A stretch of DNA of 32,244 nucleotides, taken from positions 1 to 32,244 of the forward strand of contig JACRDC010000089.1 in NCBI GenBank assembly GCA_016218705.1, read 5' to 3'. Below are positions 1-32,244 of the stretch, one piece after another; position 1 is the first letter of the stretch; every line of letters begins with the position of its first letter. This stretch comes from Desulfarculus sp. GTDB lineage: Bacteria > Desulfobacterota > Desulfarculia > Desulfarculales > Desulfarculaceae. The notes under the pieces were generated by a model. The model did not search any database. It saw only the letters and a list, made by a program, of their open reading frames with translations, and was not told the DNA's origin. The translations under genes and the position numbers were made by a program.

Positions 1-66
1 CAGGCTGATCCTGCCCTCAAGAACCATCCGCAAGGCGTGGTGCCGTCCCCTCTCCGATTGGCTCAT
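1..66 (-). CDS. Transposase N-terminus (partial)
   Basis: Reading the minus strand from the ATG at 66 gives 22 residues, MSQSERGRHHALRMVLEGRI followed by SL, before the window ends. This looks like the start of a helix-turn-helix domain such as those opening many IS transposases (a basic patch, then a Leu-rich helix and GRISL). GGGAGA lies about 7 bases upstream of the ATG on the minus strand (73-78). The catalytic core is not in the window, so the family assignment rests on context only: the GGGGACA repeats and the position next to a housekeeping gene. Confidence 0.5.
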   Translation of the reverse strand, partial: MSQSERGRHHALRMVLEGRISL

Positions 67-121
67 GCTTATTATGTCTCCCATGAAGGGGACATTTTAG
101 CTTTGCAATTGAAGGGGACAC
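1..121 (-). mobile_element. Insertion sequence end, truncated by window edge
   Basis: The segment holds the first codons of a transposase-like gene reading out of the window. Between that gene and the purL promoter are two direct copies of GAAGGGGACA (85-94 and 111-120), spaced like transposase-binding repeats at an IS terminus. The outer IS boundary is probably close to 121. The family is uncertain; an ISNCY-type or another integrase-core element are both possible. The rest of the element lies outside the window. Confidence 0.55.
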
Positions 122-155
122 TATTGCGTTGCTAACACACGGCGCGCGCCCGCCC

Positions 156-184
156 TTGCCTTGGCCGGGCTGGCTTGTTATGAT
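156..184 (+). promoter_or_regulatory. Sigma-70-like promoter for purL
   Basis: TTGCCT (156-161) and TATGAT (179-184) are separated by exactly 17 bases. They lie about 40 bases upstream of the purL ATG and just outside the IS end. Each hexamer matches consensus at four or five positions. No purine-type operator was recognised. Confidence 0.5.
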
Positions 185-226
185 GATGCTTTCCCAAAAG
201 CCGTTTCCCTAAGCGGGTGATAAGAC

Positions 227-3200
227 ATGGCCCAGCGGCTGGAGATAGGGCTCAGGCCCGATTTGCACGACCCGGCGGGCCGGGGATTGAAGCACAAGGC
301 CCGGGCCTACCTGGGCCTTGGCGTGGAGCGCGCCCGGGTGCTCAGGGTGCTCACCCTGGACACCGCCCTGGAGGCCGCGGACCTGGAAAAGGTGCGAACC
401 CGCATCTTCACCAACCCGGTCACCGAGATAAGCTCCTTCAGCCCCCTGGCCGGCCAGGTGCTGCCGGGCTTCCACTTTGCCCTGTGGGTGGGGCTCAAGC
501 CCGGGGTGCGCGACAACGAGGCGGCCACGGCCTGCGAGGCCATGGCCGACGTGCTGGGCCGGCCCCTGAAGCCCAGCGACGCGGCCTATTACTCGCGCCT
601 GTACCTCATCGAGGCCCCCCGCCTGGGCCGCCAGCAGGCCGAGCTGATCTGCTCCGAGCTTCTGGCCAACCCCATCATCCAGACCTGGCGAGTGATTAGC
701 CGGCAGGAGTGGGACCCCCAAGCGGGCGTGGGCATCATCCTGCCCCGGGTGGAGCTCAGGCACCAACCCACGGTGCTGACGCTAGCCATCCCCAGCGACG
801 CCGAGCTCCTTAGGCTCTCGGCCGAGCGCAACCTCTTCCTCAACCCCGCCGACGTGCCGGTTATCCGCGCCTACTTCCACGACCCGGCGGTGCTGGCCCA
901 GCGCCAGGCCCTGGGCCTGAACGAGCCCACCGACGTGGAGCTGGAGTACGTCAGCCAGGGGCGCTCCGACCACTGCAACCACAACACCTTCAACGGCCGC
1001 TTCCATTACCGCGACCTGGCCAGCGGCCAGCAAGAGGTGGTGGACAACCTCTTCAAGAGCTGCATCAAGGCCCCCACCGAGCGCCTGGCCGCCGAGCGCG
1101 GCTGGGTGGTGAGCGTGTTGTGGGACAACGCTGGCGTGGCCCGCCTGGACCAGGCGCACAACTACGTCATCACCGCCGAGACCCACAACAGCCCCAGCAA
1201 CATGGAGGCCTACGGCGGGGCCATCACCGGCATCGTGGGCGTGTACCGCGACCCCATGGGCACGGGCCTGGGCAGCAAGCTGGTGGCCGGGCTGTGGGGC
1301 TTCTGCGTGGGGCCGCGCGACTACGCCGGCGAGTTGAAGCCGGCCCTGCATCCCCGGCGGCTCTTGGACGGCATCATCGAGGGCGTGCGCGACGGCGGCA
1401 ACAAGAGCGGCATCCCCACCGCCCTGGGCTCTCTGCAATTCGACGAGCGCTACCTGGGCAAGTGCTTGGTATTCGTGGGCGCCCTGGGGGTAATGCCCCG
1501 GGAGGTGGCCGGCCAGCCCTCGCACCTCAAGAAGACCAGCCCCGGCGAGCTGATCTTCATGTGCGGCGGCCGGGTGGGCGCCGACGGCATTCACGGCGTG
1601 ACGGCCTCTAGCGCCGGCTACAGCGAGAACACCCCGGCTGGCCACGTGCAGATCGGCGATCCCTACACCCAAAAGAAGATGCACGACTTCCTGCTGGAGG
1701 CCCGCGACCAGGGCCTGATCCGCTTCATCACCGACAATGGCGGCGGCGGGCTGTCGAGCAGCATCGGCGAATCGGCGCGCTTGAGCCCCGGGGCCGAGGT
1801 GGACCTGGCCAAGGTGCCGCTCAAGTACCCCGGCCTGGACCCCTGGCAGATATGGGTGAGTGAATCCCAGGAGCGCATGACCGTGGCCGTGGCCCCGGCG
1901 GACAGCCAAGCCTTCCTGGCCTTGGCCGACAAGCACGCCGTGGAGGCCACGGTCATCGGCCGCTTCACCGGCGACGGCAAGCTAAAGCTGACCCACGGGG
2001 ACGACCTGTGCGCCTACGTGGACGTGGAGTTTCTGGAGAAGGGCTTCCCCCAGTGGCAGTTCCAGGCCCTGTGGAGCCCGCCGGAGCTGCGCGGCCTCAG
2101 CGAGCCGGTGGTTGCCCCACCAGCCGACCTCTCGGGGCTCCTGCTGGACCTCGTGGACAGCCCCAACCTGTGCTCGCGAGAATGGATAAGTCGCCAGTAC
2201 GACCACGAGGTGCAGGGCACCAGCCTCATCAAGCCCTTCGTGGGGCGCGGGCGCGACATCCCCAGCGAGGCGGCGGTGCTGCTGCCGGTGCTCACCGGCA
2301 AGGCTGGGCTGGCCATGGCCCAGGTGCTACTCACCGACTACGGCGACATAGACACCTATCACATGGTCACGGCCAGCGTGGAGGAAGGCTATCGCCGGGT
2401 GGTGGCCGTGGGCGGCGACCCGGCCCAAGTGGGCGGGGTGGACAACTTCTGCTGGCCCTCCATCATCCACGACCCCACGGACAACCCCGACGGCCCCTAC
2501 AAGGCCGCCCAACTGGTGCGGGCCTGCTGGGGCCTGCGCGACGCCTGCCTGGCCCTGGGCATACCGCTGCTCTCCGGCAAGGACTCCATGTACGTGGACG
2601 GGCGCCTCAAGGGGCGCCACGGCCTGGTGCGCCGGGTCAGCGGCCCGCCCACCATGATGTTTTCGGCCACGGCCCCGGTGCCAGACCTCAAACGGGTACA
2701 GACTCTGGAGCCCAAGCTGCCCGGCGATTTGGTCTATGTGCTGGGGGCCACCAAGGACGAGCTTGGCGGCTCCAGCCTCTACGGCCTGTGGGGGCAAACG
2801 GGGCTCAAGGTGCCCCAGACCGGCCTGGCCCAGTCCCTGGCCACCTGCGCGGCGGTTTCCCAGGCCCTGGACCGGGGCCTGGCGGCCTCGGTCTGCGTGC
2901 TCAGCCGGGGGGGGCTGGCCTACGCCTTGGCCCGCATGTCCCTGGCCAGCGACCTGGGGCTCAGCCTGGACCTGGACGGCCTGGCCGGGGCCGAGGGGCT
3001 CTCGCCCATGCAGAGGCTCTTCTCCGAGTCCACGGGGCGCTTCGCCCTGACCGTGGCCCCGGGGCGGGCGGCGGAGCTGGAGGCCCTCTTGGCCGGCGTG
3101 CCCTTCGCCCGCCTGGGCCAGGTGACCAAGGAGCGGCGGCTGAAGGCCCAGGCCGGCGGGGTCAAGGTGCTGGACTTAAGCATCCCCGAGATGCGCCGGG

Positions 3201-3232
3201 CCTTCACCCGGCGCTTTGGTAAGATGGTCTAG
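227..3232 (+). CDS. purL: Phosphoribosylformylglycinamidine synthase, synthetase subunit (large-type PurL without glutaminase)
   Basis: A 1001-residue protein that makes FGAM from FGAR, ATP and glutamine-derived ammonia in de novo purine synthesis. The sequence resembles the large PurL class: an N-terminal PurS-like region (about residues 1-170), the SDHC signature (residues 247-250, inside GRSDHCNHNTFNG) in place of the small-PurL form, and ETHN (318-321) followed by a Gly-rich ATP-site segment. The second AIRS-like half carries SGKDSMY and ends with AFTRRFGKMV. The C-terminal glutaminase domain of E. coli PurL (about 1295 residues) is absent and is supplied by purQ at 3593. So PurS and PurL functions are fused while PurQ is separate. 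The chosen ATG has only a weak upstream AGCGGG, but the reading frame and the promoter at 156-184 fit it. Confidence 0.95.
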   Translation: MAQRLEIGLRPDLHDPAGRGLKHKARAYLGLGVERARVLRVLTLDTALEAADLEKVRTRIFTNPVTEISSFSPLAGQVLPGFHFALWVGLKPGVRDNEAATACEAMADVLGRPLKPSDAAYYSRLYLIEAPRLGRQQAELICSELLANPIIQTWRVISRQEWDPQAGVGIILPRVELRHQPTVLTLAIPSDAELLRLSAERNLFLNPADVPVIRAYFHDPAVLAQRQALGLNEPTDVELEYVSQGRSDHCNHNTFNGRFHYRDLASGQQEVVDNLFKSCIKAPTERLAAERGWVVSVLWDNAGVARLDQAHNYVITAETHNSPSNMEAYGGAITGIVGVYRDPMGTGLGSKLVAGLWGFCVGPRDYAGELKPALHPRRLLDGIIEGVRDGGNKSGIPTALGSLQFDERYLGKCLVFVGALGVMPREVAGQPSHLKKTSPGELIFMCGGRVGADGIHGVTASSAGYSENTPAGHVQIGDPYTQKKMHDFLLEARDQGLIRFITDNGGGGLSSSIGESARLSPGAEVDLAKVPLKYPGLDPWQIWVSESQERMTVAVAPADSQAFLALADKHAVEATVIGRFTGDGKLKLTHGDDLCAYVDVEFLEKGFPQWQFQALWSPPELRGLSEPVVAPPADLSGLLLDLVDSPNLCSREWISRQYDHEVQGTSLIKPFVGRGRDIPSEAAVLLPVLTGKAGLAMAQVLLTDYGDIDTYHMVTASVEEGYRRVVAVGGDPAQVGGVDNFCWPSIIHDPTDNPDGPYKAAQLVRACWGLRDACLALGIPLLSGKDSMYVDGRLKGRHGLVRRVSGPPTMMFSATAPVPDLKRVQTLEPKLPGDLVYVLGATKDELGGSSLYGLWGQTGLKVPQTGLAQSLATCAAVSQALDRGLAASVCVLSRGGLAYALARMSLASDLGLSLDLDGLAGAEGLSPMQRLFSESTGRFALTVAPGRAAELEALLAGVPFARLGQVTKERRLKAQAGGVKVLDLSIPEMRRAFTRRFGKMV

Positions 3233-3272
3233 CCGGGGAGGCCGCCGGCGCTCTGCGACATACAGCAATTAG

Positions 3273-3385
3273 GTGTCATTGCGATGAGCGTAGCGACGAA
3301 GCAATCTCCCGCTTCGCTCTTGCCAAAAAGCCGGGGGGAAAAAAGAACGAAGCGGGAGATTGCTTCGCTGCGCTCGCAATGACAC
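3273..3385. repeat. Palindromic intergenic element, family A copy 1
   Basis: The left arm begins GTGTCATTGCGA and continues GAAGCAATCTCCCGCTTCG. The right arm is the reverse complement of the same two blocks, so 12 and 19 bases match exactly. An asymmetric bulge (TGAGCGTAGCGAC against GCGCAGC) separates them, and a loop of about 30 bases closes the fold. A diverged copy lies at 6236-6358. Similar CATTGCGA...GAAGCAATC elements are, from memory, widespread in environmental bacterial genomes. It contains no gene. Confidence 0.8.
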
Positions 3386-3482
3386 TATTGCTGGATTTTC
3401 ATAACCGTAGGCCCATTGACCTACCCGGAGCACTTCTTTGAAAGCAAGGCCTTACCCAAGCCATTGCCAAGACTTGCTAGCA

Positions 3483-3530
3483 GGGCGCGAATTTGAGGCC
3501 GCGCCGCAGGCGCGAGCCAAATTCGCGCCC
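3483..3530. repeat. Inverted repeat in purL-purQ gap
   Basis: GGGCGCGAATTTG (3483-3495) and CAAATTCGCGCCC (3518-3530) are perfect 13-base arms around a GC-rich 22-base loop. The loop can itself pair (GCCGCGCC against GGCGCG). No T-run follows, so it is not a convincing intrinsic terminator. It is one of three folded elements filling the 360 bases between purL and purQ. Confidence 0.6.
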
Positions 3531-3557
3531 GCTATAAAGTTCTTTGGGAAGGGGTTT

Positions 3558-3591
3558 GGGGAAACCCTTTCTTTCAAGAAAGGGTTTCCCC
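3558..3591 (+). promoter_or_regulatory. Hairpin ending one base before the purQ start codon
   Basis: GGGGAAACCCTTTCTT (3558-3573) and AAGAAAGGGTTTCCCC (3576-3591) are perfect 16-base arms, and the purQ ATG begins at 3593. The only Shine-Dalgarno-like bases (GAAAGGG, 3578-3584) are inside the right arm. Folding of the mRNA would hide the initiation site. It may also be a terminator-like repeat; no T-run follows. Confidence 0.5.
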
Positions 3592-3592
3592 A

Positions 3593-4429
3593 ATGACCGT
3601 GCGCGCCCTCGTCCTGGCCGGTTACGGCATCAACTGCGATTTCGAGACCGCCCATGCCCTGGGGCTGGCCGGGGCCAGCGCCGACCGGGTGCATATCAGC
3701 CAATTAACCGGCACGGCCCTGGCGCGGCCCACGGCCCGCCTGGACGACTACCAGATATTGGTATTCGACGGCGGCTTTTCCTGGGGCGACGACCATGGGG
3801 CCGGGGTGCTGTTGGCCACGCGGCTGGCCAACCACCTGGGCGATCAACTCCGGGAGTTCCTGGGGCGCGGCGGCCTGGTGATGGGCATCTGCAATGGCTT
3901 CCAGGCCCTGGTGAACCTGGGGCTCCTGCCCATGCTGGACGGGGCCTGGCAACGCGACGTGGCGCTGGCCAACAACGACTGCGGCAACTTCCAGGACCGC
4001 TGGGTGGAGCTGATGGTGGAGCAGCAGAGTCCCTGCCTGTTCACGCGGGGGCTCAAGCGCCTGGCCCTGCCGGTGCGCCACGGCGAGGGCAAGCTGGTGG
4101 CCCAGCCGGCGGTGCTGGAGCGCCTGGAGGCCATGGGCCTGGTGGCCCTGCGCTACGCGGGCAAGAACGGCAGGCCGGCCGGCGGGCGCTTCCCCGACAA
4201 CCCCAACGGCAGCCAAAACGACATCGCCGGCATCTGCGACGCAAGCGGGCGGGTCTTCGGCCTTATGCCCCACCCCGAGGGCTATTACCGCGCCAGCCAG
4301 CACCCCGACTGGACGCTTACGCGCGAGCAGGCCCGCCGCCGGGGGCAGGAGCCCGACGCCCTGGCCCCGGGACTGGGGCAGGTGATCTTCCAGAACGCGG
4401 TGGCCGCCGCCCGGGGGGAAATCTCGTGA
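3593..4429 (+). CDS. purQ: Phosphoribosylformylglycinamidine synthase glutaminase subunit PurQ
   Basis: A 278-residue class I glutamine amidotransferase that hydrolyses glutamine and passes ammonia to PurL. The nucleophile elbow GICNGFQ places Cys at residue 100. The catalytic His and Glu are in MPHPEGYYR (H227, E229). GYGINCD near the N-terminus and FDGGFSWGDDHGAG are typical of the PurQ domain of large-type synthetases. Its stop TGA overlaps the GTG start of the next gene (GTGA), so the two are translationally coupled. The ATG sits directly after a strong hairpin and has no free Shine-Dalgarno site, which is unusual; a GTG at 3599 is a less attractive alternative. Confidence 0.94.
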   Translation: MTVRALVLAGYGINCDFETAHALGLAGASADRVHISQLTGTALARPTARLDDYQILVFDGGFSWGDDHGAGVLLATRLANHLGDQLREFLGRGGLVMGICNGFQALVNLGLLPMLDGAWQRDVALANNDCGNFQDRWVELMVEQQSPCLFTRGLKRLALPVRHGEGKLVAQPAVLERLEAMGLVALRYAGKNGRPAGGRFPDNPNGSQNDIAGICDASGRVFGLMPHPEGYYRASQHPDWTLTREQARRRGQEPDALAPGLGQVIFQNAVAAARGEIS

Positions 4430-5511
4430 GCGACAAGCGCCAGGACTTGGCCGGGCTCAAGGAAGGCCAGGCGGTGGACGAGGTCTACCTGCTGGCCAAG
4501 AAGCAGATCTTCGCCACCAAGGGCGGCAAGCCCTACGGGGCCCTGCGCCTGATGGACCCCACGGGCGAGGCCGAGGCCAAGCTCTGGGACCAGGCCGAGG
4601 AACTGCTGACGCCCCTGGCCGTGGGCCAGCCGGTGCGCGCCCAAGGCAAGGTGCAGCTCTACAACGGCCAGACCCAACTGGTGCTCAGCGGCCTTAAGGC
4701 CGCGCCCCAGGCCCGGGCGGCGGACTTCTTGCCCAAGAGCCCCCGCGACGCGGGCCAGATGTGGGCCGAGCTGGGGCAGATCAAGCAGTCGGTGCAGAGC
4801 GCCCACCTCAAGAAGCTCCTGCGGGCCTTTTTCGACGACCCCGAGTTCCGCCAGGCCTTTGAGCTGGCCCCGGCGGCCAAGGGCGCCCACCACGCCTACG
4901 TGCACGGCCTCTTGGAGCACACCGTGAGCCTGGCCGGCCTGGCCAGTCTCACCGCCGAGCACTATCCCCACCTGGACCGCGACCTGTTGATCGTCGGGGC
5001 GCTGTTGCACGACGTGGGCAAGGTGCAGGAACTGACCCTGGGGCCGCCGCTGGAGTACACCGACCTGGGCCGCCTGGAGGGGCACGTGGTGCTGGGGGTG
5101 CGCATGCTGGACGCCCGCCTGGCCCGCCTCAAGAACTTCCCGGCCCGCCTGGCCAGCGTTCTACGGCACATGATCGTCAGCCACCACGGGCAGGAACAGT
5201 TCGGCAGCCCCCAGAAGCCCAAATTGGCCGAGGCCGTGGTGCTGCACCAGTTGGACGACCTGGACGCCAAGACGGCCATGGTCAAGGCGGTCATCGAGGC
5301 CGAGGCGGCGGGCGAGGGACACTGGAGCGCCTTCCACCGCCTCTTGGAACGCCACATCTACACCGGCCCGCCCCCCTGGGACGACGAGCCCGAGCCCGTC
5401 CTCTCCGAGGCGCCGCCCGAGCCCGAGGCCCCGGCGCGGGCCGCCAAGCCCGCCAGCCAGCGGCCCAGCCTCTTTGACCAGGCGCCGCCGGCCAAGGGCA
5501 AGAAGGCCTAG
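4426..5511 (+). CDS. YhaM-like 3'-5' exonuclease with OB-fold and HD domains
   Basis: A 361-residue protein starting at a GTG preceded by GGGGGGAA, with the start overlapping the purQ stop. Residues about 10-95 resemble an OB-fold nucleic-acid-binding domain (VDEVYLLAKKQIFATKGGKP... AEAKLWD). Residues about 155-300 form an HD metal-dependent phosphohydrolase domain with HHAYVHGLLEHT and LLHDVGKV (H195, D196). This order matches the YhaM family of 3'-5' exoribonucleases, here with an extra Pro/Glu/Ala-rich tail after about residue 315. It sits between purQ and tmk with overlaps of a few bases, so it is co-transcribed with nucleotide-synthesis genes. The exact substrate in this organism cannot be read from the sequence. 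Confidence 0.85.
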   Translation: MSDKRQDLAGLKEGQAVDEVYLLAKKQIFATKGGKPYGALRLMDPTGEAEAKLWDQAEELLTPLAVGQPVRAQGKVQLYNGQTQLVLSGLKAAPQARAADFLPKSPRDAGQMWAELGQIKQSVQSAHLKKLLRAFFDDPEFRQAFELAPAAKGAHHAYVHGLLEHTVSLAGLASLTAEHYPHLDRDLLIVGALLHDVGKVQELTLGPPLEYTDLGRLEGHVVLGVRMLDARLARLKNFPARLASVLRHMIVSHHGQEQFGSPQKPKLAEAVVLHQLDDLDAKTAMVKAVIEAEAAGEGHWSAFHRLLERHIYTGPPPWDDEPEPVLSEAPPEPEAPARAAKPASQRPSLFDQAPPAKGKKA

Positions 5512-5513
5512 GC

Positions 5514-6179
5514 ATGGCCCCCCGGCGCGGCCTGTTCATCACCCTGGAGGGCGGCGAGGGGGTGGGCAAGTCCACCCAGCAGGGGCTATTGCTCAAGCGC
5601 CTGCGCCAGGAGGGCATCAAGGCCCTGGGCAGCCGCGAGCCCGGCTCCACGCCCCTGGGGGTGGAGCTAAGGGCCGTGCTCATGGACCTGGGGGGCGAGG
5701 TGCCCTGCCAGGAGGCCGAGTTGCTCTTGTACCTGGCCGACCGCGCCCAGCACGTGCGCCAGGTCCTGCTGCCGGCCCTGGAGACGGGCGCGGTGATGGT
5801 CTGCGACCGCTTCGCCGACAGTAGCGAGGTCTACCAGGGGCGGGTGCGCGGCCTGGGCTGGCGGCGGGTGCGCGATTTGAACCACTGGGTCTGCGGTGGC
5901 CTCTGGCCCGACCTGACCCTGGTGCTGGACCTGGACCCCGACCTGGGCCTGCGCCGGGTGCACCAACGCCAGGGCGACCTGGGCCTGGCGCCCGACCGCC
6001 TGGAGAGCGAGGGCCTGGCCTTTCACCAGGCCGTGCGCCAGGGCTTCCTGGAGCAGGCCGCCGCCGAGCCGGGGCGCGTCAAGGTGGTGCCAGCCGCCCG
6101 CCCGCCCGAGCGGGTGGCCCAGGATATCTGGGCGCTGGTGGAGCCGCTGGTGGCCGCCTGGCGAGAGGGGCGGGGCTAG
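5514..6179 (+). CDS. tmk: Thymidylate kinase
   Basis: A 221-residue dTMP kinase that makes dTDP for DNA synthesis. It has a P-loop GGEGVGKST (residues 13-21), the SREPGSTPLG segment, the CDRFADSS motif (D98, R99) and a LID-region sequence with RVHQRQ. The ATG is two bases after the stop of the YhaM-like gene, which makes it the last gene of the purL-region transcript before a repeat element. Length is normal for the family. Confidence 0.93.
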   Translation: MAPRRGLFITLEGGEGVGKSTQQGLLLKRLRQEGIKALGSREPGSTPLGVELRAVLMDLGGEVPCQEAELLLYLADRAQHVRQVLLPALETGAVMVCDRFADSSEVYQGRVRGLGWRRVRDLNHWVCGGLWPDLTLVLDLDPDLGLRRVHQRQGDLGLAPDRLESEGLAFHQAVRQGFLEQAAAEPGRVKVVPAARPPERVAQDIWALVEPLVAAWREGRG

Positions 6180-6235
6180 AGGGGCCGGCGCTGGCCCACA
6201 AGAGATGGCCGAGCAGCTCAAAATTCAGGGGAGGC

Positions 6236-6358
6236 TGTCATTGCGAGGAGCATCCTGGAAGGGATGCGACGAAGCAAGCTTCCATCTCGCTCTTGATTAT
6301 GACCAACGAAGATAAAGAACGAAGCGGAAGATTGCTTCGCTACGCTCGCAAAGACACT
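6236..6358. repeat. Palindromic intergenic element, family A copy 2
   Basis: A diverged copy of the element at 3273-3385. The left end is TGTCATTGCGAGGAGC and the right arm contains AAGATTGCTTCGCTACGCTC followed by GCAAAGACAC. Central AACGAAGCGG and the GCTCTTG/AAAGAAC loop borders are shared. The left arm carries an inserted stretch (CATCCTGGAAGGGATGCGAC) not seen in copy 1. It lies between tmk and the next gene, again in a same-strand gap. Confidence 0.75.
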
Positions 6359-6438
6359 AATTCTGACATGTGATTGCTCGCCGCATGCCTGATGACCTCA
6401 CGGCTGTAAACACCCACGGAGGCCAGACGGCCAAGCCC

Positions 6439-7023
6439 GTGACCACCACCCGCGCATCTAGCCTGTTCGTCCTCCTGGCTTTGCTCTTGGCCCTGGCTGG
6501 CACAGCCCTGGCGGCCGGCCAGGAGCAGGCCGCCCCGTCCGCCGCCTACACGGCTGTGGTCTTGGAGGCCGCCCCGCTCACCAATCCCCATGGCGCTGAG
6601 TTGGGCACGGCCAGCCCGGGCCAGGCCTTGGAGGTGGTTGGCCAGGAGGCCGGGCGCCTTTTGGTGCGCCTGCCAGGTGGCCAGGAGGCCTGGCTGCCCG
6701 CCGCCAGCGCGGCGGTCTTTGCGGGGGCGCCCGCCGAGCACGCCCCCCGCCTGGCCCGCCTGGCCGCCGCCAACGTCACCCAGCCCCTGCGCCAACGCCT
6801 GCTGGCCGGGCGCATAGCACCCGGCGACTCCCAGTGGCAGGTGGAGCTGGCCTGGGGCCGGCCCTGGCGTTCCTTCATGGTCAATCTCTTCCGCGACGAG
6901 GAGCACTACGTCTACCGCGCCCCCGGCGGCGCCAGTCTGCTTTTGCGCTTCAAGGGCGGCCGCCTGGAGGCCCTGCCCGAGCGCGAGACCCTGGCGGTTG
7001 AAAGCTCCCCACCCCCACGGTAA
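6439..7023 (+). CDS. Secreted protein with SH3-like domain
   Basis: An exported protein of about 194 residues. With the GTG at 6439 the N-terminus is TTTR, a hydrophobic Leu/Ala stretch (SSLFVLLALLLALAGTALAA) and an Ala-x-Ala cleavage site. The next 60 residues (VVLEAAPLTNPHG... GQALEVVGQEAGRLLVRLPGGQEAWLP) read as a bacterial SH3-like domain, commonly found in cell-wall-associated or periplasmic proteins. The C-terminal half is unassigned. GGAGG at 6418-6422 is rather far from this GTG. In-frame alternatives at 6370 (GTG) and 6385 (ATG) would give an unusually long n-region and lack an SD site. Function is unknown. Confidence 0.65.
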   Translation: MTTTRASSLFVLLALLLALAGTALAAGQEQAAPSAAYTAVVLEAAPLTNPHGAELGTASPGQALEVVGQEAGRLLVRLPGGQEAWLPAASAAVFAGAPAEHAPRLARLAAANVTQPLRQRLLAGRIAPGDSQWQVELAWGRPWRSFMVNLFRDEEHYVYRAPGGASLLLRFKGGRLEALPERETLAVESSPPPR

Positions 7024-7110
7024 GATTCCGCCAAGCCATTGACTTCTGACGGCGCGGGCCCCCGCACCCCCCGCCGCGCACCCACAACGAGGACAGGGCC
7101 CTTGGGTGGC

Positions 7111-8871
7111 ATGCCCTTTTCGTTGGATTGCCTTCGGCAAAACTTCGCCGTGCTGGCCTCGGTCTCGCCGGAGGTGGCCTGCTGGCTGGAGGCCGAGGCT
7201 GATTTCGCCCACTGCCACCAGCGCGCCGCCAATCTGACCCCCTCTCCCCCGCACAACAATCCCCTGCTGGAACGCGGCCTGGAGGTGGGCGGCATCACCG
7301 TGGTGGTGGGCGGCGGGCTGCTGGACGAGGTCTGCCAGCTCATCAAATGCATGCCGCCGGGCCACCAGGTCTTTTTGCTGGAGCCCCGGGCCGAGGTGCT
7401 GGCCCTGGGCCTGGGCCGCTTCGCGGTGGAGCCCCACCTGGCCGAGGGCGACCTGGTGCTCCTGGCCCCCAGCGAGGCCGCCCTGGAGGAGGCCCTGCAA
7501 CGCCACCCCCAACTGGCCCTGGCCGAGCGCCTGGAGCTGATTACCATGGCCTCCCGGGATGGCCGCCCCCTGCCCGAGGCGGCCCGCGCCCGCCTGTACC
7601 GGGTGTTGGGCCAGGCGGTCAAGGCCCGGGACATGGCGCTGAACTGGGAGGGGCCGGCTGGCGCCAACCTGGTGCGCAACCTCTGCCACCTGGCCTTCAT
7701 GGGCCGCTCCCTGGAGATGGCCGGCTCCCTGGCCGGCAAACCCGCCCTCCTGGTGGAGCAGGGGCCTTCCCTGGGCGAGTCCCTGGAGCGGCTGACCGGC
7801 CTGGTGGGAGGCGCGGCCCTGTTCTGCACCGACGCCGCCCTGCCCACGGTGCTGGAGGCCGGTATCCTGCCCACCGCCGTGGCCCTGACCAACCCCGGCC
7901 AAGGCCCCCTCTGGGGCTTTCAGCACCAGGCCCTGGCCGCCACCCCGCTGGTCGCCGAGGAGGTGGCCCACGCCTCCACGGTCAAGGCCTATCCCGGACC
8001 GCGCTTCCTGTGCCTGGGCCCCCGGGTGACCCTGCCCGGCCACTTCAGCCTGCTGGCTCCCTCCTTCACCCCCCAGCACCACTGCCTGGCCCGCCTGGCC
8101 GAGGTGGCGGCCCTGGCCGGCTGCCAGCCCCTCATCCTGGTGGGCGCCGACTTGTGCCAGGAGGGCGGCGAACTAAACCTGCCGGGCATGGACGGCCAGC
8201 CGGTGGTCTCCAGCCTGGAGCAGGCGGCGGCGGCCAACGGCCTGGGGCGGGTGCTGGCCCGCCTGGGCCAGGGGGCCATCAACACCTCGCCCCGGGGCCT
8301 GGGCCTGCCCGGCACCCGCCCGGGCAGCCTGGAGGACCTGCTGCCCATCTTGGGCGGGCCGGGCCAGCCGCCACGGGCCGCCGGCCTGGACCAGGAGGCC
8401 TGGCTGGACGCCGCTGGCCTGGCCGAGGTGGCCCAGGGCCTGCGCCTGGCCGCCGCCGGGGCCACCCGCCTGTGGCAGCGGGCCGCCGCCCCTCTGTTGG
8501 ACTTTCCCCGCGGCCAGGGCCAACAGGCCGCCGCCCTGCTCACCTCGGCCGATCATCTCTTCGTGGCCCTGGCCGAGCAGGCCGCCGCCGAGCCCCTGCT
8601 CTCGGCCTTCATGGGCGGCTGCCTGGTGCGGGCCTTCCGCCGCCGCCACCGCCTGTTGTGCAACGGCCGCAGCCAGGGCATCACCGTGGACGACGCCTGC
8701 CAGGAGCTGCAACGCTGCCTGCAAGACATGGAGAGCCGGGCCGGCGAACTGGCCGTGGCCATGCGCCAGATGGCCGACGAGTTCGAGGAGCTGTCCCAGG
8801 CCAGCCGCGCGGGCGACCGGGAATTCCTATCCTCTTACGCCCGCCAGACCGGCCATCCCGCCCTGGCCTAA
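7111..8871 (+). CDS. Maf / MptE-like DUF115 family protein
   Basis: A 587-residue protein with the DUF115 core around residues 208-370: GKPALLVEQGPSLGESLERL, then a strand ending in CTDAALPTVLEAGILPTAVALT. This pattern is typical of the motility accessory factor (Maf) / 6-hydroxymethylpterin pyrophosphokinase MptE-like family. Bacterial members are linked to flagellin glycosylation with nonulosonic acids; others are uncharacterised. The C-terminal 200 residues are Ala/Leu-rich and helical. No flagellin, flagellar or sialic-acid synthesis gene is nearby, so the role is unclear. The ATG at 7111 gives a clean start; a TTG at 7039 would add a basic Pro-rich stretch unlike the rest. Confidence 0.75.
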   Translation: MPFSLDCLRQNFAVLASVSPEVACWLEAEADFAHCHQRAANLTPSPPHNNPLLERGLEVGGITVVVGGGLLDEVCQLIKCMPPGHQVFLLEPRAEVLALGLGRFAVEPHLAEGDLVLLAPSEAALEEALQRHPQLALAERLELITMASRDGRPLPEAARARLYRVLGQAVKARDMALNWEGPAGANLVRNLCHLAFMGRSLEMAGSLAGKPALLVEQGPSLGESLERLTGLVGGAALFCTDAALPTVLEAGILPTAVALTNPGQGPLWGFQHQALAATPLVAEEVAHASTVKAYPGPRFLCLGPRVTLPGHFSLLAPSFTPQHHCLARLAEVAALAGCQPLILVGADLCQEGGELNLPGMDGQPVVSSLEQAAAANGLGRVLARLGQGAINTSPRGLGLPGTRPGSLEDLLPILGGPGQPPRAAGLDQEAWLDAAGLAEVAQGLRLAAAGATRLWQRAAAPLLDFPRGQGQQAAALLTSADHLFVALAEQAAAEPLLSAFMGGCLVRAFRRRHRLLCNGRSQGITVDDACQELQRCLQDMESRAGELAVAMRQMADEFEELSQASRAGDREFLSSYARQTGHPALA

Positions 8872-8989
8872 GCCCCGCCCACCATTTTTTGCCCTGGCCC
8901 CCCCACCGGGGCTAGAATTGGGCAATTGGCAGAAGCCGGCGGCGGCGCCCCTCCGGCGGTCCTGCCCACAACCCCGGGAGGAAGATGAC

Positions 8990-9832
8990 ATGCTGGACGT
9001 CACCGGTCTGCCCGATTGGGTCGAGAACCTCAACGCCATGAGCCTGGCCGTCAAGCAGGAGATGTTCCGGGCCGGGCTGTTTCTGGCCGTGGGCCTGTTG
9101 GGCGCGGCCCTGCTGGCGCGCCTGACCAACTACCTGCGCCTGCGCGAGTTCCCCCGGGCCTTGATAATCGCCGCGCGGGTGGCCTATTTCCTGGTGCTGC
9201 TGGCCGGGGTGATGACCTCCCTGCATCAAATGGGCCTGCCCTACCGCTTCTTGGTACGCGGCCTGCTGCTGGTGGTGCTCATCGGCTCGGCCCTTTACAT
9301 GATGCTGCGGCCCTTCATGCCCACCCTGCCCTTCCGCATCGGCGATGTGGTCCTGGCCGCCCAGATCTACGGCAAGGTGGAATCCATCTCTTTTCTGTAC
9401 ACCCGCCTGCGCACCTTCGACGGCAAGGTGGTCTTCGTGCCCAACAGCAAGATCATCAAGGAGACCCTCGTCAACTACCACACCACCCCCTACCGCCGGG
9501 TGGACCTGGACGTGACCATCCGCTACGAGGACGACCTGGACCGCGCCCGCCAGGTGATGGTGGAGATCATGAAGGCCGATGAGCGGGTGCTGGAAAAGCC
9601 GGCGCCCACGGTCTTCGTGCTCAAGCTGGGCGACTATGGCGTGCACCTGGGCGGGCGTTGCTGGGTGCCCAACCTCAAGCACTGGAAGGCCCGCTGCGAC
9701 ATGCTGGAGTTGGTCAAGAGGCGCTTCGACCAGGAGCCGGCGGTCAGCGCCGCCCTGCCCCGCCAGGAGATGGTGCTCCTGCCGGACGGCGGCGAGGCCA
9801 GGCCAGGGGGCGCGGCGGGGCGAGAGGGGTAG
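8990..9832 (+). CDS. MscS-family mechanosensitive channel
   Basis: A 280-residue inner-membrane protein with three N-terminal membrane segments (about residues 25-45, 55-77 and 84-105), followed by the MscS beta domain (FRIGDVVLAAQIYGKVESIS, then TFDGKVVFVPNSKI and VNYHTTPYRRVDLDVTIRY). This is the standard small MscS arrangement for osmotic safety valves. The start is set by GGGAGGAAG (8976-8984) six bases before the ATG; an upstream in-frame ATG at 8918 lacks such a site. The C-terminus ends in a Gly-rich tail. Confidence 0.9.
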   Translation: MLDVTGLPDWVENLNAMSLAVKQEMFRAGLFLAVGLLGAALLARLTNYLRLREFPRALIIAARVAYFLVLLAGVMTSLHQMGLPYRFLVRGLLLVVLIGSALYMMLRPFMPTLPFRIGDVVLAAQIYGKVESISFLYTRLRTFDGKVVFVPNSKIIKETLVNYHTTPYRRVDLDVTIRYEDDLDRARQVMVEIMKADERVLEKPAPTVFVLKLGDYGVHLGGRCWVPNLKHWKARCDMLELVKRRFDQEPAVSAALPRQEMVLLPDGGEARPGGAAGREG

Positions 9833-9854
9833 TTGGCCCCGGCAGTCTGGGGGG

Positions 9855-9895
9855 CGAAAAGACCGGCCCCCCGCTGGGCTTGCCGGCGGGGGGCC
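9855..9895 (-). terminator. Intrinsic terminator of the outer-membrane protein gene
   Basis: GGCCCCCCGC (9865-9874) pairs with GCGGGGGGCC (9886-9895) around an 11-base loop. On the minus strand the stem is followed by GGTCTTTTCG, a modest T-run. It lies between the converging ends of the MscS gene (+) and the barrel protein gene (-), so it may stop transcription from both sides. Confidence 0.6.
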
Positions 9896-9922
9896 AGGGG
9901 GGGTTGGGGGTTGTGACGGCGG

Positions 9923-10885
9923 CTAGAACCCGAAGGTGAATTGCAGGCCCATGACCCACTCGTTGCCGGCCACGGCGCCCAGGTCGGGCATGTCGGTGTA
10001 GTAGTAGCTGACCTCGGGTTGCAGGCCCAGCTTCTCGCTTAGCTGGTAGGGCACGGCCACGTAGGCGGCCCAGCGGCTGTAACGGCCGGTGTTGGCGTAG
10101 CCGCTGTTGTTGTCGGTGAGCGACATGGCGGGCCGGGGCGCGTTGGCCACCTGCCAGGCCGAGGACTCGTTGCCCACGGCGGCCTGGGAGCGTTGCAGGC
10201 CGCCGCCCACGGTCACGCCCAGGGCGCGGGCCGGGTTCCACTTGAGGGCCAGGAAGCCGCCCTGGCCGTCTTCTTCCTGGATGCGTCCGTCGGCGCCGAA
10301 CAGGGGGCCACCGGCCTGCAGCCAGGGGGCGTTGTCCGGGGGGCCCTGGCCAGCGGCGCGGCCGGCGGTGGGCCGGGAGGGCGGGTCGGCGCCCAGACCG
10401 CTGGCCGAGAAGGCCAGGGGCAGGTTACGGGTACCGCGGCCCTGCGTGGGGGCGGCGTGGGAAGTCTGGGTATCCAGCCAGGGAGGCGTCACCGGCGGCG
10501 CCGCCGAGCCCGACTTGAACTCAAAGGCCGGGTCGGGCAGGGGCACGCTGGCGTTGAGGTCGCTACGGCTCAAGAGGGCCGAGGCGGGCTCGGCCTCGGC
10601 GGCCGAGGCCGCCAACTGCTTGGCCGGGGCCTGGGCCTTGGCCGGCGCGGCCTGGCCGCCCTCCAGGCGGGCCATCTCCAAGAAGACCTCGGGCATGCCG
10701 GCGGGCAGGATGCCCTGGGGCTGCCAGCGCGGGTTTTCTTGATTCAAGGCCAGCAGGAGCCCCTCGGGCAGGCGCTCGCTGGGCAGCAAGGGGTCCTCGG
10801 GTGGCAGGACGCCCAAGGCCCAGGCCGGCGAGGCCATGCAGACCCCCACGGCCAAGGCCGTGATAAACAAGAATATTCTGCGCAT
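9923..10885 (-). CDS. Probable outer-membrane beta-barrel protein
   Basis: A 320-residue exported protein. The chosen ATG (10885) follows GGGAGAAG on the minus strand and gives a signal peptide MRRIFLFITALAVGVCMA ending in SPAWA. Residues about 20-190 are Pro/Ala-rich and look disordered. The final 110 residues alternate as amphipathic strands with Gly and aromatic residues (GGFLALKWNPARALGVTVGG, LQPEVSYYYTD) and end EWVMGLQFTFGF. The terminal Phe is the usual signal for BAM-dependent assembly. Four or more C-terminal strands are visible, fewer than a complete barrel, so it may oligomerise or be divergent. No specific family was recognised. Confidence 0.65.
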   Translation of the reverse strand: MRRIFLFITALAVGVCMASPAWALGVLPPEDPLLPSERLPEGLLLALNQENPRWQPQGILPAGMPEVFLEMARLEGGQAAPAKAQAPAKQLAASAAEAEPASALLSRSDLNASVPLPDPAFEFKSGSAAPPVTPPWLDTQTSHAAPTQGRGTRNLPLAFSASGLGADPPSRPTAGRAAGQGPPDNAPWLQAGGPLFGADGRIQEEDGQGGFLALKWNPARALGVTVGGGLQRSQAAVGNESSAWQVANAPRPAMSLTDNNSGYANTGRYSRWAAYVAVPYQLSEKLGLQPEVSYYYTDMPDLGAVAGNEWVMGLQFTFGF

Positions 10886-10941
10886 GATCCAGCTTCTCCC
10901 GCCAGAGTATGTGCATGCGAACACCCCGGCCTTATTACCAT

Positions 10942-10970
10942 ACTATAAATTCTGGGTATTTAGCCATAAA
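10942..10970 (-). promoter_or_regulatory. Promoter candidate for the outer-membrane protein gene
   Basis: On the minus strand, TTTATG (10970-10965) and TATAGT (10947-10942) are separated by 17 bases. The -10 hexamer matches consensus at five of six positions. The pair lies in the only AT-rich stretch upstream of the signal-peptide start codon. Confidence 0.4.
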
Positions 10971-11003
10971 ATTATGGCTTCCGCCCCCGGGGGCGGCCAT
11001 TCT

Positions 11004-11156
11004 GGTATAAACTGCCGGCAAGGCAAGTGGCAATCAAAGCCATCCATGGCTTTGATTGCCCACCGGCCGGGCAAAATAGTGTTTTTGCCCGGCCTCCCGG
11101 GCGCTTGCGCGGCCGGTGGGCCATCCATGGCCCGCATGGCAAGTGGCGATCAAACC
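11004..11156. repeat. Folded intergenic element, family B copy 1
   Basis: It contains a perfect 14-base hairpin GCAATCAAAGCCAT / ATGGCTTTGATTGC (11030-11059, CC loop). A nested GC-rich fold follows (CCCACCGGCC ... GGCCGGTGGG enclosing GGGCAAAA ... TTTTGCCC), then GGGCCATCCATGGCCC (11118-11133) and CATGGCAAGTGGCGATCAAAC. The blocks GGTATAAAC, GCAATCAAAGCCATCCATGG and CCATCCATGGCCCGCATG recur at 29757-29860. It lies upstream of yedF and ends about 50 bases before its start. Confidence 0.75.
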
Positions 11157-11204
11157 TCGCGCTTGACCGCCGCTGGCCATCCAAACCATCAGCGGGAGGA
11201 AAAC

Positions 11205-11798
11205 ATGCTGGATTGTCGAGGATTGGCCTGTCCCCAGCCGGTGATAAAGGCCAAGGAACTCCTGGAAGCCCAGGCCCCCCAGGAGGCTCGGATATTGGTG
11301 GACAACCAGGCCGCCAGCCAGAACGTCAGCCGTTTCTTGAACAGCCAGGGCTACCAGGTCATGGTGACGCCCCAGGGCGGCGACTTTCTGCTGACCGCCC
11401 AGCGCGACCAAAGCCTGCCGGTGCAAGAGGCGCCGGCGGCCCAGGCGGCCTGCGCCGGACCCGAGCGGGTGCTGGTCTTCGTCCGCTCCGACACCCTGGG
11501 CCGGGGCGACGAGGCCCTGGGCGCCGGCCTGATGAAGAACTTCCTGCTCACCCTCAAGGAGATGGGGCCGGCCCTGTGGCGCCTGGTCTTTGTCAACGCC
11601 GGGGTGAGGCTGTGCTGCCAGGGCTCCCAATCCCTGCCGGCCTTGCGGGAGCTGGAGCAGGGCGGCGTGAGCATCCTGGTCTGCGGCACCTGCCTTAACC
11701 ACTACGGGCTCTTGGAGCAGAAAGAGGTGGGCGAGACCACCAACATGCTGGACATCGTCACCAGCATGCAGGTGGCCGGCAAGGTCCTCACCATCTAG
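11205..11798 (+). CDS. yedF: YedF: TusA-like plus DsrE-like selenium metabolism protein
   Basis: A 197-residue two-domain protein. Residues 1-70 are a TusA/SirA-like sulfur-carrier domain with the CPxP motif (LACPQPV, Cys9) and an extra Cys4. Residues about 85-197 are DsrE/F-like, with LVFVRSDTLGRGDEALG and the cysteine pair in CGTCLNHYGL. This fusion is the family called YedF, which is found with selenophosphate-utilising organisms and is thought to act in selenium trafficking; its biochemical role is not firmly settled. The ATG follows GGGAGGA at 11194-11200. The structured repeat ends shortly upstream. A selenoprotein gene at 29988 in the same window fits a selenium-using host. Confidence 0.88.
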   Translation: MLDCRGLACPQPVIKAKELLEAQAPQEARILVDNQAASQNVSRFLNSQGYQVMVTPQGGDFLLTAQRDQSLPVQEAPAAQAACAGPERVLVFVRSDTLGRGDEALGAGLMKNFLLTLKEMGPALWRLVFVNAGVRLCCQGSQSLPALRELEQGGVSILVCGTCLNHYGLLEQKEVGETTNMLDIVTSMQVAGKVLTI

Positions 11799-11896
11799 CC
11801 TCGCCCCGCCGCCCCGCCAGCCTGGCCCCAGGCCCTGCTTCGCGCCTCGACCCATTTGCATCACGAATGAATCAAGCCCCAAGCCATCGCAATTGA

Positions 11897-12907
11897 CTAT
11901 GCCGTCCGCCAGCCGCGCAGGATACCGGCTGGGCCGCCCTCCTTGGTGGCGCCCAGGTACTCGATGCGCTCCAGGCCGGCCCGGGCCAGCATGTCCGTCA
12001 GTTCCTCCAGGGTGTAGGCCCAGCCTTCCCCGGTGTTGACCAGCATGTTGAGCCCAAACAGGCCGGCGAAGGGATGGCCGGGCACCTGCACCACGAACTC
12101 CTGCACCAGCACCTGGCCGCCGGGCGTGAGCGCCGCCGCGGCCTTGTCCAGCATGGCCTGGCAGGCCCCTGGCCCCTCGCCGTGCAGTATCTGGCTGAGC
12201 CAGACCACGTCGTAGGGGCCGCCGGCCAGGGCCGGGTTCTCAAGATAGTCGCCCTGGAGGAAGGCCACCTCCACCCCGGGGTAATGGGCCGCCTCCTCGC
12301 GGAAATAGGTCTCCGCGCCGGGCAGGTCGTAGACCGTGGCCTTCAGCCCCGGCACCTCCTGGCTGAAGGTGAGCGCGTAGACCCCGGGGCCGCCGCCCAT
12401 GTCCAGCAGGCGCATGCCGGCTTGCAGCCCCAGGCGCCCGGCCAGGCCCCGGGACTGCTGGCGGGCGATGTCGCGCATGGCCCGGTAGAAGTGCTGGCGC
12501 TCGGGGTTGGGGCCGGGGCCGGCGTGGGCGGGGTGCTCCACGGGCCGGCCCGTGCGCACGCACTGGGCCAGTTGTGACCAGTCCTTGACCATGTCGGCCA
12601 TGTGCAGGATGGCGTGGCTCATGTCCGTGGACAGGCCCGGCGTGAGGCTGGGCGCCGCCTGGGGGTTGAGGTGATAGAGCCCGCCCTCCAGGCGCAACAG
12701 GTCCAGGACCAGCAAGGCCCTGAGCAGGATGTCCAGGCCCCGCTGGTCCAGGTTGAGCCTTTGGCGCAGTTCCTGGCCGCTGGCCGGGCCTTGGGCCAGG
12801 GCGGCGGTCAGCCCGGTCTGCACGGCGGCGTGCAGGGCGCAGGCTTCCCAGTAGGCGGCGGAGACGGAACGCACCCGGTCGGCGTCCCAGGGTCTTTGGG
12901 GGGGCAT
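11897..12907 (-). CDS. SAM-dependent O-methyltransferase family 2 protein
   Basis: A 336-residue protein with an N-terminal winged-helix dimerisation region (residues 10-90: AVQTGLTAALAQGPASGQEL... LDILLRALLVLDLL). A Rossmann methyltransferase domain follows, with motif I LLDMGGGPGVYALTF (about residues 167-181), YDLPGAE and the LSQILHGEG segment containing a His at the usual catalytic-base position. Family 2 members methylate phenolic or other small-molecule hydroxyls; the substrate here is unknown. AAGGAGACCGCCC precedes the ATG. It is convergent with yedF and divergent from fabH. Confidence 0.85.
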   Translation of the reverse strand: MPPQRPWDADRVRSVSAAYWEACALHAAVQTGLTAALAQGPASGQELRQRLNLDQRGLDILLRALLVLDLLRLEGGLYHLNPQAAPSLTPGLSTDMSHAILHMADMVKDWSQLAQCVRTGRPVEHPAHAGPGPNPERQHFYRAMRDIARQQSRGLAGRLGLQAGMRLLDMGGGPGVYALTFSQEVPGLKATVYDLPGAETYFREEAAHYPGVEVAFLQGDYLENPALAGGPYDVVWLSQILHGEGPGACQAMLDKAAAALTPGGQVLVQEFVVQVPGHPFAGLFGLNMLVNTGEGWAYTLEELTDMLARAGLERIEYLGATKEGGPAGILRGWRTA

Positions 12908-13188
12908 GGGCGGTCTCCTTGTGGGTGGTGTGGTCGCGAATGGAGCGGCTGCCCAAAAGATAGCGCCACCCAGGCCGCCGGGTCAACCGCGCCACGCCGG
13001 GCGTGTCCCTGGCCCCCGGCGGGAGCCGCCGGCCCCGGGCCAACCCCACCACCCCATCCGGCCCGTTTACCGCAGAGGCACTCTGCCTTGACCGGGCGGG
13101 GCGAAGGGTATATGGTGCTGAATCGCGTTCAACGACCATCCCGTCCCTGCGGGGGCCTCTGCGGGCCTGCCCATGGCCGTCAGCAAGC

Positions 13189-13202
13189 GAGGAGCAGCTT
13201 TG
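13189..13202 (+). promoter_or_regulatory. Ribosome binding site that sets a TTG start for fabH
   Basis: GAGGAG (13189-13194) is followed five bases later by TTG (13200). The in-frame ATG at 13173 has no such site and would add nine non-family residues. The residues after TTG (SKVSILGTGCHLPE) match the normal FabH N-terminus. Confidence 0.65.
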
Positions 13203-14186
13203 TCAAAGGTCAGCATCCTGGGCACCGGCTGTCATCTGCCGGAGCGCGTCATACCCAATTCGTACTTCGAAGGCATCGTGGACACCAGCGACGAGTGGAT
13301 CGTCAGCCGCAGCGGCATCCGCGAACGGCGCATGGTCCTGCCCGGCCAGGCCATGAGCGACCTGGCCACGCCGGCGGCCAAGAAGGCCCTGGAGATGGCC
13401 GGGGTGGCGCCGGGCGAGCTGGACCTGATCGTGGTGGGCACCAGCACCGCCGACATGTTGAGCCCCTCCTGCGCCTGCATGGTGCAGCATCAACTGGGGG
13501 CCAAGCGGGCGGTGGCCTTTGACGTCAACGCGGCCTGTCCGGGCTTTATCTACGGCATGGCCGTGGCCATGCGCTTCATCGCCGACGGCACCTACCGGCG
13601 CGCCCTGGTGGTGGGCGGCGAGATCGTCAGCCAGCGCATTGACTACAGCGACCGGGCCACCTGCGTGCTCTTTGGCGACGGGGCCGGGGCGGTGGTGCTG
13701 GGCGCCCAGGAGGGCCCCGCGCAGGGGCACATCCTCTCCACCCACATCCACTCCGACGGCGACCTGTGGGAGCTACTTTACGTGCCCGGCGGCGGCTCGC
13801 GCATACCGCCCTCCCACGAGATGGTGGACCAGCGCCTGGGCGTGGTGAGGATGCAGGGGCAGGAGGTTTTCAAGCACGCGGTGCGCGCCCTGGGCGAGGT
13901 GGCCGAGGAGGCCCTGGCCGCCAATGGCATCAGCAGCGGGCAGGTGGACTTGTTCATCCCCCACCAGGCCAACCTGCGCATCATGGAGGCGGTGGCCAAG
14001 CGCCTGGGCATCCCCCTGGAGAAGGTGGTGGTGACGGTGCACAAGTACGGCAACACTTCGGCGGCCACCATCCCCACGGCCCTGGACGAGGCGGTGCGCG
14101 ACGGCCGGGTCAAGCGCGGCGACCTGGTGCTTGTGGCCTCCTTCGGCGCCGGCTTCACCTGGGGGTCGGCCTTGTTCAGGTTCTAG
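13200..14186 (+). CDS. fabH: Beta-ketoacyl-ACP synthase III
   Basis: A 328-residue condensing enzyme that starts fatty-acid synthesis by joining acetyl-CoA (or another acyl-CoA) with malonyl-ACP. With the TTG start the catalytic triad is Cys113 (VNAACPGF), His255 (FIPHQANLR) and Asn285 (HKYGNTSAAT). The C-terminus GAGFTWGSALFRF is typical. The usual fatty-acid neighbours (plsX, fabD, fabG, acpP) are absent. It could therefore be a second, pathway-specific KAS III copy, although the sequence is a complete standard FabH. The divergent methyltransferase could be coincidental. Confidence 0.92.
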   Translation: MSKVSILGTGCHLPERVIPNSYFEGIVDTSDEWIVSRSGIRERRMVLPGQAMSDLATPAAKKALEMAGVAPGELDLIVVGTSTADMLSPSCACMVQHQLGAKRAVAFDVNAACPGFIYGMAVAMRFIADGTYRRALVVGGEIVSQRIDYSDRATCVLFGDGAGAVVLGAQEGPAQGHILSTHIHSDGDLWELLYVPGGGSRIPPSHEMVDQRLGVVRMQGQEVFKHAVRALGEVAEEALAANGISSGQVDLFIPHQANLRIMEAVAKRLGIPLEKVVVTVHKYGNTSAATIPTALDEAVRDGRVKRGDLVLVASFGAGFTWGSALFRF

Positions 14187-14568
14187 GCCGCCGCCGGTCC
14201 TAGGACAAGTTGACGGCAATCATTTGGCCTTGGCCGTCTGGCGTCTTGCCAGGGGCGCCCCATTGCCGACATGTCTTTTGTTTTCTGCCACCACAGCCCC
14301 GTGTCTTGCTCTTAGCCCGGCCATTCCCAGGGCACTGGCGGGGGGCTGCTATGAACCAGGCCGGTCAAGTCCTCGGGTGTCTGCGGCCCCAGCCCATGCC
14401 TGGGCGGCCAGGCCTACCCGCGCCGGCACCCGCACCGGCAAAGCCAGTATGGCCGGGCGGCTGAGCGGGACACAAAAAGAAACCGCTTGGGCTTTCTTCT
14501 GCCCACATCGCAAGTGCCGAGGCAGTGCCGCGAAAAACTAAAACCATACGGCTTGGCTCAATCGCAAA
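14187..14568. other. Intergenic region without recognised gene
   Basis: A 382-base gap between the convergent ends of fabH and the ornithine-cyclodeaminase-family gene. Open frames here (for example 14210-14464) have no ribosome binding site and odd compositions. I see no strong terminator hairpin with a T-run, no tRNA and no repeat shared with other parts of the window. Confidence 0.5.
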
Positions 14569-15546
14569 TCATAACTCCACCTGGCGGCCCAGGCCCAAAT
14601 GGCGGGCGCGCTCCAGGGCGGCCTGGGCGCTGGCCGCGTCTTGGGCGGCCAGGCCCACGGACTTGAAGAAGGTTATCTCCCGCTCATGGCCGCGCCCCGG
14701 GGCCTGGCCGGCCAACGCCTGGCCGATCTCCACCAGGTCAGCCTCCCGCAACACCCCTTGCCCGATGGCCTCGATAAGCTCGCCGGCCTCGGCCAGGGCC
14801 GCCTGGCGGCTGTCCACGAAGACCTTGAGGCCCTTGAGGCCGGCGGCGGGCACCTCGCGCATGGCCGGGGTGAAGGAGCCCACGCCGTTGATGTGGGCGC
14901 CGGGGGCCACCCAGGCGGGGTCGAAGACCGGCTGATGGCTGGTGGTGGCGCAGGAGATGACCTGGGCGCCTTCCACGGCCAGGCGGGGGCTGGCCACGGC
15001 CTGGGCGCGCAGGCCGGGGTAGGCCTCGCGCAGGCGTTGGGCCAGGGCCAGGGCCGAGGTCCCCGAGGGCGTGTACACGCGCGCCTCCTCGATGGGGCGC
15101 GCGGCCAGCACCGCCCGGGCCTGGTCCCAGGCCATGCCGCCGGCCCCCAACAGGGCCAGCACCCGGGCCTGGGGAAGGGCCAAGAGGCGGGTGGCCACCC
15201 CGGCGGCGGCGCCGGTGCGCAGGGCGGTGAGGCGGGCGGCCTCCATGAGGGCCAGGGGCTGGCCGTTGCCCGCGTCCAGCAAGAGCAGCAGGGCCTGGCT
15301 GGTGGGCAGGCCCTGGCCGGGGTTGCCGGGGAAGATGGTTATGACCTTGACGCTCAGGCAGGGGGCGCCCTCCAGGGCGGCGGGCATGATGAGCCCCACA
15401 CCCCCGGGGGTCTCCAGGCGCAGGCGCTCGGGGGCCTGCACCTGGCCCCGGCTCAGGGCCATGAAGGCCTGGGCGTTGACCTCCATGGCCGTTTGCATGT
15501 CCAGGGCTTGCTCGATCTCGCCAGCGCCCAAGAGTGTCAATCGCAT
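14569..15546 (-). CDS. Ornithine cyclodeaminase / mu-crystallin family protein
   Basis: A 325-residue NAD(P)-dependent enzyme-like protein. It has the substrate-side segment LSVKVITIFPGNPGQGLPTS (Lys near residue 67), ALRTGAAAGVATRLLA, the dinucleotide motif LLGAGGMAWDQ (about 130-140), and INGVGSFTPAMREVP late in the Rossmann domain. Family members include ornithine cyclodeaminase, alanine dehydrogenase (archaeal type), ketimine reductase and imine reductases. The exact reaction cannot be told. GGGAGGCAGCC precedes the ATG. It is divergent from the ABM-domain gene. Confidence 0.85.
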   Translation of the reverse strand: MRLTLLGAGEIEQALDMQTAMEVNAQAFMALSRGQVQAPERLRLETPGGVGLIMPAALEGAPCLSVKVITIFPGNPGQGLPTSQALLLLLDAGNGQPLALMEAARLTALRTGAAAGVATRLLALPQARVLALLGAGGMAWDQARAVLAARPIEEARVYTPSGTSALALAQRLREAYPGLRAQAVASPRLAVEGAQVISCATTSHQPVFDPAWVAPGAHINGVGSFTPAMREVPAAGLKGLKVFVDSRQAALAEAGELIEAIGQGVLREADLVEIGQALAGQAPGRGHEREITFFKSVGLAAQDAASAQAALERARHLGLGRQVEL

Positions 15547-15813
15547 GGCTGCCTCCCAGGGGGTATTGGCCGGTCCCGGCGCCGGCCCCTCATGCTAAGA
15601 CATGGCGCGGGTGCTTGTCACCGGCCAAGGTGATTGCCCACGGCGCGCGCGCTATCTGCTAGCATATGAGTAGAGTCTCGCAACCCATGTTCACCAGCAA
15701 ATTCGCGGGCCGGGTTTCCCCGGCCGGACCCAGGCCAGGGCCGGCCCAGGCAGGCCCGTCCCCAAGCGGTCAATTGTCCACACCCCCACCCTTGGGCGCG
15801 AAAGGAGGCGGTC

Positions 15814-16116
15814 ATGGCGGTTAAGGTCCTCATAACCCGCCGCTGCCAGGAGGGCACCATGCTGGATGTGCTCCTGGTGCTCAGCGAGTTGCGTTCCCTG
15901 GCCGTGGCCCAGCCCGGCTACATCACCGGCGAGACCCTCTACGGCCTGGAGGACCCCGGCAAGCTCTTGGTGATTAGCACCTGGGAGGACCTGCCCTCCT
16001 GGCAGGCCTGGCGCGACCACGCCGCCCGCCGCGAGGTGGAGGCCAAGGCCGAGCGCTACCTGTGGGGACCGGCCAGCTACGACACCTTTCGCTTCGGGGC
16101 CTGGCAGGAGCCCTGA
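15814..16116 (+). CDS. Antibiotic biosynthesis monooxygenase (ABM) domain protein
   Basis: A 100-residue ferredoxin-like-fold protein. The core VLITRRCQEG... LRSLAVAQPGYITGETLYGL... LLVISTWEDLPSWQAWRDHAAR is the ABM/heme-degrading monooxygenase pattern. Members range from quinol monooxygenases to heme-degrading IsdG-type enzymes, and many have no known role. AAAGGAGGCGGTC gives a strong start. It is a single-domain protein, with the GGDEF fusion gene 194 bases downstream. Confidence 0.8.
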   Translation: MAVKVLITRRCQEGTMLDVLLVLSELRSLAVAQPGYITGETLYGLEDPGKLLVISTWEDLPSWQAWRDHAARREVEAKAERYLWGPASYDTFRFGAWQEP

Positions 16117-16270
16117 CCGGGCCAAGCCGGGCCGCGAGCCGCGGTGCGCATAACCGGGCCGGCTATGGCCTTTCCCCTGGCCGGCCTTGTTGGCCGCCGG
16201 TTTGGCCACCCGTAGCATGCGGGGGGCTTGCATCCGGTTACGCCGCGATTAATTTTTATAAAATACATGG

Positions 16271-16284
16271 GAATGATAATTATG
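16271..16284 (+). promoter_or_regulatory. AT-rich Fur-box-like motif upstream of the ferritin-like/GGDEF gene
   Basis: GAATGATAATTATG sits in an isolated AT-rich stretch (16247-16285) 27 bases before the ATG at 16311. It loosely resembles the repeated GATAAT hexamers of Fur sites. It could equally be part of the promoter (GATAAT as a -10 hexamer). The match is partial, and the iron link comes only from the downstream ferritin-like domain. Confidence 0.25.
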
Positions 16285-16310
16285 TAAGCCACGGGGCGTA
16301 AGGGGGGTCC

Positions 16311-17387
16311 ATGTCTGAAGAGGTGATGACCGCCATCATCCGTAAATGCCTACAGATTGACTCGCTGGCCGCCGAGATGTACCGCTGCCTGTCCGAAGGT
16401 TTCGCCGGGGGCGAGTTGGCCGGCTTCTGGCGGCAGATGGCCCGGGAGGAACGGGAGCACGTGGAGTTCTGGCAGAGGCTTTTGGTCTTGGCCCAGCAGG
16501 GGCTGATTCCCCAGGTCTTCGAGGAACCCTACCAGGTGGCGCAGGAGTTGGAGGAAGTCGAGGCGCGGGTGCGGCTTCTGGAGAAGCAGTGCCTGGAGCC
16601 GACCCAGATCAACCTGGCCTTCGTGGTGGCCTATCGTCTGGAGTTCTACCTGCTGCACCCGGCCTTCGCGGCCCTGTTCCACTACGCAGCCAGCCTGGGG
16701 CGGATCAACGGGGTAAATTCCCCCCTGGAGACCTACGAGGGCCATATCTACCAATTCCTGGAGGCTTTGGGCCGCTGGGGACGCGGCAGCCCGGAGTTGG
16801 AGCTGGCCGGCGAGGTGCTGGTGCGTCTGTGGCGGGAGAACAAGCTCCTGGCCCAGCAGAGCACCACCGATCAACTGACCCAGGTGCTCAACCGGCGCGG
16901 GTTTTTCAGGGTGGTGCAGCCCCTGTTGCACCTGGCCCAGCGCCACGGCGACCAGGTGGGAGTGCTGATGGCCGACCTGGACGGCTTCAAGGAGGTCAAC
17001 GACCAGGGTGGTCATCAGGCGGGCGACCTGTTGCTGCGCCAGGTGGCCGCGGTGATCGGCCAGGGAGTGCGTTCCTCGGACATCGTGGGGCGCTACGGCG
17101 GCGACGAGTTCATTATCTACCTGGGTCCCGTGGACCAGGAGGGCCTGACCAGGGTGGCCGAGAAGCTGCGCCTGGCCGTGCGGAGCGCGCCCTGGGAGGG
17201 CCCGGTGGTGACCCTGAGCCTGGGCGGCGCACTGGGTCCGGTGCGGGGCGAGGTGGGCCAGGCCCTGCACGGCATCATCCAACTGGCCGACCAGCGGTTG
17301 TTGGCGGCCAAGCGCGCCGGCCGCAACCAGGCCCTGACCCAGGAAAGCCCGCTCCTGCCCCCCCGCCAGGCCGGCGAGATCTGGTAG
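16311..17387 (+). CDS. Diguanylate cyclase with N-terminal ferritin-like domain
   Basis: A 358-residue soluble protein. Residues 1-155 form a four-helix, rubrerythrin/ferritin-like region. Candidate metal ligands are E22 (LAAEMYRCL), E47 and H50 (EEREHVEFW), E111 and H116 (YRLEFYLLH), and E143/H145 (YEGHIYQF). Residues about 185-345 are a GGDEF domain with an intact active site (RYGGDEF, 263-267) and an I-site RxxD (RSSD, 254-257) five residues before it, so it should make c-di-GMP with product inhibition. The architecture suggests a di-iron or oxygen/peroxide sensor controlling c-di-GMP. AAGGGGGGTCC precedes the ATG. The gene at 17434 follows by 46 bases and may be co-transcribed. Confidence 0.85.
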   Translation: MSEEVMTAIIRKCLQIDSLAAEMYRCLSEGFAGGELAGFWRQMAREEREHVEFWQRLLVLAQQGLIPQVFEEPYQVAQELEEVEARVRLLEKQCLEPTQINLAFVVAYRLEFYLLHPAFAALFHYAASLGRINGVNSPLETYEGHIYQFLEALGRWGRGSPELELAGEVLVRLWRENKLLAQQSTTDQLTQVLNRRGFFRVVQPLLHLAQRHGDQVGVLMADLDGFKEVNDQGGHQAGDLLLRQVAAVIGQGVRSSDIVGRYGGDEFIIYLGPVDQEGLTRVAEKLRLAVRSAPWEGPVVTLSLGGALGPVRGEVGQALHGIIQLADQRLLAAKRAGRNQALTQESPLLPPRQAGEIW

Positions 17388-17433
17388 CGGCCGCCCGGCG
17401 GCCAAGGCATCAAAGCCAATAGAGGAGGCAGCC

Positions 17434-17856
17434 ATGGAAGACAGGCGCAACCCGCACCTCAAGGTGCAGGAGATGGCCCAGTGCTACGCCAACCGCAACC
17501 CCCTGGAGGCCATGTCCGGCCTGGCCGGCGAGGCCGACCAGGAGGAGGCGGCCATCAAGTGGCTGGCCCTGGCGGTGCTGCACGCCGTGGGAGCCGGGGC
17601 CAAAAAGATCGAGCTGACCCTGGACGCCCAGGGCCGGGCCGTGGTCACGGCCAAATACCGCGAGGCCACCCTGCCCTCGCCGGGGCCGGCGGTGGGGGCA
17701 CGGGTCCTGGCCATGGTCGGGGAAATACTGCACCTGGAGGGCGGCACCGGCCAGGGGCTGTTGGCCCTGGGCCTGGCCGGCGACAACCTGGACATCAAGG
17801 TCAAGCTGGAGGACGAGGACGGCGGACGCCAGCTCAGCCTGAAGTTCGGGGAGTAG
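17434..17856 (+). CDS. Conserved-looking hypothetical protein
   Basis: A 140-residue protein without signal peptide or membrane segment. It begins with a hydrophilic segment holding a Cys (VQEMAQCYANRNPLEAMSGL). Then comes a helical stretch (EEAAIKWLALAVLHAVGAGAKKIELTLD) and alternating hydrophobic strands ending in LSLKF. I recognise no family. GAGGAGGCAGCC gives a strong start. It lies 46 bases after the GGDEF gene on the same strand and may be its partner. Confidence 0.7.
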   Translation: MEDRRNPHLKVQEMAQCYANRNPLEAMSGLAGEADQEEAAIKWLALAVLHAVGAGAKKIELTLDAQGRAVVTAKYREATLPSPGPAVGARVLAMVGEILHLEGGTGQGLLALGLAGDNLDIKVKLEDEDGGRQLSLKFGE

Positions 17857-17952
17857 GCCGCGTGCCGCGGCGGGCAAAACGGGTCGGGCTCGGCTGCCGT
17901 CCAAGCGGACGTTGACGGCTCCCGGCGAAGCCAGTCGGATTATGGGAGGCCC

Positions 17953-18243
17953 CTAGTCGTCCACGATCTGGCGGGTGCGCTCCTCGCGGTCCTGGTCTTC
18001 CTTGAGCTGGCGCTGCTCCAGGGTTTCCCAGCGGCGGTGGTTGAAGACGTGCACGGCCCTGATCCCCCACAGGATGGCCAGGCCCAACAGGGGCCACCAG
18101 AACCACCAGCGGCCCCGGTAATAGGCCAGGTTGAGGGCCAAGAGCGCCAGGCCCAGCAGCAGGGATACAGCCCCCTGCCGGTACAGGCCCGCCCTGGCCT
18201 TGGCCCGGGCCTCGGTCCCCTGCCGTGCCTGGTGGGGTGACAT
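17953..18243 (-). CDS. Small 2TM-type membrane protein
   Basis: A 96-residue protein with a basic N-terminus (HQARQGTEARAKARAGLYRQ), two adjacent membrane segments (AVSLLLGLALLALNLAYY and WFWWPLLGLAILWGIRAVHV) and a charged C-terminal coil (RRWETLEQRQLKEDQDREER). This resembles the 2TM-domain family of unknown function. GGAAGGGCAGGCC precedes the ATG at 18243. An ATG at 18294 is also in frame but would overlap the upstream cupin gene by 26 bases. It follows that gene closely and is probably in the same transcript. Confidence 0.65.
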   Translation of the reverse strand: MSPHQARQGTEARAKARAGLYRQGAVSLLLGLALLALNLAYYRGRWWFWWPLLGLAILWGIRAVHVFNHRRWETLEQRQLKEDQDREERTRQIVDD

Positions 18244-18268
18244 GGCCTGCCCTTCCGCCCCGGGGGGC

Positions 18269-18730
18269 TTAGCCGTCCTGGCGGCTCCAGTCATAGGGGA
18301 TGTGGCTCTGGTGGGCGTCCAGGCGATACTCGTCGGGCTCCTGGTAGTCGTAGGGCCGGGTGACGGTGTTGACGATCAGGGCCTCCTCCAGGCTGACGCA
18401 CTTCCAGCCGTGGCAGACCAGGGGAGGTATCTGCACCAAGAGCGGCCGGTGCACGCCCAGGAAAAACTCGTTGATATGGCCGAAGGTGGGGGAGTCCCGG
18501 CGGTCGTCGTAGAGGCAGAGCTTAATCATGCCCGCCACGCAGGCCACGTTGTCGGTCTGTAGCCTGTGCAGGTGCCAGGCCTTGACCACCCCGGGCAGGG
18601 TGGTGGTCAGGTAGACCTGGCCAAAGCCCACGAAAATCTCGTCGTCGTTCCGCAGTATCTCCATCAGCCGCCCCCGCTCGTCGGGGATGACCTTGAGTTC
18701 TTTGGTGCGCACGCCGTCTATCAGTTCCAA
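18269..18730 (-). CDS. RmlC-like cupin (dTDP-4-dehydrorhamnose 3,5-epimerase family)
   Basis: A 153-residue cupin. It starts at TTG, with GGAGGT five bases upstream. The RmlC pattern is visible: DERGRLMEILR at the N-terminus, then AWHLHRLQTDNVACVAGMIK with the His pair around the active site, and PPLVCHGWKCVS followed by NTVTRPYDYQEPDE. True RmlC enzymes are about 180 residues, so this is a short member. It may be an epimerase or isomerase acting on a nucleotide-linked sugar. None of rmlA, rmlB or rmlD is adjacent, so the pathway is unclear. Confidence 0.8.
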   Translation of the reverse strand: MELIDGVRTKELKVIPDERGRLMEILRNDDEIFVGFGQVYLTTTLPGVVKAWHLHRLQTDNVACVAGMIKLCLYDDRRDSPTFGHINEFFLGVHRPLLVQIPPLVCHGWKCVSLEEALIVNTVTRPYDYQEPDEYRLDAHQSHIPYDWSRQDG

Positions 18731-18964
18731 GTTACACCTCCGGGAAGGGGCCGGGCGCGGTACTGCCCCAAGCTACCACGAATGGCTTGGCCAGGCCAGC
18801 CCCCGGCGGACGGGCGGAGCAGGCAGTACCACACTTCGGGCTTTCATTGGCGGATTGAATTATAAGGGCCGACCTGAGAGCCGGACAGCAAATAAGGCTG
18901 CCCGAACACGCGCCCAGCCGAGGATGACTGTCAGGCGAATACCATCACTGTACAAAAGTTGCAT

Positions 18965-19393
18965 TTACTTTCTACTCTGTAAAGCGAAGGCTTTTGGTAA
19001 TAACTCCTCAACTCTCATTGGAGTTATGATACCGTTCGTGATTACCAATGCAGTTGGCGCAAGCTCAGTCAACCATTGCCTACAAGCCCCACAAGGCATT
19101 GTTTCGTTAGGGTTAATTACATCACCGTTATTATCAACTCTTGCGTTAAGGCAATATATTGCGATAGCCGATATTTCAACAGCGCTATTCATCCTGGCGT
19201 GACCAATTGCCATCATTTCGGCGCATACACCGACCACGCTTGAGACGTTTTCAATATTTGCCCCAATAAAAACCCCTTTTTCCGTCAACACAGCGGCGCC
19301 AACGCGATAGTTTGAATACGGTGCATAAGAATGGCAAGCCGCATCTTTTGCGGCATGTAATAACATCTTGAGCGTTTCCTTATCAACGCTCAT
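18965..19393 (-). CDS. cdd: Cytidine deaminase
   Basis: A 142-residue homotetramer-type cytidine deaminase. The zinc site is CAE (Cys57, Glu59 in VGVCAEMMAIGHARM) and PCGACRQ (Cys101, Cys104). The YAPYSNYRVGAAV and GANIENVS segments bind the nucleoside. It would convert cytidine/deoxycytidine to uridine/deoxyuridine. The ATG shares its first base with the TAA stop of the upstream membrane-protein gene (TAATG), indicating coupling. Base composition and codon use are far more AT-rich than the surroundings, so the pair was probably acquired by transfer. Confidence 0.88.
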   Translation of the reverse strand: MSVDKETLKMLLHAAKDAACHSYAPYSNYRVGAAVLTEKGVFIGANIENVSSVVGVCAEMMAIGHARMNSAVEISAIAIYCLNARVDNNGDVINPNETMPCGACRQWLTELAPTALVITNGIITPMRVEELLPKAFALQSRK

Positions 19394-19788
19394 TACTGCT
19401 GGACCCTGGCAACGAAAAATTGCATTAAAAATCCACAAATCGATGCAACTGTTAGCGACAAACAATTACCTATAAGATATATATGCAATTCCTTCATAGA
19501 ATCTGTTTTCATATCAGCTTTTACGATTCCTTTTAACACCAACCAAGCGCCGACCATAACATACGCACTAAAACATACAGACAAGGCTAAAAAAACCCTT
19601 TCAATCAAACCAAGCACTAAAGCAAGGGAATGCGCCTCTTTTTGAGCGTTAGTTCCAGATTTTTTATATATAAGTGCCATTATTGGGTAGATCAGTATAG
19701 CTCCTCCGACAGCACTAATCAAAGAGCCCCAAATAATGATTATGTAACAGCCAGGGTTGGTTATCATTGCTTTATAAACGATATCCAT
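19393..19788 (-). CDS. Unknown membrane protein coupled to cytidine deaminase
   Basis: A 131-residue protein with about four membrane segments: CYIIIIWGSLISAVGGAILI and the following IYPIMALIY, a pair within LALVLGLIERVFLALSVCFSAY / VMVGAWLVLKGIV, and IGNCLSLTVASICGFLMQFF. Loops are short and carry KKSGTNAQKEAH. No family was recognised. It is AT-rich like the deaminase gene, which starts inside its stop codon. Start ATG at 19788 follows AAAGG. The constant pairing of an integral membrane protein with a nucleoside-modifying enzyme may mean a small functional module, but no activity can be assigned. Confidence 0.65.
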   Translation of the reverse strand: MDIVYKAMITNPGCYIIIIWGSLISAVGGAILIYPIMALIYKKSGTNAQKEAHSLALVLGLIERVFLALSVCFSAYVMVGAWLVLKGIVKADMKTDSMKELHIYLIGNCLSLTVASICGFLMQFFVARVQQ

Positions 19789-19855
19789 GTGAACCTTTAA
19801 ATGTACGATATGAAACTGTTGGTGCCGGGTTTGCTTTTATTTCATGTGTCCTGCC

Positions 19856-19876
19856 ACGCCATTCAGTGTATGGCGT
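19856..19876. repeat. Inverted repeat upstream of the AT-rich gene pair
   Basis: ACGCCAT (19856-19862) and ATGGCGT (19870-19876) are separated by 7 bases, about 70 bases upstream of the membrane-protein start. It could be an operator for the pair or simply mark the edge of the insert. There is no T-run. Confidence 0.35.
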
Positions 19877-20046
19877 CAAACCCAGCCTCGACTTCAAGTG
19901 TTGAATTCATCGGGCGTTCGAGGCGATTACTATAAAAGCCAGGCTAGAGAACTCCAGTTTCCATGTCTCTGGGCATAGTAACCACGACCAGTGTTACAAG
20001 TCAACAGGTGCTCACACTCTCAGGCCGTGGCCACGGCCCTGGACGA

Positions 20047-20799
20047 TTAGCCCAGCCTCCCCAGCAACCGCGCGCTTAGCCCTTCCACCGCCAACTTGAG
20101 TAGCGGCGCCAGGTTGACCACGTCCATGGCGTTGTAGAGCTTGAGCAGGCTTAAGGCCTGGGGGTCGCCGGCCTGGTGGGCCTGCCAGAGCTGGATGGCG
20201 GCGAAGCCGTCCAAGCCGGCCACCTCGGCGGGACGGCTGAGCCCCAGGCGGCGCTCGATGCGCTTCAGGCCGCCGGTGTGGCCCAGGCGCTTGAGGGGCC
20301 AGCGCAGGTCTATGTGCACCGGGGGAATGATGAGGTTGGCGAAGACCTGGCGCAGCACCGGCAGGTCGAACGACGCCCCCGCGAAGGTCACCACCACATC
20401 ATATTCTTTCATGGCGTCATTTATCAACCACATGTTGTGGCCGGCCACGTACTGCTCCACCCGCTCCCCGTCGTGGAGCCCCACCATGGTCACCCCGCCC
20501 CACTCCTGGGGGGCGCCGCCGGTCTCGATGTCCAGAAACACCACCCGCCCCAGGCTGGGATAGAAGCGCCAGTGCTCGCCCGCCGGGAGCAGCCCGGCCA
20601 GCTCCCGCAGGCCCCCCGGCCGTCCCAGGCAGGCCAGGGAGCGCTCCACTAGGGGCCGGCCTGCCTCCCATAGCCCCCGGGGCAGGCGGGCCTGACCTGT
20701 TTCCAGGAAATCCTCCCAGGTGGCCACCCCGGCCCGCCAGATGGCCAACTCCCGCTTGGGTCCCACCCCGGGCAGGTGCAGAAAGGTGCGCTTGAGCAT
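20047..20799 (-). CDS. YprB-like RNase H-fold 3'-5' exonuclease
   Basis: A 250-residue protein. After a short helix-hairpin-helix-like N-terminus (FLHLPGVGPKRELAIWRAGV), the DEDD exonuclease motifs are VFLDIETGG (D and E), TFAGASFDLPVLRQVF (D) and YNAMDVVNLAPL (D). This is the pattern of the YprB / RNase H-like superfamily-2 exonucleases, which are inferred to act on nucleic acids; the physiological substrate is not known. The ATG at 20799 is chosen because residues upstream of it are low-complexity and unlike the family. It is divergent from the gene at 20998. Confidence 0.8.
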   Translation of the reverse strand: MLKRTFLHLPGVGPKRELAIWRAGVATWEDFLETGQARLPRGLWEAGRPLVERSLACLGRPGGLRELAGLLPAGEHWRFYPSLGRVVFLDIETGGAPQEWGGVTMVGLHDGERVEQYVAGHNMWLINDAMKEYDVVVTFAGASFDLPVLRQVFANLIIPPVHIDLRWPLKRLGHTGGLKRIERRLGLSRPAEVAGLDGFAAIQLWQAHQAGDPQALSLLKLYNAMDVVNLAPLLKLAVEGLSARLLGRLG

Positions 20800-20840
20800 G
20801 ACGGCCCCCGTTGGCCGGACCAGCGGCCGGCGTTTTGTTA

Positions 20841-20870
20841 TTGTAGAAAATGGCAATGCCTGCCGATAAA
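20841..20870 (+). promoter_or_regulatory. Promoter candidate in divergent gap
   Basis: TTGTAG (20841-20846) and GATAAA (20865-20870) are 18 bases apart in an AT-rich patch between the divergent exonuclease and unknown-protein genes. It is a plausible sigma-70 promoter for the gene at 20998. Confidence 0.3.
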
Positions 20871-20997
20871 GTATATCAGGCGCGCCAGGCATGCGGCCGC
20901 GCCAGGCGGCCCCGGCGGCGCCCGTGCTCCTTGGGGCCAGTTGCTTGTAACTACTAATTGTTTTCCCTGCCGCACCCATGAACCCCGGGGGAGTGTC

Positions 20998-21912
20998 TTG
21001 ACCGCCCGCGACGACAAAACCCAATCCCCGGCCCCCTCCGGCGCCGCCTGCCCACGGCGGGAGACCGGGCTGGACCCGGTGCTCAATTCCCTGTACCGGG
21101 AACTGGGCCCCTACCTGGCCCCCATCTCCCAGGAGGACTTCCAGCGCCTGCTGGCGGACGGCCAGCTCCCGGCGCCGGCGGCCGGCGCCCCCGCCCCAGC
21201 CGCGTGGCCGGCCCCGTCCCAGACCGGCGTGCGCCGGGTGGCCTATTCGGGTCAGGGCCGTTGGCCGGAGTTGCCCCCGGACGAGGTGGCCCTGGAGGCG
21301 GACCTGGCCCACAGCGCCCACCCCCAGTACCAAGGCGAGGCCTGGTGGCGGCGCACCATGGTCCTAATGGCCGCCTGGAACCAGGCCCGCCGCCGCCTGG
21401 GGCACCTGAGCCCCTACTTCCAGCAGCTCATCTCCCACTGGCAGCAGCCCGACTGGCCCGACTTCAACCAGGCCCGCCGCCAGGCCGACAGCCAGGGGGC
21501 TGATTATCAGGAGTGGACCGCCGCCCAGTTCAGCCGCCCCGGACGCCAGGACCAATGCCAGGCCCCCCTGCCCCAGGAGATGCATGGCCCCGAGGCCCAG
21601 AAGGCCTGGCACGACCACCTGGACGCCCGCCGCCGCAAGGGCCAATACCTGGCCGGTGGAACCCCGCCCTACACCAACGACAGCTTCGACCTCTACAACC
21701 CCCAGCACGTCGGCTACGCCCAGACCCAGCTGGACGAGATCATGGTCCTGGCGGGCCAGGTCTTGGCCAACGACCCCCAGGGGGCGGCCATCCTCCTGGC
21801 CCAGGCCATCGAGAGGGGCAACCTGCCCCCCTTGGCCCTGGAGCTGGTGCCCCAGCTCAGGGAGCGGGTGCTGCGCCTGGCCGGCCTGCCCCAGCCGCGG
21901 GGACAGGTCTAG
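20998..21912 (+). CDS. Hypothetical protein, Gln/Ala/Pro-rich
   Basis: A 304-residue protein starting at TTG, with GGGGGAG 4-10 bases upstream. No signal peptide or membrane segment is visible. The first 75 residues are Pro/Ala-rich. The rest is Trp/Gln-rich and helical (WWRRTMVLMAAWNQARRRLG, SHWQQPDWPDFNQARRQADS), with a compact C-terminal region (NPQHVGYAQTQLDEIMVLAG... AAILLAQAIERGNLPPLALE). I do not recognise the family. It ends just before the promoter of tRNA-Ser and is probably transcribed alone. Confidence 0.6.
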   Translation: MTARDDKTQSPAPSGAACPRRETGLDPVLNSLYRELGPYLAPISQEDFQRLLADGQLPAPAAGAPAPAAWPAPSQTGVRRVAYSGQGRWPELPPDEVALEADLAHSAHPQYQGEAWWRRTMVLMAAWNQARRRLGHLSPYFQQLISHWQQPDWPDFNQARRQADSQGADYQEWTAAQFSRPGRQDQCQAPLPQEMHGPEAQKAWHDHLDARRRKGQYLAGGTPPYTNDSFDLYNPQHVGYAQTQLDEIMVLAGQVLANDPQGAAILLAQAIERGNLPPLALELVPQLRERVLRLAGLPQPRGQV

Positions 21913-21927
21913 CCCCAGGGGTCACTG

Positions 21928-21956
21928 TTGACATTATCCAGGCTTTCGGGTACATG
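21928..21956 (+). promoter_or_regulatory. Promoter of tRNA-Ser
   Basis: A perfect -35 TTGACA (21928-21933), a 17-base spacer and TACATG as -10 (21951-21956) lie about 40 bases before the tRNA 5' end. The strong -35 is as expected for a stable-RNA gene. Confidence 0.6.
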
Positions 21957-21994
21957 TGCAGGGCGTGGCCCCCTGGGCCGCGCCAGCGCCCCCC

Positions 21995-22087
21995 GGAGAG
22001 ATGACCGAGTGGCCGAAGGTGCGCGACTGGAAATCGCGTGTACGCCCAAAAGGTGTACCGAGGGTTCGACTCCCTCTCTCTCCGCCA
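21995..22087 (+). tRNA. tRNA-Ser (GGA)
   Basis: A 93-base class II tRNA with encoded CCA. The acceptor stem is GGAGAGA (21995-22001) with TCTCTCC (22077-22083), then G and CCA (22085-22087). The anticodon stem is CGCGA/TCGCG with loop CTGGAAA, giving anticodon GGA at 22029-22031 (reads UCC and UCU). A long variable arm (TACGCCCAAAAGGTGTA) and the T-loop GGTTCGACTCC are present. The serine identity follows from the anticodon and the long variable arm. Confidence 0.95.
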
Positions 22088-22097
22088 CGAATACGCC

Positions 22098-22134
22098 AGA
22101 CCGCGAGCCCCAGGGGGTTCGCGGTCTGTTTTTT
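22098..22134 (+). terminator. Intrinsic terminator of tRNA-Ser
   Basis: AGACCGCGA (22098-22106) pairs with TCGCGGTCT (22119-22127), followed by G and six T residues. It lies 10 bases after the tRNA CCA. Confidence 0.9.
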
Positions 22135-22182
22135 GGGCCGGCCCGCCAGCACCCAGCGCCACCAAACAAGCCCATGCCAATA

Positions 22183-22223
22183 ATTAAAGGCGATCCCGCG
22201 AGAGCGCGCGGAATCGCCTTAAT
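22183..22223. repeat. Long inverted repeat
   Basis: ATTAAAGGCGAT with CCCGCG pairs with CGCGCGG and ATCGCCTTAAT around an AGAG loop, giving a hairpin of about 17 pairs with small mismatches. No gene or T-run is attached. It sits between the tRNA-Ser terminator and the terminator of the small minus-strand gene. Confidence 0.55.
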
Positions 22224-22330
22224 GGGGCGGCTGCCAGTCCCGGTGGCCGGGGCTGGGGAGCAGGCGGGCGGACGCTGGCGGCACCCGGGGGGTGCGTGGC
22301 GGCCTAACGCTTAATTTGATTCTAGGGCAG

Positions 22331-22374
22331 AAAAGTCCCCAAGGCAATCAGCTTTTTACCCGCGGGGCTTGGGG
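22331..22374 (-). terminator. Probable terminator of the small minus-strand gene
   Basis: Read on the minus strand, CCCCAAG (22374-22368) pairs with CTTGGGG (22343-22337) and is followed by ACTTTTCT. It lies 18 bases beyond the stop codon of the gene at 22392-22703, which supports that gene being transcribed. Confidence 0.5.
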
Positions 22375-22391
22375 CAAGGAGCGCCGGCGGC

Positions 22392-22703
22392 CTACACGTA
22401 GAGGTTGACACCCCGATGGCCGGCGGGGCCAGGGGGAGGGCCGCCGCCTGGCCCTGGGGCCTCTTGGCCCCGCCGCCCCGGGGCCAGGCCGGCCTGGCCC
22501 GGCCCTACCCGCTGGGGCGCGGGCTGGTCGGCCGGACGGACCGGGGCGGCGATGGCCGGCGCGCCGGCCGCGCCCTCGGCCGGCGGTGCCGGGTCCTCGG
22601 CCAAGGGGCCGGCCAGGGCCGAGCCCGGCGCGGCGTTCAAGGGCCGCAGGGGCTGGTCCAGGCTCCAAGGCCAGGGCGCCTGGCTCAAGGACGTAATCAC
22701 CAC
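22392..22703 (-). CDS. Small Pro/Ala/Gly-rich protein of unknown function
   Basis: A possible 103-residue protein. GGGAGG (22715-22710) precedes a run of three GTG codons; the second, at 22703, has the best spacing. It begins VVITSLSQAPWPWSLDQPLR, passes through a long Pro/Ala/Gly-rich, probably disordered middle, and ends GHRGVNLYV. The short conserved-looking hydrophobic C-terminus after a disordered linker, the good ribosome site and the downstream terminator favour a real gene. High GC alone can also produce such frames. No family was recognised. Confidence 0.4.
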   Translation of the reverse strand: MVITSLSQAPWPWSLDQPLRPLNAAPGSALAGPLAEDPAPPAEGAAGAPAIAAPVRPADQPAPQRVGPGQAGLAPGRRGQEAPGPGGGPPPGPAGHRGVNLYV

Positions 22704-22790
22704 CACGCACCTCCCGGGGGCTGACACTTCCCCTTATACGTCTGATCGGCATTGGCGGCGCTTTCTGGAATTGTTTTCCACCGCGCCCCC

Positions 22791-22831
22791 AAAAAAACGG
22801 CGGCGGCCCCCGCAAGGGCCGCCGCCGTTTT
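22791..22831 (-). terminator. Intrinsic terminator of sat
   Basis: AAAACGGCGGCGGCCC and GGGCCGCCGCCGTTTT form a 16-base perfect stem around CCGCAA. On the minus strand it is followed by a run of T (complement of 22791-22797). It lies 25 bases after the sat stop codon. Confidence 0.9.
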
Positions 22832-22855
22832 GTCAGCGGATGGAAGTAGAGACTA

Positions 22856-24067
22856 CTACTTCACGTCGCCGGTGGCGGCGCCGTGCAGCTTGATCTCCAC
22901 CTTCTCCTCCAGGGACTGATAGTAGGCCTGGAGGATCTTCACCACCTCGGGACGGGAGAACTCGGCCGGCAGGTCGCCACCCTCGCTCAGGGTCTTGCGG
23001 ACCATGGTCCCGGAGAGCAGCAGGCGGTCTTCCTTGCCGTGGGGGCAGGTGCGCAGAGAGGCCATGCCGCCGCACTTGTAGCAGTGGAAGGTCCAGTCAA
23101 TGTTCAGGTTCTTGATGACCAGGCTGCCCGCGGGGATCTCGAGGAAGATCTTCTGGGCGTCGAAGGGGCCGTAGTAGTCGCCCACGCCGGCGTGGTCGCG
23201 GCCCACGATCAGGTGGGAGCAGCCGTAGTTCTGACGGAACACCGCGTGCAGCAGGGCCTCGCGCGGACCGCCGTAACGCATCTCCATGGGGTAGCCCTTG
23301 GTGACGATGGTGTTCTTCACGAAGTAGTTGTCCACCAGGGCGTTGATGGCGTTGACGCGCACGTCGGCGGGGATGTCGCCGGCCTTCAGCTTGCCCAGGA
23401 TCTGGTGGATGATGACACCGTCCATGACCTCGACGGCGATCTTGCACAGGAACTCATGGGAGCGGTGCAGGGGGTTACGGGTCTGGAAGGCGGCGATGCG
23501 GGTCCAGCCGGCCTTCTCGAAGATGGCGCGGGTCTCGGCCGGGGTGGCGTAGATGCCCTTGTACTCGTCGGGGAAGCCGCCCTCGCTCACGACCTTGACC
23601 GGGCCGGCGATGTTGAACTTCTTCTGCTCGTAGACCTTCTGTACGCCAGGGTGCTCCTTGTCGTCGGTGCGGAACACGTTCTTGGCCTCGAAGACCTTGT
23701 CAATCTCGTACTTCTCGGTCACGTCCATGGTGGCGATCAGGCCACCGAACTCATCGCAGTACAGGGCCAGCTTGTCGCCCACGTTGACGCCGTCCTCGTC
23801 ACCGGCCGAGCAGGTGATCGGGATGGGCCAGAACACGCCATTGGCCATCTTCATCTCGGCGCAGACGCCCTTCCAGTCCGCCTGGCCCATGAAGCCGCTC
23901 AGGGGAGTGAAGGCGCCGATGCCCATCATGAAGCAGTCGCAGGCCTCGCGCGTGGTGATCTCAAGCTTCTTGTAGCCGGCGGCGGCCTTTTTTTCGGCCT
24001 CGAGAGCGGCGCCAGTCAGCAGCAGGGGCTTTAAAGCGCCTCCACCATGGGGGGGAACCAATGCCAT
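22856..24067 (-). CDS. sat: Sulfate adenylyltransferase (ATP sulfurylase)
   Basis: A 403-residue ATP sulfurylase that activates sulfate to adenosine phosphosulfate, the first step of dissimilatory sulfate reduction (or the reverse in sulfur oxidation). Motifs include [11 protein letters not shown] (195-205), [17 protein letters not shown] (289 onward), and a zinc-binding Cys set in the C-terminal region (C329, C332, C341 with H343 in FHCYKCGGM... [10 protein letters not shown]), as in the homo-oligomeric bacterial/archaeal type. [13 protein letters not shown] closes the active site. AAGGAGGATTTCA precedes the ATG. aprAB, qmo and pyrophosphatase genes are not in the window, so sat is a single-gene unit with its own terminator. 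Confidence 0.96.
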
Positions 24068-24148
24068 TGAAATCCTCCTTGGCTGTAAAGTAACGCGCCC
24101 TCACCGGGACGCCCGCCTGGGACGGCGGTGGTTCTTCTGCTTCCATAT

Positions 24149-24177
24149 TTATTTGGCAAGCCTGGCTTGCCAAATAA
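24149..24177 (-). promoter_or_regulatory. Perfect palindrome upstream of sat
   Basis: TTATTTGGCAAG (24149-24160) and CTTGCCAAATAA (24166-24177) are perfect 12-base arms around CCTGG, about 80 bases before the sat ATG. The arms are AT-rich at the ends and GC-rich inside. It may be a regulator-binding site or a 5' mRNA hairpin. It does not match the Rex, HcpR/FNR-type or Fur consensus as I know them. Confidence 0.45.
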
Positions 24178-24185
24178 AACCAGGG

Positions 24186-24197
24186 GTTGTGCACAAC
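24186..24197 (-). promoter_or_regulatory. Second palindrome upstream of sat
   Basis: GTTGTGCACAAC is a perfect 12-base palindrome nine bases upstream of the larger palindrome in the sat direction. Its position suggests an operator near the promoter. No matching regulator gene is in the window. Confidence 0.35.
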
Positions 24198-24627
24198 GGC
24201 ACAATTGGGGCCAGATTTAGTACCCGCGGCGCCGTGCCGGCTGGCCCGACCGCCGCCCAGGTCCCCGGCCTCCCCGCGCCCGTGCCCGGAGCAGCCTCGA
24301 CCCAAACCTAACACTGACCGATCTTCCCGGCTAAATTAGTAAGATAAGCCGCTCATGTCAAGCCCAAAATCCCCTAGGGTGCATACCCTAGTCCAGTCCA
24401 ACCCCTAGCTGGCCAATAGGGGCCGGGGGGCCGGAATGGGCCATGCGATGTGCCTCTCTGGTTTGTTCTTGCTGGAGTATTGGGTGGGTAGGGTGGCCGG
24501 CGGCGGCCGCGGGCCAGGGTTGGGAATGGTGTGGCAACCCGCCCGGTAAGCCGCCGCCGGCAACTGTGGGTCTGAAAATCCGGCCCCGCACTGTTTGCCC
24601 AGCATGGGCTAGGGGCGCTGGGTTGGC

Positions 24628-24945
24628 CTACCCCGGCAGGTCCTCGGCCCGGGGGGCCTGGCAGGCGGCCAGCACCTTGAGCTTGACCGCGCTGGGCAGG
24701 CGCAGCTTGTTGTCGCGTGTACAGGGCACCTCGGCCCCGCCCAGGGGGCTTTGCACCCCCTGCCAGTCCAGGATGACGTAGTCCAGCACGTCGTCGGTCA
24801 CCGCCGCGCGCTGGCCCGCGCCCTGGTGGCGGCGCTCCATGGCCCGCTGGCTGGCCGAATCCAGGCGGCGCAGGGATATCTGGGCGCCCTCCAGGTGCAG
24901 GGTAAAGCGCTCCTCGGGGTCTATGATCTGGATACCGGGGGTCAT
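24628..24945 (-). CDS. Hypothetical protein resembling phage tail assembly chaperones (paralogue 2)
   Basis: A 105-residue protein with AAGGAGGTGTGAC directly before the ATG. The pattern GIQIIDPEERFTLHLEGAQISLRRLDSASQRAMERRH, then VLDYVILDWQGVQSPLGGAEVPCT and LRLPSAVKLKVLAA, parallels the neighbouring gene at 24978-25325 throughout. The layout (beta-rich N-terminus, a central helix, a D/GW-x-G/N-V motif, then a Leu-Pro helix) recalls phage tail-assembly-chaperone-like proteins. No tail genes are present, so the function is unknown. It forms a two-gene unit with a 32-base gap. Confidence 0.6.
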   Translation of the reverse strand: MTPGIQIIDPEERFTLHLEGAQISLRRLDSASQRAMERRHQGAGQRAAVTDDVLDYVILDWQGVQSPLGGAEVPCTRDNKLRLPSAVKLKVLAACQAPRAEDLPG

Positions 24946-24977
24946 GTCACACCTCCTTCGCGGGCCGAGTTGATTGC

Positions 24978-25325
24978 TCAGGGGTTGAGCCGGCGGGCCT
25001 TCTTGATGAGCAGGGCGCGCACGCCAGCCGGCAGGCGGCCGGCGGCCTGGGGGCTGTACTCCACCAGCCGCCCCGCCAGGGGCTCGGTCACGTTGCGCCA
25101 GCCCACCAGCACATGGCCCACCAAGGCCGCCTCCAGGGCCGCCGGCGGCAGCACCGCCCGGGGCGGCTCGCCGCCCTGGCCAGGCAGGTACACCGTCTGC
25201 TGGCGCTCGATGGCCGCCAAGGCCCCCAGGCTCAGGCGGCGGTAATAGAGCACGCTGCCGCCCAGGCGCAGCTCAAGGCGCTCGCCAGGGTCCACCAAGG
25301 TCAGCACTGGGGGGTGGCTCTTCAT
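24978..25325 (-). CDS. Hypothetical protein resembling phage tail assembly chaperones (paralogue 1)
   Basis: A 115-residue protein. VLTLVDPGERLELRLGGSVLYYRRLSLGALAAIERQ aligns with the downstream gene. HVLVGWRNVTEPLAGRLVEY and RLPAGVRALLIKKARRL match its second half. The two genes are tandem duplicates on the same strand. The ATG at 25325 has only weak upstream purines. Function is unknown; the resemblance to tail-assembly chaperones is at pattern level only. Confidence 0.6.
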   Translation of the reverse strand: MKSHPPVLTLVDPGERLELRLGGSVLYYRRLSLGALAAIERQQTVYLPGQGGEPPRAVLPPAALEAALVGHVLVGWRNVTEPLAGRLVEYSPQAAGRLPAGVRALLIKKARRLNP

Positions 25326-25650
25326 GGAGGCCAGGTTAGCGGGCGTGCGCGGTCGCCGGCCAGGGAGGCGCCTCCCAAAAACGCCTCCCGCCCGGCCGCC
25401 ACGGGGGCGCGGCCACGGCCATTTCCTACACCCCGCATGGAAATTGTGCTTGTGTTTTGGTGCTGTTCCCCACTAACGTAGTGTCCACGGACCCTGGCGG
25501 GAGGCCCCGGGACCTTGAGACAATTACCTATATCAAATCAACATGTTGTCTGTCCGCCGCCTCAGAGGGCGTGCCTGGCGATGCGAGGGGCCTCGGCCCG
25601 GGGGGCCGGGCGCCCTTGTCAGTTAAACGGTTGCAGGGAGGGCTAGCCTT
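25326..25650. other. Divergent intergenic region upstream of cstA
   Basis: A 325-base gap between a minus-strand gene and cstA. GGGAGGCGCCTCCC (25363-25376) is a perfect 14-base palindrome, and its first eight bases also pair with CGCCTCCC after an A-run. AT-rich stretches at 25436-25470 and 25515-25555 (ACCTATATCAAATCAACATG) probably hold the cstA promoter, but I could not fix a confident -35/-10 pair. Confidence 0.4.
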
Positions 25651-27333
25651 ATGAACGCCATCGTGGTCTTGATCCTGGGCTTTGTGGTCTTTTTCGTGGG
25701 CTACAAGTACTACGCGGGCTACATAGACAAAAAAATCATCCAGGCCGACCCCAAACGGGCCACGCCCGCCAAGATGTACATGGACGGCGTGGAGTTCATG
25801 CCCACCAGCAAGAACGTCCTGTTTGGCTACCAGTTCAAATCCGTGGCCGGCGCGGCGCCCATCATCGGCCCCATCATCGCCATCCAGTGGGGCTGGCTGC
25901 CGGCCCTGATCTGGCTCTTGGCCGGCTGCTTCTTCATCGGCTGGGTGCATGACTACACCAGCGCCATGGTGGCCATGCGCAACGATGGCGCCTCCTTCGG
26001 CGGGCTTAGCCACAAGCTCATCTCGCCCCGGGCGCGGGTGATCCTGCTCTCCTTCATCTACTTCTACCTGCTGCTCATCGTGGGCGCCTTCGGCAACGTG
26101 GTGGTGAGCACCACCGTGGCCCTCAAGGGCGCGCCCATGGCCTGGCTCTTCCTGACCATCGCCGGCATCCTGGCTGGGCAGATGATCTACAAGTGGCGGC
26201 GCGACATCATTCTGACCACGGTGGTGACCGTGGCCATCGCCCTCCTGGGCATCATCCTGGGCATGCAATTCCCCTCCGACGCCATCCTGGGCAAGGCCAT
26301 CGCCGAGAGCCGCTGGGTGTGGGCCATCGCCGCCTTCGCCTTCTGCTACGTGGCCTCGGTGCTGCCCATCTGGCGCTTCGCCTTGCCCATAAACTACGTG
26401 GCCGCCTATATCGTCTTCCTGGGGCTGTTCGTGGGCATGATCGGCATCTTCATCCAGCACCCCGACCTCTCCATGCCGGCCTTCACCGACTTCAACATCC
26501 CCATCGGCCCCATGTGGCCCATCATGTTCGTGACCATCGCCTGCGGGGCGGTCAGCGGCTGGCACTCCATCGTCAGCAGCTCCGGCACCGCCCGCCAGTT
26601 GGAGAGCGAGATGGACGCCCGGCCGGTGGGCGCCGGCGTGATGTTCACCGAGATGATGCTGGGCCTGTTCGCGCTCATCATCGCCGGCACCTTCGCCGCC
26701 TCGGCCCAGGAGTACGCCCCCATCATCGCCAAGGGTCCGGGCGTGATCTTCAGCACCGGAGTCAGCCGCTTCCTGGGGGCCGTGGGCCTGCCCGTGGCCT
26801 TTGGCAAGACCTACGGCAGCGTGATGATGATCGTGCTGGCCGTGACCATCATGCAACTGGTGGTGCGCTTCATGCGCGTGGCCACCTCCGAGCTGCTCTC
26901 CGACCTGAGCCCCATCTTCCGCAACGTGCACGTCGGCACCTTCGTCGCCAGCGCGCTGGGCATAGTCCTGGTCATGACCGGCTGGTACCAGTATTTGTGG
27001 GTGCTCTTCGGCGGCGCCAACCAGCTCATGGCCTCCCTGGCCCTGATGATGGTCTCCCTGTGGCTGATGAGGGACGGCAAGAAGGCGGCCTGGGTCCTGT
27101 ATCCCATGATCTTCATGTTCATCACCACCATCGCCGCCCTGATCTTCACCTCCTATAACCTGTTGAACAAGGTCCTCTCCGGCGCGGTGAAGGGCGAGGC
27201 CTTGATCGGCAACTCCATCATGGGCGTGGTGGGCTTCTTCCTGGTCATCGCGGCCCTCATCCTGGCCGTGGAAGGTTACAAGGCCTTCGGCCGTTTCCGC
27301 CAGCTCAAGGCCCAACAGGCCGCGGCGGCCTAG
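25651..27333 (+). CDS. cstA: CstA-family carbon starvation protein / transporter
   Basis: A 560-residue integral membrane protein with about 15 hydrophobic segments. The N-terminal KMYMDGVEFMPTSKNVLFGYQF and FKSVAGAAPIIGPIIAIQWGW stretches are characteristic of CstA. SGWHSIVSSSGTARQLESE matches the conserved central loop. CstA proteins import peptides and/or pyruvate, using ion gradients. It is shorter than E. coli CstA (about 700 residues), as many non-enteric members are. GGGAGGG (25636-25642) sets the ATG. It heads a four-gene same-strand set with a small protein and two ArsA-type ATPases, an arrangement not found around E. coli cstA. Confidence 0.92.
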   Translation: MNAIVVLILGFVVFFVGYKYYAGYIDKKIIQADPKRATPAKMYMDGVEFMPTSKNVLFGYQFKSVAGAAPIIGPIIAIQWGWLPALIWLLAGCFFIGWVHDYTSAMVAMRNDGASFGGLSHKLISPRARVILLSFIYFYLLLIVGAFGNVVVSTTVALKGAPMAWLFLTIAGILAGQMIYKWRRDIILTTVVTVAIALLGIILGMQFPSDAILGKAIAESRWVWAIAAFAFCYVASVLPIWRFALPINYVAAYIVFLGLFVGMIGIFIQHPDLSMPAFTDFNIPIGPMWPIMFVTIACGAVSGWHSIVSSSGTARQLESEMDARPVGAGVMFTEMMLGLFALIIAGTFAASAQEYAPIIAKGPGVIFSTGVSRFLGAVGLPVAFGKTYGSVMMIVLAVTIMQLVVRFMRVATSELLSDLSPIFRNVHVGTFVASALGIVLVMTGWYQYLWVLFGGANQLMASLALMMVSLWLMRDGKKAAWVLYPMIFMFITTIAALIFTSYNLLNKVLSGAVKGEALIGNSIMGVVGFFLVIAALILAVEGYKAFGRFRQLKAQQAAAA

Positions 27334-27345
27334 GCAGTCAACGCA

Positions 27346-27371
27346 CCCCGGCCCCCGCGCGGGGGCCGGGG
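27346..27371 (+). promoter_or_regulatory. Perfect 26-base palindrome inside the cstA operon
   Basis: CCCCGGCCCCCGC and GCGGGGGCCGGGG are contiguous perfect arms 13 bases after the cstA stop codon. No T-run follows. In the mRNA it could stabilise the cstA segment or partly terminate, so that cstA and the downstream genes are made in different amounts. Confidence 0.5.
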
Positions 27372-27397
27372 TTACGCAATTTCGTCAAGGAGACATC

Positions 27398-27667
27398 ATG
27401 ACCGACAAGGAAAAGAAGGGCGGCTTCTTCAAAGCCATCAAGGAATTCGTCTACGGGGTGGCCGCCCACGACTCGGCCCGCTTCGCGCTCAAGACCCGGG
27501 CCAGCATGGAGCACCTGTTCATCCTCATCACCATGGGCGACATGCTGGGGGTGCCCATCCTGCCGCCCTACTACTCCCTGCGCCTGTTGCCCTACGTGGT
27601 GCCCCAGATATCCACCTGGAAGCGCCGCATGCTCAGGGAGAAGGACCTGACCGACGCCATGGCCTAG
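27398..27667 (+). CDS. Small protein between cstA and the ATPase genes
   Basis: An 89-residue protein with AAGGAG (27387-27392) before the ATG. A charged N-terminus (MTDKEKKGGFFKAIKEFVYG) is followed by a moderately hydrophobic middle (MEHLFILITMGDMLGVPILPPYYSLRLLPYVVPQ) and a basic C-terminus (STWKRRMLREKDLTDAMA). It could be a peripheral or hairpin membrane protein. No family was recognised. Its place between a permease and two ATPases suggests an adaptor. Confidence 0.75.
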   Translation: MTDKEKKGGFFKAIKEFVYGVAAHDSARFALKTRASMEHLFILITMGDMLGVPILPPYYSLRLLPYVVPQISTWKRRMLREKDLTDAMA

Positions 27668-27717
27668 GGCCGCGGACGCCAGCAACCCAATCCAGACCAG
27701 CGCGAAGGAAGGACCAC

Positions 27718-28698
27718 ATGTCCCTGACCAAGATATTCGAGCAGTTCCCCGACCGCCGCTACATCATGTTCGGCGGCAAGGGCGGCCTGGGCAAGACCAC
27801 CTTCTCGGCCGCCGCCGCCTATTACCTGGCCAAACAGGGCAAGAAGGTACTGGTCTTCTCGGTGGACCCCCAGGCCTCCCTCTCCGACATCTTCAAGCGC
27901 AACATCTTCGGCCAAGGCCCCACCGAGATCATGCCCAACCTCTACGCCCAGGAGATAGACGCCGACCACCGCATCAAGGAGTATCAGCAGGAGATACGCC
28001 AGAAGATCCTGGACATGTACGGCATGGACCAGATCCCCGAGGAGATCGAGAGCTACATCCAGGCCGCCGCCGCCGAGCCGGCCATGGAGGAGAGCGCCAT
28101 CTTCGACGAGGTGGTGGACATCGTGGTCAAGGGCGGCTACGACTACTACATCTACGACCTGGTGCCCCTGGGCCACGCCCTGTACTACCTGTCCATGGCC
28201 TCGGTCTACGACGCCTGGATCGGCAAGATCACGGGCCTCAGGCAGCAGATGCATGAGTACGACCAGGTGGCGGCGGTGATGCGCCGCGACAAGGAGCTGG
28301 ACGAGGACGCCATATTGAACGAGCTGCTCTACATCAAGGACCGCATCAACAAGTCCAGCAGCATCCTCACCGACAAGCAAAAAACCGCCTTCTTCTTCGT
28401 GGTCACCCCCGAGGAGATGATAATCCAGGATACCCAGAAGGCCGCCGAGCTGTTCGCCAAGTTCGACGTGCCCCTTAGCGGCTACATCGTCAACCGGGTG
28501 CTGCCCGCCGAGCTTAAAAACCAGCACATCCCCGAGTACCTGAAGAACCGCTTCGTCATGCAGGAAAAATATCTCCAGGTCATCCAGGGCACCTTCGGCA
28601 ACCAGGTCCTGTCCTATGTCCCCGAGATGGAACGGGACGTGACCGGCCTGGCCATGATCGAGAAGATGGCCGCGGCCATGTTCGGCCAACCAGCCTGA
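27718..28698 (+). CDS. ArsA/Get3-type ATPase, subunit with altered switch II
   Basis: A 326-residue P-loop ATPase of the deviant Walker A (KGGxGKT) class: GGKGGLGKTT at residues 19-28 with the signature Lys21. Switch I reads SVDPQASLSD (48-57) and keeps the catalytic-position Asp50. Switch II, normally DTAPTGH, reads YDLVPLGH (146-153), so the conserved Thr and the usual TAPT core are lost. There are no cysteines at all, ruling out ArsA-like thiol metal sites and the Get3 CxxC zinc clasp. AAGGAAGGA precedes the ATG. The following gene is a clear paralogue of identical length. Likely a partner in a heterodimer tied to the upstream CstA permease (inference). Confidence 0.88.
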   Translation: MSLTKIFEQFPDRRYIMFGGKGGLGKTTFSAAAAYYLAKQGKKVLVFSVDPQASLSDIFKRNIFGQGPTEIMPNLYAQEIDADHRIKEYQQEIRQKILDMYGMDQIPEEIESYIQAAAAEPAMEESAIFDEVVDIVVKGGYDYYIYDLVPLGHALYYLSMASVYDAWIGKITGLRQQMHEYDQVAAVMRRDKELDEDAILNELLYIKDRINKSSSILTDKQKTAFFFVVTPEEMIIQDTQKAAELFAKFDVPLSGYIVNRVLPAELKNQHIPEYLKNRFVMQEKYLQVIQGTFGNQVLSYVPEMERDVTGLAMIEKMAAAMFGQPA

Positions 28699-28721
28699 GC
28701 CTTGGACAAAGGGGGCAGCCA

Positions 28722-29702
28722 ATGAATGAAGTTACCGTCAGCATGAAAAAGTTCATGGAGGATAATTCCCGCCTGAAGTACATCTTCTTCGGCGGCAAGG
28801 GCGGGGTGGGCAAGACGGTCATGGCCGCCGCGTCCGCCCTGTGGTCGGCCCGCCAGGGCCGGCGCACCCTGCTGGCCTCCACCAACCCCGTGCACAGCCT
28901 AAGCAACCTCTTCGGCCAGAACGTCCTGGGCCAGGCGGTGACGGTCTGCAACCAGGAGAACTGCTTCGCCCTGGAGATTGACACCAAGGAGACCATCGAG
29001 CGCTCCAAGAAGGAAATACGCGAGAAGATCAACTGGTTCCTCAAGTTCGCCGACATCACCACCAACGCCGAGGAGTTCATCGAGAGCGCCACCATGAACC
29101 CGGCCTTCGAGGAGTCGGCCATGTTCGAGAACATGATGGACCTCATGTTCAAGGACGAGTACGACTTCTACGTCTTCGACACCGCGCCCACGGCCAACGC
29201 CCGGCGCCTGTTGGGCATGAGCAAGGTCTACTCGCTGTGGGTGGAGAAGATGCTCAAAAGCCGCGACGAGGCCAAGTCCCTGCGCGAGATGCTCTCCTTC
29301 AGCAAGAAGGACGAGCAGGACCCGCTCATGGACTACCTGCTCAACTTCAAGGACCGCATGGCCCACGTCAAGGAGCTCCTTACCGACCCGGCGCTGACCG
29401 CCTTCTTCTTCGTCACCCTGCCCGAGGCCCTGCCCATCGCGGTCATCACCCGCTTCATGAACTGGTTCCACGAGTTCGGCATCCCGGTGGGCGGGGTGGT
29501 GGTCAACGGCCTGATCCAGCGGGACCAGGTGGCCAGCGACGCCGCCGAGTTCGTGCAGAACCGCATGGCCATGCAGGCCGAGCACATGGAGACCATCTGG
29601 AAGGCCTTTGACGGCGACGTGCGCGCCCTGGTGCCCCTGTTCGAAACCGAGGTCAAGGGCGACGCCATGCTCACCCGCCTGATGGAAAAGGTCATGGCCT
29701 AG
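28722..29702 (+). CDS. ArsA/Get3-type ATPase, subunit with altered switch I
   Basis: A 326-residue paralogue of the preceding protein. The P-loop is GGKGGVGKTV (24-33) with signature Lys26. Switch II is nearly canonical, FDTAPTANARRLL (152-164), though GH is replaced by AN. Switch I reads STNPVHSLSN (53-62): the Asp that is catalytic in Get3/ArsA is Asn55. Cys76 and Cys81 form an unusual Cx4C pair not placed like ArsA or Get3 cysteines. Both copies share PA(M/F)EESA(I/M)F and a C-terminal MQ-x-K/E-x-L/M block. AAAGGGGG precedes the ATG, 23 bases after the previous stop. It is the last gene of the cstA set. Confidence 0.88.
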   Translation: MNEVTVSMKKFMEDNSRLKYIFFGGKGGVGKTVMAAASALWSARQGRRTLLASTNPVHSLSNLFGQNVLGQAVTVCNQENCFALEIDTKETIERSKKEIREKINWFLKFADITTNAEEFIESATMNPAFEESAMFENMMDLMFKDEYDFYVFDTAPTANARRLLGMSKVYSLWVEKMLKSRDEAKSLREMLSFSKKDEQDPLMDYLLNFKDRMAHVKELLTDPALTAFFFVTLPEALPIAVITRFMNWFHEFGIPVGGVVVNGLIQRDQVASDAAEFVQNRMAMQAEHMETIWKAFDGDVRALVPLFETEVKGDAMLTRLMEKVMA

Positions 29703-29710
29703 GAGCCACC

Positions 29711-29733
29711 CCAAGCAAACCGTGTTTGCTTGG
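29711..29733 (+). terminator. Hairpin after the ATPase gene pair
   Basis: CCAAGCAAAC (29711-29720) and GTTTGCTTGG (29724-29733) form a perfect 10-base stem with a CGT loop, nine bases after the stop codon. There is no T-run, so termination strength is uncertain. Confidence 0.45.
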
Positions 29734-29756
29734 TGACCCCGGGGATGGCTTGCTCC

Positions 29757-29860
29757 GACACACTCCTAATACCAAGTTGCGATCAAACGAGTAGTTTGAT
29801 CGCAACTTGGCATGCGGGCCATGGATGGCTTTGATTGCATATTGGTATAAACAGTGTGTC
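29757..29860. repeat. MITE-like element, family B copy 2
   Basis: A 104-base element with imperfect terminal inverted repeats (GACACACT...TAATACCAA and TTGGTATA...AGTGTGTC). Inside is a perfect 17-base inverted repeat CCAAGTTGCGATCAAAC / GTTTGATCGCAACTTGG (29772-29810, GAGTA loop). Then come GCATGCGGGCCATGGATGGC and TTTGATTGC. On the minus strand it shares about 40 bases with 11030-11156 near yedF, with few mismatches. Both copies lie upstream of selenium-linked genes, possibly by chance. Confidence 0.7.
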
Positions 29861-29987
29861 GCCCAGCCAGGGGCGGCCTTGACCGGCGGCGGCCCCGGCC
29901 TCATGCTTGAAACCGTGGGGAACGGCGGACGCCCTGCCCACCGCTCCCCGCGGCGTTGAGGGCATCAAACCAGCGGAGGCTTTGACC

Positions 29988-30293
29988 ATGCGCCTGGACG
30001 TGGACAACAAGACCCTGGAGTGGCTGCGCCAGCGGGGCGGCCGGGTGACGGTGATTCCCCCCCGGCCGGCGGTGGGCTGAAAGGGCGGCGCGGCGGCGCG
30101 GGCGCTGCTAGAACCGCCTCCGGCCCAGTGGGTGGGGAGCTACGAGCACCACCACCTGGAGGGCGTGGACATCTACCTGCACCCGGGCCTGGTGCTCAGC
30201 GCCCCGGCGCTGACCCTGCGCTGCCTGGGCTTCTGGCGTTTTTCCTGGCTCAGGGTGGAGGGCGTGGTTCCGCCCCAGGCCTGCTGCATCTAG
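29988..30293 (+). CDS. Small selenoprotein, HesB/IscA-like CC/Se-motif type (in-frame TGA)
   Basis: A 101-codon gene with a TGA at codon 31 (30078-30080) read as selenocysteine. GGAGG (29975-29979) lies 8 bases before the ATG. The part before the TGA is MRLDVDNKTLEWLRQRGGRV then TVIPPRPAVG. After it the same frame stays open for 70 codons: KGGAAARALLEPPPAQWVGS, then the LEGVDIYLHPGLVL and LTLRCLGFWRFSWLRVEGVV strands, ending ACCI. The layout (helix, GUKGG turn, then VDxYxxPGLxL and xLRxxGFxxFxxLxVEG) matches my recollection of small HesB-like (seleno)proteins called CC/Se-motif proteins. A hairpin right after the TGA fits a bacterial SECIS. Function is unknown, perhaps redox or Fe-S/selenium related. 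Confidence 0.8.
30081..30111 (+). promoter_or_regulatory. Putative bacterial SECIS element
   Basis: GCGGCG (30090-30095) pairs with CGCTGC (30103-30108), with one G-U pair, around the loop GCGCGGG. The apical loop begins 16 bases after the TGA, within the distance bacterial SelB-binding hairpins require, and carries exposed G residues. The high GC makes other pairings possible. Confidence 0.5.
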
Positions 30294-30344
30294 CTACTTG
30301 GGGTGGCTTAGACGGGCGGGGGCGACCTCGCCGGCAACAGTGGA

Positions 30345-30373
30345 GGGCGGGTTAGCTTTGGCGTAACCCGCCC
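30345..30373. repeat. REP-like hairpin between convergent genes
   Basis: GGGCGGGTTA (30345-30354) and TAACCCGCCC (30364-30373) are perfect 10-base arms around GCTTTGGCG. The sequence closely follows a GTAGGGYGGGTTAGC...GCGTAACCC palindrome that I recall in many unrelated bacterial genomes. It may also act as a bidirectional terminator for the selenoprotein (+) and TraB-like (-) genes, although no T-run is present. Confidence 0.65.
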
Positions 30374-30403
30374 TACATTCCTCGTTCATGGGTCTTTGAC
30401 CGA

Positions 30404-31090
30404 TCACGCCCAAATCAAGATGCGCTGCGCCACCGGCACCCCCAGCCGGTCGGCCAGGGTGGGCGGGTCCTGCCCGGCCAACAGGTGTTGCCAGCCGCCC
30501 ACGTGCGCCAGGGGCAACCGCCCCCGCCGCCCGCCGGCGGCCAGCAGACGCCGCAGGCGCCGGGCCAGGCCGGCCTCCCGTTCCGGCTCCGGGGCTGGGG
30601 GCCGGGGCCAGCCCCCCCGGCCGGCCAGCAGATCGGCGGCGCGGCGGCGCTCCAGGCCGGCGCTGGCCGGGGCCGGCGAGGCCAGCACCTGGGCCAGGTT
30701 GGCGGCGCTGACCAGTTGATCGGTTTCGGCCAACAACCCCCGCGACACCAGCGAGAAATCCAGGGCCACGCAGGGCGCCCCCCGCCGGGCGGCCTGCTCC
30801 TGGCTGGCCGTCCACTCATGGGGCAGGTTCAGGTAGGCCCTGAGCCAGGCCAGGCCGGGGTGCTGGCGGGCCGCCTCCAGGTCCAGGCCGGCCTGGCTGG
30901 CGGCCAGGGGCAGGTTGCGCTCCACCTCGGCCAAGAGCGCCGGCCCTTGCCGGCGGCGGAAGCTTAAGGCGTAGGGGCTGACCTCCACGCTGATGAGGCC
31001 CCAATCCAAACCGGCCAGGGCCGCGGACAGGCGCGCGCTCCCCTGGGGGTCGCGGTGGATGGTGCCCAGCATCACAAGATCACCGTTCAT
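30404..31090 (-). CDS. TraB/GumN-like domain protein
   Basis: A 228-residue protein. The N-terminus VMLGTIHRDPQGSARLSAAL, then WGLISVEVSPYALSFRRRQG, resembles the start of TraB/PrgY/GumN-family proteins (LxGTxHxxP and an acidic VE pair), which are thought to be metallohydrolase-like. The rest is Arg/Ala-rich with a Pro-rich linker (PRPPAPEPEREAGLARRL), then LAHVGGWQHLLAG. The ATG at 31090 lacks a clear ribosome site; an in-frame ATG six codons later is possible. It is convergent with the selenoprotein gene and divergent from the epimerase. Function is unknown. Confidence 0.55.
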   Translation of the reverse strand: MNGDLVMLGTIHRDPQGSARLSAALAGLDWGLISVEVSPYALSFRRRQGPALLAEVERNLPLAASQAGLDLEAARQHPGLAWLRAYLNLPHEWTASQEQAARRGAPCVALDFSLVSRGLLAETDQLVSAANLAQVLASPAPASAGLERRRAADLLAGRGGWPRPPAPEPEREAGLARRLRRLLAAGGRRGRLPLAHVGGWQHLLAGQDPPTLADRLGVPVAQRILIWA

Positions 31091-31176
31091 GGCCCAGCAT
31101 AACCCACCACCCGCGCCGGGCTGTGATAAAATGCCCAGGCAATCAGCCAGCGCGCCTCATCAAGCGGAGATGATCC

Positions 31177-32109
31177 ATGAAGATACTGGTCACCGGCGGG
31201 GCCGGCTTCATCGGCAGCCACGTGGTGGAGGCCTATGTGTCCCAGGGGCATCAGGTGGTGGTGCTGGACAATCTTTCCAGCGGGCGGCGGGAGAACCTAC
31301 CCGCGGGCGTGCCCCTGATCAAGGCCGATGTGCGCGACAAGTCCCTGGCCAAGGACCTAGCCGGCGAGGGCTTCCAGGTGGTCAACCACCACGCGGCCCA
31401 GATCTCGGTGCCGGCCTCGGTGGCCGACCCCCGCCACGACGCCGAGGTGAACGTGGTGGGGCTGGTCAACCTGTTGCAGGCGGCCCTGGACTGGGGGGCC
31501 AGCCGCTTCATCTTCATCGCCTCGGGCGGGGCCATGTACGGCGAGCCCCTGACCGTGCCCGTGCCCGAGGACCACCCCATGCACCCCGGCTCGCCCTACG
31601 CGGTCAGCAAGCTCTGCGGCGAGGCCTACCTGGCCTACTACGCCAGCCGGGGCCTGAACACCGTGAGCCTGCGCTACGCCAACGTCTACGGCCCCCGCCA
31701 GATACCCCAGGGCGAGGCTGGGGTGGTGTCCCTGTTCATGCTGGCCCTCCTGGAGGGCCAGCCGCCGGTCATCTTTCGCTACCCGGAGCAGCCCCAGGGA
31801 ATGCTGCGCGACTACGTCCATGTCAAGGACTGCGCCGCCGCCAACCTGCTGGCCTTGAGCGCCGGCCAGGGGGCCTACAACATCGGCACCGGCCTGGGCA
31901 CCACCACCCTGGAGCTGTGGCGGGCCATCCAAGAGGCGGCGGGGCAAGAGATGGAGCACCGCTTCGGCCCGGCCCGGCCCGGCGACCTGCGCCAGAGCGT
32001 GCTGGACATCAAGAAGGCCCAGGCCGAATTGGGCTGGCGGCCAGGGTACGGCCTGGCCCAGGGCCTGGCCCAGACCTGGGCCTGGGCCGCCTCGGCCAGC
32101 CAGGACTAG
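31177..32109 (+). CDS. NAD-dependent epimerase/dehydratase (GalE-like)
   Basis: A 310-residue short-chain (extended SDR) nucleotide-sugar enzyme. The NAD motif is VTGGAGFIGSH (residues 5-15). Asp31 in LDNLSSG fits NAD preference. The catalytic residues are Ser116 (FIASGGAMYGE) and Tyr141/Lys145 (SPYAVSKLCGEAYL). LRYANVYGPRQ and GMLRDYVHVKD complete the UDP-sugar epimerase pattern. The product is probably UDP-glucose or UDP-GlcNAc 4-epimerase; the exact sugar cannot be told. GCGGAGATGATCC precedes the ATG. The stop codon TAG touches an IS end. Confidence 0.9.
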   Translation: MKILVTGGAGFIGSHVVEAYVSQGHQVVVLDNLSSGRRENLPAGVPLIKADVRDKSLAKDLAGEGFQVVNHHAAQISVPASVADPRHDAEVNVVGLVNLLQAALDWGASRFIFIASGGAMYGEPLTVPVPEDHPMHPGSPYAVSKLCGEAYLAYYASRGLNTVSLRYANVYGPRQIPQGEAGVVSLFMLALLEGQPPVIFRYPEQPQGMLRDYVHVKDCAAANLLALSAGQGAYNIGTGLGTTTLELWRAIQEAAGQEMEHRFGPARPGDLRQSVLDIKKAQAELGWRPGYGLAQGLAQTWAWAASASQD

Positions 32110-32244
32110 GGCCTGTTAACACAAACTGAGTCCATCGGCGATCAATGCGAAGCTTATGAAGCCGATGAACATCACATCGAGCTTGTCGAAGCGCGAGAAT
32201 ATTCTGCGGAAGCCCTTCAAGCGTCGGAACAAGCGTTCAACTTC
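32110..32244 (-). mobile_element. IS5-type insertion sequence end, continues outside the window
   Basis: GGCCTGTTAACAC starts immediately after CTAG and looks like the terminal inverted repeat of IS5-superfamily elements. CTAG fits the YTAR target of IS5 itself. The transposase C-terminus lies inside. The boundary may be one base further left, in which case the last base of the epimerase stop codon belongs to the IS. Confidence 0.7.
32116..32244 (-). CDS. IS5-family transposase C-terminus (partial)
   Basis: Forty-two residues to the stop at 32116-32118. EVERLFRRLKGFRRIFSRFD then KLDVMFIGFISFALIADGLS and LC. The FRRLK... RFDKLD... ISFALI pattern is the usual C-terminal end of IS5 (IS427-like) DDE transposases, with the E of the DDE triad and the K/R set. 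The rest is beyond the window edge. Confidence 0.8.
   Translation of the reverse strand, partial: EVERLFRRLKGFRRIFSRFDKLDVMFIGFISFALIADGLSLC

Follow-up and report, generated by a model that had tools for sequence, protein, structure and literature searches.

Control of c-di-GMP enzymes by non-heme diiron domains has been described before, and the excerpts of PMC9388753 name only domains of the hemerythrin type in this role. For V. cholerae Bhr-DGC, the same excerpts give the diferrous form as about ten times more active. PG_0686 of Porphyromonas gingivalis is another iron-containing helical-domain protein with cyclase activity, as outlined in part of PMC10101095; it differs from the protein described here in having a non-canonical hemerythrin domain and a PAS domain, and the likeness is one of description. 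The sole solved member of the family treated here is 3EZU (NP_951600.1, Geobacter sulfurreducens), a 2008 structural-genomics entry for which a figure legend reports an unidentified ligand (UNL). It matches our protein over its full length (E 8e-64) and falls in the same family tree. Among CC-licensed PMC papers we found none on GSU0542, which we take to be the locus name of 3EZU, none that pairs 'GGDEF' with 'rubrerythrin domain', and only papers off-topic by title for 'GGDEF' with 'ferritin-like domain' and 'sensor'.

The window analysed here, a stretch of 32,244 nucleotides from Desulfarculus sp., holds a gene that fuses a ferritin-like front half to a GGDEF cyclase. With moderate confidence, we propose that a ferritin-like bundle with a metal centre switches c-di-GMP synthesis by redox or iron status. 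The protein would then be of a known kind, the diiron-controlled cyclic-dinucleotide enzymes, here with a different scaffold and a predicted site modified by a Tyr. By analogy it would work most like Bhr-DGC and is probably metal-dependent, with a ferritin-like scaffold and an unusual Tyr: as described in the excerpts of PMC9388753, Bhr-DGC also has a diiron domain N-terminal of GGDEF and redox-controlled c-di-GMP synthesis, whereas its scaffold is that of a hemerythrin with five His. No hemerythrin model is found among the Pfam matches of the window protein up to E 1. If the proposal is true, the ferritin-like scaffold would provide a second, independent route from iron or oxygen to c-di-GMP in anaerobes, its unusual Tyr would predict a visible colour change on oxidation, and the unexplained structure of 2008 would gain a meaning.

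The fusion gene and its cyclase half

An open reading frame had been called from the letters alone at 16311-17387, and it is confirmed there, with an ATG start and 358 aa. The counts in the following list refer to the 53 rows of the family alignment that carry a GGDEF domain.

16311-17387, + strand: ferritin-like/GGDEF fusion gene, ORF of 358 aa, ATG start (Pfam GGDEF E 3.6e-35)
16311-16790, + strand: ferritin-like sensor domain, residues 1-160, predicted (AlphaFold2 models, VIA-align)
16791-16865, + strand: connecting (signalling) helix, residues 161-185, an unbroken helix in the full-length AlphaFold2 model
16863-17330, + strand: GGDEF diguanylate cyclase domain, residues 185-340 (Pfam E 3.6e-35; VIA-align)
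17025-17027, + strand: D239, the Asp that sets canonical c-di-GMP cyclases apart from Hypr enzymes (Ser), in 52 of 53 rows
17070-17081, + strand: I-site R254-SS-D257, R and D in 53 of 53 rows
17097-17111, + strand: GGDEF signature, residues 263-267, intact from G263 to F267

The sequence-only reading had seen intact GGDEF and RxxD sites, and the alignment and the Pfam match bear it out. VIA-align scores for the GGDEF domain ran from Z 20.9 to 26.3 over 50 rows among the matches listed. D239 lies 26 residues N-terminal of the Asp of the GGDEF motif, the same spacing as in GacA, where, in the excerpts of PMC6456294, the residue equivalent to position 348 (Asp versus Ser/Thr) tells c-di-GMP cyclases from Hypr. 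A Hypr GGDEF domain (cGAMP synthase) is ruled out by D239, there being no Ser/Thr at this position. With signature, RxxD and D239 all intact, the back half should make c-di-GMP, as far as its residues predict.

The host genome holds 24 matches to the window protein, 23 of them essentially in the GGDEF half, and a search with the ferritin-like domain alone found no second copy of that domain in this genome; the protein is thus one of many cyclases and the sole one with this front half.

The predicted bundle and its candidate metal site

The ferritin-like domain is barely recognised by Pfam. Rubrerythrin (PF02915) matches weakly at residues 18-90 (E 5.7e-4, 20.7 bits), and against the curated cut-off of 22.8 hmmscan gives 20.7 for the whole protein and 22.7 for the domain alone, with 22.8, over the cut-off, in another listing. 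AlphaFold2 run on a nine-row alignment predicts a helical bundle (mean pLDDT 88.7, pTM 0.86), and with 29 full-length rows it models the whole protein (mean pLDDT 89.5, pTM 0.73), with helix 161-185 entering the GGDEF domain; the helices of the models are 2-30, 35-62, 73-94, 100-113, 117-133 and 142-156. In VIA-align, where helical bundles without kinship can score up to Z 13, the best neighbour was 3ezu (Z 13.4, rmsd 2.8, 140 aligned) and the second TM1526, 1vjx (Z 12.2, rmsd 3.3, 146 aligned), with YciF (Z 11.8) and many ferritins (Z 10.5-11.3) further down; in Foldseek, 3ezu was the sole match under E 0.001. Support for ferritin-like kinship that is independent of VIA-align comes from sequence-profile matches to 1vjx (5e-7) and to the designed diiron proteins DFsc (5e-6) and DF2t (3e-5), in a list that also includes designed helical bundles lacking metal sites, so that the E-values alone are no proof. 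In addition, profile comparison gave a probability of 98% against a set of six small ferritin-like proteins from the phylum and of under 1% against two rubrerythrins encoded in the same genome.

The ferritin-like fold is therefore borne out as a prediction, in that AlphaFold2 gives a bundle of ferritin type and the best VIA-align rows are ferritin-like. The earlier limit at residue 155 does not stand, since domain and signalling helix together extend to about residue 185. Rubrerythrin and TM1526-type proteins have the fold and the first half-site in common with the window protein, which differs from them in giving no Pfam match to rubredoxin, in scoring at or below the Pfam cut-off, in having YxxH and not ExxH, and in its fused GGDEF domain. 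The candidate ligands, counted over 64 family rows, are as follows.

16359-16361, + strand: D17, helix A candidate ligand, which opens D17-x6-Y24; D/E/N in 60 of 64 rows
16449-16460, + strand: E47-x-x-H50, helix B candidate ligands; E in 43 and H in 60 of 64
16641-16643, + strand: E111, helix C candidate ligand; 61 of 64, and 30 of 32 in rows unselected for E111
16734-16745, + strand: Y142-x-x-H145, helix D candidate ligands; Y in 57 and H in 49 of 64

The first half-site, [DE]x6Y followed by ExxH, is present (D17/Y24, E47/H50). D17 aligns with the helix-1 Glu of DF2t, and E47xxH50 with the ExxH of DF2t, DFsc and 1vjx, residues that we take to be ligands in those proteins. Canonical ferritin-like proteins have a further ExxH in helix D; here that second half-site, E followed by ExxH, is absent, for E111 is in place but is followed by Y142xxH145, and Glu stands at position 142 in one of 64 rows, the degenerate L055. 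Of the 'several Glu/His pairs' read from the letters, there is then one ExxH (E47/H50), joined by one YxxH (Y142/H145). E47, H50, E111, Y142 and H145 are invariant in the nine rows from the whole-domain search, where position 17 is D or E, and all five are kept in 39 of the 64 rows (33 with D/E17 and six with N17).

These residues probably form, to judge from their conservation and alignment, a two-metal pocket in the front half, with D17, E47, H50, E111, Y142 and H145 as candidate ligands. An organic ligand or heme in the bundle in place of a dinuclear metal, its occupancy controlling the cyclase, is a reading we regard as unlikely; H50 and H145 could serve as heme ligands, or a lipid or quinone could occupy a buried pocket. 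The ligand reported for 3EZU and a helix D without a fourth carboxylate speak for it, and in some members the pocket may take up an organic molecule. The alignment of D17-x6-Y24 and E47xxH50 with designed and natural diiron proteins argues against it, as does the near-invariance of E111 in the unselected rows, a residue needless for heme.

The spacing of the candidate ligands fits a dinuclear site, in that D17 to E47 is 30 and E111 to Y142 is 31, and about 30-31 is expected of two ferritin half-sites. On the predicted helix limits, D17, E47 and H50 lie 22-26 Å from the A/B turn along their helices and hence at the same level, so the A/B half of the site appears geometrically sound in the models. 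The other half is in doubt: helix C is interrupted at 114-116 in both AlphaFold2 models (100-113, 117-133), and the next helix has Y142/H145 at or close to its beginning. In a straight canonical bundle these two would thus lie a long way from E111, and the site would close only if 117-141 were an excursion that returns residue 142 to the level of E111.

Under our preferred explanation, the protein would be a soluble single-component sensor, with an N-terminal ferritin-like bundle and a GGDEF output. D17, E47, H50, E111 and H145 would bind a metal centre, most likely of two irons, and Y142 would be a ligand or a second-shell residue. Oxidation by O2 or peroxide, or the loss or gain of iron, would alter the centre; the altered centre would move the C-terminal helix 161-185 and so change the pairing of two GGDEF domains, such that c-di-GMP synthesis tracks redox or iron status, and the product would inhibit back at the RxxD site. 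The metal, its nuclearity, the spatial assembly of the site, the stimulus and the direction of control are what we infer in this scheme. A sub-case with another stimulus, to which we give a low probability, is a sensor of metal occupancy, in which iron or manganese availability acts with no redox chemistry and the cyclase reports metal status and not O2 or peroxide. Ferritin-like sites bind Fe, Mn and Zn, and the variation at position 17 (D 40, E 10, N 10 over the 64 rows) suggests varied affinity within the family; the Fur-like promoter that would favour this sub-case is, however, not supported.

Distribution of the family and joint loss of the candidate ligands

The family is sparse and mostly found in anaerobic Desulfobacterota. 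The ferritin-like domain occurs in three of 60 relatives, own genome counted, and in 15 of 395 genomes of the phylum, six of these being weak matches to other small ferritin-like proteins. Profile searches found it in nine of 277 genomes in the class of a Geobacter-like relative (including L097 and L098, distant single-domain proteins) and in 26 of 311 in the class to which Desulfosarcina alkanivorans belongs. Scanning genome contigs yielded 37 loci, the majority in Desulfobacterota and, by record titles, a few in Lentisphaerae/Victivallis, Nitrospirae, Anammoxibacter, KSB1, Raymondbacteria and Fermentibacter relatives; the scan pattern included E111, and these loci are biased at that position. 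Removal of identical copies left 65 of 103 loci, and with L097 and L098 dropped and 3EZU added the alignment has 64 rows. By inspection, 53 of these have GGDEF, eight have a Cys-rich domain and three are cut by contig ends. The closest relative, L027, matches the window protein at 90% identity.

The Cys-rich partner (CxxC...CPxC) stands in place of GGDEF in L013, L014/L048, L015-L017/L061-L062, L054, L057 and L123. All eight of these rows keep the full ligand set, and no Pfam model scored over its cut-off on the Cys-rich domain in the four rows scanned.

Loss of the ligands was followed on a tree built without the six ligand columns, and the counts rest on this one quick IQ-TREE, drawn with a midpoint root and with weak support at 26 of its 61 inner branches. 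Four clades, with 19.2% of the branch length, have lost E47. All 43 rows that have E47 also have H145, against 6 of the 21 that lack E47. The E47-lost clades contain 4/4 losses of H145, 3/4 of H50, 1/1 of E111 and 3/5 of Y142, combining to 11 of 14, a small number of losses over only four E47-loss lineages. The same clades contain 44 of 263 losses in a set of 36 further conserved columns from the domain and 60 of 331 in 49 GGDEF columns, and no random set of four control columns out of 20,000 reached 11 of 14. The excess grows weaker but persists at 8/11 versus 23/270 without the two clades of altered GGDEF, and at 3/6 versus 16/263 (one-sided Fisher p 0.005) on further omission of L055 and L056, which align uncertainly in helix D. 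An independent-pairs test of these losses had too few pairs to reach significance. E47 is lost alone in L046 and L051-L053.

Since the losses cluster in the E47-lost lineages (11/14 against 44/263), the ligand set appears to decay as a unit, which supports a shared function for E47, H50, Y142 and H145. Co-loss does not by itself show a metal; the same pattern would be expected on losing the pocket of an organic ligand. It also bears on the view that the bundle is a cofactor-free dimerisation or protein-binding module from a ferritin-like ancestor, with the ligands as relics. This view can draw on the 25 of 64 rows in which at least one of the five ligands is absent, and on the several such clades that keep GGEEF (L036, L042, L051), in which the fusion outlives the site. 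We consider it quite improbable for the window protein, which together with 38 other rows holds all five, and because the losses are clustered and not scattered.

The clades that have lost ligands differ in their cyclase halves. In the Desulfosarcina-type clade the sensor site is lost and GGEEF is kept; a natural variant of this type carries N47 and F145. The 3EZU clade has DGDEF as its signature and Gly in place of N230, and in the clade of L018, L019 and L026 the GGDEF signature is gone; both of these also lack part of the sensor site. 3EZU itself has T47, Q111 and Y145, so that part of its ligand set is gone, unlike the window protein, in which both halves are intact. L018, L019 and L026 have the full two-domain length, with sensor ligands and GGDEF signature both decayed, which suggests a non-catalytic receptor or a relic.

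A bolder proposal, speculative and rather doubtful in our estimate, is that these proteins form an undescribed sensor family with a Tyr-modified dinuclear iron site (D/E17, E47, H50, E111, Y142, H145), in which Fe(III)-tyrosinate formed on oxidation would switch the output, GGDEF in one branch and a Cys-rich, zinc-ribbon-like domain in another; the site would have been dismantled stepwise in several lineages, including that of 3EZU. Such dismantling would, if true, explain why the site went unrecognised.

The locus and its neighbours

The stretch upstream of the gene had been called Fur-like in the sequence-only reading.

16246-16290, + strand: AT-rich upstream stretch, with 12 of 19 matches to the Fur box

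The DNA is AT-rich as described, and a Fur box is rejected: 274 of 2000 shuffles of the 45-base stretch score as well, 12 matches are reached at 10 places in the window, and in L027, whose upstream DNA is 94% identical, the core of the stretch is changed.

In the genus mate G001 (contig C125, L134), the region corresponding to window positions 15785-17857 is an empty site with no cyclase gene, where the ABM gene that lies upstream in the window adjoins the downstream one, with 157 bases between the matched stretches. The 97%-complete genome G002 has no homologue of the window gene. Taken together, these point to an accessory gene that is not tied to its neighbours. No neighbour recurs widely as an operon partner across the family loci; where the same upstream genes are seen repeatedly, it is in 7 to 10 loci, almost all belonging to the Desulfosarcina-type clade. 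In that clade (L036, L038, L042-L044, L046, L047, L051-L053), in which E47 is lost and H145 often lost, two upstream genes recur in about ten loci each, and one of these, judging from its start, presumably resembles a penicillin-binding or other membrane protein. Downstream of the window gene, an ORF of about 140 aa (17432-17857, +) has no significant Pfam or NCBIfam match, and its DNA is 71-79% identical in G001, G002, G004 and G005.

The anaerobic context assumed in the sequence-only reading is supported, and an ATP-sulfurylase gene at 22856-24067 of the window points to a sulfate-reducing anaerobe as the host. As regards that reading as a whole, its observation is confirmed and its interpretation is partly supported. 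Elsewhere in the window, the product of a gene at 10836-11798 (+) matches TusA and, weakly, a DsrE-like domain, a single chain with two sulfur-carrier domains, and two ArsA-type ATPase genes adjoin at 27718-28698 and 28722-29702 (+).

Follow-up and report, generated by a model that had tools for sequence, protein, structure and literature searches.

The window analysed here, a stretch of 32,244 nucleotides from Desulfarculus sp. (contig JACRDC010000089.1), very probably harbors at positions 29988-30293 of the plus strand a real and easily overlooked gene for a selenium-containing protein of 101 residues. As judged from the sequence, it is close to certain that the in-frame TGA of this gene encodes selenocysteine (Sec) and that the product belongs to NF041239, the "CC/Se motif family (seleno)protein". 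Since this selenoprotein family has already been catalogued (NF041239; PMC13188914), the gene does not define a new one; it adds a divergent member to a catalogued, nearly uncharacterised selenoprotein family and extends it to a clade in which 18 other loci carry the TGA. The family also gains a probable fold, and the site of IscA Cys35 is indicated as the position of the Sec residue. A standard gene caller would miss the gene or shorten it to 30 residues.

Translation with TGA read as Sec (U) yields an open reading frame with ATG, 30 codons, U31 and 70 further codons up to a TAG, which confirms the frame layout described in an earlier note on this DNA. The GGAGG ribosome-binding site, which had been placed there 8 bases in front of the ATG, is present at 29975-29979, also on the plus strand. 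The Sec codon 31 occupies positions 30078-30080, and the alignment identifies two adjacent cysteines near the C-terminus, Cys99 and Cys100, at 30282-30287. A pattern search in the vicinity of the gene returned no promoter or terminator patterns. We propose that the ribosome would start at the ATG behind the GGAGG and that the UGA at codon 31 would be read by a Sec-tRNA(UCA) brought by SelB, which would recognise a hairpin shortly downstream of the UGA, before translation continued to the TAG. In the resulting protein, Sec31 would replace the first of the two Cys in the CC motif of the family, a position aligned with IscA Cys35, and would be accompanied by Cys close to the C-terminus, as in IscA.

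NF041239 was the sole NCBIfam match of the window protein (E 4.8e-10, 39.4 bits, with Cys for U), and the alignment spans the entire profile (positions 1-91 of 91) and has U or C in the motif, which backs the resemblance to the CC/Se motif family that had been guessed from the sequence. The score is 0.6 bits below the curated cut-off of 40 bits; the nearest relative, L035, scored 39.2 bits in the genome search, in which the TGA was not read as Cys, and most other relatives were above the cut-off. In a 2026 review, NF041239 is entered as a hypothetical protein and a high-confidence prediction, made first for Moorella thermoacetica, with a CxxU motif and one Sec (PMC13188914); in the literature searched, no further paper names the family. 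Pfam gave nothing credible for the window protein or for all 19 aligned members, Rfam reported no family at the gene, and a search of solved structures by sequence returned chance matches only.

Members of the family were found in 17 of the 60 genomes searched, including that of the host, at 20 loci which all belong to the host's taxonomic family, the Desulfarculaceae. Within the phylum sample the family is rare (12 of 395 genomes), and a genome scan with a narrower alignment led to six loci. Exactly one TGA resides inside the match at 19 of the 20 loci and none at the remaining one (L036). The TGA is located at codon 29-31 of the extracted frames and falls into a single aligned column, in which 18 of the 19 loci other than that in the window also have TGA and one (L036) has Cys-Cys, all without frame breaks. 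The host genome possesses a second family copy on contig C95, similarly with a TGA at codon 31. At position 31 the homologues have either U or C, and they run past the TGA instead of ending there; neither of these two refuting results named in the earlier note, nor the third, absence of selA/selB/selC from the genome, was obtained. According to the alignment, the second Cys of the motif is missing in most members, and nearly all members of the Desulfarculaceae branch keep a Cys in the C-terminal region; most relatives have one Cys there and the window protein has two, and a CxC occurs in none of them. In the tree, the window copy and L035 are joined with full support. One further locus, L047 (G189:C42), is a weak family match whose motif, TTGSIG, has neither Sec nor Cys, and perhaps represents a form that has lost the active residue.

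The sequence behind the TGA is under purifying selection in several pairs of relatives. Behind the TGA, three close pairs had dN/dS ratios of 0.10-0.14, a fourth pair had 0.32 and L002/L021 had 0.61; in the two pairs tested silent changes exceeded replacement changes (Fisher P 4e-9 and 2e-6). For the window copy and L035 the frame is intact, and a dN/dS of 0.64 with a weak silent excess (P 0.09) suggests that their clade is evolving faster.

Downstream of the TGA, the window forms a hairpin, GCGGCG[CGGG]CGCTGC at 30093-30108 on the plus strand (loop 30099-30102), with pair probabilities of 0.90-0.95 and a predicted outer stem of 30083-30088 with 30114-30119. The hairpin had been claimed previously and is present, and it covaries in the family; its loop, however, starts 19 nt after the TGA, with 18 nt between, and not at the 16 nt given then. 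It lies shortly behind the UGA and has a G among the first bases of the loop, as a bacterial SECIS apical stem-loop should. By itself the fold of the window is unexceptional for GC-rich DNA (z -0.93), and single-sequence folding energy fails to single out a SECIS element in such DNA. We compared 18 sequences aligned from the TGA with 500 shuffles and with slid controls. All 18 have in common a stem of 7 pairs that closes a 5-nt loop (columns 16-22 pairing with 28-34); 88.9% of its 126 cells are paired (37-56% in the slid controls), a conservation that is partly shared with coding, as the same columns also encode protein. Changes on both sides have occurred in five of the seven pairs, none of the 500 shuffles equalled the pairing or covariation score, and RNAalifold recovered the same 7-pair stem unaided. 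The consensus closing pair is broken in the window sequence alone, which forms a 6-pair stem with the register shifted by one step, unlike its relative L035, in which the hairpin has the regular form. The CGGG loop contains GG without the GGU of many relatives.

The machinery required to insert Sec is encoded in the host genome. Profile searches identified SelB (367.7 bits), SelA (610 bits) and SelD (364 bits), and a tRNA-Sec with a UCA anticodon (TCA in DNA) is present, so that the check for selA, selB, selC and selD suggested along with the earlier reading found all four. SelD is of the Sec type, with an in-frame TGA of its own within GUAAK, the known UxxK site. YedF, already noted as support for selenium use, is encoded in the window at 11202-11798 on the plus strand (TIGR03527, 214.7 bits), outside the selenoprotein gene and as context for it. 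SelB scored above the cut-off in every gene-bearing relative searched except G013, a 71%-complete genome with a SelB fragment. The host genome further contains a tRNA-Sec-like tRNA-Cys (L004 1501-1597; G000:C1:54779-54871) with a GCA anticodon, a long variable arm and a U discriminator base, which is situated between mvhD-like and hdrA-like genes and is of the same type as the selC* tRNAs described in PMC7609411.

If the TGA were a true stop, the remaining sequence would be either a gene in decay or a frame that is open by chance. This is very improbable. It would be compatible with the unexceptional fold of the window alone, with the weakly significant result for the window and L035 after the TGA, and with neutral substitution-only simulations, 20% of which left a 70-codon frame stop-free by chance in GC-rich DNA; against it, the NF041239 match is full-length across the TGA, the TGA column is retained without frame breaks in nearly all other loci, relatives are under selection behind it, and the SECIS hairpin covaries in the family. 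Still less credible is a reading of the UGA as Cys or another standard residue, e.g. by a selC*-type tRNA-Cys. The host does encode the tRNA-Sec-like tRNA-Cys, and some Desulfobacterales have selC* tRNAs with a UCA anticodon (PMC7609411). However, the anticodon of the host's tRNA is GCA, and it thus reads UGC/UGU; among the tRNA-Sec-like hits checked, tRNA-Sec is the only UCA tRNA. Sec insertion is further favored over Cys by the covarying SECIS behind the codon and by the UGA at the known Sec site of SelD from the same genome.

A separate set of relatives carries two consecutive TGA codons at the CC motif. These loci (L048, L071, L072, L073, L075, L076 and L077) were found in seven genomes (G349, G468, G462, G524, G480, G513 and G502) from another order of the phylum, and family-like protein is encoded on both sides of the tandem. 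TGA-TGA is invariant in the seven, at a site occupied by CC, UC or U in relatives. All pairs of the hairpin that follows are kept, one of them by a two-sided change; the seven sequences group together in the tree as one branch with a support of 95/78, and SelA is encoded in all seven genomes. The products are presented here as candidate proteins with adjacent Sec-Sec residues, i.e. a vicinal diselenol. The 2026 review lists one Sec for the NF041239 family (PMC13188914), and an earlier report of Sec-Sec by Haft and colleagues is possible. The branch provides a direct test case for adjacent Sec-Sec residues in bacteria.

With regard to gene neighborhood, in eight loci (L050-L055, L060 and L061) a gene of the Bax inhibitor-1 family lies downstream at a distance of at most a few hundred nt, and five of these loci continue with a POR-type ferredoxin oxidoreductase operon. 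The paralogue on C95 retains the Bax inhibitor-1 neighbor. The window copy lies outside this setting, with two genes for ArsA-type ATPases upstream, which did not recur as a shared neighbor cluster in the relatives, and with a 228-residue frame downstream on the other strand that has no Pfam match. A link to CstA, which is encoded upstream in the window and, in L056, downstream of the Cys homologue, was set aside, as it concerned two loci only. In the spacer that separates the selenoprotein gene from the ArsA-type gene, at 29772-29810, a near-perfect inverted repeat, CCAAGTTGCGATCAAAC...GTTTGATCGCAACTTGG, occurs without a terminator-like T-run. At 32110-32244, the minus strand reads EVERLFRRLKGFRRIFSRFDKLDVMFIGFISFALIADGLSLC*, cut by the end of the window, which we take to resemble the C-terminus of an IS transposase.

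The AlphaFold model of the window protein (pLDDT 86) predicts a fold of the IscA/SufA/HesB type. IscA, SufA and DsrR were among its best matches in the PDB (best Foldseek E-value 3e-3), and VIA-align superimposed the model on IscA (1r94) with Z 8.1 over 83 residues at an rmsd of 3.0; ten IscA-type entries had Z 4.6-8.1, and the unrelated entries below them drop to 2.7. The likeness to HesB/IscA, which the earlier note had guessed from the sequence, is backed by this predicted IscA/SufA fold. A profile alignment with E. coli IscA placed residue 31 over Cys35, weakly so at an hhalign probability of 10.7%. Taken together, the fold, the position of residue 31 over Cys35 and the near-invariant C-terminal Cys suggest an IscA-fold protein with Sec as the equivalent of Cys35. 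The three-cysteine ligand set of A-type carriers, Cys35 plus a C-terminal CxC, is not found in this form; the window protein has Sec31 and Cys99/Cys100.

It might be hypothesized, with an about even chance of being right, that the protein is a relative of the A-type carriers which, by means of one selenol, acts in redox reactions or in the handling of metal or Fe-S clusters; Sec31 and the C-terminal Cys would then serve as partners or ligands. The protein may also be a selenoprotein with a role apart from metal or Fe-S carriers, a plain reductase- or peroxidase-like redox function in which the IscA fold is merely shared, as in DsrR, and to this we assign a considerable probability that stays somewhat short of one half. 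Such a role would fit the place of DsrR among the best fold matches, the missing CxC of IscA and the missing second motif Cys in most members, as well as the Bax inhibitor-1 family genes and POR-type operons next to a number of the relatives; on the other hand, the Sec or Cys at the position of IscA Cys35 and the near-invariant C-terminal Cys of the branch are reminiscent of the ligands of A-type carriers. For the CC/Se family as a whole, we regard it as a balanced proposition that it represents a branch of the IscA-type carrier fold that uses selenium, in which Sec has replaced Cys as the first ligand and the motif occurs as CC, as UC, as U alone (in the window) and as tandem UGA-UGA, which would give Sec-Sec, in the seven genomes of the other order.

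Compared to known systems, the window protein shares with NF041239 the match to the whole profile, the in-frame TGA and a Cys-Cys homologue at that column. It differs in that the window copy, at 39.4 bits, remains just short of the cut-off of 40, and in that the U of most Desulfarculaceae members precedes a residue other than Cys, without CxxU. The HesB-like selenoprotein TIGR01911 (UxGP motif; PMC13188914) has the HesB/IscA fold name and the replacement of Cys by Sec in common with it; however, none of the 19 aligned members matches that profile, even at E 10. DsrR of Allochromatium vinosum (2k4z) has a similar IscA-like fold (Z 7.5, 16% identity), but is not known to be a selenoprotein or to have the IscA cysteines. 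In comparison to the A-type Fe-S carriers IscA and SufA, the window protein has neither a Pfam match nor a CxC, and the identity in structural alignments is 6-10%, whereas the predicted fold, Sec31 at the position of Cys35 and Cys near the C-terminus are shared.
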